Notes under the pieces: model-generated | Database searches by the model: none | What the model saw: the letters and a program-made list of their open reading frames with translations, nothing else | Told to the model about the DNA's origin: nothing | Translations under genes and position numbers: made by a program | NCBI GenBank assembly: GCA_027577595.1 | Contig: JANBRJ010000010.1 | Span: 124,001-188,000, forward strand | Direction: 5' to 3' | Origin: Coemansia sp. RSA 487 | Lineage: Eukaryota > Kickxellomycota > Kickxellomycetes > Kickxellales > Kickxellaceae | Length of the DNA: 64,000 nucleotides | Shown here: piece after piece, positions 1 through 64,000 of the stretch | Numbering within the stretch: the first letter of the stretch is position 1 | How the letters are laid out: each line of letters begins with the position of its first letter

Positions 1-1038
1 AGATGGAGATGTTGCTATTGTTGTTGCTGTTGTTGTTGTGCGATTGCCGCAGAATCGTTGGCAGAGTAGATATTGTGCTGTGTGTGAATGTTGTGGATGA
101 TATGGAAAAATGCTATTCGAATACGCCAGATATCTTGTCATTTATATACGCACCAGATACACCACATGTCTTTAAGTTTTTTTTTATTTAATTACACAGC
201 TGTACTTTTTGCTTATACCACACACTAATAGCGCATATTTGGCACATTAGCGATTGTGTTCAAGCGTCTAGGGTTGTCAAGCAAAATTCCATATATAGGC
301 AGTCTTATACTCGATATGCATAACGAAGTGATTGTTGTGACAACCTTTCTGGTGTTACTTATTCCACAAGTCTGCTTCCAGGCATTCGCTAATCAACTAA
401 GTAGGTTGTCTTCTGGAAGATATGTGGTTAGATGCGCGGTTTGAAAATTGCTGGGATATATGTGCTCTGTCTGGTATTTTTAGAAATGCATAGCAATAAA
501 TAAAACACCAATGCCTTTTTACAGGCGATGATCATCAATACACATGCAGGTGAATGCAATATCTACAGCCATCTATTTTTAAAAAGTGCGTTTAAATGTT
601 TGGATTTAACCAGGCTTGATTTTCTTGATTGGTGGAGCATGCACACTTTCTACTGGCATGAAACTAAAACGCTGCTCTAAAAATAGACCGTTTTTACATG
701 GAGATTTATGAAGAACAATGTCTAACTGCTTTATTTTTAGCAAAGGATGCTACGTAACGACATGAGATATCCACGCATTTGGTGCCCAGTATTCATAGAC
801 CGTCGCTAAATATAGACATGCTATACACACGAGCATATTTAGGCTCTATCTAGAACAGCATACACACGTTTCTCAACGAAAAAGAGATAACCAAAACACT
901 GCGCTGGATAGATAGAATAAACAGCTATTCTATTCAGGCATCCTTCCTGCATCGTATACGGAGGGTTGTCAATATACTTTGTCATTTGCAAATGGAATGC
1001 CACATATTCTGGAGACAAACAATTGCCCGAAAATCGGG
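1..1038. other. Intergenic, upstream of the lysozyme gene
   Basis: No convincing gene. A short TTG/CTG trinucleotide run lies near bases 11-40. The remainder is AT-rich; its short open frames have no recognisable domain and no fungal-gene-like composition. Confidence 0.6.
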
Positions 1039-1046
1039 TATAAAAG
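1039..1046 (+). promoter_or_regulatory. TATA box of the lysozyme gene
   Basis: TATAAAAG lies about 166 bases before the chosen start codon at 1205. That leaves room for transcription to begin near 1070 and for a leader of about 130 bases. This is inferred from the motif and spacing only. Confidence 0.55.
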
Positions 1047-1204
1047 AAACCGATTGCGCCCTGCAATTCAATCATTCAAACACACATCTTATCAACGATA
1101 CCAGCAACAGAAACAGAAACAGCATCAGCTTTACCAGCAACGACTCTGCAACTACACACCTCTCCTGCAATTTACTACAACTCATTAGCTATCCAATTCC
1201 AACA

Positions 1205-2020
1205 ATGAAGATCGCCGCCGTTACCGCAACCGCAGCCTTTGTCCTGGGCTCTTTTGCTCCTGCCAATGGCTACGCCATCACAGGCGACGTCGTCAATTGC
1301 CGCTCAGGCCCCGGCACAAGCTACAGCGTTAAAACGACATACAAGAAGGGCCAGAACGTCTCGGTCTCCTGCCAAACGGCTGGCACCAGCGTCAATGGCA
1401 ACTCCATTTGGGACAAGACTGCCGACGGCTGCTACGTGTCCGACTACTATGTGTCCACAGGCAGCAGCGGCTATGTGACCACAAAGTGCAGCACCGGAGG
1501 CAGCACCGGAGGCGGCAGCAGCAGCTACTGCCCAAACATCAACAGCGCCGGCATCGATATGGTTGCGCAGTTTGAGGGCTTTGTGGCTAGCCCCTCGCCC
1601 GATCCTATTGGCCTCCCAACCGTCGGCTACGGCCATCTGTGCAAGCAAAAGAACTGCGCCGAGGTCAAGTATAAATTCCCGCTGACCACCACCACCGCCA
1701 AGCAGCTTCTCAACGACGACCTGCCTGTATACACAAAGTGCCTTGCCGGCTACCTCAACAGCAAGCCCAAGCTCAACGACAACCAGTGGGCGGCGCTGAC
1801 ATCCTGGGTGTTCAACGTCGGCTGCGGCAACGCAAAGACCTCGACGCTTGTCAAGCGCCTCAACAACGGCGAGAGCCCCAACACCGTCGCTGCGCAGGAG
1901 TTGCCCAAGTGGAGAATGGCCGGCGGCAAGGTTATGCAGGGGCTTGTCAACCGTCGCGCTGCCGAGGTCAAGCTTTTCAAGACCGCCTCCTCCAAGCAGG
2001 CATATCCAAAGTGCTCGTAA
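1205..2020 (+). CDS. Secreted SH3b-GH24 lysozyme (phage-type muramidase)
   Basis: A 271-residue secreted enzyme predicted to cleave the MurNAc-GlcNAc bond of bacterial peptidoglycan. Residues 1-24 form a signal peptide (Lys, then a hydrophobic Ala/Val/Leu core ending near NGYA). Residues about 25-95 are a Cys-rich bacterial-type SH3 domain with the VNCRSGPGT motif. A Gly/Ser linker follows, then a GH24 domain from about 110. The T4-lysozyme triad spacing is exact: Glu124, Asp133 and Thr139, followed by VGYGH. The frame is open farther upstream, but the signal peptide fixes the start at 1205. Such enzymes are known from several fungi and descend from bacterial or phage genes. The likely role is defence against, or feeding on, bacteria. 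Confidence 0.9.
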   Translation: MKIAAVTATAAFVLGSFAPANGYAITGDVVNCRSGPGTSYSVKTTYKKGQNVSVSCQTAGTSVNGNSIWDKTADGCYVSDYYVSTGSSGYVTTKCSTGGSTGGGSSSYCPNINSAGIDMVAQFEGFVASPSPDPIGLPTVGYGHLCKQKNCAEVKYKFPLTTTTAKQLLNDDLPVYTKCLAGYLNSKPKLNDNQWAALTSWVFNVGCGNAKTSTLVKRLNNGESPNTVAAQELPKWRMAGGKVMQGLVNRRAAEVKLFKTASSKQAYPKCS

Positions 2021-3523
2021 ACATTTATCATTCTCAGCTACTCCCTTTTACTTTGTATAAATTCCTAACCTGGTTCAGCTATAAATACAATCATTTGCTA
2101 TTTGAAATCCACCTAAAGTGCTCAGCCTCGAAAAGACAAACTAAATATGAAGATAATCTTATAATTAGTCTCTTGTATGCAATTTCTCCAGATAGCGAGC
2201 AACAAGGAGCCAAAGTTGGGGACCAGTTTTTTTTTAGCAGAAACTAATGTTTTGGAAAGGAATAGTTTCGCTGTGAAAGTTTAATCAGATCCACAGTCTT
2301 TAAATGTTGTAAGTGGTGTGTCGTTGCGAAGCATATTGGTTCTGTCAATGATATCTCCTCGATTCGACAAAAAATAGTATAAATAGAGTTTGGACATGCA
2401 AGCACAAACACTGTGACTAGTAGCGCTGGTTACTGAGGTTCATCATCTGTCAGACACTCAAAATATTTCAAGCGTTTGCTAAGCAGGGGCAATTGGCTAA
2501 GTATTCACGTCAAATGTATCCGCTATCACACAGATTATGCACTTTTGTCGACACGACTGCTCAACAAGAAAGGCATTCACGGTTAGGCTAGTGGTTGACT
2601 AGGGAGATAATACAACGCATTTGTTTACTTTTTCATCGAAATTTTGATTTGATTCATTGGTATGGCGAATTACGGTTTGGACAACCAAGCACAAACCAGC
2701 AATCATGGCCTTGCCCAATGATATCATTGGATTTTTGATAATGTGACTTTAAGCTTGTCGATCCACAGAAGAGAAAATTTTCTCAGAGGTTTGTTTTTGT
2801 TTTGAATAGGGTTAAGCTGGCCAATGCCAACAAACCAAGGAAAAAGTAAACAACGTTCCTAAAGAGCTTAGCCATTAAGAAGAGAGGATACAGTGCAAGG
2901 GCTTGCTTTCCTTTTGTTTACACTATTTTCCAGCCATATCCATTATTATTGTTGTTATTAGCTTTATTTTATAGTTTTGGCAAGTATCTAGAATCATTTA
3001 GACATTGATTGGTTTTTTAATCATGTTTGTGTAGATGGCGATAGGTGCTTGATGGGTTTTTCTAGTGATGGCTAGCTCTTTGAGCTACAGCGAATCGCCC
3101 ATAGAATATTAAAACTAACGAGCTACCTCTTGGATGCAATTGTGCTCCAGAAATATTATCCCTCTTGTTCGTCTTGATTGCTGGAAGTGCATTTCTGTGC
3201 CCCCACCTCCCTTTTCCATATACTTTTTTTTCCTCCTTGTGCATGTGCTTGAACCACGAGGGAAGGGATGGCTAACCAATACTCCACAATTCCAAAACCC
3301 GCCTGTCCATTCCCTGTTTCTCCTTTTCTCCCCTTTCTTTCGCGTTAATATTAATCAACACTATTTTATTTTTATTTTTTCGCGTATACGCCAATTACTA
3401 TAGGGACGTTTTTATTTATTTACAGACGTATTTCGTTACAAAGAACAAAAGACGACGCGTACAGCTACAGCCTTACATCAAGAACACTCCCCCCATTATT
3501 ATCGCCCTCTTATAAAATAGAAG
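2021..3523. other. 1.5 kb intergenic region
   Basis: AT-rich between the lysozyme and the allantoicase-family gene. No protein-like open frame, RNA gene or repeat was recognised. The last 200 bases are pyrimidine-rich on the plus strand, as expected for the leader of the gene at 3524. Confidence 0.6.
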
Positions 3524-5032
3524 ATGGGAAACACGCAGAGTAACCTGCCAACATACTACAACGCAGACCCCAACAACGAGTCGTACACCAACGTGCTCAG
3601 CGACTACGTGGACCTAGCGTCGGCAGCGATTGGAGCCAAGGTGGTCAAGGCCAGCAACGAGCGATTCGGAGCAGCCAAGAACCTGCTAAAGCCCAGCCAT
3701 CCTGAGAAGGGCAGCGGAAAGGACAGGGCTGCTGATGCAGAGATGGACGCGTGGGTAACACGGCGCCACAACCCGGAAGCCGACTGGGCGGTGATCCGAC
3801 TGGGCAGCACCGGGACTATCGCCGGGTTCGACATTGACACGCGTGGACTGGACGGCGAACACGCGGCGCAAGTGTCGATCCAAGGGTGCCTGGCCCCTGT
3901 GGGCACGCGCATCGACAGCAACGGCGAGCTGAGCGGCCAAGAATGGCAAGAGCTCCTGCCGGTAGTCGAAACGGCGGCCAACTCGCGTCACTTGCTGGCG
4001 CTGTGGACGCAGACCAAAGACGAGTTCAACCATGTGCGCATTTCACTGCACCCGGACGGCGGCGTCTCACGGCTCCGCATCTACGGCACAGTCACCAAGC
4101 CTCAAGAAGAAGAAACCGCCTCGGGCGAAATCGACCTTGCGCTGGTGAACTCTGGTGCACGCGTCATCTTGGCCAGCGATGAGAAGCTGGGTGCCAAAAG
4201 CAACCTGATTCTCCCGGGACGTGCAACTCTCGACAGCCCCGAGACGCAAGGGTGGAAGACGCGCAGGACGCAGGCAGCTGACCATAGCGACTGGGCCATC
4301 GTGCGACTAGGAGAGCCCGGGTTCCTGACGCGCATCGAGCTTGATACGCGCACATATGACGGCGACCAGCCAGTGTCGGCAGCCGTGCAAGCGTGCTACA
4401 CGGACATGGTTAATCCCGAGCGCGACTCCGAGTGCTTCTGGTACCAGATCGTGCCGCGCACAGAGCTCAACGCAAACCGTCTGCACCGGATCGACGTCAC
4501 GCTCAACGACGTGCCGTTCTCGCATATCCGCCTCGTCACCTACCCAGACGGCGGCATCAGCAGGATCCGCGCCTTCGGCCAGCGCGTCAAGGAGATTGAG
4601 AAAGAGGCTGCCAGAGAGGAGGCAGAGGCTGCTGCAGAGGCTGCCGTGGCTGTCGAGGCCGGACTTGATGCCGCCACGCCCGAAGCGTCGACCGATGCCG
4701 AGGAAGCGGCAGAGAGCGTCAAGGTGGTTGTCACCGAGGCTGCTGCTGAGGTCACCAAGACTAAGAAGGCTGATAAGCATGTGCGCTCGTCGCCACGCAA
4801 AAAGGCATCCAAGCCCAGCAAACACAGCGCTGCAGCAGAGCCCTCGACCCCTGAGAACTTTTCGTCGCGCTCGGGTGAGCTCCTCCAGGGCTTGACGTCG
4901 CCTGTCGCCCCCAAAAAGCGTGGCCGCCCCCGGTCCCGCGCCGATGACGATACCGATGACGGCTCCATCAACACCGTCGACTCGGGCGCCAAGCGTTCGC
5001 GTCGGAAGGCAAAGTCCCGCAATGCTGCCTAA
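3524..5032 (+). CDS. Allantoicase-family protein with myristoylation-like N-terminus and AT-hook tail
   Basis: A 502-residue protein. Residues about 28-195 and 204-365 are two copies of the allantoicase fold; each carries a W-x-TRR motif, a DWA(V/I)(I/V)RLG strand and a (F/I)(D/E)(I/L)DTR strand. Allantoicase hydrolyses allantoate to ureidoglycolate and urea. Two additions are odd. The protein begins MGNTQSN, a good N-myristoylation pattern. Residues 366-502 form an Ala/Glu-rich helical stretch and then a basic Ser/Lys tail with an AT-hook-like PKKRGRPRSR near residue 463 and a second basic cluster at the end. Usual allantoicases are about 340-370 residues. The GWETRR motif I remember from active enzymes reads AWVTRR and GWKTRR here, so activity is uncertain. 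It may be a true allantoicase with a tail or a re-purposed relative. The next pathway enzyme lies 6 kb downstream. Confidence 0.85.
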   Translation: MGNTQSNLPTYYNADPNNESYTNVLSDYVDLASAAIGAKVVKASNERFGAAKNLLKPSHPEKGSGKDRAADAEMDAWVTRRHNPEADWAVIRLGSTGTIAGFDIDTRGLDGEHAAQVSIQGCLAPVGTRIDSNGELSGQEWQELLPVVETAANSRHLLALWTQTKDEFNHVRISLHPDGGVSRLRIYGTVTKPQEEETASGEIDLALVNSGARVILASDEKLGAKSNLILPGRATLDSPETQGWKTRRTQAADHSDWAIVRLGEPGFLTRIELDTRTYDGDQPVSAAVQACYTDMVNPERDSECFWYQIVPRTELNANRLHRIDVTLNDVPFSHIRLVTYPDGGISRIRAFGQRVKEIEKEAAREEAEAAAEAAVAVEAGLDAATPEASTDAEEAAESVKVVVTEAAAEVTKTKKADKHVRSSPRKKASKPSKHSAAAEPSTPENFSSRSGELLQGLTSPVAPKKRGRPRSRADDDTDDGSINTVDSGAKRSRRKAKSRNAA

Positions 5033-5397
5033 AAAACACACCCTCTTTTTTCCTACTTTTTTCACTGCTACGATTTCCTAGGATTGTTGCGTATTCTTCT
5101 ATAGTTTCTCTTCTTTCTATCGATGGTTTAATGCCCAATTTCATCTTTGCTTATTTACGCTGGCTCCATATTCCAATATATTACCGATCTAAAGAAGAGG
5201 AGGCAGAAAATGGATCAATGAAAAACATGTATTGACGAAAAAAAAAACTTTTTTTCTGTTCAAAAAGTACCAAAAGTCATCAATCAACAGAGAAAATACT
5301 TTCTTCTTGATCTTTTTTCTTTATCTTCGTTCTTCTTGTCAATTTAAGCGTAAATTCCTCACAAAGGATCCGAAATCGGAAAGGAACAAATAAGGAA
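5033..5397. other. Intergenic, TRM8 promoter
   Basis: 365 bases between two tandem genes. It holds A- and T-runs and a pyrimidine-rich stretch before 5398. No gene seen. Confidence 0.6.
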
Positions 5398-6456
5398 ATG
5401 GCAGCCGAGGACATCACAAAGGCACAGCAGGGCCCTAAGCTTCCCCAAAAGCGGTACTTTCGGCAACGCGCACATGTCAACATATTCAACGATATGCCCT
5501 TGGAATACCCGCTCCGACCAAGCGAGCAAGACTGGTCAACGTTCTACCCCACGTACTTCCGTTCCAGCAAGGACCAGGTTGACGCAGCTAACAAAGACTC
5601 ACAGCAGACAAAGCGGCCCATCAGTCCGACCACCCAGAGCGCTGACGAACCGTCGGCTAAACGCGGCCCCGCCGCAACCACAGACCAGCTGCCAGCAAAC
5701 AAAGATAGCACAGCAAAGGTCGAGTTTGCCGACATCGGCTGCGGCTACGGCGGGCTCCTTGTGGCCCTGTCTCCTTTGTTCCCAAACACCCTGATGGTCG
5801 GGATGGAAATACGAACCAAGGTAGTCGACTACCTCCAAAAGCGCATCGAGGCGCTCCGCGAGTTCCAGCACGACCTGGTCCGTCGCAGCAACGCTGGCGA
5901 GAAGCAAATCGAGTGGGTTGATGTCCGCTCCAAGCTTGACCAAGAGATCGCCGCCCTCCATGAGGCAAAGGCTCCTGCAGACAAAAGCAACGAGGAAGAG
6001 GAGGAGCTCCATGACAATGGCGAAACGCATAGGCTGGTTCCAGGCCACTACGAAAACATCGCATCTATGCGCATCAACTGTCAAAAATACTTGCCAAACT
6101 TTTTCGAAAAGGCCCAGCTGTCAAAGCTCTTCATTCTCTTTGCAGACCCGCACTTTAAGCGCCGCAAGCACAAGGCCCGCATCATCTCCGCCACAATGCT
6201 GGCCGAATACGCGTACATCATGCGCATCGGCGGCATCATCTACACCATCACCGACGTTAAGGACCTCCACGACTGGAACGTCAAGCACCTGGACGCATTC
6301 CCGCTGTTTGAGCGCATCCCAGATGCCGAGCTCGAAAACGACCCTGCCATCCCCTGCGTCGTCAACAGCACCGAGGAGGGCAAAAAGGTTGCCAGGAACA
6401 AGGGCGAAAAGCACCTTGCTTGCTACCGTCGTATCGAAGATCCAGCAGAACAATAG
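5398..6456 (+). CDS. TRM8: tRNA (guanine-N7)-methyltransferase catalytic subunit
   Basis: A 352-residue TrmB-family enzyme that makes m7G46 in tRNA variable loops, normally with the WD-repeat partner TRM82/WDR4. The N-terminus has the eukaryotic RQRAHVN and NDMPLEYP signatures. The SAM-binding loop ADIGCGYGGLL is near residues 110-120, then MGMEIR. FADPHFKRRKHKARI and a C-terminal YTITDV-DLHDWN block complete the fold. Two low-complexity inserts enlarge it compared with the usual 250-280 residues: one near residues 62-108 (Lys/Pro/Ser-rich), one near 160-215 (acidic, Glu-rich). These probably form surface loops. Confidence 0.93.
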   Translation: MAAEDITKAQQGPKLPQKRYFRQRAHVNIFNDMPLEYPLRPSEQDWSTFYPTYFRSSKDQVDAANKDSQQTKRPISPTTQSADEPSAKRGPAATTDQLPANKDSTAKVEFADIGCGYGGLLVALSPLFPNTLMVGMEIRTKVVDYLQKRIEALREFQHDLVRRSNAGEKQIEWVDVRSKLDQEIAALHEAKAPADKSNEEEEELHDNGETHRLVPGHYENIASMRINCQKYLPNFFEKAQLSKLFILFADPHFKRRKHKARIISATMLAEYAYIMRIGGIIYTITDVKDLHDWNVKHLDAFPLFERIPDAELENDPAIPCVVNSTEEGKKVARNKGEKHLACYRRIEDPAEQ

Positions 6457-7277
6457 CTCTCTCCTCTCTTTCCCTAATTCTAAAACCACAGCTCTTCTTT
6501 TTCAGAACAAAGCAAAGCTATTTACTTCCGCAAAAACCCTGGCTGAGTGATAATAATTTATTGTACAAAGTTTTTTTGGGTGGTTAGAAAGAAAGAGTGA
6601 AAGAAAGTGAAAGCAGCCCATTGCAAAAGGCCGCTCCCGTCGTACAAATGACAGAAAGAAAAGCAGAAGACAATAGAGAAATTAGTTGAGCATTTAAAAG
6701 ATACAAGCAAGTGTGGTTTGGTTTGGGCGCCGCGACACGCACTGCTTTGGACCTTGAAAGACAGACAGGCCCTTCACTACAAAGTCAAAGGAGGAGAGGA
6801 GCGCGAGCAACAGCACGAGAGCAACTGAACACATCAGGGTGGGATAGAGGCTGTCTTCATGGCAGATGTGATGGATGGGAACATGGTGTGGACAAGGTAG
6901 ATGACCGAATATCACGCAACTCGCGCTTGGCAATTGACAGCATCCACGCTTCTTATCCACCACAGGCGCGTATTAGCCAAGAAAAAAGATGGAGAACGCG
7001 CAGCAGGGAGTATGTGGAAATGTCTATAGGTTAATGTTACAGGGGAAACACTCCAGTGCGTGCAAGAAAGAGAAAGAGACAGTGGTGTATAACAAAAAGA
7101 ACCATTTGTATCTTCAGTCTCGTTCTCACAGGCAGAGGCAGATGTTCCTCAGCTGTCGCATTTTTTTGAAACCACCTCTACCCACTTCTCGTCCTCCACC
7201 ATCATTTCATTAGCCATGGATGGCCCTTGCAAAGTCCAAAGAAAAGGCAACGTACGCAGAGCCCCAGCTACGGTTGT
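6457..7277. other. Intergenic between convergent genes
   Basis: 821 bases between the 3' ends of TRM8 and the acidic minus-strand gene. Mildly purine-rich on the plus strand. Several short open frames overlap but none resembles a protein family. Confidence 0.6.
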
Positions 7278-8525
7278 CTAGTCAGACGAAGACGAAGACT
7301 TGTCCGACCCAGTTGTGATTGCCATAGCTAAAAGCGGCGACACTGGTGGTGTCGATGCTGTAGATGGATGGTTAATTGGGCTGCTGTTCGTTGAGCTTGC
7401 TGCACCACTGCCAGCCCCCTTCTTCTTGCCTTCAGCGGTAGGCACTGCCGCAGCATCGTTATGATTGACAGAGCGCGAGCGCTTGCGGGGCGAGATGATT
7501 GCCTTGTTGCGCGGTATCGAGTTCTTGTCCTGAGTAACCTTGCTACAGAGAATGTCCTCTGCTTCTGAGCTGCGCTTGCGTTTGCACGGCGTAAGACAGT
7601 TGTCGTTAGCAGAGGGCGCGGCAGCAGAAACAGCACTCTTGCTCTTGCTCTCAACGGCCTCCCAGCCTCCGTTGGCGGTAAAAGTCTTTACGAAAATGTC
7701 AACAGAGTCTTCGGTTGCCATGTAGTCCATTGAGCCCTCGGGTGAGTCCAGCGAATCCGGCGAACAGTTGCCAGACTCGGAAACAAACCGCGAGTCGTCG
7801 TCCTCGTCCTCGTCTTCGGCACCATTGTCGTCATCGTCCTCCTCGTCCTCCTCGCTCTTGTGGAAAGTGCTACTTGTCGTGGAGGTGGTGGCACCTGTCA
7901 GTGTTGTTTCAGAGGCATTTGCAAAGGTAGTAAACGTGTCGCTCAGGACCTGGCCATTGGTGTTGGCAAGGATGCGACGGAGCGCTTCTTCAATGTTTGG
8001 CGGCAGGGTGACAAAGTCAGACGAAACAGTTGTGTCAAAGGACGAGGGCTGAGGAGAGCCAAAGTCGGCGGACGTGCCTAAATATACGTCATCACCGTTA
8101 ATACCTGTGGGTGAAGGCAGCGGCGAAGAAATGCATGCGGAAACATCGTCTTCAGTCTCCTCAACAGAGCTGGTGTCATAGCACGACGAGATATCCGCCA
8201 CGTCGACCGAGCTGGAAGACGGGATAGAGATGTAGTTGCTGGTGGCGGCGTCGTATGTAGTGTCGCTAGGCAGTGGGGTCCACTCGGTCTCTTCATCGCT
8301 AACGCTATCGGAGTCGTAGAAGGACTGCGAGGACACTATGTTGAGAAGCTTGGACTTGAAGCTGTTCAGAACAGCCTCGGCAAAGGGATGGTTTACCTTG
8401 CGCGAGTCGGTGATGCGCTCGTACTTGTTGTTCAATGTTTGCAGCGTTGTGATGCACCAGTCGGCTGGTGGCATGTCGATGGGGCTTTCGTTAAAGCTGT
8501 TCATCTTGCAGGTCCTGAAGAACAT
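7278..8525 (-). CDS. Acidic serine-rich protein of unknown function
   Basis: A 415-residue single-exon frame. The first 70 residues look folded (PPADWCITTLQTLNNKYERI, then a helix ending SKLLNIV). Most of the rest is disordered: Ser/Thr/Asp-rich, with an uninterrupted acidic stretch near residues 222-245 and two basic clusters (PCKRKRSS and SPRKRSRS) that look like nuclear-localisation signals. The composition suggests a nuclear regulator, but I recognise no domain. The second ATG at 8504 may be the true start, because an AG splice-acceptor-like site lies between the two. The pyrimidine-rich leader on the minus strand is long. Confidence 0.7.
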   Translation of the reverse strand: MFFRTCKMNSFNESPIDMPPADWCITTLQTLNNKYERITDSRKVNHPFAEAVLNSFKSKLLNIVSSQSFYDSDSVSDEETEWTPLPSDTTYDAATSNYISIPSSSSVDVADISSCYDTSSVEETEDDVSACISSPLPSPTGINGDDVYLGTSADFGSPQPSSFDTTVSSDFVTLPPNIEEALRRILANTNGQVLSDTFTTFANASETTLTGATTSTTSSTFHKSEEDEEDDDDNGAEDEDEDDDSRFVSESGNCSPDSLDSPEGSMDYMATEDSVDIFVKTFTANGGWEAVESKSKSAVSAAAPSANDNCLTPCKRKRSSEAEDILCSKVTQDKNSIPRNKAIISPRKRSRSVNHNDAAAVPTAEGKKKGAGSGAASSTNSSPINHPSTASTPPVSPLLAMAITTGSDKSSSSSD

Positions 8526-11009
8526 CTGGTGCGTCCCTACTTGTTGTGCGGGCTAGTTGGCAAAAGGTGGAATGTGATGTGTGTGGCTTGTAGCTGCCCG
8601 GCAGAAACAGAAACCACTTGAGAAGGTAATGTGTTGTTGCAAAAGAAGAAAGAAATGGAAAATGCTGATATGAAGTGGTCTGGAAAACAGCAAGCGGTTA
8701 ACCAGGTTGAATTGAGAGTAGATTGTACAGACGCGACGACGAGGCAGAAACACACAGACCAATGAAGCAATGCTGTCTACTACCGAATGTATTCTAAAGA
8801 TACCAAGTAGTCAGCAAAAACAAACAAACAAACATAAGAATAAAGCAGCCGTTAGTAAAAGTGTCGCAAAAACGCTACAATAATAAGCCATACACAGCAA
8901 GGGGGACATGATATAAAGGAAGGCATCGGTTGACACGTTCTCAAAATAGAATTCCACGGGCCATCCAAGAAGCAGATAATGCGGGGGAAGAGAGAATGAA
9001 TAGATGGGGCTCGCGTGTAGCAATAGCATTGTTGAATAACGAGCAGGAAAGAGAGTGTGTGGCAGATGGCAGGATAAATTGCAGTTTGCCACAACATGTT
9101 CCCCCACAATACTAATAGCAACAACATCGTCTTTCCACATGTGTACGCCATTTTAACAATGAGGGGAGATGTGAGTTACGGAATAATGACCCATCGTCGG
9201 AGGGGAGACGAGGGAAGGGGGTGTTGTAAAAGAACAGCAGCAGAAACAACAGCGGCAAAATGACGCAAACATGAAAGGTAATGGTTATTAAGAGACTCAC
9301 GTTTTCAGTTGACAACAAAGCAACGAAAAAGTAAAAGAAAGCTAGAAAAAAGTATGGGAAGAAAAAAAAAAGCAAAGAGGGCTGAAAAAATTTTACTCTT
9401 GACGTCCTCCTTTGTCCGAATAAAAAGGAAAAATAAAAGCACGTAAAGAAGAAAAAATAAAAAAGCAGAGGAGAAAAAGGTGGGCAGCCCCAATGGCAAA
9501 TCTTGTCATTCTATGCCCACTTTTTCACATTCCTCCGCGCCGCCTTTTTTTGCATTTTTCTTTCCATTTTCCTGTTGGGGGTGGGGGGCAGCAGCGACTG
9601 CAGCTTTGCCGAAATGTGCAAAAATAGAAGGCACCAGAACACGTCATCCATTGGCTGCGCGCGTCTTCACGTGCATATTCTGATGTCGCGGCTGATGCTG
9701 ATTGGCCAAAGTCAGCGGCCAGCAGTCTTGTCTTTTTTTTTTCCCAAAAAGATAAGAGGGCGCAGCAAATGTGTCATTCTTTCGTTTTTGTCGCGTTATT
9801 CTGGCCCGACAGAACATTTACGCGTGAAAAAGAAAAAGAGGCTTGCACAAACAACATTTGTGCTGAAACAAGCATTTTTTGCCTGGACGCCTTTTTTGCT
9901 CTTTTTTTCATGGTTGCGTGCTGCACAGATGTGGGGAAGATGGGCAAGAGATTGCTGCGCTTTTCGGCTTTTACTCTTCCACTTTGGTGTCACATGGCAT
10001 CTGTTTCAATCCTTTTTCTTTTGTAAAGTCTGTCCACGCGCACATTATTTCTTTGTATGCACAGAGAAAGAACACATCAGCATCCTTTGCCAGAACGGAA
10101 AAGAGTGTGTCGCGTTTGGACTGCTTCTTGCTGGCCTCGTCCTCTGCTCCAGAAGACGCGCGTGCACGCCTTTCTTAAGACGGTCGGTCCCTGTGGAACA
10201 TGGTCTGGACCACTATCTGTGTAGCCATTCAGGCGTGTGTCTATAAAAGGGTCCATGCTCTACTAGCTGATGCAGCCTGCGTTTGATTTCCAGCAGTGTA
10301 TCTGCAAGCGCAAGTTAGACACGATTTTCTGTTTACTAGCTGAGTTGGTGCTCGCCATTAGTCAGAACACGCCGATGCAGCTGATGTCACTGGCACAACT
10401 ACTGACATCATTCGCGATAGAAGAAAGACTGTCGCACTTGCACGGCCTGTGCGCAGAACCGGAAAGAGCCGGAAAGGCGTTTAAATCCGGTTCAGCGCGC
10501 AGTCATTCAGCTTCCCCAGCTTCCCCTCCATGAACAAAAAGGCGCCTAGTTTTCACGCTTCCAGACCTTTTTTTTTTTTTGCTCATCGCGCAATTGGTGG
10601 TAAATGCGCGCCCATCGCTATTGCTTGAGCTCGGCGTTTCTCGTCCTTTCAAAGGAGACTGACTGCTGGCAGAAATAGTACGAGAAATTCGCCGCACTTT
10701 GGTCATTTCTACTGGCGATTGGTGCCCCTTCAAGGCCGGTAAGGGCTGTTTGTGTTTAGTGCTGTTTTGTAGCCATTGCAGATTTATCGGATTGATACGG
10801 ATGGCTGAAGAATGGGCGAGATTATCTTCAGGCAAGAATACCCGCGGCTACTGCAAGCGCCCCTGACTCCTCTGCGTGCTCCTCGCTCTTTCTTGCACTA
10901 CAGCAGAACAAATAAGCGCACATCTCGGCCATTAATTTAGCAGCTGTGGTCACACACACACCAGACTCCTCCCGTCGATTGTGCTAGCGCAGCCTTTGCA
11001 TCCTGCTGG
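8526..11009. other. 2.5 kb regulatory-looking intergenic region
   Basis: The largest gap in the window, between a divergent gene pair. Bases 8526-9480 are purine-rich (pyrimidine-rich for the minus-strand gene) and include a CAAA repeat at 8817-8834. Bases 9640-9730 hold CCAAT-type motifs (ATTGGC twice) and a CACGTG E-box. Open frames here, including one of 247 codons, are F/L/S-rich products of a T-rich strand and are not called. Confidence 0.5.
10242..10249 (+). promoter_or_regulatory. Orphan TATA box
   Basis: TATAAAAG in a GC-balanced context, about 1 kb before the next gene's ATG and 770 bases before that gene's own TATA box. An 87-codon open frame begins at 10270 but resembles nothing known. 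Transcription from here would make either a very long leader, a short protein or a non-coding RNA. Confidence 0.35.
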
Positions 11010-11017
11010 TATAAAAA
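11010..11017 (+). promoter_or_regulatory. TATA box of ureidoglycolate lyase gene
   Basis: TATAAAAA about 216 bases before the start codon at 11233, followed by a pyrimidine-rich leader. Called from motif and position. Confidence 0.5.
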
Positions 11018-11232
11018 CCACCGCACACGGGGTCTGCTTTCTGCTTCCACAGCATTTGGCTCTGTTCCTCATATTCCTATACTTTTGATCCTTGCCTGCT
11101 AATATACCGTTAGTTGGTTGTAGTTTATATCGCCTGTGTATTCTCCTCTCATATACTCTCTTTCTTGCAATCGCTTTTTGCTTGCTTTTTTTTAATCAAG
11201 AAACATTCATAGATACCAAACAAAAAACAGGA

Positions 11233-11835
11233 ATGGCACGCCAAATCGCAGTTGAGCAGCTCACGATCGATTCGTTCAAGCCATACGGCGACGTGATCCA
11301 GCTGGAAGGCAACAAGAACGTAGTGATTGCCAACCAAGGCACAGCCAAGCGTGTCAACTACGTGGCCAAGCTGGAGAACTGGCGCGAGAGCGAAAGCCCG
11401 GCCCTGCAGCGCGCCAGGCCCAACATGTGCATCTTCAGTTCTGCGCCGCGCCCGACGATCTCCGGACGGTTCCAGGTTAAGCTCCTCGAGCGTCACCCGT
11501 ACAGCTCGCAAGTGTTCATGCCGATCCACCAGCATGGCGAAAAGAACACCGACCCGAACGCCGCATGCTACTTGGTGATTGTGGCCGAGAATGGCGCCGA
11601 CGATAAGCCCGATCTCAGCACAGTCCGTGCGTTCGCTGCAAACTCCACGCAGGGGATCAACTACAAGGCGAACTCGTGGCACAGCCCCATGGTGACTATC
11701 GGCCAGCGCGTCAACTTCCTGGTGCTTGTCTGGGAGAACGACGTTGCGCTGCAGAACTGCGAGGAGGCTCCGATCGACCCGGTCGTTGTTGATCTGACGC
11801 CCTCGTTCAAGAACCTCTCGGACTCCAAGCTCTGA
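11233..11835 (+). CDS. Ureidoglycolate lyase (allantoin catabolism)
   Basis: A 200-residue cupin-like enzyme that splits ureidoglycolate into glyoxylate and urea, the last step of allantoin use in many fungi (DAL3 in yeast). The family start motif is clear: FKPYGDVI near residues 16-23. An RPNMCIFSS segment, the LLERHPYSSQVFMP core and a Trp-His segment (NSWHSPM) before the strand INFLVLVWEN follow. Length fits the family. The frame stays open upstream, but the ATG at 11233 matches the family N-terminus. It lies 6 kb downstream of the allantoicase-family gene on the same strand, with two unrelated genes between. Confidence 0.93.
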   Translation: MARQIAVEQLTIDSFKPYGDVIQLEGNKNVVIANQGTAKRVNYVAKLENWRESESPALQRARPNMCIFSSAPRPTISGRFQVKLLERHPYSSQVFMPIHQHGEKNTDPNAACYLVIVAENGADDKPDLSTVRAFAANSTQGINYKANSWHSPMVTIGQRVNFLVLVWENDVALQNCEEAPIDPVVVDLTPSFKNLSDSKL

Positions 11836-12233
11836 GCAGTATGTAGTAGTCCATTTTGTGTGTGCTTTTCCCCCTCTGGTCTGGTTATTATAGTGCAGTT
11901 TCTGAACTTTTTATCAGATGAAACACAGCCCTCCCTCTCCCCCTTTTCATAAGAAACATGCTTCAAGAAAAAATAAAATAAAATAAAACAAAATAAAACT
12001 CAAACGCAGAGGCCTGTGTAAATGTCCCTGTTTTATTTCCAACACTTCTGTGGGCCTGAACTATCTTCTGTTTCCCTTATTTTCATTTATTTATTATTTT
12101 TGTTCCAGAATTTTTTTTTCACTCGTTCGTTTTTCTCTTTTATCTTTTTTCTTTAATTCAAACAATATACTATTCTGCATTCTGCATTTCGAACGTCCTT
12201 GGAACCGAACGCGCAGCTCTAGCACCTTGCACG
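11836..12233. other. Intergenic, MRG15 promoter
   Basis: 398 bases holding an AAAAT repeat and a long T-rich leader before 12234. No gene seen. Confidence 0.6.
11970..11999. repeat. (AAAAT)n microsatellite
   Basis: About six imperfect copies of AAAAT/AAAAC just downstream of the ureidoglycolate lyase stop codon. A simple repeat with no other visible role. Confidence 0.8.
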
Positions 12234-13259
12234 ATGGCAGAAAAGGGCACAGGCACAACAGCGCCAGTGCTGCTGTTCAAGCCCAACGAACGCATTCTCT
12301 GCTTCCACGGACCCTTACTGTACGAAGCCAAAGTAATAAAGGCTGAGCTGTGGGACGGCCGCGATGCAGACACGCCCGACCCAGGCCCACACTACTTTGT
12401 GCACTACAAAGGGTGGAAGCAAACGTGGGACGAATGGGTTGACGAATCGAGAGCCCTTAAATTCAACGAAGAGAATCTGGCGACGCAAAAGGCGCTCAGG
12501 CAAGCAGCGCTTCAAGCGGCAAAGAAGAAAACGCTTATAGTTCCTGGTAAACATAGCAGTGCGCTGAAGACGGAAAGCGAAAGCGAGTCGTCCAGCCATC
12601 AGGTGCCGCCACTGCCTTTGCAAAGGAGCCGGAAACGTGGTCGGGACTCGGTGGCCGAAAAGGCTCGCGAGGAACGAGAAGACAGCGCCGGTACCAGCGG
12701 TGGAGGGGGAGGAGGGGCGCAAAAGAGCCCTGATATCAAGCTGCCCATTCCTAACGCGCTCAAGGCACAGCTGGTGGACGACTGGGAGCGCATCACAAAG
12801 GACAAACTGCTGGTTCCGCTGCCGCGCGACCCGACGGTGGTGCAAATGCTGGCGAACTACCAGGAGTACCGCCGCACTACCAGGGACAAGCGCCGGCCAG
12901 GCAGCAAGCGCGACGACGAGATCGTCGACGAGATCGTCGATGGGCTGAGGATATACTTTGACAAGGCGCTGGGCAACATTCTTCTCTACCGGTTCGAGCG
13001 CTACCAGTACAAGCAGTTGCGCGAAAAGTTCCCTGACAAGCAGCCGTCGGAGATATATGGCCCCGAGCATCTTTTGCGCCTGTTCGTCCAGCTTCCAAAC
13101 ATGATTGCGCACACGAATATGGACGACGAGGCCGTGTTGCTGATCAAGGAGAGCATGACAGATATTCTCAAGTACATGCACAAGGCAGCAAAGTCGCTGT
13201 TTGCCGACGAGTACGAGAATGCGAGCCCTGCCTACGTCGCAATTTCAAAGGCTACATGA
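12234..13259 (+). CDS. EAF3: MRG15/Eaf3-type chromodomain protein
   Basis: A 341-residue chromatin reader of the NuA4 acetyltransferase and Rpd3S deacetylase complexes. Residues about 14-80 form a chromo-barrel (ERILCFHGPLLYEAKV, HYFVHYKGW, WDEWV) that binds methylated H3K36. A basic Ser/Gly-rich linker follows. Residues 165-335 are the MRG domain, beginning IKLPIPNALKAQLVDDW and ending YENASPAYVA. Length and order match fungal Eaf3/Alp13. No intron is needed. Confidence 0.95.
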   Translation: MAEKGTGTTAPVLLFKPNERILCFHGPLLYEAKVIKAELWDGRDADTPDPGPHYFVHYKGWKQTWDEWVDESRALKFNEENLATQKALRQAALQAAKKKTLIVPGKHSSALKTESESESSSHQVPPLPLQRSRKRGRDSVAEKAREEREDSAGTSGGGGGGAQKSPDIKLPIPNALKAQLVDDWERITKDKLLVPLPRDPTVVQMLANYQEYRRTTRDKRRPGSKRDDEIVDEIVDGLRIYFDKALGNILLYRFERYQYKQLREKFPDKQPSEIYGPEHLLRLFVQLPNMIAHTNMDDEAVLLIKESMTDILKYMHKAAKSLFADEYENASPAYVAISKAT

Positions 13260-13443
13260 GCATGCTGCAATGTCTTGTCTCAGGCCCTCTTTGCTTGCTA
13301 TTCGGATTCGCTCCTGCTCTCGGTTCGTGTCAAGCGTTTGGCGGATGTTTATCTCTACTATTTTGTTTGTATGAAAAAAATGCGTTTTATATGTAAGCAC
13401 CACTCAAAGCCAAAAAAGCCGCCCTTCACAGCCGCTTGCATAG

Positions 13444-14538
13444 TCAGTACGACTGGCGAGGATACGAACCAAGAACAACCAGATCCAGGCAGTATGCCTT
13501 GATCTCCTCCAGCGCACTCGCGACATTGGCGTCCTGCGCGTGGCCAATGATCTCGACAAAAAACATGTAGTGCCACTGGCGCTGCGCCGAGGGGCGCGAG
13601 TTGATGGCGGTCTGGTTGATCTTGTGCTTGGCAAAGACGTTAAGTGCGCTGCACAGGGCGCCGGGCTCGCGATGGTCCACTGTGAACATCAGCAGCGACT
13701 TGTCGTCGCTGGTGGGGCCGTCCGACGACTGGCCCAGCACGAAGAAGCGTGTGGTGTTGTCGCGCATTGTGGTAATGTCCTTGGCCACAACGTCGAGATG
13801 ATACATCGATGCACACACCTCGCTGGATATCGCCGCCGTGTAGTTTTCCGATGCTGCCAGCTCGGCAGCCTTGGCAGTCGACGACACCTCCACGCGCGCA
13901 GCATGCGGAAGGTGCTCGTCAAGCCATCGACGGCTCTGCCCGAACGCCTGTGGATGCGAGTACACCTTGCGGATGGCCGACAGCTGGTACCGCGATAGCA
14001 GCGACTGCGTCACGGGCAAGTACACCTCGGCACGGATCTTCACAGCCGGCTGGTCGACGAAGGTGTCCAGTGTTTGGACCACGGCGCCAAACGTCGAGTT
14101 CTCGATTGGAACAAGCCCATACGTCACTTCCTCCTTGGCCACCGCATGCACGACGTCCTCAATCTTTCCGTATGGCACGTATGCAAGGCTGTCGCCGAAG
14201 CGGTTGAGCGCTGCTTGGTGTGAAAAGGTCCCTGGCGGCCCCAGGTACCCGACTGTTACGTCCGATTGCAGCGAAATCGACGCTGACATTATTTCCCGGT
14301 ATATCGCGCACACAGAGTCGCCGGACAGTGGGCCCTGGTTGAGCCCACGCACCTTCTCAAACACCCGCTTCTCTTGTCCCGGCACATAGACCTCGGGCTC
14401 TCCCTCGCTGCCTTCCTCCTCGAGCGAGCGTCGCTTTGCTGCACCAACGTTTAGCGAGAGCCGTGCGCGGGAGTTGAGCAGATCCACTAGCTGGCGGTCC
14501 ACATCAGATATCATTTTGCGTGCCGACTCCAGATCCAT
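13444..14538 (-). CDS. Bifunctional chorismate mutase-prephenate dehydratase (P-protein)
   Basis: A 364-residue enzyme of phenylalanine synthesis, turning chorismate into prephenate and then phenylpyruvate. Residues 1-92 are an AroQ chorismate mutase (IDxQLVDLL-like helix, then AIYREIMSASISLQ). Residues 95-270 are prephenate dehydratase: YLGPPGTFSHQAA, VPIENSTFGAV, and the catalytic NTTRFFVLG. Residues 283-360 form an ACT domain with PGAL and an ESRP-equivalent motif that reads NSRP. This mutase-dehydratase-ACT order is the bacterial P-protein design; yeast instead uses separate ARO7 and PHA2 proteins. The ESRP change may alter feedback by phenylalanine. Convergent with the MRG15 gene. Confidence 0.93.
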   Translation of the reverse strand: MDLESARKMISDVDRQLVDLLNSRARLSLNVGAAKRRSLEEEGSEGEPEVYVPGQEKRVFEKVRGLNQGPLSGDSVCAIYREIMSASISLQSDVTVGYLGPPGTFSHQAALNRFGDSLAYVPYGKIEDVVHAVAKEEVTYGLVPIENSTFGAVVQTLDTFVDQPAVKIRAEVYLPVTQSLLSRYQLSAIRKVYSHPQAFGQSRRWLDEHLPHAARVEVSSTAKAAELAASENYTAAISSEVCASMYHLDVVAKDITTMRDNTTRFFVLGQSSDGPTSDDKSLLMFTVDHREPGALCSALNVFAKHKINQTAINSRPSAQRQWHYMFFVEIIGHAQDANVASALEEIKAYCLDLVVLGSYPRQSY

Positions 14539-14953
14539 CGTTTGTCTATTTTTCCTACCAAAAAAAGATGTGCTAGCAAAAGAGTAAGTGTATAAAAAAA
14601 GTTGGTGGTGATTGCAAGAAGAAGAGATTGTGCGCCAAAGCCATCATAGTCTCGCAATGCATGGCGTGAGTAAAACCTTAGCAGCATTTTGGCCTCTGAA
14701 GATGAGCACAAGTGACTCACTGGTAAACACAGCTTCAAAGACGAAAAGCCACAAACAGCCAAAGCCCATCCATCATTAAGACCGAGAAAAAAAACAACAA
14801 ACTAAGAGAAAATGGCTCAAGCTGGGCTCGCTTTTGTTGTTCTGCTTGCCTCGCATTCGGATAAAAAGGAGGCCTCATCATCCCAAAAGAGATCACTGTG
14901 GTTCATGAAAAAGCATATATTAAGCACCACGCTTTAGCAAACTATAAAAAAAG
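14539..14953. other. Intergenic, P-protein promoter
   Basis: 415 bases between two minus-strand genes, containing the P-protein leader. No gene or RNA recognised. Confidence 0.6.
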
Positions 14954-15586
14954 TCATGTTGTTTTAATCCGCTCGCTAAGCATCGAGTTCTGCAACCAGT
15001 CCAGCGACACATCGTCCATGTGTTCGTCAAAATCGTAGACAAAGACCTCCGCACGCTCATCCACAAGCTTCCGTGTCGCAGCGAGAACGCGGTTGTTTTC
15101 CAAAACAAAGCTCACCCCCTTGGTCCCAGCAGCACTCTTCCCAGACTCGGCAAACGCACTGGACTGCTCCTTCCACTGCGGGTCGGCAAACACGTGAGGA
15201 ATAAGCGCTGCTTTACCCGATTCGGGCGCAAGCTTCTTTGCATCAATGACAAATGCCACGGTGCTCTCGTCTGCATCCAGCAGGGTCTTTGCTAACAGCC
15301 CCCCCGATGCCGACAGCTGCATGGTCTTGGTGTCTTCGTACGCGACATAGTACCCGCACACCGAGAGCCCCTTGGTCTTGGCGTACTGTTGCACTTGCTG
15401 GAGGGCCACGTCGAACATTGGCGTCAGATTCGTCCAGTTGTGTGCCAGCGGAACCGCATCTACAAATCGAATTTTGCCATCCTTTTTTTCTGCTAGAAAC
15501 AGGCCGTGGACCGTTGCCCACGGGTGCTTGGCGCAATGCAAAACTGCCTTGGTGTAGGCTTGCAGTGAAACAGTGTACTCTGCCAT
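14954..15586 (-). CDS. EMC8: ER membrane complex subunit 8/9
   Basis: A 210-residue protein of the EMC8/9 (UPF0172) family, a pseudo-JAMM subunit on the cytosolic side of the ER membrane protein insertase. Signatures: a start of MAEYTVSLQAYTKAVLHCAKHP, in which the stretch KAVLHCAKHPWATVHGLFL is diagnostic, then PLAHNWTNLTPMFDVAL and a CGYYVAYE strand. The metal-ligand positions of a true JAMM protease are not kept, as usual for this subunit. The frame continues upstream without a Met suited to the family; 15586 is the family start. Confidence 0.92.
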   Translation of the reverse strand: MAEYTVSLQAYTKAVLHCAKHPWATVHGLFLAEKKDGKIRFVDAVPLAHNWTNLTPMFDVALQQVQQYAKTKGLSVCGYYVAYEDTKTMQLSASGGLLAKTLLDADESTVAFVIDAKKLAPESGKAALIPHVFADPQWKEQSSAFAESGKSAAGTKGVSFVLENNRVLAATRKLVDERAEVFVYDFDEHMDDVSLDWLQNSMLSERIKTT

Positions 15587-15860
15587 ATTCTTAAGGTTAT
15601 TACGTGGCGTCTTGTAAAAAGGGTAAAATATACACAAGAAAAGATAATAGAAAAGGAAAATGGTGGAGCTGCGAAAAGAAAGAGGTGGCTTGAATCTGCC
15701 AGCTTGATCAAAAAAAAGGGTGTTTGATCCCTGCCACTTTTTTTGCCAAAATGAAAAAAATGTTTTCTTTTTAGCTTTCACTTTTTTTTTATTTTATTTT
15801 AAAAAAGCTTAGAGCAAAGCAAGCAATTGCTAGTTGCCTGTATGTACTCCTTTACCACCG

Positions 15861-17984
15861 ATGTTTAGCCCCTACAGCACCAACGCCAGTGGCGACATGC
15901 GCGCCAAGAAGCGCCGCTGTCCGGTCTGCGGCACCAAAAGAATGACGGCTCGCGACGATGGCCGTGTTACTTGCAAGTACGGCCACGAACAAGCTGGGAT
16001 ATTCGAAGAATCCGCAGAACTCCTTGTCGCCGGATCAACCCGTCGCCGCGTGGTGAGGACAAAGCGCGAAAGCAAAAAGAAAAAAGCGCAGAGCCGTCGT
16101 CTATACGGCCGTAACGCGCACTTTCTTATTCTACAGGGAATGCAGCATATCCTCAAGTTGCAGGCAGAGACCTTGGTTCGTGACCTGGGTGCACCGGAGG
16201 GTTTGGTAGGCGTGGTGCGCAATATATGGCTCCTGTACATTGGCCAGCTCGATGACCAGGACTCGCTAGATGACATACACCAACAGGACCAACAAAACAG
16301 CGAAGAGCAGGCTAGTTTGTCTGCGTCTGTCACGCAAACGCAGCACCAGCATACTCTGACGGCCAATTCGCTGTATACGCAACACCTCACGCAGACCCAG
16401 GACATTCCGCCCGTCGACGATTCAATCGACGAGCTACTGAAGCAGATTGACGCAGATATCGCTGATGACGAGGAGGAGTTCGTCGCATGGCAACGACGCA
16501 ACGAGAAGCGCGTTTCTTCTTTTCTCAATGAATCACACGGCCTAAGCACCGAGCAGCTTGTGGGCGCTGAAGCAACAGCTGATCTGGCTGCCGAGTGTTC
16601 ATCCAAAATTTCTTTGCGCGGTGGCAGCATCTTGATGAAGGAGATACGAAGATTTGTTCGTATGGAGTATTTGCCAGCAATTCTTTATCTAGCGTTCCTG
16701 TGGGTGAAAACTCCGATCCTGTATGGTGACCTGTATTATATCATCGCCGAGGAGCGCATTCCATACGTATCTGCATATCTTCGGCTTCCACACGAAATCT
16801 ATTCGCGCCTTGGCCAGGGAATGGCATCCATCTTCATGGTCCCCTTTGCACCAAGCGTCGAAAAGACAAAGACGCTGGCTGCTGCATTCCAGAAGCTCTT
16901 TCTAACAACAATGGGCATTGCGTTTCCGCAGCAAAACCTGCCACAGCAAATGCTTATGCTGGTCAAAAGGCTTGGGCTTCCGCTGGAAATCTACCAAATG
17001 GCAACGCGTGCAATGGAGCTTGTCGGCGAGAGAATACATCTGCGGATCAACAGAACAGGCATCGCCACAGTCTCGATGGCCGCAATCGTCGTGTGTCTAA
17101 AGCTGCACTATGGGCTGGATGAGATCGAGCGCAAATTGAGTAGCGTAGACTCTGAACAGAAGCTGAATCTTCCGCCATTGCGCGAGTTTCTTGACACGTG
17201 GAGGGATAGCTGGGAGTCCGAGCTAAGCATCGGCACCATCCCTTACTTGACTGCGTACGGCGAGCACTGGCCGCACGAGTTTGCCGAGTACTACAGGCGG
17301 ATTGTCTCCAGGGACCAGGTCAGGATGTATAGGGCAGTGTACAGCGACATTTCTCGGCAATACCGCAATGCTATCGACGAACTGGCAACAAGCGACCAAG
17401 TGGATCATCCCCAGACCATGCTAACAATGGTGCCGTACGAATACATGCATAGGCGCCAGCAGCAGGAGAAGGAGGAAAAGCTGAAGCTTCAGCTGGATAA
17501 GCTAAAACGGCAACAGCGAGAGAGGCAACAACTCAAGGAGCAACAGGAACAGCAAGAGTCGCAGAAAAAGAAGAGATCTTACCCGTTTAAAGGCCCAGCC
17601 ATTGATCCCACCATCGTGAAGGAGATCGAGAAATACATAGAGCCTGTGCGCATATCTGCCGTCTATTCCAAAAATACCAAGGATACGATGCGCATTAGAA
17701 AACAGTTGTTTCCAACTATTGTAGAGCCACTCACACCCCACCTACAGATCCAACTGGAGCATGGTGAAAAGAATATGGTCCTTTATTCACGGCACCATCT
17801 CAACGTCTATGGCGATGGATACACGATGCCTACGTTCGGTCTTATAGTTGCCCGCTGCGCAATGATACTGGGATGCAATCCGGACGAGCTGATCCGTTCA
17901 GTTACTTTGTTAGAGTATGAGCTGATTTATGCAACTAATGAAAAGATGCCATTCTGGGAGCATAAACCTAAAATGAGCGTGTGA
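15861..17984 (+). CDS. RRN7: RNA polymerase I TFIIB-like factor Rrn7/TAF1B
   Basis: A 707-residue core-factor subunit that recruits RNA polymerase I to the rDNA promoter. An N-terminal zinc ribbon (CPVC, then CKYGH) lies near residues 22-45. Cyclin-like repeats follow, with RRLYGRNAHFLILQGMQHIL and VRMEYLPAILYLAFLWVKTP, and the conserved YCLKLHYGLD-like helix reads VVCLKLHYGLDEIE. A Gln/Glu/Lys-rich helical insert sits near residues 530-575. The first ATG in the frame is 15861. Divergent from EMC8 across 274 bases. Confidence 0.88.
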   Translation: MFSPYSTNASGDMRAKKRRCPVCGTKRMTARDDGRVTCKYGHEQAGIFEESAELLVAGSTRRRVVRTKRESKKKKAQSRRLYGRNAHFLILQGMQHILKLQAETLVRDLGAPEGLVGVVRNIWLLYIGQLDDQDSLDDIHQQDQQNSEEQASLSASVTQTQHQHTLTANSLYTQHLTQTQDIPPVDDSIDELLKQIDADIADDEEEFVAWQRRNEKRVSSFLNESHGLSTEQLVGAEATADLAAECSSKISLRGGSILMKEIRRFVRMEYLPAILYLAFLWVKTPILYGDLYYIIAEERIPYVSAYLRLPHEIYSRLGQGMASIFMVPFAPSVEKTKTLAAAFQKLFLTTMGIAFPQQNLPQQMLMLVKRLGLPLEIYQMATRAMELVGERIHLRINRTGIATVSMAAIVVCLKLHYGLDEIERKLSSVDSEQKLNLPPLREFLDTWRDSWESELSIGTIPYLTAYGEHWPHEFAEYYRRIVSRDQVRMYRAVYSDISRQYRNAIDELATSDQVDHPQTMLTMVPYEYMHRRQQQEKEEKLKLQLDKLKRQQRERQQLKEQQEQQESQKKKRSYPFKGPAIDPTIVKEIEKYIEPVRISAVYSKNTKDTMRIRKQLFPTIVEPLTPHLQIQLEHGEKNMVLYSRHHLNVYGDGYTMPTFGLIVARCAMILGCNPDELIRSVTLLEYELIYATNEKMPFWEHKPKMSV

Positions 17985-18101
17985 TACAATATACAATATA
18001 TTTGCATGTTTTTTACATATAGAAATCCTAATACATTCATGCTTTTGAACAGCAGCAAAGAAAAAAAGCACCTATCGTACATGTGTATGAAACGCCATAT
18101 C

Positions 18102-18518
18102 TCAGACCTGGCCATCCTCTGTTTCGTTTTGCATTGTCTTTGCCTCTTGTTCGGTGACCCACTGCATCTCGCTGATATTCGGTTGCTCTTTGAATTCCAT
18201 AGTATCTTCGCCCACGCGCTTGAGCTTTCCAAACCTGGCCGTCGTGAGCTGCAAAAATCCCTTGAACAGCCTTGCCTCTGCGCCCTCTATGCGTATGATA
18301 TCGCCGTTGCGAATGTATCTGCCGTCGTCGCCCCAAATGTTCATTATTATGCTGCCTGTCTTATCGGCCACGAGAAAATTGTATATGGTTTGGCCGTCCC
18401 TCGTCGTTGTTGGTACTGCGGTTTCGAGCACAATGATCTCGCAGTCGAACCCACGCATTGATGGCCTGAATTTAACGATCGGGACAAACTGCTGTCCGGG
18501 CTTTGGCGGAATGGACAT
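18102..18518 (-). CDS. SOSS complex subunit B (hSSB1-like OB-fold protein)
   Basis: A 138-residue single-stranded-DNA-binding OB-fold protein close to human NABP1/NABP2. Matches include IVLETAVPTTTRDGQ, VADKTGSIIMNIW, GDIIRIEGAEARLFKG and the GKLKRVGE segment before EFKEQPNISE. In animals this subunit senses DNA breaks within the SOSS complex and the Integrator machinery. The short length covers only the OB fold plus a small tail. S. cerevisiae has no clear counterpart. The 3' ends of this gene and RRN7 face each other 117 bases apart. Confidence 0.9.
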   Translation of the reverse strand: MSIPPKPGQQFVPIVKFRPSMRGFDCEIIVLETAVPTTTRDGQTIYNFLVADKTGSIIMNIWGDDGRYIRNGDIIRIEGAEARLFKGFLQLTTARFGKLKRVGEDTMEFKEQPNISEMQWVTEQEAKTMQNETEDGQV

Positions 18519-18997
18519 GGTGTAGTTGAATGGTTTTAACGCAGAAGCAGGTGCTTATCTACTAGTACATTGTCATCTTTCGATTAAAAAAAAAAACTCT
18601 GCCAAGTGTGATTGTGAAGTAGCACTTTGAGTGTTATGGAGTTTATAGAGCTTTGCAAGTGACGTGTCGCTAATTCTCCCTGTCGTTCTATTGACAAACA
18701 TTAGAGTTTTATGGACCCTAGGGACTAGCTTGAGTTAGCTTTTGGTAGTGCCTAGCATGGGGTATTGATTTTCTTTGTGTAGGCTCAAACAGCTGGACTA
18801 CATGCCTTTGCGGTCTTTCTGCACCTTTCTCTGGTTCAGGAGTTTTCTTTCTTTCTTTCTTTCTGCCACTCGCCTTTCTTTTTGCCACTTTTACAGTATA
18901 GAGCTATTATATTTTACTTTTACACTTCCTTTTTTTATACTTCGCGCAACATCAATTACAGCACAAATTTCAAAAGGCAAACTTGCCCCGGACAATA
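18519..18997. other. Divergent promoter region
   Basis: 479 bases between the SOSS-B gene and the membrane protein gene, with a TTTC repeat. No gene seen. Confidence 0.6.
18845..18864. repeat. (TTTC)n microsatellite
   Basis: About five copies of TTTC in the leader of the gene at 18998. Pyrimidine-rich leaders are common across the window. Confidence 0.75.
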
Positions 18998-20212
18998 ATG
19001 ATTTCGCCAGGTCTGATACAATTCGTTCTGTACATGGTCGGCCCGCTTGTGCTGATAAACTTCATACGCGGCCGCCAGTCAAAGGACAGCAGCATTGCGC
19101 GCAAGAACCGGCTTTCTAAAGTCGACTTTATTACATACGGAAGCCTGCTGGGGCTAGCTCTAGTCTACATGTATATGGCCATGGGTGCCAGGCCTGCAAA
19201 CGTATTCAAGACAATAGATGCCAGTCCTCTCGAGCCTTGCCATATCCTGCACAGCAAACTTGCTACTTATGCCGAGGAGAATCCGAGCATCGTCCCACCT
19301 GGCGGAATACCAACCAGAATGGACAAGAGTATGAAGAACTTTGATAGCAAGGCGTACTACACAGGCAGTAAGTATGGGCATCTCGACTTTCTGGTTGACC
19401 GGTTTTGCCGCTACAAGGAGGATATGGACATTTACCTAAAGTTTGGCGAGGACGCCTTTATGAACTCTGTGTCCAGTGATTTTGGACCAAAAATGATCTC
19501 ACCTCGAAACGCATTGCCAAACGGAAGCAAGGGTGCAAGCCGGTTCTTGGCGGGTCTTCCTGACATCGGGTTTTTGCTGTACGCCGTAGCATCCATGTTC
19601 TTCAGCTACCTCCCTGCATTTTTGCTTATCGGGATCCTCACCACGCCATTTACTACAACCAAATTTGCTCCATCACGCATATACGCACGGCCGTGGGGCG
19701 TAATCATGCTAGGAACGCTGTTCTTCTCTGACGTTTACTGGATGATTACTGTGCCGACTTTGACAACTGCCCGCATTTCCAGCGAGTCTACCGTTTGGAT
19801 TGTCAGTCCAGACCACCGGAGCGCTGTTATATTCTTTGCAGACGCAGCTACGTACACTCGGTATCTGTTTTTGGCTATCAGCCTCTTTACATTCCTCATT
19901 ATGGACTATGTTACCAGCTCACGCCAGACAGACATCCAGCTACTCAAGCATGCAATCTCGGAAGCAGCAACCTTGTTTGTCTCTACAAAGAACCAGACGA
20001 TGCTTAACGTCAGCATAATGATGTCCGACAGGCTGAGGGATCGGTACGTTGCACGATTCAAGCAAGAGAAAAAGGCAACAGACGCCATCTTTGCTGACAC
20101 AGAGTTTGAGCAAAAGTATCAGCAGCTCGCAAAACAGACCAACAGCAAACACTGGGCCGAAAAGAGTGCTGCAAAAACAATGAATGAGCTAGGGTTTAAG
20201 CCGACTTTATGA
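18998..20212 (+). CDS. Multi-pass membrane protein of unknown function
   Basis: A 404-residue protein I do not recognise. Hydrophobic segments near residues 4-22, 44-64, 185-217, 232-250 and 285-305 suggest five or six membrane spans. A soluble stretch of about 115 residues lies between the second and third, and a basic C-terminal tail of about 90 residues ends the protein. The tail (DRYVARFKQEKKATD) looks helical and probably cytosolic. The ATG at 18998 begins directly before the first hydrophobic segment. A conserved fungal membrane protein is the safest description. Confidence 0.8.
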   Translation: MISPGLIQFVLYMVGPLVLINFIRGRQSKDSSIARKNRLSKVDFITYGSLLGLALVYMYMAMGARPANVFKTIDASPLEPCHILHSKLATYAEENPSIVPPGGIPTRMDKSMKNFDSKAYYTGSKYGHLDFLVDRFCRYKEDMDIYLKFGEDAFMNSVSSDFGPKMISPRNALPNGSKGASRFLAGLPDIGFLLYAVASMFFSYLPAFLLIGILTTPFTTTKFAPSRIYARPWGVIMLGTLFFSDVYWMITVPTLTTARISSESTVWIVSPDHRSAVIFFADAATYTRYLFLAISLFTFLIMDYVTSSRQTDIQLLKHAISEAATLFVSTKNQTMLNVSIMMSDRLRDRYVARFKQEKKATDAIFADTEFEQKYQQLAKQTNSKHWAEKSAAKTMNELGFKPTL

Positions 20213-20237
20213 GTGTTTTTTTTCTTGATATGTATTT

Positions 20238-21110
20238 TCAAATCCCAATATATAGATCAGGCTGCCCAGCAGTAAATGGGTACTTTGGCTCTATCTTCAA
20301 GTGACTCCAAAAGTGCGAAGAATCAATGCGCAATGTGACTGCAGATGGGCCCAGTCTTATGCCATCAATTGTGCTAGCTCCCAGAAGGCTTCGGATCTCT
20401 GCTTCCTCGAGCAGTTCCTGAACAAACTCACGAATACGCTTGTCTCCAATATAAATTTCCAACGCATCGTGGACGCGCTTGTCAGACACAAGCCACCGGC
20501 CGCTTGACACGTCTGGCTGAGATATAACCGCATATATGGCCCTAGCAACATCAGCGCCATGAATAAGATGCAAACTACGATCCGCCAGGCGCTTGCGCAA
20601 CTTTTCCTTGTCTGGATAGAAGCGCGACCAGTTCTTTGGGTCTCGTGCACCACCCCAGAGCCCCGCGAGGTTCAGCACACAACCGTTGTGCTCATTGATC
20701 AGGTACTCTTCTGCTTCGACGCGTAAGCCACCGGCGGCAATATCAAGTGCAGTAAGGCGTGTGCTGGGAGATTCTTTGAATGGACGTGTAGATCCAAGGT
20801 ATATCCAGACAGGCTTAATGAGCGCCGTGCTATCGTTCGCTAGTGTGCGGTGGTGTTTAATGTACCCGTCTACTAGCTGTTTTGCGCTGTCCCCGCCTTG
20901 TAGCGGGAACGTAATGACGACGGATCGTGCGGCTGGAAGCGCATCGAAATCGATACTTTTATCGTCCTCAGCCTTTGGCAAACACCACTTTGTAGTTTCT
21001 TTGCGGCCGTCAGTAGTCGTTGCAATATAGTCTACCCCGTTCTTCTTGAGCAGCTCAACAAGATACCCGCCAACAAAACCACTGCCAAGAATAAGAACAG
21101 GAACTACCAT
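20238..21110 (-). CDS. NAD(P)-binding Rossmann-fold epimerase-like protein
   Basis: A 290-residue extended-SDR or YeeZ-like protein. The start carries a dinucleotide-binding loop (LILGSGFVGGYL, GxGxxG). A strand with SVVITFPLQGG and a substrate-side IYLGSTRPF follow, then NLAGLWGG and a HGADVARAIYAVI helix typical of nucleotide-sugar epimerases. The YxxxK pair of classical SDRs is not obvious. Substrate unknown. The ATG at 21110 directly precedes the Rossmann strand. Divergent from KRI1. Confidence 0.82.
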   Translation of the reverse strand: MVVPVLILGSGFVGGYLVELLKKNGVDYIATTTDGRKETTKWCLPKAEDDKSIDFDALPAARSVVITFPLQGGDSAKQLVDGYIKHHRTLANDSTALIKPVWIYLGSTRPFKESPSTRLTALDIAAGGLRVEAEEYLINEHNGCVLNLAGLWGGARDPKNWSRFYPDKEKLRKRLADRSLHLIHGADVARAIYAVISQPDVSSGRWLVSDKRVHDALEIYIGDKRIREFVQELLEEAEIRSLLGASTIDGIRLGPSAVTLRIDSSHFWSHLKIEPKYPFTAGQPDLYIGI

Positions 21111-21421
21111 GACCAAAATAATTGTCAGAATTGTGAACAAAAAATAAACAAACGAGAATAGAATCTACAGAAGAGGAGTGAGTAAAAGAGTCCAAATGCG
21201 CAGCAGATAAATATGCATTTGGATTTTGTTGTGCCAATTTGAGGATCATCAAATCGCCAAAATTAGATTAGTATTTTATGCCTGAAAAATTCTGTTTAAA
21301 AAAGCTGTCTTTGATTTTTTTTCCCCCCTTTTCGGATCTTGCATTCTTTTTTTGTTCCTTGTAAAACATTTCCATATTCTCTCTTCTTTTTCTACTAAAC
21401 AAAAGCTGAAGCAGAGTCACA
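21111..21421. other. Divergent promoter region
   Basis: 311 bases between the epimerase-like gene and KRI1. T-rich before KRI1; nothing else recognised. Confidence 0.6.
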
Positions 21422-23473
21422 ATGGTTGTCTATAAAAACCTAAGTAAGATAGACAAAAAGAAGTTTCTGCGCGCAGACGAGCGTCGGAGGCGCGCTGGCG
21501 ACATAGAAGGCGAGGTCGGTGACTATTTGTCCGAGAGCAGCGAAAGCGGTTCCGAAAGCAACGGTGATGGATCTGGCAACGAATCCGATAGCGAAGAAGA
21601 CGAAAACGGCGAGCTGGTTACACCTGAGCTGGATGCCCAGATCATGAAGGCATTGGCCGCGCTTAGATCCAAGGACAAGAGCATTTACAACTCGGACGTC
21701 AACTTCTTTTCAAAGGACGCGATCAAGAAGTCACAGGATGCATGGGCCGCCAAACAAAAGCTTGCCAAAAGCAAAGATAGCGGCAAGATGACGATGACTG
21801 ACTACCAGCACAAAGTCATGATGGAGCATGGTGGTCTTGTGGATGAGGCGGGCGAATTGAACAAGGTGGACCAAGGGATGACTCATGTTCAGGAGCAGGA
21901 AGCGCTGAAGGACGCATTCAAAAAGGCAGCAATTTTCAGCGACGAGAGTGGCGAAGAGGATGCTGGCGATGGCGAGTTTTTGATTAAGAAACAAAAGACC
22001 GACGAAGAGGTTGCGCAAGAAGAGATCGACTATCGCAAGTTCATGCTCGAGAGCATTGGCAGCGATGTGGAAAACAAGGTTGCTTTTGAAAATTGGGCCA
22101 CACGACTGACCGATTCGGAGAAACCAAACGCCAAGGACAATGCGGATAATGACCAAGCCTTTCTGATGGACTACATTCTGAATCGCGGTTGGGTGGATAA
22201 GAGTGCCGAGAACCAAACTGCAGAGATGGAAGCAAAGGCTATCGTTGACAACGAGGAGGACGCGAGAGACGTGGAGTTTGCTGAGAATTTCGAGAGTAAA
22301 TACAATTTCCGCTATGAGGAAGAGGGTGCCAACCAGATAAAGTCATTTGCTCGCGAGATCGAAGGATCTGTGCGTCGTAAAGACGATCGTCGGAAATTAG
22401 CCCGTGAGCGCGCAAAGGAACGCAAGGAGCAGCTAAAGAAAGAAAAGGCAGAAGAACTGAAGCGTATCAAAAACAAGAAGAAAAGGGAGATTCTCGAAAA
22501 GCTGAAGGAAATCCAAGGCATCACTGGCAACAAGAAGATTGGGATTGACGAACTTGATCTCGATAAAGATCTTGCGCCTGAAGAGGTCGATGAGCTAATA
22601 GACAATCTTGTTGATGGCGACAGCTGCACTTATGATGAAAACGGCAAACCGGTTTGGAGCGATGACATTGACATTGATGATCTGGTCTCAGATGGCGAGA
22701 AGAACAGCAAAAGTAAAAAGAAGCCTAGCAAGGCTGTTGATATCGGGGATGATGACTTTATCATGGACGCAGACTACCTGGACGGTGCCAAATCTAGCGC
22801 GGTACCAAGGAAAGAGCTAGGTGTCAAAAAGAGCGAGCTAAAGGAAAAGGTATCTAGCTACATGGATCAATACTATCAGCTTGGCTTTGACGACATTATC
22901 GGCGGAGATCTGCCCACTCGCTTCAAGTACTCCAAAGTTAAACAGGTCGACTACGGACTGACCCCTGCAGAGATTCTGTTGGCTGACGATAGGATTCTCA
23001 ACGAGTACTTTTCAGTCAAGAAAATCGCTACTTATCGTCCCGATGAAAAAATCGAAAACGATCTAGCTCTCTACGCAAAGGGATCGCGCATGAAGTATAT
23101 CAAGAAGAAGGCACAAAAGTCACGCGCTGAGTGGATGGAGCAGTTGGCAAACCTTCCCGAAAAGAGCAGCGGCAAGAAGCGTCGAGCAAAACCTGAAGCT
23201 GATGCTGCTGCTGCAAAGGGCGATATAGACAAAGACAGATCCGCCAAGAAATCTAAAAAGAAGTCAAAGGCGGAGAAGGACAAGAAAGACAAGAAGGAAA
23301 CTACCAAGAATGTCATCATAGAAAAGCCACAACCTAGCTCGACTCCAATCCAGAAAACCTCAAAGATCTCATCAGCTGATGATGACGCTGCAGCTGCAAA
23401 GATCAAAAAGCTAAACCGGCGCCAGCGGCAAAAGGCCAAGAAGCTAGGAGCAGTGGCCGAGAGCACAGCTTGA
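21422..23473 (+). CDS. KRI1: Ribosome biogenesis protein Kri1
   Basis: A 683-residue nucleolar factor for 40S subunit assembly, named for binding Krr1. An acidic Ser/Asp/Glu N-terminus is followed by the family core (LDAQIMKALAALRSKDKSIY and DVNFFSKD). Then come FLMDYILNRGW and RYEEEGANQIKSFAREIEGSVRR, followed by a Lys/Glu coiled stretch. The conserved C-terminal block YYQLGFDDIIGGDLPTRFKY is near residues 481-500. A Lys-rich tail ends the protein. Order and length fit the family. Confidence 0.95.
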   Translation: MVVYKNLSKIDKKKFLRADERRRRAGDIEGEVGDYLSESSESGSESNGDGSGNESDSEEDENGELVTPELDAQIMKALAALRSKDKSIYNSDVNFFSKDAIKKSQDAWAAKQKLAKSKDSGKMTMTDYQHKVMMEHGGLVDEAGELNKVDQGMTHVQEQEALKDAFKKAAIFSDESGEEDAGDGEFLIKKQKTDEEVAQEEIDYRKFMLESIGSDVENKVAFENWATRLTDSEKPNAKDNADNDQAFLMDYILNRGWVDKSAENQTAEMEAKAIVDNEEDARDVEFAENFESKYNFRYEEEGANQIKSFAREIEGSVRRKDDRRKLARERAKERKEQLKKEKAEELKRIKNKKKREILEKLKEIQGITGNKKIGIDELDLDKDLAPEEVDELIDNLVDGDSCTYDENGKPVWSDDIDIDDLVSDGEKNSKSKKKPSKAVDIGDDDFIMDADYLDGAKSSAVPRKELGVKKSELKEKVSSYMDQYYQLGFDDIIGGDLPTRFKYSKVKQVDYGLTPAEILLADDRILNEYFSVKKIATYRPDEKIENDLALYAKGSRMKYIKKKAQKSRAEWMEQLANLPEKSSGKKRRAKPEADAAAAKGDIDKDRSAKKSKKKSKAEKDKKDKKETTKNVIIEKPQPSSTPIQKTSKISSADDDAAAAKIKKLNRRQRQKAKKLGAVAESTA

Positions 23474-23706
23474 GTTATTTTTTTCGTAAACCTTCTCTCG
23501 CTCATCTGCAGCTACAACATCCGATCAATAGAATAACTTTCTCAATTTTTTTAGAGGAATATATGATTGATCAGTGTAGATTTAATCTACTATCTGAAAT
23601 ACTTGTATTTTCAAAAGCATCGAATTCAATTTTTTCAACATGGTATTTCTTTTTTGCGTCATTTTTATTTATCCTCTAGCATAAACAAAATCATTAATAT
23701 TTAGAA

Positions 23707-24183
23707 ATGGCGACCTTTCGGCTTCCAACTGTCCTCAACGAGGTGATTCGCGCGCACAACAATCAGTTCATTCGACCGATCAAACCAAAGAATGGCGTGA
23801 ATTCGTTTGTGTTCCCTTGTCGTAAAATAGTGTTTAACTATTGCGAGCGCAGTGGCAGCAGCAAATCGATGATGGAGTATTTGCAAAAGGAGGCACTCCT
23901 TTTCGCCAAACAAAATCCGCAAATCGAGGTCATTGTTCAACCACGACCTTCAAAGCATCCCATCATTCGTGCTTTTTATACCAATGGCAAACAGAAGACA
24001 AAGACCGTGAGGAAATGCTCAGCAGAGGAGATACCGGAAGTCGTCAAGTCGTTGAGGGACCATTCTGGACATAAACTTCAGCGCTGGAACAAGTATGTTA
24101 TCTCGGATACACCAAGTGTCCGTGCGATCTTTTCGCCGTTCCATGTCCACGAGGAGCACAAGATCACAGATCAAAAGCAATAG
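23707..24183 (+). CDS. MRPL51: Mitochondrial large-subunit ribosomal protein mL43
   Basis: A 158-residue protein with the thioredoxin-like L51/S25/CI-B8 fold. Signatures are FNYCERSGSSKSMMEYL near residues 41-57 and a hydrophobic strand IEVIVQPRPSKHPIIRAFY. Matches yeast Mrpl51/human MRPL43 in length and order. Tandem with KRI1 and convergent with PUS10, whose stop codon is only 75 bases away. Confidence 0.92.
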   Translation: MATFRLPTVLNEVIRAHNNQFIRPIKPKNGVNSFVFPCRKIVFNYCERSGSSKSMMEYLQKEALLFAKQNPQIEVIVQPRPSKHPIIRAFYTNGKQKTKTVRKCSAEEIPEVVKSLRDHSGHKLQRWNKYVISDTPSVRAIFSPFHVHEEHKITDQKQ

Positions 24184-24258
24184 ATTTGTATAAAAAAACT
24201 TTTCCAAAAAACACTCTAATGCCTATAAAAATTAGATAGCTAATAGCTATAGACCATG

Positions 24259-25824
24259 TTATTCCAAATTATCGGCAGTTGACATCTTTGGTGCTGGTGG
24301 AAAGTCAAGAGAAACGTTTTCGACATCCAGTTCCAGAATGTCTGCGGTATGGCCAGTGAATTCTGCTAGCGAAGGTGTGGTCCGACCCAGATCGCCATGG
24401 ACAAATTCTTTGATGTAGGTTCCTGCCTCAGATTCGATTCTGACTTTGTAAAAGCGCCCTTCTATATGGCTGATTTCTAGACTAAGAAGCTTCTTGGGAC
24501 GGATAAGTGGAGCTCTGCGATGGAGCACACGGATTGGTGTTTTTTGCTGGAGCAGGATTTCGCTTTGTCCCAGACTGTTGATATCATCGATCTTTTCCTG
24601 GCTTAGCTGCTCTGAAACCCACACCAGCGCACAATAGTGCTTTGTCTTGTTTTCCTCGCCTTCCTTTATGATCGATGTATCTTCTGGACGGATAAGCTGG
24701 AGGCGGCGTACTTGCACTGACGAGTTTGAGTTGGTCAGCTTGGCTTCGATCTCGTGGATCTGTTCCGGCGTTATGGTCGTAATGCGCGGGTTAATGCACT
24801 CGATGTAGAACGGACGTCCGTCACCCAGCATACGGACATCAGCGTCCTCGCGACCCGAGCCTACTAGGTTGTACTCATCGCAACGAACGAGTTGCTGAAG
24901 AGGCTCACCAATAATTTCTGCAACCGAGGTTTCAGTAACTCTGCGGCCCTCTACGATAAACGGCGTTTGGCTTATGTTTCTCTCGAGTTTCAAGTAGCGT
25001 CCGCCAACAAACAATGACGTTCTTTTAAATGCTAGCGATTCTACCTTTGCTGCTGATGAAATGGCTGGTGGTGGACAAGTAAATCTTTGAGCAAACGAAT
25101 CATCCGAGCATCGGTCAAGCTCTGTCAATAATACAGTTAAGGGCACACTTTCTGGCTTTGCAGTACCGCCTTTCTTGTCACGGCGACCTTTAGACTGTTT
25201 AGCGGACTGGTTTTGATCTGCTACTAGCAATTCGTGCTCCGGGGCACTTTCGCTGTGGCTAAATGCAACCTCTATTTTCATCCCACTACTAGTATCCGCC
25301 CTGACATTACATGCATTCGATAACTGGTGTAGAATCAGATAGCGCACAACGTCTTTGATCTCTAGGACGCCAGAAGCAACCGATGGAATCCCTTGCTGCT
25401 TTCCAGCCACCTGGACTGACCTGTGCCGTAGGTAAATACTCTTGGGTAGCTCGATTCCCACAAGCACATCCTGCGAGTCAAACGCCTCTGCTCCATACTT
25501 TTCAGCTATTGGAGCCGTTAGTGTTAGGTCTAGCACTCCCAGACACGCAGTGCATGGCTGGCTGCTGTGACTTTCTACATTATTCTCGCCAGCATCTTTA
25601 CGGATTTTATCTGTTTCGGTCCCTAACGCTTGGTATACATCCTCAGGAGTACAATCGTAATACGCAATACCGATAGGCAGCTGAATATATCGCAGGATGC
25701 ACAGACCACACAAACCAAAGCCACGGAGCTTCATTGCTGCTTGTTTTGCTTGTTCGATATTCTCGTATGGCGAGTTTCCTGACTTGGTCCATGCTGCCAC
25801 TGCGGTTTCAATTGTCCCTGGCAT
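24259..25824 (-). CDS. PUS10: tRNA pseudouridine synthase Pus10
   Basis: A 521-residue Pus10-family enzyme that makes pseudouridine 54/55 in tRNA in archaea and several eukaryotes. Two CxxC pairs (GLCGLC near residue 38, CTACLG near 92) form the THUMP-side zinc site. The catalytic motif GREDADVRMLGDGRPF places the nucleophilic Asp near residue 327. IECINPR and AGTYIKEFVHGDLGRTTPSL follow, as in archaeal and human Pus10. A basic low-complexity insert lies near residues 210-225. Yeast lacks this gene. Confidence 0.95.
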   Translation of the reverse strand: MPGTIETAVAAWTKSGNSPYENIEQAKQAAMKLRGFGLCGLCILRYIQLPIGIAYYDCTPEDVYQALGTETDKIRKDAGENNVESHSSQPCTACLGVLDLTLTAPIAEKYGAEAFDSQDVLVGIELPKSIYLRHRSVQVAGKQQGIPSVASGVLEIKDVVRYLILHQLSNACNVRADTSSGMKIEVAFSHSESAPEHELLVADQNQSAKQSKGRRDKKGGTAKPESVPLTVLLTELDRCSDDSFAQRFTCPPPAISSAAKVESLAFKRTSLFVGGRYLKLERNISQTPFIVEGRRVTETSVAEIIGEPLQQLVRCDEYNLVGSGREDADVRMLGDGRPFYIECINPRITTITPEQIHEIEAKLTNSNSSVQVRRLQLIRPEDTSIIKEGEENKTKHYCALVWVSEQLSQEKIDDINSLGQSEILLQQKTPIRVLHRRAPLIRPKKLLSLEISHIEGRFYKVRIESEAGTYIKEFVHGDLGRTTPSLAEFTGHTADILELDVENVSLDFPPAPKMSTADNLE

Positions 25825-26311
25825 TGTCTGAAATCTCTAGAGTTTTAATTATATGGATTGGTAAACGATAACTCAGAGGATTAAACCTGAAAGAGGGTTT
25901 AGAAATGCCAGAAACTCACCCTCCCCAAAAAAAATAACATGGCAAACGATAACGAAATTTTTATGTAGAAGCGATAATATGGTTTGATCATCTGCGTACC
26001 TTTGCTTGACAGTTGAATCAAGTCCGTGAATCTTTGTGCTCGCAATCCACGTACTTGAAGGCTAATATGAAAGTTAATTTTTAAACTTTTCTAACTGTAT
26101 TTGGTGGCTATAGTTTGGTCAAACATACTTGGAGCTGATACATGGCGTTAATCATAAATGTAAATTAAAGAATCAGAAAAGGGTGGAAATATTTCCACCC
26201 ATATGCCAAAAAGGATGACGTTTCTATTTTTTCTTTTCTCTCCTCATCTCAATCATTTTAGCTTTATAAAGTAGAAAACCCTTTTTCACACTCCTTCAAG
26301 CTAGTCCAATA
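25825..26311. other. Divergent promoter region
   Basis: 487 AT-rich bases between PUS10 and the ubiquitin hydrolase gene. A near-palindromic GGGTGGAAATATTTCCACCC lies near 26181-26200 and may bind a dimeric regulator. No gene seen. Confidence 0.55.
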
Positions 26312-27001
26312 ATGTCAGCTACCAAGGAAAAAATATACTGGGTACCACTCGAGTCCTCGCCTGATGCTATGAATAAGGTGATCCAACAGATGGGTGTTGG
26401 CGCATCAGCCGCGTTCAGCGATGTCTGGGGCCTTGACGACGAGCTCCTCGATATGGTACCACAACCAGTCAATGCTCTAGTCTTCTTGTTCCCTCTCAAT
26501 GACAAATTTGAAGAACCCAGAAAGAAGGAGGCTCTAAGCAGCGAAAACAAAGTGTCGCCAAACGTCTGGCATATGAAGCAAACCATAGGCAATGCGTGCG
26601 GCACAATGGCCATCTTCCACGCACTTGGAAACAACCAAAATAGCATCCCTATTGGCGGCGACCTTGCTGCATTCTTTGAAAAGGTGAATGGCTTATCGCC
26701 TGAAGCAAAAGCAGCGGAGCTTGAGCAGAACAAAGTCCTGGCGGAAGCTCACAAGAGCGGGGCTGCTGAAGGTCAGACTGAAGCCCCTGCAGCGGATGCT
26801 AAGGTCGAACACCATTATGCTGCATATGCTATTGTTGACGGTGACCTGTATGAGCTTGACGGCAGGCTGTCTGCACCCATCAACCATGGACCGGCAACAA
26901 ATGTGTTAAAGGACGGTGCTCGCGTTATTAGGAAATACATTGCTTCGTTCGAAGGTGATTCTCAAGAGTTTTCTGTTATTTCGCTTGGGCAAGGCCAGTG
27001 A
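26312..27001 (+). CDS. YUH1: Ubiquitin C-terminal hydrolase, UCH family
   Basis: A 229-residue cysteine protease (peptidase C12) that frees ubiquitin from small adducts and precursors. The catalytic set is visible: Gln90 and Cys96 in MKQTIGNACGT, His in VEHHYAAY and Asp in YELDG. Length and order match UCHL3/Yuh1, without the long C-terminal tail of UCH37/BAP1. An Ala/Glu-rich crossover-loop region lies near residues 145-165. Confidence 0.94.
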   Translation: MSATKEKIYWVPLESSPDAMNKVIQQMGVGASAAFSDVWGLDDELLDMVPQPVNALVFLFPLNDKFEEPRKKEALSSENKVSPNVWHMKQTIGNACGTMAIFHALGNNQNSIPIGGDLAAFFEKVNGLSPEAKAAELEQNKVLAEAHKSGAAEGQTEAPAADAKVEHHYAAYAIVDGDLYELDGRLSAPINHGPATNVLKDGARVIRKYIASFEGDSQEFSVISLGQGQ

Positions 27002-27320
27002 AGCGGTTCAGGCATATGTTACTGTTTGTATATCGCTTTGTTCTTTTGCTTTATCAATAAATGGTTTTTCTGGTCCCGCTTTGAACATTTCTGATCTTTT
27101 GATCCGCTTGAGACAGATTAAAATATACTGTATTCTGCCATTCATGCATATATCGCACCATCGCAACCAAAGGATTATAAATATTGACCATGTGACAACT
27201 ATATTACTATACGCTTGCTGATTTCAAGCGTTCGATTGGGATAGGGGGTTGTTGAAGCTTTGATGGTGGCCACCTTTCATCAACTGTTTTTGCAATCACG
27301 CAATTCTGTAAGGGTTTTAC
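27002..27320. other. Intergenic, peroxiredoxin promoter
   Basis: About 320 bases with no recognisable gene, ending at the TATA box at 27321. Confidence 0.6.
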
Positions 27321-27328
27321 TATAAATA
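27321..27328 (+). promoter_or_regulatory. TATA box of the peroxiredoxin gene
   Basis: TATAAATA exactly 100 bases before the ATG at 27421, a normal distance for a short fungal leader. Confidence 0.6.
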
Positions 27329-27420
27329 CGAACATCCGCCCGCCCCTGCTGTCGAAACAAAACTATATTATAATCTCTTTGTTTATAAAAACGAGCAAAC
27401 TACTTTTCTTGGCATAAAAC

Positions 27421-28089
27421 ATGGCTCCTCTACGACTTGGATCTCCTGCACCTGACTTTGATGCCGAAACCACAGCCGGGTCAATAAGCTTCCACAAGTT
27501 CATTGGCGATTCGTGGGCTGTTCTTTTCTCGCACCCAGCCGACTTTACGCCCGTTTGCACCACAGAGCTCGGAGAGGTCCAGAAGCTTGTTCCCGAGTTC
27601 AACAAGCGCAATGTCAAGGTCATCGGCCTGAGCACCAACGACCTTACCGACCACGCCAAGTGGGTTGAGGATATCAACGAGGTCAACAATGTTAATGTCG
27701 ACTTCCCAATCATTGCCGACAAGGATCGCAAAGTCGCCACGCTGTATGACATGTTGGACAGTGCTGAGCACGATGCGTCAAACGTGGTCAATGGCATCCC
27801 GCTCACTGTGCGGTCGGTGTTTGTGATCGATCCATCTAAGAATATCCGCCTTATCCTTACATATCCTGCCAGCTGCGGCCGCAACTTTGATGAGCTTCTG
27901 CGTGCCATCGACTCGCTCCAGCTCTCGGACAAGCAGCCGATTGCCACGCCTGCCAACTGGAAGCCTGGAGAGGATGTCATCGTCCATATCAGTGTCGCCA
28001 CCGAAAGGGCCAAGGAGATCTTCCCAGAGGTCAAGGAGACATTGCCTTACTTGCGCTTTGCCACCTTGCCCGAAGAGGATAGCAAGTAA
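27421..28089 (+). CDS. 1-Cys peroxiredoxin (Prdx6 type)
   Basis: A 222-residue thiol peroxidase that reduces hydrogen peroxide and organic or phospholipid peroxides. The active-site motif FSHPADFTPVCTTELG puts the peroxidatic Cys at residue 46. No resolving Cys typical of the 2-Cys class is evident. RSVFVIDPSKNIRLIL and the C-terminal WKPGEDVIV motif mark the Prdx6/Prx1 subgroup. Yeast Prx1 is mitochondrial; no clear targeting peptide is visible here, so a cytosolic site is more likely. Confidence 0.95.
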   Translation: MAPLRLGSPAPDFDAETTAGSISFHKFIGDSWAVLFSHPADFTPVCTTELGEVQKLVPEFNKRNVKVIGLSTNDLTDHAKWVEDINEVNNVNVDFPIIADKDRKVATLYDMLDSAEHDASNVVNGIPLTVRSVFVIDPSKNIRLILTYPASCGRNFDELLRAIDSLQLSDKQPIATPANWKPGEDVIVHISVATERAKEIFPEVKETLPYLRFATLPEEDSK

Positions 28090-28191
28090 TTTGCCATTGT
28101 TACGTTTATAGCTTATTTTTTCTGCTGTACCTTTTTAAACGCATTTATAAAACAACGAACAAGTTCTTTTTTTTCTTGTGTCGAAAGCAAA

Positions 28192-30645
28192 TCAATACGT
28201 TTCTGCCATTATCAATACAACAAGTGTTGTCCATCCAGTGAATGGATGCGTGCCCTGGCCATGACCGTCTTCGGGGTTGTACTGCTCCCAGAAGAAGCGC
28301 GACTCCTTGTACTGCTTGGAAATATTGTCAATAAGATTCTGGCGCAGATTGGTGTATATGCGCCGCGCCTGTTCCTGATAAGGTCCTTCCACGGGTATGT
28401 AGTTGCGGTGGAGCGAGGACAGCAGCAGGTAGTTGACATTGATCCATATCGGGCCGCGCCAGTAGTCCTCGCCTTTCCCGTAGAATTGGTCGCTCTTTGA
28501 CAATGAGCGAATTCCATAGTCCGTCCACAGCTCGTTTGGATCTTCAATTATATTCAGTACGTGTCCAAGCTTTGCAGAGTCTGGCGGCACAAGTCCAAGA
28601 AGCACTGGAAACAGGCTAATGTACCCTTTGTGGCACACAAACACGCGCTCAGTCGCAGTGCTCTCGTCATCCTCTAGTTCGTCAAAGTCATCGCGCACAC
28701 GCACAGTCACGTCGCAGTACATGTTCTCGTCTTCGTTCCAATGAAGCTCATCAAGCCAGTGCAGATACATTTCACGCTTGCTGTCAAGCGAGGTTGCTGT
28801 TTTTTCGTCAGTAGCATTGGCGCTGCTACTATCAGCATAGGCAGCAAGGTTAGAATTGACCATTTCCATGTATGTGACCCATGAGTACAGATCAACATGA
28901 AGCTCACCAGCATTTGGCGGGCGGGCGCGTGGATAGTCGTCGATGCCTGATGTAAGAGTATGGTCCATTGTGCGACCACGCCACCTGAAGCCATGTGCTG
29001 CGTTCATACGCTGCTCGCCGTCAGCTTGCCCAGCAGCGACAGACACCTCACCTGCCTGTGTTCTGTGGAAGAACTCAAGCATTTTGGATACGTACACTGC
29101 CATCTCGCCAAGATTTTCACGTATCGCCTTACTCCTATGGCTGGTGTCAATGGGTTGGACCATATCGTTTGCATCGGTGGCCGCGTTGAGTGACTGAGAA
29201 ATTTCAGCAGACTTGGCCCAAGAGGCAAGCATCTCGAGGGGAAACAAAAGCGTGGGAGGGTTAGCAAAGTTCGGATACTGTACCTGGAACTCCTTTGGAA
29301 CCTTGCTGCGTGCCTCATCGCCTAGGATCTGCTCACGTGCAATCCATCCGTTGCTGTCCATCGTGTGGAACCAGCTACGTAGTATCTCTATGCTCAGATC
29401 GCTATCCCAGTGCCCGAGAAGAAGTTGCTGGAATCCTTCGTCCCAGAGGAAGCCTCGCGGGAAGAATGGCCGCGACGGTGCGGCAGCAAAGAGCGAATAC
29501 GGCTCACTAAGCTCTGGCTTGGCAATCCTGTTGTCACTTTCGCCATATTCGGGCTTTGGGTCTTTTGAAACGAGCCCGCTTCCGTAAAAGTAGCCGATGC
29601 CGCCTATCAGGCTGCTCAGTGCATTGCGCGCCATTTCAACCTCGGCATTGCTGAATCCCTTCTCGCGCAACTTGAACACAGACTCGAAGCGAGCGTCAAA
29701 TTCCTTGCGTTTGTTGCTTGCAATTGCTTCAATTGATACGGCATCGATCTTTGCGGCTTCGTCTGCGCACTCGTATATGACGTCAAAAGAGAATTCGCCT
29801 TGCACAACCATTTGCGCAAATAATAGGTTCTTGCCTTTCTTCTTTGGTATATCGGTGTCCATCCCAAACAGCACATATCCTGGGAATGGCCCCTCGCTTT
29901 TTGTATATTCGATGATTTTGAGTATGCGCGATTTGGCAAATGTTAGCACCTTTTGGCTAATGAAGTCCTTGGCTCGCCAAACGTCGGTCTTTGGAACTTT
30001 CAAAGCAACTCCGCTGATCTTGCTTGTAGACGAAATACCTTTTACTTTGTGTAGAGCGTTTGGTAGCTGCGGTGTTACGTTGCTTTGTGCAGGCACGATC
30101 CGGATGTTGAACCGGCCAAGCTCTGGCGTTTTGCCTCTGATAGTCAGCATATCGTCAAGCGCGGACATCGCCATTGTGCCATTGCCTTCAAGACCAAAGT
30201 AGTACATTAGCGATACGCCGTCAGTGTCATCGTTGAGCGTCCTGCCACTGAAACGGGCTGCCCAGCTGCCCCCGTTCTTGCCAGGGACTTTGATAAACTC
30301 GGACTTTATCTCAACGCCATGGTCCGTGTCAAGCATCGTCTGCTCGCCAAAGTCGCGTCCGTTGTGCCGCGCGTATCCATATTCGCCCAGGTTGTCGCCA
30401 AGCTCGCACGAGTGACGAATGGTCTCATAGCCGCGCTGGTTATCGAGCCCAAACCACATCAGCCCGCTGAGCAGCGAGTTTGGCAAACGAGGCCTCGTGC
30501 CAAAGTACAGGTTTGGTCGATACGTACCCCAGAGAAGATCGCTTTCTAGCTCGCTTTGGGTGTTGTTTGCCTCCTCCGAGCGCATAGCGCTCGCGAGGGC
30601 GTAGAATTGCAAAGGCAATACTAATGCCGATTTGAGCAACCGCAT
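28192..30645 (-). CDS. GLS1: Mannosyl-oligosaccharide glucosidase I (GH63)
   Basis: An 817-residue ER enzyme that removes the outermost glucose from newly attached N-glycans (yeast CWH41). The N-terminus MRLLKSALVLPLQFYALASA is a signal or anchor segment. Family landmarks: WGTYRPNLYFGTRPR, LMWFG, RPFFPRGFLWDEGF, DDYPRARPP with catalytic-region acids, and WRGPIWINVNYLLLSSL. It ends HPFTGWTTLVVLIMAE. The open frame extends 34 codons upstream, but 30645 gives a proper signal peptide. Convergent with the peroxiredoxin gene, about 100 bases apart. Confidence 0.95.
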   Translation of the reverse strand: MRLLKSALVLPLQFYALASAMRSEEANNTQSELESDLLWGTYRPNLYFGTRPRLPNSLLSGLMWFGLDNQRGYETIRHSCELGDNLGEYGYARHNGRDFGEQTMLDTDHGVEIKSEFIKVPGKNGGSWAARFSGRTLNDDTDGVSLMYYFGLEGNGTMAMSALDDMLTIRGKTPELGRFNIRIVPAQSNVTPQLPNALHKVKGISSTSKISGVALKVPKTDVWRAKDFISQKVLTFAKSRILKIIEYTKSEGPFPGYVLFGMDTDIPKKKGKNLLFAQMVVQGEFSFDVIYECADEAAKIDAVSIEAIASNKRKEFDARFESVFKLREKGFSNAEVEMARNALSSLIGGIGYFYGSGLVSKDPKPEYGESDNRIAKPELSEPYSLFAAAPSRPFFPRGFLWDEGFQQLLLGHWDSDLSIEILRSWFHTMDSNGWIAREQILGDEARSKVPKEFQVQYPNFANPPTLLFPLEMLASWAKSAEISQSLNAATDANDMVQPIDTSHRSKAIRENLGEMAVYVSKMLEFFHRTQAGEVSVAAGQADGEQRMNAAHGFRWRGRTMDHTLTSGIDDYPRARPPNAGELHVDLYSWVTYMEMVNSNLAAYADSSSANATDEKTATSLDSKREMYLHWLDELHWNEDENMYCDVTVRVRDDFDELEDDESTATERVFVCHKGYISLFPVLLGLVPPDSAKLGHVLNIIEDPNELWTDYGIRSLSKSDQFYGKGEDYWRGPIWINVNYLLLSSLHRNYIPVEGPYQEQARRIYTNLRQNLIDNISKQYKESRFFWEQYNPEDGHGQGTHPFTGWTTLVVLIMAETY

Positions 30646-30990
30646 TTCTCTAGAGTGTATTATGCAAAGAGTACAACGTTTGTGCAAAATGAACAAAAAA
30701 AAGCGAAGAAAGGTTCGTTCCTGCAAGCATGTATATAATCTCCGCACTGGTTTAATTTCAGTCCACGTTGTGATCAGATTGGTCTAAGATAGCCAGCCTT
30801 GAGACTGGGCGCTTCAGTTTCTGTTTGAACCAAAAAATAACAAAGTGCACACCCCGTTTGTACTCAACATAAATGCAGCAGGGATCCATCATCTTCCACG
30901 TTCTTTTCTTGTTCCTTTGTTCCTCTCCATCTTCATACTAGTGTATATATATTGTTTGGCCCAATTATATTTTTTATCACTGTAGATATA
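30646..30990. other. Divergent promoter region
   Basis: 345 bases between GLS1 and the inositol monophosphatase gene. It holds AT-rich runs and a TATATATAT stretch near 30942. No gene seen. Confidence 0.55.
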
Positions 30991-31977
30991 ATGAGCACCG
31001 AGCAGCTAAAGGATTATCTTAACACGGCTATCAGTCTGGCCAAGGAGGTCGGCCCTGCCTTCAAGGACGGATTTTGGCGTACCGGCCTGTTTTCGGCGGA
31101 CAGCGACTTTGCAGCAGGCGATAAGACGGGCAACGGTGCTGACTGTGTCACCGAGGTTGATCGCTTCATCGAAAAGACAATCTTCTCCCGACTTCGCGAG
31201 ATCTACCCCACACACAAGTTCGTTGGCGAGGAGACAACGTCCGAGGGCGGAAACGACTACAAGGTCACTGACGACCCGACCTGGGTTGTGGATCCAGTGG
31301 ACGGGACAAACAACTTTGTCCACCACTTTCCATACACGGGGATCAGCATCGGTCTGGCCATCAACAAGGAGCCGGTTGTTGGCGTTGTTTATTTGCCGAT
31401 TCTGAACGAGCTTTACATGGCTGCACGTGGCCAGGGTGCATTTTTGAATGGCGAGCAGCTCCCTCTTATCCGCCCGCCAGTGCTTACCACCCCAACATCA
31501 CTTGCCGAATGCTCACTCGTCTGTGAGCACGGTTCTGACAGGTCGGAGAAGGTGATGGGTTCACGTCTTGCTTCTTTCGCCCGTCTGCTTCTTGACAAGA
31601 AGCATGGTGGTGGCTGCATACAGAACTTGCGTGTCACAGGCGCAGCTTGTCCAGATATAACGCTGGTGGCCAAGGGCGTTGCGGAGATGTACTGGGAAGT
31701 CGGACCGCACGCATGGGACTTTGCTGCAGCCGTTACGATCCTTATCGAGTCTGGAGGTGCTGTGTTTGACGGCGCAGGCTGGTGGGGATCGGATATTCCC
31801 GAGAGCGAGCGTATTCTCAAGCCCCTAAACATATGGAATAGAAAGCTACTTGCCATCCGTTATATCCCCGATCTTCCTGGACAGCCAGGAAGCGGGCGCG
31901 AGATGCAGAAGAAGCTTGCCAGAGAGCTTTTGGAAATTGTCGAAGACATTCCATACCCTCCTGACGGCACTCATTAA
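30991..31977 (+). CDS. Inositol monophosphatase
   Basis: A 328-residue Mg-dependent phosphatase that makes free myo-inositol from inositol-1-phosphate. Metal-binding motifs are intact: GEETTSEGG, WVVDPVDGTNNFVHHFP near residues 95-111, and WEVGPHAWDFAAAVTILIESGG. Somewhat longer than the 260-290 residues of most family members, mainly through a C-terminal extension. The ATG at 30991 is favoured over an in-frame upstream start because it meets the family N-terminus. Confidence 0.94.
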   Translation: MSTEQLKDYLNTAISLAKEVGPAFKDGFWRTGLFSADSDFAAGDKTGNGADCVTEVDRFIEKTIFSRLREIYPTHKFVGEETTSEGGNDYKVTDDPTWVVDPVDGTNNFVHHFPYTGISIGLAINKEPVVGVVYLPILNELYMAARGQGAFLNGEQLPLIRPPVLTTPTSLAECSLVCEHGSDRSEKVMGSRLASFARLLLDKKHGGGCIQNLRVTGAACPDITLVAKGVAEMYWEVGPHAWDFAAAVTILIESGGAVFDGAGWWGSDIPESERILKPLNIWNRKLLAIRYIPDLPGQPGSGREMQKKLARELLEIVEDIPYPPDGTH

Positions 31978-32622
31978 TTTTGGACGGTTTCCCTCATTTT
32001 CACATTTTGATTTCTACAATACAGGCGAACCAGTTGACCTTCTTTAAGCACGCCCAAGCCAAAGAAAAAAGGGGATTTAGCCGTTAGCAGAGCTCAATTC
32101 GTTACAGCTGGGGAGGGATTTTTGGTGCTGTGACGTATTGCACAATTGGGTATATATTTCTTCTCCTTGGCTGTAATCCTAAAGGAGAAATTGGTAGTAG
32201 TAGCAGCTCATGATTTAACGTTCATCAGAAAGAAAATATAATATTGCTACGTGCGCCGTAGAGTTAGTTGATGGTCTACTGTGATTTTATTATTGCCGTA
32301 GATAATGTGGCCGTACAAATTGAAGGGAGTTTTCATATCAATTTGCGTTTGCTCTTTCCAGTTTTTTTTTCATTTTTATCTTCTAATAACCGGGTTTCTC
32401 CATACAAACAGTGTCTGTAATTAAAGGACGACTTGACACTAATACAGCAAAACGCTGACATATTTTTGAACGTTTAGCTCTACGTACATATTCAAGACAT
32501 TTTTAATTCTTACCATTTGCGAGCCTTTATATACAGGAGAGGTGTTTGCTTGTGAAAGTCTAACGTTACATCCCATTGATAAGTACATATAAACACCACC
32601 AGCGGTTTCATCTTGTTTTAGA
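31978..32622. other. Intergenic region
   Basis: 645 AT-rich bases with no gene. A TATATA-type element near 32528 is the likely promoter of the methyltransferase gene. Confidence 0.55.
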
Positions 32623-33562
32623 ATGGTAGCTTCAAGTAAGTATTAGCACAAATATATATTGACACTTGAATCACAGTATTCGTGAACTTTATAAGCGACT
32701 AAGATTAACACCAGTATATTGTGACCATGTAGCCGAGAAACAAAAGGAAAGCAGGAAAACCAAGGTGGCCGACTGGTTCTTCAATAAACTGTGGATATGG
32801 GAAAGCCGCCGCAACGACGCCAAGGTCGACATGTACCGCAAGATGCTATGGCCAGAAATCTCTGGCAAAGTTCTTGATCTTGGCCCTGGCTTTGCCAAAT
32901 CGCTGGAGTTCCTGTGCCATGCAACGGCAAGCGATAGCTCATATGCTGTGGATCCTGCGGTCATCCACTCGTACACTGCACTAGAGCCAAACCCATTTCT
33001 GTACGATAAACTGCACAAGAATGCCGAACAAAACGGGTTTTGTGTTTCCTACGACAGGCAGACATTCCCGGAAGGGCTTGGACTGGAGTCCACAAAGGAT
33101 GGTATGATCCCGTTCAACATTGTACGCGGAACGCTCGACGATGCCAGCAAAATCCCGCAAGCCGTACTTGACGGAGCTCCCTACGACACGGTTCTCACCT
33201 CGTTCTCAATGTGCACGGTGAAAGATCCTGAATCCACGGTCAGGAACATTGTCAGTCTGCTGAAACCTGGCGGCAAATACGTGTTCATCGAGCACGTGCT
33301 TCAGCCAGACATTGGCGACCCGCATGTGGTCGAGGAAAACAATGTCAATGCCAGATTCTGGGCAAGAGTGCAGAGATTCATCAACCCTCTTTGGAAGAAG
33401 ATCGGGCATGGGTGCAACATCAACCGTCGAACCGGCAACATCATAGCCAGTGCCTCTGGATGGGAGTCTGTGGACTACAGGAGCATCCGCCCTGTCATTG
33501 ATCTGCAGTCCCGAATAATGCCTTTGTCGTTTGGGATAGCCACGAAGGCAAAGGGTCAATAA
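32623..33562 (+). CDS. METTL7-like SAM-dependent methyltransferase (two exons)
   Basis: A class I methyltransferase resembling the METTL7 family. The SAM loop is VLDLGPGFAKSL; later SFSMCTVKDPESTVRNIVSL, LLKPGGKYVFIEHV and a C-terminal IATKAKG segment follow. Substrate unknown; animal METTL7 proteins act on thiols at the ER or lipid droplets. The main frame has no ATG at its 5' end: it opens after a stop at 32660. The best model starts at 32623, with a 17-base first exon and a very short intron 32640-32676 ending CACAG. A nearby GTAAGT donor at 32636 would break the frame. About 300 residues in total. The methyltransferase call is firm, the first exon uncertain. Confidence 0.8.
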
Positions 33563-33651
33563 TGCTTTCCATTGCCTGAACAGTGTTTTCCTTCTTCATA
33601 TTATTAAAGTTTAACATTTGCAGCTGTGCAATGATGAGATGAGGAGTAATG

Positions 33652-33671
33652 TAACAGAACAGAACAGAACA
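33652..33671. repeat. (AACAG)n-type microsatellite
   Basis: Four copies of AACAG in the 122 bases between the stops of the methyltransferase and VPS11 genes. Confidence 0.7.
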
Positions 33672-33683
33672 GGATAAAATAGT

Positions 33684-36551
33684 TCATTGGTCAACGAGCT
33701 TTGTGAATGCAAACGGGTTCTTTGAGAACCACTCAGCAACAACATCAAAGCCATCGTTGGCGTTATGCAGCCTGTCAAAGAACACACTGTGCTTCCTGGC
33801 ATTGATCTCCTGGTGCCTTCGCTGGTCTTCAAGCATCTGGTTCTCCATCTGGCATCTTGGACAGCTATCGCTCACATCGCCTAGGCAGCGCTGGTGGTAC
33901 GAATGCTTGCATAGAAAATGTATGCTAGGCAAGTCCAGCGGCGTCATACAGGATGTGCACTTTGTGCTCTGGAAGACGATCGGCTTTGTGCGCAGCGCTT
34001 CCATTTTGCTGTGGTGCAGCTTGTATTCGTCAGCGTACGCAGAAACCGACTTTTCGTTGTCGCTGATTCGCGCCGTGGTAGCTTCGAGTTGGCGCATAAT
34101 ATAGCCGCGGACCATTCCCAAAGTCACGCCAGATCGTTCGGACCCGCCTAGAGCCTGCAGCACACGCAGAGGCGACATCAGGTTATGCTTCTCGATAGTC
34201 GCCAGGCACTCACTCAAAAGCTGCTCGCTGTCGGCAAGCTGCGGGTTGCGAGCAAAGTAATGCAGCGTCTTGACGTGGAGATCTGGATGCTGTTCGCCAT
34301 GCGCATTCAAAAGCCTGCGTATGCTGGACACATCGTCGCTTTCTATGTAGAGATCAAGGAGCGAGCCAACATCTCCATTTTGCTCATACAGCGCAGCGAC
34401 TCCTTCGGCAAATCCGTTCGATGCGCAAAGAATATATGCGCGGTCCCAGTCAAGGTTGGAGTTTGAGCTGCGCAGCAAACCCAGCGCGCGCTCCTTTGGC
34501 GTCTGTTTTTTTGCTTCCGATTGTGACAGCTCATGCAGCGGCGATTCTACGCCGCAAAGGTACAGCTCCAAAAGCGTGTTCCATGCAGACTTCATGTCGC
34601 TCTCCTCTTCCTCGCTAAGGAGCTTATCCTGGGCACCATCCTCAGCCTGCCTAGCGTCGTGCTGGCCAATCTGCCAACGCCTACTGATAACACGCTCCAA
34701 GAAGGCCGCTAGCCACGTAGGTTGATCAGCAAACAGGTGCTGTATGCGCCGCATCGACAGAATGTGCATGTTTCCGCCCCGCAAAGCATTGCTCGCCTCG
34801 CCCTCGCTTTCGCTTGCAAGATTCTTTGCACGAGCGTCCATTCCCTTGATGCACACATCCACAAGCAGCTCCGTGGTTTCGCGAGGCAGGCTCGCCAGAC
34901 ATCTGCGTCCAAATTCGGCCAGATATGTCGATATGTCTGTGTCTGCCATCTTGCGCATGTACTCTAGCGCTGCCTTGATGTCCTCTTGGTCCTCCACCTT
35001 GAGCTTTAGGTACATCCCGGCCTTTGAGAATTTGTCTGCCAGGTAAAGCGCTTGATCATAAAAGCCGGCCTGTCTGCAGACGCTGATTGCTGTGTCAACA
35101 TCAAACTGGTAGTCCTCTTGCGTGTGGATAAACTGGTTGAGTCGATCCTCGTCGCGTAGCTTTGTGTAGCAATTGAGAAGCAGTGTTGTATGGTCCGATG
35201 TGGCCATACCTGCCGTATGGAGCTCTTGAAGATAGCTGGCCAGGTTCCCTAACCGTTGCGCATCCAAGTACTTGCGAATGACATAGGAGGGCTCTACGTA
35301 TCCTATTGTTTGCATATATTGTGACATTGAAGTGTCGAAGTCGTCCTTACTGTATAGCCAGTCGCCGTATTTCTTGTAGATGCCAGCAACGCTGCCCAGA
35401 TCGTAGTTTCCGTTCTGTGCCATCTTGATTGCAAGTGGATACAGGTTTTGGCGATACAAGATATCCAGCTTTTCAAGCAAGTCCTTTTCAGAAAAAAAGT
35501 CAAGCGAACCATGACCGCCAAGCACAAACACGCTTCCCCATTCTGTTGCTACGCCGCGCACTCCACCAGCAACAACACCGGTATACGCAACAAGCTTGTT
35601 CTTTGTGTCTAGAATCGTGAACGTTGTTGCGTCGTTATACGAGTACACTCTGCTGTCGGCAGGCTGCAGCAAAGGCGAGTCGCTCTCGGCGGTATCCGCC
35701 AGCGCAGGAGGAGCCATCGACGAGGGCGCAGCAGTGGCCAGTAAAAGATAGTGCTTGAATCGCCGGAGCAGGACCTTGGGAGCATCAAAGGCAAAGCATG
35801 GGCCGCGACCATCGGCGTTGTAAAAGTATATAGCCTCGTCGCGCGCAACAATAAGCTCGTTGATCTCGTTGATAAGCGAGCAGCCGATTCCGCAGCCGCG
35901 CTCTTCTAGAATCAAGGCGTCGCTCTTTCCACTCGATGTGTCGAATACCAGTGTTTGTGCAGTGGTTGTTGCAAACAGCGTGATCTTTAGCCCCGACTCA
36001 TCGGTGACAAAGTGAAGGTTTGTAACAGGCTCGGGGGCCAAATGCAAAGTGCGCTGTTTTGTCGACTTGCTTTTAAGAATGTTTCCACGAATAAGCAAGA
36101 CGTGTCCACCAGCAAAACCAAGCGCAATCTGGCTGATGCTCGGTGTTGCAGCGACTGCTGTAAGCGGGTACGGGGTTGAGCTTGGTTGCTGGTACTTGAC
36201 GTTTACGGGCTGTACATCTGTCTGGCGCAGGAGTTTGTCTACAGACCACAGCTTTATAACTGGTCTGCTGCTGGCGGCCGTCACGTTCTCTTCAACTGTA
36301 AGCAAGGTTCGTGTCTGGTGAATATGGAGCATTTGTGTTATTCTGGTGCCAGACACATCGCCTATGGCCACAAAGGATCGCACGATAAACGACCTGTCGA
36401 CAATGTGGATGGAGCCAGTTGCATCGGCTATGAAAATCAGGCCGCCGCCATTTGATGCCATTAGCAGCTCCGACTGCTTGAAGGCCTCGGGCAGGTCCTC
36501 AAGGGCCTCGCGCTTGAAGAAATGGAACTGCCGCAGCTGGAAATTGGACAT
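33684..36551 (-). CDS. VPS11: Vacuolar sorting protein Vps11 (HOPS/CORVET core)
   Basis: A 955-residue core subunit of the HOPS and CORVET tethers that drive fusion at endosomes and the vacuole. It starts with the family motif WRRFxFF-like LRQFHFFKRE, then a beta-propeller of about 340 residues. A helical clathrin-like repeat region carries YRQNLYPLAIKMAQ and KYGDWLYSKDDFDTSM. The C-terminal RING-H2 (CTSC, CKHSYHQRC, CPRC) spans residues 865-900. Single exon. Divergent from the ETF-alpha gene. Confidence 0.96.
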   Translation of the reverse strand: MSNFQLRQFHFFKREALEDLPEAFKQSELLMASNGGGLIFIADATGSIHIVDRSFIVRSFVAIGDVSGTRITQMLHIHQTRTLLTVEENVTAASSRPVIKLWSVDKLLRQTDVQPVNVKYQQPSSTPYPLTAVAATPSISQIALGFAGGHVLLIRGNILKSKSTKQRTLHLAPEPVTNLHFVTDESGLKITLFATTTAQTLVFDTSSGKSDALILEERGCGIGCSLINEINELIVARDEAIYFYNADGRGPCFAFDAPKVLLRRFKHYLLLATAAPSSMAPPALADTAESDSPLLQPADSRVYSYNDATTFTILDTKNKLVAYTGVVAGGVRGVATEWGSVFVLGGHGSLDFFSEKDLLEKLDILYRQNLYPLAIKMAQNGNYDLGSVAGIYKKYGDWLYSKDDFDTSMSQYMQTIGYVEPSYVIRKYLDAQRLGNLASYLQELHTAGMATSDHTTLLLNCYTKLRDEDRLNQFIHTQEDYQFDVDTAISVCRQAGFYDQALYLADKFSKAGMYLKLKVEDQEDIKAALEYMRKMADTDISTYLAEFGRRCLASLPRETTELLVDVCIKGMDARAKNLASESEGEASNALRGGNMHILSMRRIQHLFADQPTWLAAFLERVISRRWQIGQHDARQAEDGAQDKLLSEEEESDMKSAWNTLLELYLCGVESPLHELSQSEAKKQTPKERALGLLRSSNSNLDWDRAYILCASNGFAEGVAALYEQNGDVGSLLDLYIESDDVSSIRRLLNAHGEQHPDLHVKTLHYFARNPQLADSEQLLSECLATIEKHNLMSPLRVLQALGGSERSGVTLGMVRGYIMRQLEATTARISDNEKSVSAYADEYKLHHSKMEALRTKPIVFQSTKCTSCMTPLDLPSIHFLCKHSYHQRCLGDVSDSCPRCQMENQMLEDQRRHQEINARKHSVFFDRLHNANDGFDVVAEWFSKNPFAFTKLVDQ

Positions 36552-36887
36552 TGTGTTTAGCGTTATAAAAGTGTTGGGTGGAAATTCAATGTTTTATGTT
36601 ACAGTGCAGAAAGCTGAGAACTAAAAAAGGGCTTATGTGTTTTTTGGCTGGTGGATTTGCCTGATTATCCTCCACTTTAGTCTAGCTGTGACGAGGACTT
36701 TCATGTGGAAGATACATGAAAAGCAACAGTTATCTCGACAAGGAGCAAAATCCAATTCGTGTTTCGTCCTTCTGTTCTATCCTTCCCCTCCATTCTATAT
36801 CACTCTTTCTCTTTGACTCTTCCGATTTCGGTTTCTGGGCCTTATTTGTATTGCTCTTTTTCACCTACTGAATTCATTTGGATAACA
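36552..36887. other. Divergent promoter region
   Basis: 336 bases between VPS11 and the ETF-alpha gene. A pyrimidine-rich leader precedes 36888. No gene seen. Confidence 0.6.
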
Positions 36888-37919
36888 ATGCTTGGCTCTG
36901 TCCGCTGCGCCCTCGCCCGCAACACCATTCTGAAGCCGCAACACGCCTTTGGCCGCCTCTACGTGCACCAAAGATGCGGACTGGCGTCGCTTGTGTATGT
37001 CGAGGCCAAAGGAAGCTCGTTTGACGAAGGCGCGCTGAACGCCATTAGCGCAGCACGCAAGCTCTCCGGCCCTGTCTCTGCTGTTGTCGCAGGCGCCGAG
37101 GCCGATGTCGCAGCAAAGGCAGTGTCGAAGATCGAGGGCCTCAGCAAGGTCATTGTGGCCAAGGACGGCATCTACGACCATGCTCTGCCTGAAACAAATG
37201 CCAGCCTGCTCAAGACGCTGCAAGAGAAAGATAACATTACGCACATCTTTGCCCCTCACTCTGCCGCTGGAAAGAACATTATGCCTCGCCTTTCCGCCTT
37301 GCTTGACTCGCAGCAGATCTCTGACATTATTGCCATCGAGGACGAGGACACGTTTGTCCGTCCTGTGTACGCAGGCAATGCAATCGCCACAGTTAAGACT
37401 AGCGACGCGATCAAGGTCATCACTGTCCGCACCACCGCTTTCCCTGCCGCCAGCGCCTCCGACTCTGCTACTGCGCCAGAAGAGGCAGCACCAGCTACCG
37501 ATGCCTCGCCGCTGAGCAAGTGGATCAAAGAGGACGTTGTCAAGAACGATCGCCCGGACCTGTCGTCGGCCAAGCGTGTGGTGTCTGGCGGACGTGCGGT
37601 CAAGAGCGCTGAGGGATTCAATATCATTTACGAGCTTGCTGACAAGCTTGGCGCTGCTGTCGGCGCGTCGCGTGCCGCTGTAGATGCTGGCTACTGCGAC
37701 AACAGTCTGCAGGTCGGTCAGACAGGACGTATCGTTGCTCCAGAGCTCTACATCGCCATTGGTATCTCGGGCGCCATCCAGCATTTGGCCGGTATGAAGG
37801 ACAGCAAGGTAATCGTGGCCATCAACAAGGACGCCGATGCACCCATTTTCCAGATTGCAGACTATGGTCTTGTCGGTGATCTGTTTACGATTCTTCCAGA
37901 ACTGAAGGAGAAGCTTTGA
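36888..37919 (+). CDS. Electron transfer flavoprotein alpha subunit
   Basis: A 343-residue mitochondrial-matrix protein that, with ETF-beta, carries electrons from acyl-CoA and amino-acid dehydrogenases to ETF-ubiquinone oxidoreductase. Residues 1-25 are basic and lack acids, a plausible matrix-targeting peptide. The N-terminal domain has [20 protein letters not shown]. The FAD domain carries [39 protein letters not shown] with AIQH, and ends [15 protein letters not shown]. Length and order are standard. Confidence 0.96.
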
Positions 37920-38146
37920 TATAGACTGGGGTTTCCCTCAGAGGCTTGTTTTATTATGCTTTGTTTGTAATAAAGGCACGATTTACTTTTACGTTATTTC
38001 TGAAGAGAAACTGAGCGTGAGAAACTTTGACAGTGGCATGAAGCCACTGGCGGTGTCACATGATTTTTTCCAAGAGCAGCGTGGGAGAATTCAACAATGA
38101 AGTCTCTGTTTTGTCAACTCCGTCGTTGTTTCTCCGCTGTTCTGTT
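37920..38146. other. Intergenic, HGD promoter
   Basis: No gene. A dyad, CAGTGGC…GCCACTG, at 38032-38050 forms a small inverted repeat and could be an operator or a terminator hairpin. Confidence 0.5.
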
Positions 38147-38154
38147 ATAAATAA
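38147..38154 (+). promoter_or_regulatory. TATA box of homogentisate dioxygenase gene
   Basis: TATAAATA about 160 bases before the ATG at 38306, followed by a pyrimidine-rich leader. Confidence 0.55.
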
Positions 38155-38305
38155 GTTGGAAGGAAATCGTCCCTTCTCCGCGCTCCAATGCTAGGACATT
38201 CACACGTCCTTCTATTCCTTCTGCCTTTCGCTTCTGTTTTTATAACATTGAAAGAGAAAGTTTCTAACCACCGCCTTTATCTTTATTCAGCTACTTCCAG
38301 TGTAA

Positions 38306-39688
38306 ATGGCATCTGGCACCGTTGCTCAGCCGCGCAGTTTATCAAACGACGACCCGTACAAGCACCAACCCGGGTTTGGAAACCACTTTTCGTCAGAAGC
38401 CCTTGAAGGCGCTCTTCCCGTAGGGCAGAACACGCCTCAGGTTTGTCCATATGGCTTGTATGCCGAGCAGCTTTCAGGCACAGCGTTCACCGTGGGGCGC
38501 AGCGGGAATCAGCGCAGCTGGTTCTACCGCATCCGCCCATCAGTAATGCACCTGCCATTTGAGCCGTACCGCACGGACCAGCACGGGATAGTTGGTGCGT
38601 TCGACGCCAAAACAACGGAGGCGACTCCGACGCAAATGCGCTGGCTGCCCTTCACAATCCCCGCCGAGCCTGGCATTGACTTTGTTGACGGCATGCACAC
38701 TATCGGCGGCGCTGGCGACACTGCACTGAAGAACGGTATTGCCGTGCACGTCTACATGGCTACGCAATCGATGAACAGACGCGCATTTGGCAATTCGGAC
38801 GGCGATTTTCTGATTGTTCCGCAGCAGGGGCGTCTAGATATTGCTACCGAGTTCGGGCCGATGATGGTCGCACCTAACGAGATTGCTGTTATCCAACGCG
38901 GAATGCGGTTTTCCGTTTCGCTTCCCGACGGGCCCAGTCGCGGCTACATTCTGGAAGTGTACGACGGGCACTTTGAGCTACCTGATCTGGGTCCAATTGG
39001 CGCGAACGGGCTTGCTAATCCGCGCGATTTCAAGACACCAGTGGCAAAATACGAGAATGTCGAAGAAGAATGGTCGATTATCAACAAGTACCAGGGCGAA
39101 TTGTTTATTGCCTCGCAGGGCCACTCGCCGTTTGACGTCGTTGCTTGGCATGGCAATTATGCCCCATACAAATACAACCTGGCTGACTTTAGTGTCATCA
39201 ACTCGGTGAGCTTTGACCATGTCGATCCTTCCATCTTCACCGTGCTCACGTGCAAATCAGCGCATCCAGGAACAGCCGTGGCCGACTTTGTGATCTTCCC
39301 GCCACGCTTTGAGGTGCAAATGCACACGTTCCGTCCGCCTTACTTCCACCGCAACTGCATGAGCGAGTTCATGGGTCTGATCCACGGCGAGTACGAGGCA
39401 AAGAAGGGCGGGTTTTTGCCTGGAGGCGCCAGTCTGCACAGCATGATGGCTCCGCATGGCCCCGATGCCAAGACGGTCGAAAACGCCACCACCCGCGACC
39501 TTAATCCTGGGCGTGTTGCCGACAGGACCATGGCTTTCATGTTTGAATCAATGTTCCAGCTGCGCTTGACAAAGTGGGCGATCGAGCACAGACAGCGCGA
39601 CCGCGACTACTACAAGGTGTGGCAGAACATCCCTGTCACCTTTGATCCTAGCCAAAGAAAAGTTAGTGTCAAGAAAAGCACTGACTGA
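38306..39688 (+). CDS. HGD: Homogentisate 1,2-dioxygenase
   Basis: A 460-residue Fe(II) ring-cleaving enzyme of phenylalanine/tyrosine breakdown, converting homogentisate to maleylacetoacetate. The start reads [20 protein letters not shown] with PVGQNTPQ, then QLSGTAFT. The iron site is visible in [19 protein letters not shown] (His and Glu) and in the later His-containing [14 protein letters not shown]. Length equals the fungal and animal enzymes (about 445-460). No intron. The other genes of the pathway are not in the window. Confidence 0.97.
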
Positions 39689-39778
39689 GTTTATGTGATG
39701 CTGATTGAGCAAAACTAATCAGTGTCCTGAGATACATTGGCTCTGATTATGATCATAGATAATTAGGTGGTGGAAAGG

Positions 39779-39786
39779 TATAAATA
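39779..39786 (+). promoter_or_regulatory. Orphan TATA box downstream of HGD
   Basis: TATAAATA, then a leader-like stretch with a GTAAGC donor-like site near 39838, but no open frame follows on the plus strand. Transcription from here would run antisense into the 3' end of the Fanzor remnant. May be chance. Confidence 0.3.
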
Positions 39787-39911
39787 CTCTTGGTTGGATT
39801 GTGTTAACAAGAAGAGGGACTTTAGTTCCGTCTTAAAGTAAGCAAAATAATTGTGACAGTTTGGAGCTTCTTTGCAGCTGTTTGAAATACGTATTTGCCA
39901 ATGGCCTCCGA

Positions 39912-39977
39912 TTACCACTAACGTGTGGCAACCAAAGCCTTGTACCTGGCATTAATTTCCGCCCAGAACGGTTCTGG
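39912..39977 (-). other. Two hairpins just beyond the Fanzor 3' end
   Basis: Two inverted repeats lie 44-110 bases past the Fanzor stop. The nearer is CCAGAAC-G-GTTCTGG (39963-39977, perfect 7-base arms). The farther has arms TTACCAC and GTGGCAA around a 6-base loop (39912-39931, one G-U pair as RNA). Guide RNAs of TnpB and Fanzor systems are structured and arise near this end of the element, so this is a candidate guide-RNA scaffold or element end. Inference from position and folding by eye. Confidence 0.35.
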
Positions 39978-40020
39978 ACAGTTGGAGTGCAATAGCACCC
40001 AGGGAAAAATATGGTTGATG

Positions 40021-42012
40021 TTAAGACTGCTGCTGCGCTGTCGCTGAACGAGGCTTCTTTCTGGGCTGTGCAGAGCCACTGGCAGACCTCTTGGTGCCTC
40101 TCGCGGGTTTCTTGGTGTTTTTTGCCGGCGGAAGAGTGGTACCACGCCTAAAACGCTCAGGCCTCTCATGTGTTTGGCGCAGACTATGGAGGATATGCCT
40201 GAAATTCAATACAGCAAGATCTCTGTTCCAAAACCGAGCAGCAGGCGCTTTCCCGAGATGGTTAGCAGGCTTCATGTTATCTGCCACGTGCTCCACACAT
40301 TTTTTGTTTTGACACATTAGGAGTCCATGGCAAGTAACATACGCCTATTTTTTTTTGGGTAGGGCCTTGGGTTTGGAACCAGTTCTTCAGGATGCACGAG
40401 CCTGTCTTCGCAACAACCAGGGCAGAAAGCAGAGGTACGGAATTCATCCAACAGGTACACTTTGAACCCATGCTTTCGCAGCATCCTACGCATGCCTACA
40501 CCCCGGATGGGCTCATGGTACTTGCACATGCCAGTAGACCAATTCCCAAGAACCAGGGCAGGCTCAGAGCCAAACTGCTCACGGGTAAGGTTAGCAAGGA
40601 CATGGTCTGCCCTTTGGCTGTTAAGATAGGCCGCCAGACGCAGCTGCCGATGGAGTGGCTTTCTGTTCGTTGTGCTGTTTGTCTGTGTGCAGGAATAGAA
40701 CTTGCTCAGAAGGGGCCACACCTCAGCCTGGATCTCAATGAACCTCTTGAACTCATCAGGATCAACAGTGGTGCATGAAACCTCAGCCAGACTCTTCTCT
40801 GCCTCAATGATGGCATTGTCAGGGTACATCTTCTTGGCAGCTTCGAGGATCTTGCGGAACTTGGTAGAGCGAGTCAGCTTGGCCTTGTGATTGCGCGTAA
40901 ACCGGAATAGCCATGGATTCCCAATGGAGCTGTACTCATGCATGCAGAACAGAAGGCCCCTCCTGCCTGGGTCGATCAGCACACAGTTGCCTTCCATTGC
41001 ACACAGTTTGTCTTGGTCGATCGATCCAATGTACTCAAACTCGAATCCGTCTTCATCCTTTCCTTTCTTTGTCTTCGGTGTCTTGGCCTTGCACCTCTTG
41101 AAAATCGAGATCGACACACTATCAGTCTGAATTGAGCCTTCAAAACCCTTGCCATCCTGTTTGCTCTTGATCGCCCAGCAGCTTATGTCAAGGACCTCAC
41201 CCCAAAGGTCATTCGTAAGCTTCTGTCCCTTCTTGATGCCACCAAGGAACCACTGACAAAGGATAGCCTTGTCAATGTGGACATGGCATGGGATCCACTA
41301 TGTGCGAAGTGGCATGCACTGGAAGCTGCGGGGCTTATTTTGCTGGAAGAACCGAGCCAGAAGAAAGAAGGTTTTGACGTGCTTGACAGGGTCACACTTG
41401 ATGTCATAGTAGAGACCCTTTTCGCTAGGCGCATCATTTTCGTAGATGTAGAGTACTGATTGAAGTTCCTTGACCCGTTCGTAAATGTGTGCATCTAGCT
41501 CAGCTTCGACAATCTTGCCACGCTCAACGCATTTCTTGGCCTTGTCTGCTGGCCCCCCACACCTCGGCTCTTAGGGTATCTCGGATAGTATCAGCTGATG
41601 TGCCAGCAGCCTTGAGCTCAATCCTCTTTGCAAGTGCTTCGGTTTTAGACCTACAGAGCATGTTGACAGCTCTGCGTAGGCAGTTTCCGAGGCTATTCTT
41701 TACCGATGCAAGGAACGCAGTGTGTATCTTCTGGGCCTCATACCCAGCTATCTGAGCTATGTACGGGTGCTTTTGCTGCTTTATGCGTGACGCCTGTGCG
41801 TACTTGTCCCAGTGCTTGGCTATCAGGTTGCGAAGCTCCGTTGTGTCTGGCTGGTTATTTTCTACTTCCGATTTGACTTTGGGTTTCTTTGTCTTCTTCC
41901 GCGCACTGCCGACAGCTGCAGTTTTTCCACCGTTGACTTTCAAGATGACTTGTTTGAAAAAGGGAATGCAGACAGCGATCGAGCTTGAAATTGATGTCCT
42001 CGCGAAGCTCAT
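40021..42012 (-). pseudogene. Fanzor (TnpB-like RNA-guided nuclease) remnant
   Basis: A eukaryotic TnpB relative, probably Fanzor2-like, carried by a DNA transposon. Reading the minus strand from about 42012 (possibly 42141) to 40021 gives about 660 residues spread over three frames. Landmarks in order: a basic KKTKKPKVKSE leader; a helical recognition region (AKHWDKYAQASRIKQQKH); the RuvC-I Asp in VLIDPGRRG; LVLGNWS; the RuvC-II Glu in LLDEFRTS; a zinc ribbon from CPGC to CHGLLMCQNKKC; and the RuvC-III Asp in WNRDLAVLNF. All three catalytic acids remain. Two frame changes fall at homopolymers (C6 at 41553, T9 at 40348), and one in-frame TAG is at 41298-41300. It is therefore broken, yet young, or the assembly has homopolymer errors. 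Family facts: TnpB and some Fanzors cut DNA guided by RNA encoded beside the gene. No terminal inverted repeats or target duplication were found. Confidence 0.85.
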
Positions 42013-42138
42013 ATATGAATATCCAGCGAGAAAAATTATAAGAATGGCGAGTGTTGTGATTTGTTGTTTTAATAAGCTTTCGAAGTGGTGGTTTGTATTT
42101 GTGGTGCTAGCTGACGGCCTGCAAAGGAACCTTGACAA

Positions 42139-42179
42139 CATACACCTCGTCGTTGCGTGCCATCAGAGGTGTGTGTATG
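42139..42179. repeat. Inverted repeat at the 5' side of the Fanzor gene
   Basis: CATACACCTC (42139-42148) is matched by GAGGTGTGTGTATG (42166-42179), which equals its reverse complement plus a TG-repeat insert of 4 bases. The 17-base spacer makes a plausible hairpin. It could mark the element's other end, but the TG-rich arm may arise by chance. Confidence 0.35.
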
Positions 42180-42969
42180 TGTATGTGTTGAGATAAAAGG
42201 AAAGGATGAGGTTAAAATGAGATTTTGTAGGTTTAATAAATAAGTCGCTGCAACACAAAAGGGGCTTTTTCTCTACACTCTGTAGTTATTTCCAAAGAGA
42301 GTATAGCTTTTTTATTCTTGCAATAGGAAGGTGAGCTCTTTCCCATCTGTTTTTTGCTTCTTGATTGTTTTTTGTAGATATATCATCTCTTTCTTTTTAT
42401 CAGATTGTGTTTTTCTTTTATCAGGTTGTATTTATTTTTTGTGGCACACGCACCAAGGGGTAAGCAAATGCAACATGGTGGGAGCACGAATGCCTTCAAA
42501 TACACATTCCTTTCAACACTTCTTTCTCTTTCTGATTTTTAGCTGTTATCAACGCTGTTCGTTTTCTCTCCTTTATTGTAATCGTATTATTTTCCCTCTT
42601 CTGACATTAATACTTCCTTTTCCTTTTCCTGTTAACCGACGTTTGTTTGATCTTTCCATGTCGTTGTTTATTTTGCAAATTAATAAACATAATCTACACT
42701 ACACTTCAAGCAAGAGTAAGTATACTGGTGGAGTCTTCAAAGGACAACCACTGCAACTGTATTTGTTAAAAGGCGCGATAAAGAAAGCAACGTCTATAGC
42801 ACACAGCTACTGAGCTAGCATCTGGTGGCGGTGGATGGTGTGCTGGCTAGAAAAGCTGGTGGGCTTTCCATATGAGTGATAATACAGTGGTTAGCCAATG
42901 TTTTTTCTGTTTAGCTTTTCAATATTAGCAAAATACCAGTGCACTATGAAGCTACCTTTTCAAACTACA
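42180..42969. other. Intergenic region
   Basis: About 790 T-rich bases. A 160-codon plus-strand frame at 42331 is F/S/L-rich with no domain and is not called. A GTAAGT donor-like site occurs near 42716. Nothing else recognised. Confidence 0.5.
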
Positions 42970-43689
42970 TTAGCTGCTACGTTTATTCAGCAGATGTTTA
43001 AGGGCATCTTGTTGCAACTTTAGAATGGCTGGATTGGACGATGGATAAAACCCAGGGACCCCAAGCTTCTGTAATTCCATCTGCTGCTGGTATCGCAGCT
43101 CGTCCAATTTGCTGACCGCCCTTTTGTCCGCCCGCTCCAGCTCCATGGCATGCTGGCGTAAAACTGCTTCCTTTTCGTGACTGGGCACAGGTGCAATAAT
43201 TTCGCGTGCCTCGAGATGCTGCAGTGCCACCGAGTGTCCATGCTGAATTCGTTTCCTGTGCTCATACAAGCGCCGCTCAAAGTCATTCTGAGCTGCGCAA
43301 AGCGCTTCAACTCGATTCATCACTTCTGTGCTAAGATGTAGATTGGCAGCAAAGTCTGTGGTATCGAAACTGTTGCTATCGTCTGTTTGTTTGAACGAAG
43401 CAAACATCTGGTCTTCTGGCTGGCTGGATGCCTCGGCTCCTTCAGCTGGATGGTCTCTGTTATGCAGGTTGTTATCTGTAGTGCTATGCTGTCCGGAAAA
43501 TATATCTGGAGCAGGCGGAATAGCCCATTTAGTTGTGTCTGGCTCACCTTCATAAGATAGCCGAATGCGCTTTGGTTCTGTGTCTGTGCTTGAGGCATCC
43601 TGCTGCAACTCGGTATTGTGAATATTGCTCTTTGCACATGCTAGTCGACTCTGTTCCTCAAGAAGCTGGTCCTCTGGAGAGTAAAACAT
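42970..43689 (-). CDS. DGCR6-like coiled-coil protein
   Basis: A 239-residue protein. The C-terminal 110 residues resemble animal DGCR6: a helical stretch with HRKRIQHGH, then KLDELRYQQQMELQKLGVPG continuing into GFYPSSNPAILKLQQD. The human counterpart, from memory, has an LEKAGVAGFYVTTNP motif at the same place. The first 110 residues are polar and probably disordered, apart from a short N-terminal helix. Family function is poorly known in fungi. The match rests on the short C-terminal motif and the overall helical layout. Confidence 0.7.
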   Translation of the reverse strand: MFYSPEDQLLEEQSRLACAKSNIHNTELQQDASSTDTEPKRIRLSYEGEPDTTKWAIPPAPDIFSGQHSTTDNNLHNRDHPAEGAEASSQPEDQMFASFKQTDDSNSFDTTDFAANLHLSTEVMNRVEALCAAQNDFERRLYEHRKRIQHGHSVALQHLEAREIIAPVPSHEKEAVLRQHAMELERADKRAVSKLDELRYQQQMELQKLGVPGFYPSSNPAILKLQQDALKHLLNKRSS

Positions 43690-43985
43690 CGGGTTTGTTT
43701 ACTTTAAAAACATATTATTTACAATAATCGCACGTTGAACAAAGCAGAAAGAGATAGATGATGTTAGGAAACACGACAGCAGGAAACACTCCCTCAGAAA
43801 AGGGGGAGGTTCCAGTATGCTCGCTTGGGAGGTTAGACCTCAACTACTATGGTTTATGTCCGAGCAGGATTGACGTTACAAGTCCAGGATTTTGTTTGAT
43901 TCACTCAGTGATTAGACAGCTGTCCACAATTAGCTTGAGCAATAAAAGTAGGCCTGCACAGCACTCTCAGCTAGCGGAGCTAGGA

Positions 43986-44072
43986 TATAGTTGGGCGGGA
44001 GAGCCCGCCGGCCCCAGAATACGTGTATATGTCGTCAAGCGTGTGTCAACGCCCTGGGATCGACTCCAGGCA
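43986..44072 (+). other. tRNA-like / SINE-like candidate
   Basis: A perfect hairpin GGCGGG-AGAG-CCCGCC (near 43994-44009) is followed by GGATCGACTCC at 44057-44067. That is one base from the polymerase III B-box consensus and is flanked by CCTGG/CCAGG arms like a T-stem. An A-box is only weakly present, and the spacing (about 69 bases) is longer than in a plain tRNA. It may be a tRNA-derived SINE or chance. Confidence 0.25.
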
Positions 44073-44663
44073 AACCTTCTGGCCACTGCTGCCAGACTCC
44101 CCAAGAAGCACTCGTCCCAAGATTCTCTTCACTCCAGTCGTGCTCACCCGAGCAAGTTGAGGGTTCACTAGCCTTTCTGCTAGTCTTTCAGTTTGTCCTT
44201 GCTCCACAGACATTGGCATCCACGTTGTGGTGCTGATGATCCAGTATGATGAGTAAATTTAAAACAAAAATGATCATCAACGCTGGCAACAACCGTTTCT
44301 TGGTTGACAAAGATGTGCGGTTTTTTTTGATCAAATGACTTGGGGAAAACACGAGAGGAGCCAAAAGCGGCGAGCAATAGACCCTACGCCTACTGTGCAG
44401 GAGTTTGCAAACACTTGATACTCCAGGGACGAAATGAGCCAAGAGCTTAATGGTGGGCACAATCCAATATCGATGTTTTGGAGGAGAGATGGACTTAGAG
44501 TAATGTGCAATTTTGTGAAGACTCGCTCACGGTGGCACTGACTACGATGTGTTTATCTCTTCACTTGTTCTGTTGCTGACATTAGCCATGCCCTGCTTGT
44601 TCCACTCTATACCCTCCGCACGCACTGCTTCACCAAATCCAATGCTTGTTAATACTTGTCCCG

Positions 44664-44870
44664 TCCGCCAAGATGTGGTACGCTGCGCATATCGTGCCAT
44701 TGTCTGGCTCCTTATATCAAAGCATTACAGAGAAACTACGTCGAATCGTGTGGAGTTCCAACCACAACAAATTGGCATGGAACATATGCGGGTACCCAAC
44801 CAACGATTTCAGGGTGATCTGGGTGGAGAAAATCAGAACTGAAGGCTGTCTTCCACAGGTACACCTTACG
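44664..44870 (+). mobile_element. LINE reverse-transcriptase fragment (probable)
   Basis: The plus-strand frame encodes KMWYAAHIVPLSGSL, a helix ending LRRIVW, then NHNKLAWNICGYP. This is the pattern that ends the reverse-transcriptase core in Tad/L1-like LINEs (…LWYaahilP…, …iW…, then a Cys-containing segment before a Gly-Gly). The fragment covers about 65 residues; the rest of an ORF2 was not found, so it is a heavily truncated relic. The match is by eye from family memory. Confidence 0.4.
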
Positions 44871-45055
44871 CCATGGATCACAACCTCGATCATCTATGGT
44901 TCACGTAGCAGCCAAAATGTGCTAGTACCCAGGACACCAGGCATTCCACCTATCACGCACCCATCATCCGTCCATAGCAGATACAATACTTGATATATTG
45001 ATTTGGCTATAAAATTAGTTATCTTTTCCCTCAATTTTCTGGATACAAAAATCAG

Positions 45056-45760
45056 CTATAGCTTCTTCTTTGAAGGCGTTCCCGAAGCAACAGCATTAGC
45101 AGAGGTGCCAGCCTTGGGTTTGCTGTCGCCTCCAAGAATCTTGCGACGCTGGCGGATCATGTGGGTGTAGAGCTTGAACAGAACTGGAGGATAGTTGATC
45201 ATGTTTAGAATCAGGAAACCCTTGAACGATGGGCGGATAGCGTGAGCATACGGCAGAGCAGCCCACATTGTCAACAGCTCGCCTGACACGCCAGCGGGGT
45301 ACAAGACGTAGAATAGCGTGTAGCGTAGATAGAGCAGCACCGGTGACTCGATGTTGAGCAGAGAGAGTGCATAGTGGCTGTAGCGCACACACTCGGTAAT
45401 GGACCACGCAAACACCATGAGCAGGAACCCGTACGACGCGCGAACCTCTGGATAATCAAACGGATAGAGCGTACCCCACACGAGAAGAAGGCGAGAGTAC
45501 ACTTGCAGGAGAACAGTAAGTGGGCTCGAGCGCACAATGCCTACTAGTGCGTGGAGAATCTCTAGGGCCGCGCCTGTCTGTACATAGATGAGCGGACACC
45601 CGATTTCTGCAAACAGCCCGTCGAGCTTGGTGCCGTTGTTTGCTACGTACATCGCTGTCTTTGCCAGAACAAAGGCCCATCCTACGAACGAAGCCGCGTT
45701 GTAGGCAACCATGTATGCTTTTAGAATCCTGCCATCTCCCTTCTTGTTGACCTTCGCCAT
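45056..45760 (-). CDS. PHS1: Very-long-chain 3-hydroxyacyl-CoA dehydratase
   Basis: A 234-residue ER multi-pass enzyme that performs the third step of very-long-chain fatty acid elongation. Six hydrophobic segments are visible. The catalytic Tyr and Glu lie in LRYTLFYVLYPAGVSGEL near residues 146-163, and family motifs QVYSRLLLVWG and WSITECVRYSHYAL precede it. The C-terminus KKKL fits a dilysine ER-retrieval signal. The ATG at 45760 is the first in frame with a good context. Confidence 0.95.
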   Translation of the reverse strand: MAKVNKKGDGRILKAYMVAYNAASFVGWAFVLAKTAMYVANNGTKLDGLFAEIGCPLIYVQTGAALEILHALVGIVRSSPLTVLLQVYSRLLLVWGTLYPFDYPEVRASYGFLLMVFAWSITECVRYSHYALSLLNIESPVLLYLRYTLFYVLYPAGVSGELLTMWAALPYAHAIRPSFKGFLILNMINYPPVLFKLYTHMIRQRRKILGGDSKPKAGTSANAVASGTPSKKKL

Positions 45761-46124
45761 TGTCTTTGTTTCGTCTGGCAAGTGCTTCTAGTGCTATTAA
45801 GAAAAAGCAGAAAAGGATTGGAAAAGATATGAATTACTAGTAGTATTATTTATCAAAACGTGCAGGTAGCAAAGACAAAAAGGCTTTTAATGTGCATGAT
45901 GTAGTTTCCCATGAGCCTCTCCTTTCCTGTCTTTGCGAGTGACAGAGAATTGTCTTTTCATATTACTTTTTTGTTCTAATTTTCAGTATCCTTGCGTTTT
46001 GTTACGGATTTTGTCAAGTGTGACCTGCTCTATTTGTGTTTACGGTCTATCGACGTCTTTGTACTATTATTTCAACCTCTTTGGAACGTAGCAGCAAATT
46101 TGCAGTAGCGAGCATACAGTGAAT
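45761..46124. other. Divergent promoter region
   Basis: 364 AT-rich bases between PHS1 and VPS25. No gene seen. Confidence 0.6.
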
Positions 46125-46843
46125 ATGTCCAGTACGGTGGAAACGCCAACAACAGCGACAGCAGCAGCAGCAACAGCAGCGGATTCTGGCTTTGAGTTCC
46201 CCGAAATACACAACTTTCCACCGTTTTTCACGTAAGCCCATACCATATGCATGTATTTCTGCTGCTGAACAAGTAGCCATCATCGATATTCCAGCATGTT
46301 TAAACTGCAAAAGAAAGCAAAACTAACGTACGAAAATGCCTGAACTGTAGACGCCAACCCAACGAAAGCACATGGAAGGAGCAGCGGCGGATGTGGTGCG
46401 ATCTGATCCTGACATACTTTAGACACATGAATCTTTCGGGGATGACGCTAGCCGAAGTGGTAACGGACCCGCTATTCAATAACAAAAAAATACACAGATC
46501 GCTGCGCGTCGACATGCTACGCGAGATAGTCGAAGAGCTGGTCAAGCAGGGCAATGCCTGCTGGACCGGCCCAAAGAACACAAATGACGCGTGTCTTGTG
46601 TTCTGGCGCAAACCGGAGGCGTGGGCATCGATTATACACCAGTGGGTTAGCGACGCAGGCATGCTCAACACTGTGCTCACTCTTTTCGAGCTTGCCAACG
46701 GCGAAGACACTGTGGACCAAGAGTTCCACAACATCGATCCGGTGACGCTTCGCAGGGCATTGGATGTGCTGCAGGTCCAAGGCAAGGCCCAGCTCTTTGT
46801 TGGCACCTCCGACGACGATATTGGTGTCAAGTTTTTCGCATAG
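46125..46843 (+). CDS. VPS25: ESCRT-II subunit Vps25 (two exons)
   Basis: A 199-residue winged-helix subunit of ESCRT-II, which sorts ubiquitinated cargo at endosomes. Exon 1 is 46125-46231; the intron 46232-46350 (119 bases) has GTAAGC at the donor, a CTAAC branch-like site near 46322 and CTGTAG at the acceptor; exon 2 is 46351-46843. Joined, the exons give the family start FPEIHNFPPFFTRQPNESTW, then QRRMWCDLILTYFRH and the C-terminal ALDVLQVQGKAQLF. Exon 1 also encodes a Thr/Ala-rich run from a GCA/ACA repeat. The second exon alone would miss the PPFFT motif that contacts Vps22/Vps36. Confidence 0.93.
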
Positions 46844-47880
46844 CAGCCGTTGCTGATCCTGTCTCTCTATCTTTTTCCGTTTATTTTATAACATGTGTAC
46901 TTTGATCGATCTCTGTTCCTTTTCAGCCAGCTGGCTCTGTGCTGGGACCACCTGTTGATGATAGCAGATCCCAGTAGAGCCTTCACTCTGTGTCAAATTT
47001 GGCGCTGTTCTGATTGGCCAGCTTTGCTTGGTAGATGACGGAGATTGTCGACTCGACTCGGATGGCTCAGGACTTGCAGGAAAATTTTTTTATTTTTCGC
47101 ACACATTGCTGATGCACAGAAGACTTTTTTTTCTGCAAGAGCGCAAAACTGCCCCTGCAAGCAGTGTTTTTCTCTCACTTGTTTTGGTGCACAGCGAAAA
47201 AAAGGCAACAATGAAATCTGTGTGTTCTGCCCCCCTGTCCCCCCAAACCAAGGTGTTGTTGAAGCAAATCTGCTTGGGAGGGGGTGTTCGCTTCTATCCA
47301 TCAAAGTGGCTCACTTCCTTTTCTTTACCTTTTGCTCTCATTTTATACTCTTTTTACCAATCAATATAATAGGTATGTAGCTCTGCAGAATTTTTTTTCT
47401 GCTGTCGCGTCCATTTAGTTTCCATGTGTGTTTTTGGCGCTATCAGAGTCCAGGTGAGCCAAGAGATTGCTGGGCTTCTTTTGATTACTCGCTTGCTTGT
47501 TGGTTTCCACAAGCGCTCAAGCGTTTCCGTGTCCATCTCTTTCTTCTTGCATAAAAGGATCCTGGTTGCTTGCTGAGATAGAGCGAGGTAAAGCTACCTC
47601 TCGCTCTTTTCTTTGAACACTTTCTCTTTGTTTTGTTAATCAGCAGTGCAAGTGCCCTTTAGTTTCTGTAAATTCGCAAGTTGTGCCACGCTAACGATTA
47701 ATAAAACACTACCCCTCTTTTTTATTGTGCCACCAATGGATCTCGATTGCATTTAATGCTAACCCCCTCCAAGGTCTCGCTGAGCCTACGATTTTTACTT
47801 TTTGCTGCGATCTCTGTTCTCAATGTAGTTTGTCTAAAAATAACCTTTTTTGGTCTTTAAAGAAACCGATAGCAACGAAA
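46844..47880. other. Intergenic, eIF5A promoter
   Basis: About 1 kb. It has an ATTGGCC CCAAT-type motif near 47014, a CATAAAAGG element near 47550 and a pyrimidine-rich leader of about 300 bases. The leader contains a GAG-GTAAAG donor-like site near 47587, so a 5'UTR intron is possible. Short open frames here are not called. Confidence 0.5.
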
Positions 47881-48384
47881 ATGGCCGACGAGAACCAGGA
47901 TGAGCACCAATTCGAAAACTTCGAGGCTGCTGGCGCCGATAACGCCTCGAAGACCACTCCCATTCAGTGCTCTTTGCTGCGCAAGGGTGGACACGTTGTT
48001 CTGAAGGGTCGTCCCTGCAGGATCATCGACATGTCAACCTCCAAGACTGGTAAGCACGGACACGCTAAGGTCAACCTTACTGGTATCGATATCTTCACCC
48101 AGAAGAAGTACGAGGATATGTCGCCCTCGACCCACAACATGGACGTTCCCGTCATGAAGCGCAGCGACTTCCTGCTTCTCTACATCGACGACGATTTCCT
48201 TGTTCTGCAGACCCTCGATGGTTCCACCACCAAGGAGGACATCAAGGCCCCCGAGGGTGAGGTCGGCGATGATATCAACAGACTTCTTGACGATGGCAAG
48301 GAGGTTATCGTGAGTGTTCTTGCGTCTATGGGCGAGGAGCACGCCGTTGCGGCCAAGGAGGCTCCCAAGAACATGCAGGAGTAA
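47881..48384 (+). CDS. Translation factor eIF5A
   Basis: A 167-residue translation elongation factor that relieves ribosome stalling, especially at polyproline. The hypusine loop [12 protein letters not shown] is intact, with the modified Lys at residue 58. The flanking [10 protein letters not shown] and C-terminal OB-fold strand [18 protein letters not shown] fit all eukaryotic eIF5A proteins. Codon use is strongly biased toward C-ending codons, as expected for a highly expressed gene. The open frame extends upstream into the leader, but the ATG at 47881 is the family start. Convergent with ALKBH7. Confidence 0.97.
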
Positions 48385-48632
48385 CTGCTCAATGAGGATG
48401 GATTTCAGTTGCTTTACCATTCTTCCTCTTTGGTAGATTACATTCGCACATGTAATTCTCTTTTCTTCCAGCTATTATCAAAAAATACTTTTGTTTGAGC
48501 TCACACTCTACTTGAAACAAAAGAAAACATTGATATCCTTGTCCAAAAGAAAAAACCAATGGGTGTATGTGTTGTTGCCTTTTTTCTTCGTTTGAAAGCG
48601 ATATTGCTGGAGGCAATCTAAGAGTAAGCGGG

Positions 48633-49595
48633 CTAAGCAGCCAGGCTGCTCCAGCCCTTTTCAGGTTGCTTCGCGTCACGGAACATCAACGAGATCCTCC
48701 GCGCCCGTGGGACCACCACGCCTTGCCAAACACGTTGCTCGGGGTCAACTGTAATCTCGTGAGTAAACTGATAACGAATACGGCCTGTCATGAAATACAG
48801 CGACCGAGGCGCAAGCAGCACGTCAACACGAACTCGTGGATCGTCCACATACTTGAACGTACTGACGGCCGGCCCAAGAAGACTCAGCCCGCCGACTACA
48901 AAGCCTGAGTATTCCGGGTTGTCCACGTGCGGAAGGATCTCGCCGTCTTGATGAAGATCAAGGATGTGTGGAGGAAGCCACGCCATATTGTCAGGAAATA
49001 GCCCCCAGATGCGCTCAAGCACGTGCCGGATCTGTCCATCGTACTTTCCCACTGTTGTCCATCCAGAAGATCTACCATTTGAAGTCCGGTCGGGCAGATC
49101 AGCGGGATCGGGGTCGATCGGCTTCCCAATGGCCTGAGCAACTCGGCCGGCAACTGAGTTCTTGTTTGGAAGCCATGCACTCACCGAGCACTCGCGGTAG
49201 TTGTGGATCCGTTTGTCAAAGTGGCCCATCTCGTACGTGCTCGCCAGACGCCGTAGCTTCTTCTCGCAGTTCTTCACCAGCAGACCATGTTCCTCTGTGG
49301 TCACAAACTCGGGATAGACGTAAATGTCCTGTTTGTCAAAGCCCTGAGCCGTAAACTCGGGCGAATACTTTATAAATGGCTTGCTGCTTTGCGGTGAGAC
49401 TAGATTGATTGGAACTTTGAGCTGTGGAATATGTTTGGTATTTGGGTTGTCGAGTCTCTGTGGTGGCGTCCCAGACTCCTGCGCTTCAGAAAACGCTCGT
49501 GTAAAAACTGGCGTGTTTCCTTTTCTTGCTATTGCCGCTCGTGCAGCCATACTCCCTAGGTATAGCTTAGCATAAGGCGATACTACCCTGTGCAT
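48633..49595 (-). CDS. ALKBH7-like 2-oxoglutarate dioxygenase
   Basis: A 320-residue Fe(II)/2OG oxygenase of the AlkB family closest to mitochondrial ALKBH7. The HxD pair lies in GEILPHVDNPEYSG near residues 218-231. The distal His is in YQFTHEI, and the 2OG-binding Arg in RRISLMFRD near the C-terminus. The N-terminal 35 residues are rich in Arg and Ala and lack acids, so mitochondrial import is likely. The next in-frame ATG (49550) also gives a targeting-like start (MAARAAIARKG). Family substrates are debated (fatty-acid metabolism or mitochondrial tRNA). Not present in baker's yeast. Confidence 0.9.
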   Translation of the reverse strand: MHRVVSPYAKLYLGSMAARAAIARKGNTPVFTRAFSEAQESGTPPQRLDNPNTKHIPQLKVPINLVSPQSSKPFIKYSPEFTAQGFDKQDIYVYPEFVTTEEHGLLVKNCEKKLRRLASTYEMGHFDKRIHNYRECSVSAWLPNKNSVAGRVAQAIGKPIDPDPADLPDRTSNGRSSGWTTVGKYDGQIRHVLERIWGLFPDNMAWLPPHILDLHQDGEILPHVDNPEYSGFVVGGLSLLGPAVSTFKYVDDPRVRVDVLLAPRSLYFMTGRIRYQFTHEITVDPEQRVWQGVVVPRARRISLMFRDAKQPEKGWSSLAA

Positions 49596-50179
49596 TATTG
49601 GTGCTGATAAATCCTTGTTGACACCAATGTTTTAACGTAGCTAAAAAAAGGTGCGAGTAGGTAGACAAGAATAAGAAAGTGTCTTTTGGCTGCTGACACT
49701 AAACCCGCAAGAAATAATCCTTTGAATATCTTGCAAACATTGGCTTAGTTTTATGGGCAAAAGCAAAAAAAAAACAATGCCACACTCTCGTTTAGCCAAT
49801 CTGGCTACAATTTCAAATATGTTTAAACACGTCCACCAAATAGAAATAGGGGCGTAATGCATGATGTGCAAATTTATACAAAAATATCGCAAAGGGGCAG
49901 ATATGACAGACACAGCAAGGCCCTTCTGAAATCTGGAAAGTAGCCAGTCAGGATATGCTGCTGTATTCAGGTTTTTTGATTCTGGCATGAAGCTCTGGCG
50001 CTCTGCCATAGATGTGCTTGGAACTGCTGTACTCTGCAGCTGTCCATTCATAAATGACGTTCTGTAAGTTGGCGACATACCGACAGCACGCGAGCTGGAA
50101 GTGCTAGATCCTGTGGAGGGAGATTGGCTAGTGCAGTTTGTACCGGATGTTGACGCAGACATAGCATTTGTTGATACAA
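49596..50179. other. Intergenic / possible 3' exon of the SUMO ligase
   Basis: A Ser/Thr-rich minus-strand frame (about 50183 to 49930) carries on from the SUMO ligase's stop in another frame, with similar composition. An alternative intron near the stop could make it a different C-terminus. The remainder is AT-rich without a gene. Confidence 0.4.
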
Positions 50180-52892
50180 TCACTCCTGGCGGTTACACCG
50201 CGGGGCTGAGGAAGTCAGAGACGCTGCTGTGCTTGTTGCTTGGCTTATTTGTGTATCTGGAATAATTGTCACCACAGTTTCTGAGAAAGGTCTGAACCTT
50301 CGTCTGGTGCTCAATGTTGGTGACAATGGCTGAGTAGGCGACGAAACAGACTGCGACGTAGCTAGCATGCTGGGCCTTCCAGAGTCTCTCTGCTTCGGCG
50401 CAGCCGATGCTGAGGGTGAAGAAGGCGCAGTCGCAGAAGCGCCAAGTCCGCAGTGCATGCTTTGCCCCAAAGGTGTCGTAGCTGGTGCCTGTGCAGACGA
50501 TGCCTCGCGTGTGCTATGAGGTACTCCTAAGAATGGTACTATCGGAGCATGTGCTGCATGCGCAAATGGATAACAGGGGTGTTCTTGCAGTCTCGTATCA
50601 GACATTGCTTCGTATGTGGCTAGTGATAGTGGATATGCTGGTGGCATTGAGCCAGGCAAATTCAGTTGCGGTGCGGCCTGTGTGTTGGCATTTACAGGGA
50701 TGCTCTGGGACACAGCCGCCAGAGTTGGCCCCGAGACCATTGGTGCAAGTGCCATCCGTGGGGCTATTTGTCGATGTGCTTGTGGTGGGATGGCAGGTGG
50801 TGTTGGTGGTAGCCTTCCTACTATGAAGGGCAGCTGTCCAGTGCCAGCAGCAGCAGCACTAGTAGTCAAAGAAGCAACAGACGGTAGAGTTGTAACAGTC
50901 GGGGCTGATGATGCTGATGAAGATGTTGAGCTTACTCCAAGTATCGGTGACGAGCGTCGAGCAGGCCGGGGTCTTCTCATAATTGCTGACGCACTTTGGG
51001 GCGGACTCCTGCGATCTTGCGTCCTTCTCTGTTGCTGGAATGGCGTTTGTATCGTCCGTCTAAATGGCGTAGCCGTCCTCGCAGAATTGACTGTCAGAGA
51101 GCTATTGGTCGGGGCTCTCTGCGGAGGTGTCAATGCTACTGTAGTAGCTGGCTGGTTGCTATTACCCGCGCCTCTGCTTGTTTGCCCGTTGTTTGAAGAT
51201 TGCATAGATGATTCAATAGCCGAGTCGATAGAATTTACCATGTCGATTTCCTCTTGTGTCAGGGGAGGAAGATCATCGGAATCCACGTTACAGGTATCGT
51301 TCTCGCTGTCGGAATCCAGGGTCAAGTCAATGACCTCGGTCCTCCGCCGCTTACTTCTAGACGCCCCTTGCACAAACGGCTCGTCATTGTCGCTGGCTGT
51401 GCTATCGTCAACCAAGCTAATCTCAAGCGACCTACCCTTGGTGCGGGAAGATGTTTTTCTGACATCTAAATCTGTTGTTTTTGCAGCTTCTTTCCTTTTC
51501 CAGTCGCCATTTGGCTCGATATACACATGGTCGTCGTTCTGAGATGTGCCCTGCAAAATCTCTTCAAAGTATCCATCAACGATTAGCTCGCGCCAAGAAT
51601 CTACGACCACAGAACATACTGGGCACTTCCACTTGCCCGCGCGTCTGTTTAGCTGCAGAAAAGTTTCGCAGTCAAAGCACTGTGAGTGCTGGCAGTACTT
51701 TGAGCGTGTAGGTGTACTGATGCGGCAAAGACCTAGAGGACACTTTAGACTCACTAGAGCGCCAGTGGAAATCAAATCGTCGTCATCGTCACCACCTGCA
51801 CTTGCTTTAAAAAATGTCTGGCGCACGCTTTCTGCAGTTACAAAGCCCGTCTTTCGAATTTCTGAATATATCGCCTGGAACGTCAGCTCCTTTGTCAGTA
51901 TCAGTGATGAGATCCACCTAGCGGTTGTAGAATAGGTGATCGAAATGTTGTTTGGATGATCGGTGGTTTTGATAATGTACTCTGTCAGGCTTAACGGCTG
52001 CCTGTTTGATGTAGCCTTAAAAACATCAGTGGAGGGTACCGGCTTCGCGTTCACATACACAGCTATATTTGCAGGATAATCCACGGATATTGGGCAGTTT
52101 GGAACCTTTGCAATCGCATGAGCTACCCTCTCGTACGAGCACATGTACAGATAAAGCCCATACGTGGCCTTTTCAGGGCTGCTCGCGCTCTGAATAAGCA
52201 GGTCCAATTGATCCGCAGTGAATCGAACATTGAATGTCTTTGAAGTCCACTTTGACGGAGACTCTAGGCATATCGCAGGCGTGGCTACAGTTGTGACAGG
52301 TGAAAGGAATTCAGTTTCTGCAAAAGTAAGCTTACTTGCATTAAATCCCGTTGTGTTTGTCTGAGGCGTACGTGCTGGTGCTGAGGGAGTGAATGTAGGT
52401 GCAAGGTTGTTTCTGTTTGGCGAAGTTATGGTAGACGCGTTATATGAAAACTGAGTCCAGGGTCCGTCGCCCGGTATTACGTGTGTCTTGCGGTTGTGCC
52501 ATTCAAATCTCGAGAAGGGTGAAAACATGCTAAATCGCATTCTATTTTACTGACGATGTAAAGCGAGAAACAAGCAGAAATAGACACAGAGGTTAGTACG
52601 GATCATACAATGGCAGCAGCGATCAACTATGTGCCTTTTAACCGCAGTATACAGAAAAACAAAAAACCGGTACTTACTTTGAAAAGTACGTAATACACCC
52701 AAGGACCTTTTTATAATCTTCACACTTTTTCTTGTTGTATAATGCCAACAGCAGGCTGCGCAGCGCACGGATATGAGAGTCTTTGTCGTGACAGTTGGGA
52801 ATACTGTGGTATTTCTGTATTGATCTGGCATACGAGAAGATGCCCTTCATATCATTTACCCGCAGCGAACTCAGTAGCTGTTCGGAGATATG
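50180..52892 (-). CDS. PIAS/Siz-type SUMO E3 ligase
   Basis: A SUMO ligase that transfers SUMO from Ubc9 to chromatin and septin-type targets. The main exon (52541-50180, about 787 codons) has a PINIT domain near residues 100-245, an SP-RING (CPLGLC to CPVC, near residues 268-312) and the SUMO-interacting motif EVIDLTLDSDSE. A long Ser/Pro/Thr-rich tail follows. The N-terminus is upstream: exon 52850-52678 (or from 52892 if an earlier exon joins at a CTGTAG acceptor) encodes a SAP-like helical segment (LLSSLRVNDMKGIFSY). It joins the main exon in frame across intron 52542-52677 (donor GTAAGT, acceptor ATAG). The very first codons are unresolved. The C-terminus may also be spliced. Confidence 0.85.
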
Positions 52893-53646
52893 CTACAGTC
52901 CATTGGCACAAGTTGTTTATAGCAGAATACAAGTAAGGATTAGTATGTGAGCCATATGCCTAGATATGTAGCAAATAGCTGCAATGATACGCGTGAATGT
53001 AGAAGTAGCCGTAGCTCGCGTTCTTCTGCTGGTGTGTTTTCGCTTTGCTCAACAATGTTTACCTTTGGCGTGGGCAGTGTTGTCATTTTTTCTTCGCGAG
53101 TCAATACTGCTTTGTAGAGTTTATGTTACAAACGCGACAAGGTCGGCAGAAAAGGCCAGAAATGGAGAATAACACTCGGTGGCCCTCAACAAAATCCCAG
53201 AGAAGCGCTTGAATTTGTTTGCTTGGCCCTGCTTTCCTGACAAAGGGTAAGCTGCCAATTTGTCCTGTGGTGGCTCTACTTTTGGACTGTTATTCTTTTT
53301 CCTATGGAAAAATAAAAAATACAGGACGCAGCCGAATAGCGTTAATTTAAATTGGAAAAATGAGTGGAATTAATGGAATTAATAGAACCAGACAAAGAAA
53401 AGTTGGTGCAGGAAACAAAAGTGAACAAACATAACTTTGGGGGCAAAAGTAGGGGAAAGCCAAAGCTACAAACACCGATGATTTGAATTTGCGATCCATT
53501 ATTCCCTTCTTGGCCAATAAAACCGGATACAAAAAGGAGCCAAGGTCCCATACATGTTTAAAAAAAGAATAAATGTATCTGGAACCAACGAGAGTTTGGA
53601 AAGGAAAAGCTCAAAACATAGAAATAGATACAAACAAAAAACAGAG
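52893..53646. other. Intergenic region
   Basis: About 750 bases. Its left end probably contains the first exon and promoter of the SUMO ligase gene; no full model could be fixed. Nothing else recognised. Confidence 0.45.
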
Positions 53647-54921
53647 CTAGCCGAAAACGATTTTTGTTCCCTTAACATTCTTTGCCTGCTCCATGATCTC
53701 CTTCTGTTTTTTCTTAGCCTCCCATGAAGGATGGAGCTTGTCAGAGTCCGCGTCTTGTTTGTGTGCACTTTGGCTAGTTGATGCGTTGCTGTAGTTGAAT
53801 GATCTCTTGGTCTTCTTGTCTTTTTGACGCAATTTGATATGGTTTGCCTCATCTCCATACATCTTTTCAAATTTTTGGCGGCGAGCACGCTGGCCAGGAC
53901 GATTCCTTTGCTCGCTAGTGCCGTATATCTTGTTGAAGGCGGCATCATCTTCCTCCCCAGAGTAGTAGTCGTCGTTGCTTGCTGCTTTACGTTTCTTGGG
54001 CCCTGCAGAGACAGTATCGTCATCGCTGTCAAACCTGGCCAACGTGCTGACAAATGTTGATTTGGTGTTTGCTTCGCTATCCGATCCAGAACTGAAATCC
54101 TTGGAGGGCTTGCCTTTTTTACTAGCAAATCTATTTTTGAGCGCTTCCTGTTTTGCAGCCGCTTTTTCATTCTTCCTCAGTGTTCTGGCTTCTTTTTTCG
54201 CAAGCTTTGCCGCTTTCTTGGGAGCCCCCTTTATCAATGCCTCGACAGCAAGAACAGCAGCCTTGATGACATTGACTGCTTTGATGTCATTCAACATGCG
54301 CATGGCAGCCTTATTAGCAAGCAGCTCGGCGATGTGTGGTTCGGGCTTGTATTCACCAAGGGATTCACGGATGCAGGGGCTTCTCTTAAAGAACTTGAAA
54401 GCCATGCACTCCACCAGATCGTCCACCTTAATCGGCACGACTTGCTCCAGGATTTCCTTGTTCTCGTCAATATCCCTCTTGGCAACTCCTGCCTCCTCCT
54501 CTTTTGTCTCGGGGTTGTTCAATACAAGGCTTGCTCTCTTTATGCGCCGTTGTCTCTTTACCTTTTCAAGGCTCAGAACTTTCTTCGCCATCGAGTGGAA
54601 AATCCGACGTCTTTGGTGAAGTGCACGCCGAGCCTTTTCAATCCGCAATCTGTTGAGCTTCTCCTGGTTCGGATCAACTTGGTCCTTTTCTTCGTTATTT
54701 TGCTCTGGTGCATCAGTGGTGTTAGTTGGCGACTCATTATCTTTGTTCGCTTCTTCGCTAGCTGGTACTGGTGCTGCAACGTCAGCAGCTACTCCGCTGG
54801 CTTCCTTCTCTTTCCTTTTTCTCTTCGCCTCCCTGGCAATGGCCTTTCTAAGAGACTTGCCATCGCCCGTCTTTGCTTCAAGGACGCTGATTTCCCAGTT
54901 TATATTTTTTGTCGTTGTCAT
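53647..54921 (-). CDS. BUD22: Ribosome biogenesis protein Bud22/SRFBP1
   Basis: A 424-residue nucleolar protein for 40S subunit and 18S rRNA maturation. An N-terminal helical domain (KARRALHQRRRIFHSMAKKV) and a Lys-rich middle lead to the diagnostic C-terminus: RPGQRARRQKFEKMYGDEAN, then LHPSWEAKKKQKE and a final GTKIVFG. The first suitable ATG is 54921, although the frame is open upstream. Divergent from NUDCD1. Confidence 0.92.
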   Translation of the reverse strand: MTTTKNINWEISVLEAKTGDGKSLRKAIAREAKRKRKEKEASGVAADVAAPVPASEEANKDNESPTNTTDAPEQNNEEKDQVDPNQEKLNRLRIEKARRALHQRRRIFHSMAKKVLSLEKVKRQRRIKRASLVLNNPETKEEEAGVAKRDIDENKEILEQVVPIKVDDLVECMAFKFFKRSPCIRESLGEYKPEPHIAELLANKAAMRMLNDIKAVNVIKAAVLAVEALIKGAPKKAAKLAKKEARTLRKNEKAAAKQEALKNRFASKKGKPSKDFSSGSDSEANTKSTFVSTLARFDSDDDTVSAGPKKRKAASNDDYYSGEEDDAAFNKIYGTSEQRNRPGQRARRQKFEKMYGDEANHIKLRQKDKKTKRSFNYSNASTSQSAHKQDADSDKLHPSWEAKKKQKEIMEQAKNVKGTKIVFG

Positions 54922-55224
54922 TTTTCTAGGAAAGCTGAAAATAATAGAGCCGACTGGATTGGAGAGGGGTTTTGTTACAGGGTAAATGACAATCGACAAG
55001 GGTAAGAAAACGAATTGCTTGAGAAAAAGAAAAAAGGTTGAACAAAGTTTTATACAATTTTTCACCCATAGAAACAAATTATTTTGCTAATCAGACTGGA
55101 TATATCACGTGAATATTAATATTAAAAGCTGTCATCAAGATTAAAGTGCTTTCTTTTCATTTTGCTCTTATTCGATTGCTTTTATACTTTAGAAACACAC
55201 TCCAAATGCAATCACTAGAAAAAC

Positions 55225-57306
55225 ATGGCATATAAAATCATTGAATTTGAGCCTAGCACACAGCTCCTGAACCCGAATTTTGAAGGATACAAGCTACGGC
55301 TCATAGACAGACAAAGTACAAGTAGAACAGGCACCGAAGGTGCTGTCCGATTTTTCACACCAAACACAACGCCCATTGAGCCCAGAAAGCTCGCGAACAA
55401 TGCGCTACTGACATACGATGAAGTATATTCGCGTGTGCACTACAACCACTTGTTTTGCGGTCCTGAAGCTGGATCGCTTGTATATATCGATGGAGCCAAC
55501 AACGTGCAGCTGGTTACTAGCACTGACGAGTTGAAAATACTGGACACAAAATCTATATTTACTATTCCTCAGCACGAAAGTGACACTGCGCTGTCAGGAT
55601 ATCCGGGCGTGTTCTGTTTGAGTGCAGATGTGATTATCGTGTTCGATGGCGTTGAACGGGTATATGTTCTGCAAAGGACAAACCACAGCGAGTCAGAAGA
55701 TACTAGCCAGTGGAATGTGTCAGGTGTCTTTGAAATAGGAATCGGTTCCATCGCTGCAGGTGCTTCGGACGATAATGAGAGACATAGAATGTACTATGTC
55801 GTTGGTGCATATCTAGAGGATATTCTGAAGCATAGACGTGTTATACGGTTGCATTATTGCTATAAAATAAGCAAGGAGGAGGAAAGGCACAGTGCCAGTA
55901 CGAGAGGAAGCGGACTAGGTTCTGCTGGAGCGCAGACATCGCAGACAACAGCAGGTCGTGCCATACCGACCTTCTGTATCCAGGCAATACAACTGGATCT
56001 GCCTTCCTGTGTGTCGCTGGATGAATCACATGTTTCGAGTATTCCTGTTATACCGACTACAAACGCCCATACACTGCATAGCCATGCAATACCCGTGTAC
56101 TGTGAGTACCTTCCTTGCAGCAGATATATACTAGGAGTAAAAGACGGCGTTGTTTTAGACGATACAGAGCTTGATCCTCAAATGGGCCAGCAAGCTGCTG
56201 GCCTTGAGAATATGGTTCATAAACGGCATCCAGCTCCGTATTACTGGATGCAAACAGATAGTGATGTGACTGTGTGTATCGAGCTGCCAACAAAGATCGG
56301 AGCACGCCAAATATCATGCGCTCTGAGCCGATCTTCCCTTACCATCAAGTTTACCGATGCAGCAGAGTGCACAGAAAAGTACACGTTTGATAACACTGCG
56401 TTTTTCGACCATATTGTGGCAGACGAGTCTGTATGGACCCTGGAAAACGGAAATCTGCTAACAGTGTATTTACAGAAGGTACACGAGAATGCGCGGTGGC
56501 CACGGGTATTTGGCATGGACGATGGTGTACTGGAGACTATGGATCCGAACGAGTTTGCAGAGATTAGAGATCGGCTGGAGAAGTTCACATCTGACCAGAT
56601 CGAGAATGTCAGGGCACGGACGGGATTGGTGCGTCAGTCAGCAGACAGAGCCTTGGACCAGGACAACGGAGGCGAAGAGTTTGACGAGGAGCAATCGCTG
56701 GACGGCGGACAGGCAGTTATTTTCTCGCTGCGGCGGTGGTGCACAGGGCAAGCGGAGGCCAGCAGCACTGGTGCAGCGCCTGACTGGCTTTGTTCCTCAT
56801 TTCCAACGAACAAAGACACGCGGCTGGACAAGCAAGCAGGGAACAAGCAGCACCAGCCTCGAAACGGCAACAGCGAGAATAGCAATTCTGCACAGATGCT
56901 TCGAAAAGTGTGTCTAAAGTTCGATGTGGATGGCGTGGTGTTTGGAATCAATGCAACGTTCGAAGGAGTCGAGGCAACTGAGGAAAATCCCGTTGAGGCC
57001 AAAGCACATCACATGGGCACATTTGCGGCACTGGCGTACATCCAGGCAAGCAAGCGTGAGAAACGGTTTATGTATGTCGATGCAGACATGAGGGTGGCAG
57101 TGCTTGCCGAGTCCCAGCGCCGAGTGTACATTTACCATCAAACAGAAAGCGCAGGCGCAATGTCTGCTGTGCAGAATGTGATAGATCTAGGCAGCGATAT
57201 CGGCGTCGACGGCAGCGGTGAGCTCCTTGGCGTACAGCTTGTTGGCCGGGTGTTGGTAGTACTGCGCAGAAATTCGCTGTGTTGCATTGACCTGAATATG
57301 TGCTAA
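55225..57306 (+). CDS. NUDCD1: NudC domain-containing protein 1-like
   Basis: A 693-residue protein. The first 290 residues look like beta-propeller strands (NHLFCGPEAGSLVYIDG and so on). A CS/p23-like domain lies near residues 335-430 (YYWMQTDSDVTVCIELP, WTLENGNLLTVYLQKV, WPRVF). The C-terminal half carries further beta strands (MYVDADMRVAVLAESQRR). This layout fits NUDCD1, an Hsp90 co-chaperone-like factor that helps WD40 proteins fold. The ATG at 55225 is the first in frame. Not present in baker's yeast. Confidence 0.85.
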   Translation: MAYKIIEFEPSTQLLNPNFEGYKLRLIDRQSTSRTGTEGAVRFFTPNTTPIEPRKLANNALLTYDEVYSRVHYNHLFCGPEAGSLVYIDGANNVQLVTSTDELKILDTKSIFTIPQHESDTALSGYPGVFCLSADVIIVFDGVERVYVLQRTNHSESEDTSQWNVSGVFEIGIGSIAAGASDDNERHRMYYVVGAYLEDILKHRRVIRLHYCYKISKEEERHSASTRGSGLGSAGAQTSQTTAGRAIPTFCIQAIQLDLPSCVSLDESHVSSIPVIPTTNAHTLHSHAIPVYCEYLPCSRYILGVKDGVVLDDTELDPQMGQQAAGLENMVHKRHPAPYYWMQTDSDVTVCIELPTKIGARQISCALSRSSLTIKFTDAAECTEKYTFDNTAFFDHIVADESVWTLENGNLLTVYLQKVHENARWPRVFGMDDGVLETMDPNEFAEIRDRLEKFTSDQIENVRARTGLVRQSADRALDQDNGGEEFDEEQSLDGGQAVIFSLRRWCTGQAEASSTGAAPDWLCSSFPTNKDTRLDKQAGNKQHQPRNGNSENSNSAQMLRKVCLKFDVDGVVFGINATFEGVEATEENPVEAKAHHMGTFAALAYIQASKREKRFMYVDADMRVAVLAESQRRVYIYHQTESAGAMSAVQNVIDLGSDIGVDGSGELLGVQLVGRVLVVLRRNSLCCIDLNMC

Positions 57307-58313
57307 CAGCAGCACCCGCAGGAACAAGGATGCCGGATATTGGCGTAAATAGGGATATGTGTTGGGAGCCATTGTAAGGCTTACTTGCATATCATGAAGT
57401 CCTAACAAGCGGAGCGTGCAAAGGGGAGAGAGATAAACCTGAGTGGAATTGGTTTTGCTCTTGCGCAAGACCTTTTCAAATCTTCCACATGTTTCTTTTC
57501 CAATAGAACAATGGAGCCATGTTGTCGAGGAAAATGAATTCGCACGAAAAGTAGTAGCTCAAGTGCAAATATCGGAGGTTTTTCTTTCTCAGCAGCGATG
57601 CAGTCAAAGAAGCCCAAACAATACTGGAGGCATGGGAAAACTAGATCATTTGAAACGGGTGGCAAATGTCGCCCCGAGCAACAACAAAGGAAACTAAAAT
57701 CCGGAAAGCTATATTGTTCTAACGTAGTGTGAAAGGACAAGTGCGAGTGCTATATTCTTTGGTATGGATGGCCTGTGCACTAGCCACCTTTGTGTTTTTT
57801 TTTTCCTTTTTAGAGGTATTTAGTTTAATGGAGAAGTTAAAGAAAACCTGGATGTGGTGTGTTCAAAAGGAGGCGGCATTTATTATTGGAAATGGTTATT
57901 TGAATGGCTACAAGAACAGAGATAATACATCCAAGATTCCACGCCTTCCAAGCTCGAAATATGATTACTCACAAACTTTCAATTATAGTGCAATAGGAAC
58001 ATTTTTTGCATTCGCATATCTTTTATTTCTCTTTCTTCATGCTGCCTTGCGTAATAAAGCGAAAGGGATATAAGGTACATTCGCCAAAAGTGGCGCTGTT
58101 GATATTGAAACGAATTGTTCCCTCATTTTTTATCAAGAGTAAAACAATTTCTCTTTCACTTTTAGCTTCACACTTCTTTTCTGTCATCCATCTCAATAGA
58201 ACTTTTTTTTTACTTGTGTAATACCTTGTCGGGCGTTTTTTTCTTTTTTTTTTTTGACTCGGAGAAAAATCACTACAAAACAAAACCCTTTTAAGGGCGA
58301 GTTATCCTTTTTG
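57307..58313. other. Intergenic region
   Basis: About 1 kb with no recognisable gene. A 112-codon minus-strand frame near 57402-57740 is Cys/Leu/Phe-rich without a domain and is not called. The right end is the promoter of the mini zinc-finger gene. Confidence 0.5.
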
Positions 58314-58321
58314 TATAAATA
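58314..58321 (+). promoter_or_regulatory. TATA box of the mini zinc-finger gene
   Basis: TATAAATA about 149 bases before the ATG at 58463, followed by a pyrimidine-rich leader: the same layout as the recognised genes in the window. Confidence 0.5.
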
Positions 58322-58462
58322 GCGTCTTGTTTCTAGGTGCACGGACCACGTCTTTCTTTATACTTTATACTCTATCTTCCCCATTAGCAACAAGAGCACC
58401 CAGCTTAATCACTCACACACGTAAAACTTTATCATATTTTTCAGCACAGCTCAGTTCAAATA

Positions 58463-58618
58463 ATGCACTGCCACCAGACTTGCTTGACTGATTCAAATAT
58501 CGCAGCACCAACCATGCGCACGCACAACGCAAACGTCATATGCTCGATGTGTGGGTATTCGTGCAACTCGAACGACGAGCTTTGGGAGCATCTCCAGACC
58601 TGCAACATCTTGAAATAA
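58463..58618 (+). CDS. 51-residue zinc-finger mini-protein
   Basis: A small open frame that length filters miss. It encodes a 51-residue protein with a single compact zinc-knuckle-like motif: CSMCGYSCNSNDELWEHLQ followed by TC (CxxC … HxxxxC). The first part also has His and Cys residues (MHCHQTC). A TATA box and pyrimidine-rich leader sit upstream, and 600 bases of non-coding sequence follow, which supports a real gene. Family unknown; it could bind nucleic acid or a protein partner. It could also be the first exon of something longer, though no clear second exon was seen. Confidence 0.55.
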   Translation: MHCHQTCLTDSNIAAPTMRTHNANVICSMCGYSCNSNDELWEHLQTCNILK

Positions 58619-59025
58619 GTACGCGGTGTCGTTTCTTTACTATCTCGCTTACCCGTATTATCGGCTACACACATTTTGTTGTCTTTATAACACATTTCAT
58701 TGCATTTTAACAGTATACCATTATAACGAGGATCCAACAAAGTAAGACCCTGCTATTTGGGAGAAATGGAAGTTTGTATAAGACAAAAAGGGTTTGTGAA
58801 TCGTGCAAGGATTGAGCATTGTCTGACTGTTTGCGAGAAAAACCAAGCCAATACAAAAAAATCAGAAAAGCAGACGAGAAAAGAAAAGGCTGATGAGCGT
58901 TAGTAAAACACTCAAGCCTAGTTTCGCAAGCTTTTTGTATAGATTTGTATACTCTTATTCTCCCCTGATTCAAAGTTCGCCAACCAACTACAGTATGTGA
59001 GGCTGTGTTTATACAAACGTTCCTT
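58619..59025. other. Intergenic region
   Basis: About 400 bases, AT-rich, holding the 3' end of the mini zinc-finger gene and the promoter of the DUF4246 gene. No other gene seen. Confidence 0.55.
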
Positions 59026-59033
59026 TATAAAAG
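59026..59033 (+). promoter_or_regulatory. TATA box of the DUF4246 gene
   Basis: TATAAAAG about 215 bases before the ATG at 59241. Confidence 0.5.
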
Positions 59034-59240
59034 AACTATCGTCCGTTTTGCCGATCGCTTTCACAAGGGATCTTTTTCATTCGCACAGCTGCAGACTCAA
59101 GAGGTTTTCCAAACAGTATTCAAGCTAGCCAGCGAAAGTGACAGCTTCTGCCTTTCATCCTTCTTGCTTCTCTATTTCTCATCGTTGATATTTTCTCTTC
59201 CCATACACATTTATTGGCCCATTTCTAGCTACTACAGTCA

Positions 59241-60935
59241 ATGTCACTCTCTTCTTTATTCCTAAAGAAATACGGGCCAGGGCCGTTGACCAGATCGTTC
59301 AGCTCGCCGTTCATATCACTCGTTGAAAGGCGTATTACCAACTCTAGTGCTGAAATCCGCAAGAACCCAGATTGGATAAGCTTGATTGATAACGAAAAAG
59401 AGCGCACGCGCTGGTCAGAGATGGTTGCAGAGGAACTTGGAACGACGCCAACGGACATGGAGTATATATTTGAAGAGCTTGCTTACTACAAGACTCTTCA
59501 AGAGAATTGCCAAGGCACGGTGGTTCTAGGAGGCGCCGACATGGTGTGGGTAAGTGATGTTCCAGACGATAACCAGCTGTTAAGGGAGGTCAAGCATTAT
59601 GCAGCTATTCTGGAAGCTCATCCCAAACAAAAGATGGAACTAAAGGACAATACCACTCTGATGCTCATCGATCCATTGCTCTATCCGCTTGACTATGAGC
59701 TGTCGCATCTGCTGCCAAGTCCAATTGAATCGCCAGCTACTGCGCTCAGGGTCAGTACTTTCGGTGATAGACCTGGATCATTTGAGGCGTGGTCCAAGGT
59801 CGTGGCTGAACTAAACAAGGATATCAAAACAGATGACAATATTTACACAGATTGTGATCAGGGTAATGGCTTTTGCTGGCTGCCAACTGACATTCGAGTC
59901 AACGCAGATGGATCAGTACACATAAAGTCGTATATCAACAATTTGCATCCAACTCAACACTCTTTCTTTTACGCGACACTTTCCAAGGTCCTCGAAAGAA
60001 CCATTCCACTGTTCGAGCAAGTACTAACAGATCTAGTCCACCCTACTAATGTTCGGGTACCAGTGGTTGACGATGATTGTGTTGACTATACTGCACCACA
60101 TCCAGATGATGTTGACTGGGACGAAATCGATTTGGACGTTGAGGAAGATGATATCCGGGAAGCTTGGGAACAAGGAATTATTTACACAGAGCCAGTGCCT
60201 GGTGCATTTGTAGAGCCAGATCGTCCGTTAGTTCCTTATAGTCTGCGCGGAGAAGGCCTGCAGGTTGTCGTTGAAATGAAAAATATGCATTTGACACCGG
60301 AAAATCCCGAATACAAACCGTTTAGATGGAACAGGGTGAACAGGTGGCAGAACTCGGGTATTCCCAACGACAATATCGTAGCGACATCGATATGGTACTA
60401 TGATATTGATAATATGGATATTTCAGATATTGAATTTCGAGATCCCGTTGGTGAGTACAAAGAGATTGACTATATCAATGACGCATTAGATAAAAAGGTG
60501 TTTTCGTATGTCTATGGCGAATCGAACGATACCAGTAAAGGGTTTGGATACGAACAGGTTGCCGGAAGTACCGAAATCAAGAGCGGTCGCGTTGTATGCT
60601 TTCCAAACTCGTACCAGCATCTCAGATCATCAGTAAAGCTGGCCGATCCATCCAAGCCTGGGCATGTAAAGATGCTGCTTTTCCATTTTGTTCATCCAGG
60701 AGTACGTCTCCCATCGACATCGATTGTAGCACCACAGCAGCAGGACTGGTGGATTAAAGATGCATTTGCCACATCTCCACTCAAAGGCCTTCCACAAGAA
60801 CTTTGCCACATGATCCAGCAGAAAGTCAATATGCCAATGTCTCTAGAAAAAGCGCGCGAAAAGTATCTTGATTCAGGTGGTCTTCACTTACGCTATGAGA
60901 GCGAATTCAAAAGCTACAGCACCTACATAGCCTAA
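59241..60935 (+). CDS. DUF4246 family protein
   Basis: A 564-residue member of the fungal DUF4246 family, whose biochemical role is unknown (a 2OG-oxygenase-like fold has been suspected). Visible landmarks: GFCWLPTDIRVNADGSVHIKS, YINNLHPTQH, the core strand LQVVVEMKNMHLTPENPEY and NIVATSIWYYDIDNM. Near the C-terminus come SGRVVCFPNSYQH and LFHFVHPG. In family members I remember, the segment after PEY reads GGSWHVEG; here it is KPFRWNRVNRWQ, so a candidate metal-binding His/Glu pair is missing. The flanking motifs are well kept, so the fold is probably intact but activity may be lost or changed. Confidence 0.8.
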   Translation: MSLSSLFLKKYGPGPLTRSFSSPFISLVERRITNSSAEIRKNPDWISLIDNEKERTRWSEMVAEELGTTPTDMEYIFEELAYYKTLQENCQGTVVLGGADMVWVSDVPDDNQLLREVKHYAAILEAHPKQKMELKDNTTLMLIDPLLYPLDYELSHLLPSPIESPATALRVSTFGDRPGSFEAWSKVVAELNKDIKTDDNIYTDCDQGNGFCWLPTDIRVNADGSVHIKSYINNLHPTQHSFFYATLSKVLERTIPLFEQVLTDLVHPTNVRVPVVDDDCVDYTAPHPDDVDWDEIDLDVEEDDIREAWEQGIIYTEPVPGAFVEPDRPLVPYSLRGEGLQVVVEMKNMHLTPENPEYKPFRWNRVNRWQNSGIPNDNIVATSIWYYDIDNMDISDIEFRDPVGEYKEIDYINDALDKKVFSYVYGESNDTSKGFGYEQVAGSTEIKSGRVVCFPNSYQHLRSSVKLADPSKPGHVKMLLFHFVHPGVRLPSTSIVAPQQQDWWIKDAFATSPLKGLPQELCHMIQQKVNMPMSLEKAREKYLDSGGLHLRYESEFKSYSTYIA

Positions 60936-61093
60936 GGAGACGTATTTTAACAACTACGAATGTAGGGATATTTGGGACAGAGCTTATGTTTGTGTGGTGA
61001 TTTACTTGAAAAGCTTTCTAAAGCAATCTTAGAAAAGACGCAATATAATTAATAGTTAACACACAAGTATTCAATATGCTCTATGCATCTTAA

Positions 61094-61252
61094 CAAGCTG
61101 CAATCCCGGCTAGAATCGAAAAGGCACAAGATGAGCTACGCAAAGTGAAGACTCGCGAAGCACAGCTTCAGGCGGAATACCAAGGGCTACTTGAGCGCAA
61201 GAACGCATCGGCTGCAGAAATCGATGCTAAACTGGGTACTCAACGAAAGTAA
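61094..61252 (+). pseudogene. Coiled-coil coding fragment
   Basis: A 52-codon open stretch without an ATG, opening after a TAA at 61091. It encodes a charged helix (ARIEKAQDELRKVKTREAQL, then AEYQGLLERKNASAAEIDAK) with clear heptad spacing and protein-like codon use. An AG acceptor-like site precedes it. It looks like the last exon or a relic of a larger coiled-coil protein; the parent gene is not visible. A pseudogene piece is more likely than a live gene. Confidence 0.35.
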
Positions 61253-61323
61253 TAGCCAATGTTTATTTTTTTCTGTTTTTGAAATTTTATCATGCTCTTT
61301 AGTCACAATTGCATCAATCGCTC

Positions 61324-63998
61324 TTAGTTGGCGCTATTAATCAAAAGTTCTACTGGTTTCCACTTCTTAGTAGCGACATCGAGCTTGTGTAGTTGAGTCA
61401 GAATATGCACAACGTTGCTGCCAATAGCAATCCCAATGTCGACGCGCTCGGTGCACCTGGAAAGACATGCTGGGTACCTATTTTCTATTATCTGGCCCAG
61501 TGCTTTTTTAGCCAGGGCTTCGTGGTGCCTAATGTTATCACGTTTTTCTCGAGGAATCAGCTTAAACTCAATCAGAACCCCAAACTGATTTGGCTTGTTG
61601 TCGGTGCTGTATAACCGCATCAAATGGTCGCAGTGCCCGTCGCCTGTGTGGTTCTCGCGTGTTGTAACAGCATGCGATGTATGGGAGGATGCCTGATCTG
61701 GGTGCGAGAGTGCTCCAAGACACGATGCTGCTGTTAATACCGTTGCCACAATGTTGGCATAATGCTTCTCCTTGTATTTTGCATGGTTGGTGAGTGTGCC
61801 GAATGCCTCCTTGATAAAGCTGGAAAGAATCGCAGTCTTGCCTTCCCAAAGCTCAACAAGCAACGATCCACGGGCATTGACCTCAGCTCTTTCCACAAAC
61901 CCTGTTCCCAACAGCGTACGTGTGAAAAGAGTGCACCACACATTATATACTTCGTGGTTTGGGATGCACACCGAGTCTGGATGCTTGTGTGTCAGATAGC
62001 CAGCGAAAAGACAGAGCGTGAGCATCCCTTCTGTCGAATACTTACCGGAATTGACGATGTTCATATTTGGCTTAGGAAGCTGCAGTGAAACTGCTTGGCT
62101 GTTACTGAGAGCAAGGTCGTGGTCAAGCCCGCCAAGCCTTGTCTCCCTGTATTCGCGAATCAGGCTTTCCATTAAGCGAATGGCTTGATGACGATGGTTG
62201 GTAAACTGTTGTTCGATAAGATCGGTTGTGCCTGTAGCTACCCAATGTGCTCTGGCTGCGGGTTTAATGGCATCAGGTACATTTCGAAGCTCCCCATACT
62301 CAGACGACACTAGTTGGCTGCAGAGGCATTCGATAAAAGCGCATACTGACCATGGATTGTACTTGCCACGGAACCGCCCAAAATAATACCCATTGTACCA
62401 ATCCTTTATCACAGCCATAACTTCATCCCTGTGTTCGGCTATCTGCGGAAAGCGAGTGGCGCTCGTTTCCAGCAACCCTTCAACCTCCTTCGTGTTAAAC
62501 CAGAAAGAGTCTGTCAATGCGTCCAAGCCCCTGCCAGAGTGCTTGTAGGTGGCGCTGACGATACTGCCATTCCCTGTTACATGCTTGAACGGCACCATCG
62601 GAAAATCCACAATATTGTTCGCACCAGATCCGAGCTCTGTCAACGGCACCTCAAACACGCCAACCAAGAGGCCTTTACGAAGGTAGCGGTTGTCCTATAG
62701 CACCAGAAAAATGGCAAAAGTAGCAAAAGCATGTATGTGACAAGCGGTTTACACAAATAAGAGGTTTGGAAGAGTTGGTTGCAACTTACCTTGAACATTG
62801 CCTGAATCAAACCCTTGAGTGAGTTTTGCGCCTCTTCCTTCTCCTCATCGCTCCACGATTTCAAATGAGCATGGATAAAAGGGACGTCATATTCGTCGAT
62901 GAGTAGAATGTATTTACCAATACATTCGCCCACAAATTCCGATAGACCTATAAAAAGTTGCATTGGCATGTCTGCATACTCGCTGGCAAAATTTTTGGTG
63001 GCATATCTAGCATCCTTGTAAACGGCGAGGGTTTTCTGAAGCGTTTGTAGGTATATGTTGGTGTTTTCAACTTCAACACCTTCGATAAGAGGGTATTGTT
63101 TCAGCCAGTTATTGGCAGCAGTTGCAATCGCATCACAGAGTCTAACATAAAATCTCCCAACCGGCGTCCCCTTACACAAACTAAACGAGATGTGTATCAC
63201 TGGGTGCTTCATGAAATGTTCGTCGAAAAACACACGGTGCTTCTCCTTGAGCAATGAATCCTCGAATAACAGTGTGCGCTTTAGCTGACACTTTGTAGCA
63301 ACATCCATCTGTCGTATCTGCTCTGCTGATTGGCCAAGCTCTTCAATCGCGCTGTCTGGAACATCTAGATGTGACTCTTCTGGTGCCATGCTACAGAAGA
63401 GAAGCAGCTGAATTAGGTTATATGTTTTTCCGGAACGACGTGGCAAACATATGCGACCAGATTCGCTAACCTGGTCCCAAAAGCCAATGCAGAAAAGCGA
63501 CTTGTCAACTCTACATAGATTAGCATTGCCGGCAGCAGCAAATTTGGCATTGACACCTACATAGGATCCAGAAACTCTGACCGGCGAACTGCTTAGTTTA
63601 AACAAACGCAATGCCTCTTCAGGAGCCCGTGGTTCTGGCGTATGTGGTTCCGGCGTTCGCATTTCGGGTGGTGGCGGACTGATGCTTAACGCTTCAGAAG
63701 ATTGCGGTTCTGGAATGTGCTGTTCTGGTGTACGCACTTCAGGTGGCGGACTGCTGCTTAGCGCTTCAGGTGGGTCAATGCTAGTTGGTGGCTGGTGGCG
63801 TGTCTCGTTTGCTCTGCTGGTGTTTCGCTTTCGGCGCATAAGCTCATCTGTAATAAGCCCAATCTCGTCTTCTTTGTCAGGCACGTTCTTCCTAGCGGTT
63901 CAGAACTTTTGAAAACAAAAGCATGTTTAGTACGCATTGTTGGACATTGTCGACTGCCAAAATGAGCTCCGTGGAAATAAATGTTTGTACCTTTTCAT
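61324..63998 (-). CDS. AAA-ATPase-like/PD-(D/E)XK nuclease-family protein (spliced)
   Basis: A protein of about 826 residues combining an AAA-ATPase-like domain with a C-terminal PD-(D/E)XK (DUF1703) domain, a pair greatly multiplied in early fungi and in bacteria. Walker A is LPRRSGKT, Walker B LLIDEYDVPF; the nuclease core shows LIEFK followed by ALGQIIENRY. Two introns are inferred. 62695-62789 has a GTAAGT donor and TATAG acceptor and joins MFK to DNRYLRKG in frame. 63892-63990 links a tiny first exon (8 bases, ATG at 63998) to the main exon through a GCTAG acceptor and a TACTAAAC branch site. The N-terminus has proline-rich repeats (SPPPEVRTPEQHIPEP). Biological role unknown; defence or mobile-element roles have been suggested. 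The first exon touches the window edge, so it could extend further. Confidence 0.8.
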
Positions 63999-64000
63999 TG

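Follow-up and report, generated by a model that had tools for sequence, protein, structure and literature searches.

A decayed Fanzor1 gene and the candidate ends of the transposon that probably carried it

The minus strand of the window, the whole stretch of 64,000 nucleotides (64 kb) that was analysed, harbors the remnants of a Fanzor1 protein in five pieces and three reading frames, all within one intergenic gap flanked by a homogentisate dioxygenase gene (38306-39688, plus strand) and a DGCR6-like gene (42970-43698, minus strand). The best explanation, to which we assign a probability of roughly 0.88, is that 39778-42725, a stretch of about 2.95 kb, is a DNA transposon now dead, in which the sole recognisable gene, about 710 codons long, encoded a Fanzor1 nuclease. 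The Fanzor1 remnant was probably carried by what was once a jumping gene, which would have inserted between the two flanking genes. The coordinates of all features are collected in Table 1.

Table 1. Features of the Fanzor1 pseudogene and of the candidate element around it
Feature	Position	Strand	Remarks
Fanzor1 pseudogene	40021-42163	-	ATG 42163-42161 to TAA 40023-40021, five breaks
N-terminal piece, first frame	41945-42163	-	In-frame TAG at 42109-42107; PpFz1 match
N-terminal-half piece, second frame	41556-41850	-	PpFz1 chain 597-696, E 2.7e-8
N-terminal-half piece, third frame	41301-41570	-	PpFz1 chain 721-778, E 5.7e-4; ended by TAG 41300-41298
Central piece, third frame	40320-41297	-	PpFz1 E 4.3e-48, SpuFz1 E 6.2e-26; RuvC-I Asp, RuvC-II Glu, CPGC
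C-terminal piece, second frame again	40021-40344	-	PpFz1 E 6.2e-8, SpuFz1 E 0.11; CHGLLMC, RuvC-III Asp, basic tail
Putative guide RNA scaffold stretch, stop codon to inverted repeat	39778-40020	-	Position by analogy with SpuFz1
Candidate terminal inverted repeat, end downstream of the Fanzor gene	39778-39802	+	20/25 complementary to 42701-42725
Candidate terminal inverted repeat, end upstream of the Fanzor gene	42701-42725	-	Partner of 39778-39802
Candidate target-site duplication, copy 1	39768-39777	.	7/10 shared with copy 2, including all of the first seven
Candidate target-site duplication, copy 2	42726-42735	.	Directly outside the inverted repeat

Homology, extent and catalytic site of the Fanzor1 remnant

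PpFz1 of Parasitella parasitica (PDB 9cf0-9cf3; Xu et al. 2024, PMC11423790) is the top match of all five pieces among solved structures (chain 9cf0_P), and the order is collinear, the matched chain segments being, in turn, 529-575, 597-696, 721-778, 781-991 plus 1096-1197, and 1199-1255 (chain numbers refer to a fusion with maltose-binding protein). For the N-terminal piece, the part after the in-frame TAG matches PpFz1 at E 2.9e-4, or at E 4.1e-5 over chain 516-573 when the TAG is read as X. This match and that of the third-frame N-terminal-half piece (E 5.7e-4) are modest on their own, and they become convincing because they are collinear with the other pieces. In the search with piece 41556-41850, an unrelated designed repeat protein (8etq) appeared at E 7.8e-4, with no single stretch passing. 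Fanzor1 stands on top of the lists of solved-structure matches for all five pieces, which contain no Fanzor2 or TnpB chain, while Pfam and NCBIfam scans of four of the pieces returned no family at cut-off and gave weak sub-cut-off matches such as TTD (E 0.0062). Sequence comparison supports the identification of the locus as a decayed Fanzor1, nearest to PpFz1 among solved structures, and the proposal of a decayed Fanzor gene on the minus strand, made in a preliminary description of this DNA, is borne out by the five collinear matches, the best of which reaches E 4.3e-48.

The pseudogene spans 2143 nt (42163-40021); its approximately 710 codons are close to the 600-700 residues that passages of Xu et al. 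(2024, PMC11423790) give for most Fz1 proteins. The preliminary description had placed the gene start at 42012, but the frame there does not match PpFz1, and the PpFz1-matching frame at the 5' end is a different one that opens at ATG 42163-42161, so the true extent is that given in Table 1. The basic N-terminal leader proposed earlier does not hold either: its opening residues come from a frame other than the PpFz1-matching one, and the basic residues after them lie within the protein rather than at its N-terminus.

The motifs quoted earlier (VLIDPGRRG, LLDEFRTS, CPGC, CHGLLMC and WNRDLAVLNF) are all found on the minus strand inside 40021-42012. Passages of Bao and Jurka (2013, PMC3627910) give, for Fanzor together with TnpB, the pattern D-X(125,275)-[TS]-[TS]-X-X-[C4 zinc finger]-X(5,50)-RD, and by eye the locus contains the D at 40973, TSAFCPGC, CHGLLMC...KKC and an NRD ending at 40219. 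The frame change splits the zinc ribbon, leaving CPGC (from 40424) in the central piece and CHGLLMC (from 40332) in the C-terminal piece. Fanzor1 features described in parts of a 2023 NAR paper (PMC10711439) include a DPG motif at RuvC-I and an alternative Glu of RuvC-II, both common to Fanzor2 and some TnpBs; here, LIDPG and LLDEFRTS align with PpFz1 and SpuFz1. The same source describes a TDG motif in the WED domain as characteristic of Fanzor1, whereas the locus has TDS (from 41126) where PpFz1 and SpuFz1 have TDG. Confidence in the Fanzor1 label is lowered, TDG being characteristic, but the label is kept because TDS differs by one residue in a decayed copy.

The preliminary description had named failure of the three acidic motifs to align with the Fanzor/TnpB RuvC positions as grounds for abandoning its reading, and counterparts are found in SpuFz1 for all three. 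The RuvC-I Asp (40973-40971) aligns with D383 and the RuvC-II Glu (40445-40443) with E541, while the RuvC-III Asp (40221-40219) aligns with D606 in a weak match (E 0.11), where the position was obtained by manual counting with an unchanged offset of 394; this Asp is also aligned in PpFz1, at E 6.2e-8. In the structure, as described in passages of Saito et al. (2023, PMC10432273), D383, E541 and D606 coordinate magnesium ions. The RuvC D-E-D triad is present in full at the locus, and the earlier statement that all catalytic acids are kept stands.

In two parts of the central piece, 69 identities with PpFz1 occur over 203 aligned residues and 44 over 100, and the RuvC acids and zinc-ribbon cysteines are the same in both. 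The locus is broken, unlike PpFz1, and has a basic tail of 39 residues beyond the last PpFz1-aligned residue. This K/R-rich tail (40021-40140, minus strand) is one that we take to resemble a nuclear localisation signal. PpFz1 chain 992-1095 has no counterpart here and presumably corresponds to the FRI insertion, which Xu et al. (PMC11423790) describe as binding cyclophilin. SpuFz1 of Spizellomyces punctatus (PDB 8gkh; Saito et al. 2023, PMC10432273), with which the central piece aligns, is more distant from the locus than PpFz1; its N385 is replaced by glycine here, as it is in PpFz1.

Breaks in the gene and their possible causes

Two in-frame TAG codons and three frame changes interrupt the gene. 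The first frame change falls somewhere in the interval 41965-41850, probably close to 41950, and the other two near 41556 and at about 40343-40338; the broken frame reported earlier is confirmed by these five breaks. Codon statistics in 60-base windows were trained on 18 open frames of the 64-kb window that were picked for openness. Among windows starting at 42190-42010 they favored the homologous frame in 6 of 7, among those starting at 41950-41590 in 11 of 13, and among those starting at 41560-40480 in 34 of 37. The statistics fail at the 3' end of the gene, where the homologous frame is best in 0 of 4 windows starting at 40450-40360, with another frame on top, and in 1 of 10 starting at 40330-40060; the last piece is therefore assigned by homology alone. 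Barring assembly error, we infer that the gene is a pseudogene and that its function has been lost, as the two in-frame stops and three frame changes now bar a full-length product from the copy as assembled.

Two other readings of the breaks would leave a working gene. Some or all of them could be assembly errors in a gene that is intact in the organism, and it fits this reading that single-base runs coincide with or adjoin no fewer than two of the three frame changes and that the RuvC half is collinear with SpuFz1, with no large loss. However, both in-frame TAG codons lie away from such runs, and five errors in one gene are unlikely when the neighbours have long open frames, which leaves assembly error improbable; the 18 frames used for codon statistics were chosen as open and hence provide no unbiased control for such errors. 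Even less credible is a working gene with introns at the breaks. Splicing does seem to occur in this genome, judging by a GTAAGT...TATAG stretch (62789-62695) in an AAA-ATPase-like gene. In PpFz1 numbering, the matches on either side of TAG 41300-41298 adjoin, as do those on either side of the frame change near 40340, so there is no room for an intron at these two breaks, and in a test confined to GTRNGT donors and YAG acceptors, no pair 40-250 nt apart was found across either of these breaks. Pairs across the other three breaks would cut out PpFz1-matching sequence, and a donor at 40342, just beyond the point taken for the last break, would remove a PpFz1-matching part of the zinc ribbon. Introns were rejected as the cause of the breaks, given the adjoining matches and, among GTRNGT donors and YAG acceptors, the lack of pairs that fit without loss of homologous sequence.

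Elsewhere in the window, the apparent GTAAGT...TATAG intron separates an AAA-ATPase-like part (62640-63899, minus strand; PF09820, E 5.5e-6) from a PD-(D/E)XK nuclease-like part (61324-62694, minus strand; PF08011, E 2.1e-4, below cut-off). A phage-type lysozyme domain (PF00959, E 6.9e-39; 854-2020, plus strand) follows a weak bacterial-SH3-like match in a window that looks eukaryotic. Rfam at the gathering threshold and a tRNA scan found nothing in the 64-kb window.

Candidate element ends and the putative guide RNA

The candidate ends, absent from the preliminary description and new in the present analysis, are defined by the best inverted repeat shared by the stretches on either side of the gene, and by a direct repeat adjoining it. 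Mismatches number 5 of 25 in the terminal inverted repeats (TIRs) and 3 of 10 in the copies of the target-site duplication (TSD). Shuffled sequences reached an inverted repeat of 20/25 in 1 of 200 and, in a separate run, 8 of 1500 cases, and a 19-nt version in 7 of 200; a direct repeat satisfying the criterion beside the best inverted repeat occurred in 13 of 1500 shuffles, and both together in 0 of 1500. The direct-repeat criterion was fixed after the repeat had been noticed, and the shuffle figures therefore flatter the candidate duplication. A Fanzor1 relic without these ends, in which the inverted repeats are due to chance, is a reading to be weighed: it draws on the frequency with which shuffles equal the inverted repeat, and on the single copy on which the candidate ends rest. 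However, the direct repeat adjoins both ends, a combination that no shuffle reproduced, and the gene, with the repeats on both its sides, fits into a single intergenic gap, so that chance appears unlikely, though less so than assembly error or introns as causes of the breaks.

Eight further open frames that lie within the candidate element or overlap it were scanned against Pfam; none of the eight was assigned to a family, and no transposase was recognised among them. An imperfect tandem repeat (period 21, 2.4 copies; 42390-42440) lies inside the candidate element, in an AT-rich stretch upstream of the pseudogene. The candidate element resembles MuDR-type, transposase-less Fanzor1 elements, the nearest known arrangement, the likeness being one of arrangement. 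Passages of Bao and Jurka (2013, PMC3627910) describe such fungal elements, which lack a transposase and carry MuDR-like TIRs and 9-bp TSDs; their hosts are Mucor, Rhizopus and Phycomyces. ROr-4, PBl-3 and MCi-4 are of this kind, and the present element, likewise fungal and with no recognised transposase, has candidate TIRs and a candidate direct repeat of 10 nt. The SpuFz1 element, in the passages of Saito et al. (PMC10432273) that describe it, is likewise a Fanzor-only element with inverted repeats; it has 30-nt inverted repeats and 42 full or partial loci, whereas one broken copy is known here.

For SpuFz1 and insect-virus Fanzor1s, parts of two papers (PMC10432273, PMC10711439) place the source of the RNA at the element end that lies downstream of the gene; its guide comes from about 15 nt of the adjoining DNA. 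By analogy with PpFz1 and SpuFz1, the intact enzyme would bind an RNA made from the corresponding end of the present element, and, by analogy with SpuFz1 and the insect-virus proteins, this guide RNA would consist of a scaffold and a guide of about 15 nt from the flanking DNA. The D-E-D RuvC site would then cut DNA matching the guide, as judged from PpFz1 and SpuFz1. In the case of TnpB, cleavage of this kind is believed to promote copying of the element. The transposase would have been supplied from elsewhere, possibly by an element of the MuDR type. Five overlapping stretches of the putative guide region were folded, and all of them scored no better than shuffled sequence (z 0.39 to 1.19). 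It is very improbable that this element with a dead protein still makes a guide RNA used by an intact Fanzor1 elsewhere in the genome, as a 'ghost' guide locus of the kind proposed for Spizellomyces in passages of Saito et al. (2023, PMC10432273).

Relatives and significance

The suggestion that few Fanzors are described from such lineages finds no support in passages of Saito et al. (2023, PMC10432273); Fanzor1 genes are already known as widespread in fungi, and the locus is an ordinary further example. No literature pairing Fanzor with 'early-diverging fungi' was found, and in a search on Fanzor and Zoopagomycota groups Fanzor was not mentioned among the matches listed. In viral_contigs, 4 pattern matches were obtained with the central piece as query and 31 with a three-row alignment, and in genome_contigs 591 with the three-row alignment, with 0 confirmed relatives in each case. 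Two PpFz1 fragments used as queries for further Fanzor copies in the 64-kb window recovered this locus only, plus one match at E 0.12.

The locus leaves existing knowledge of Fanzor unchanged. Its contribution is one more Fanzor1 transposon relic, for which ends can be proposed, and host-genome searches for any intact sisters, or for guide RNA loci, could start from these candidate ends.
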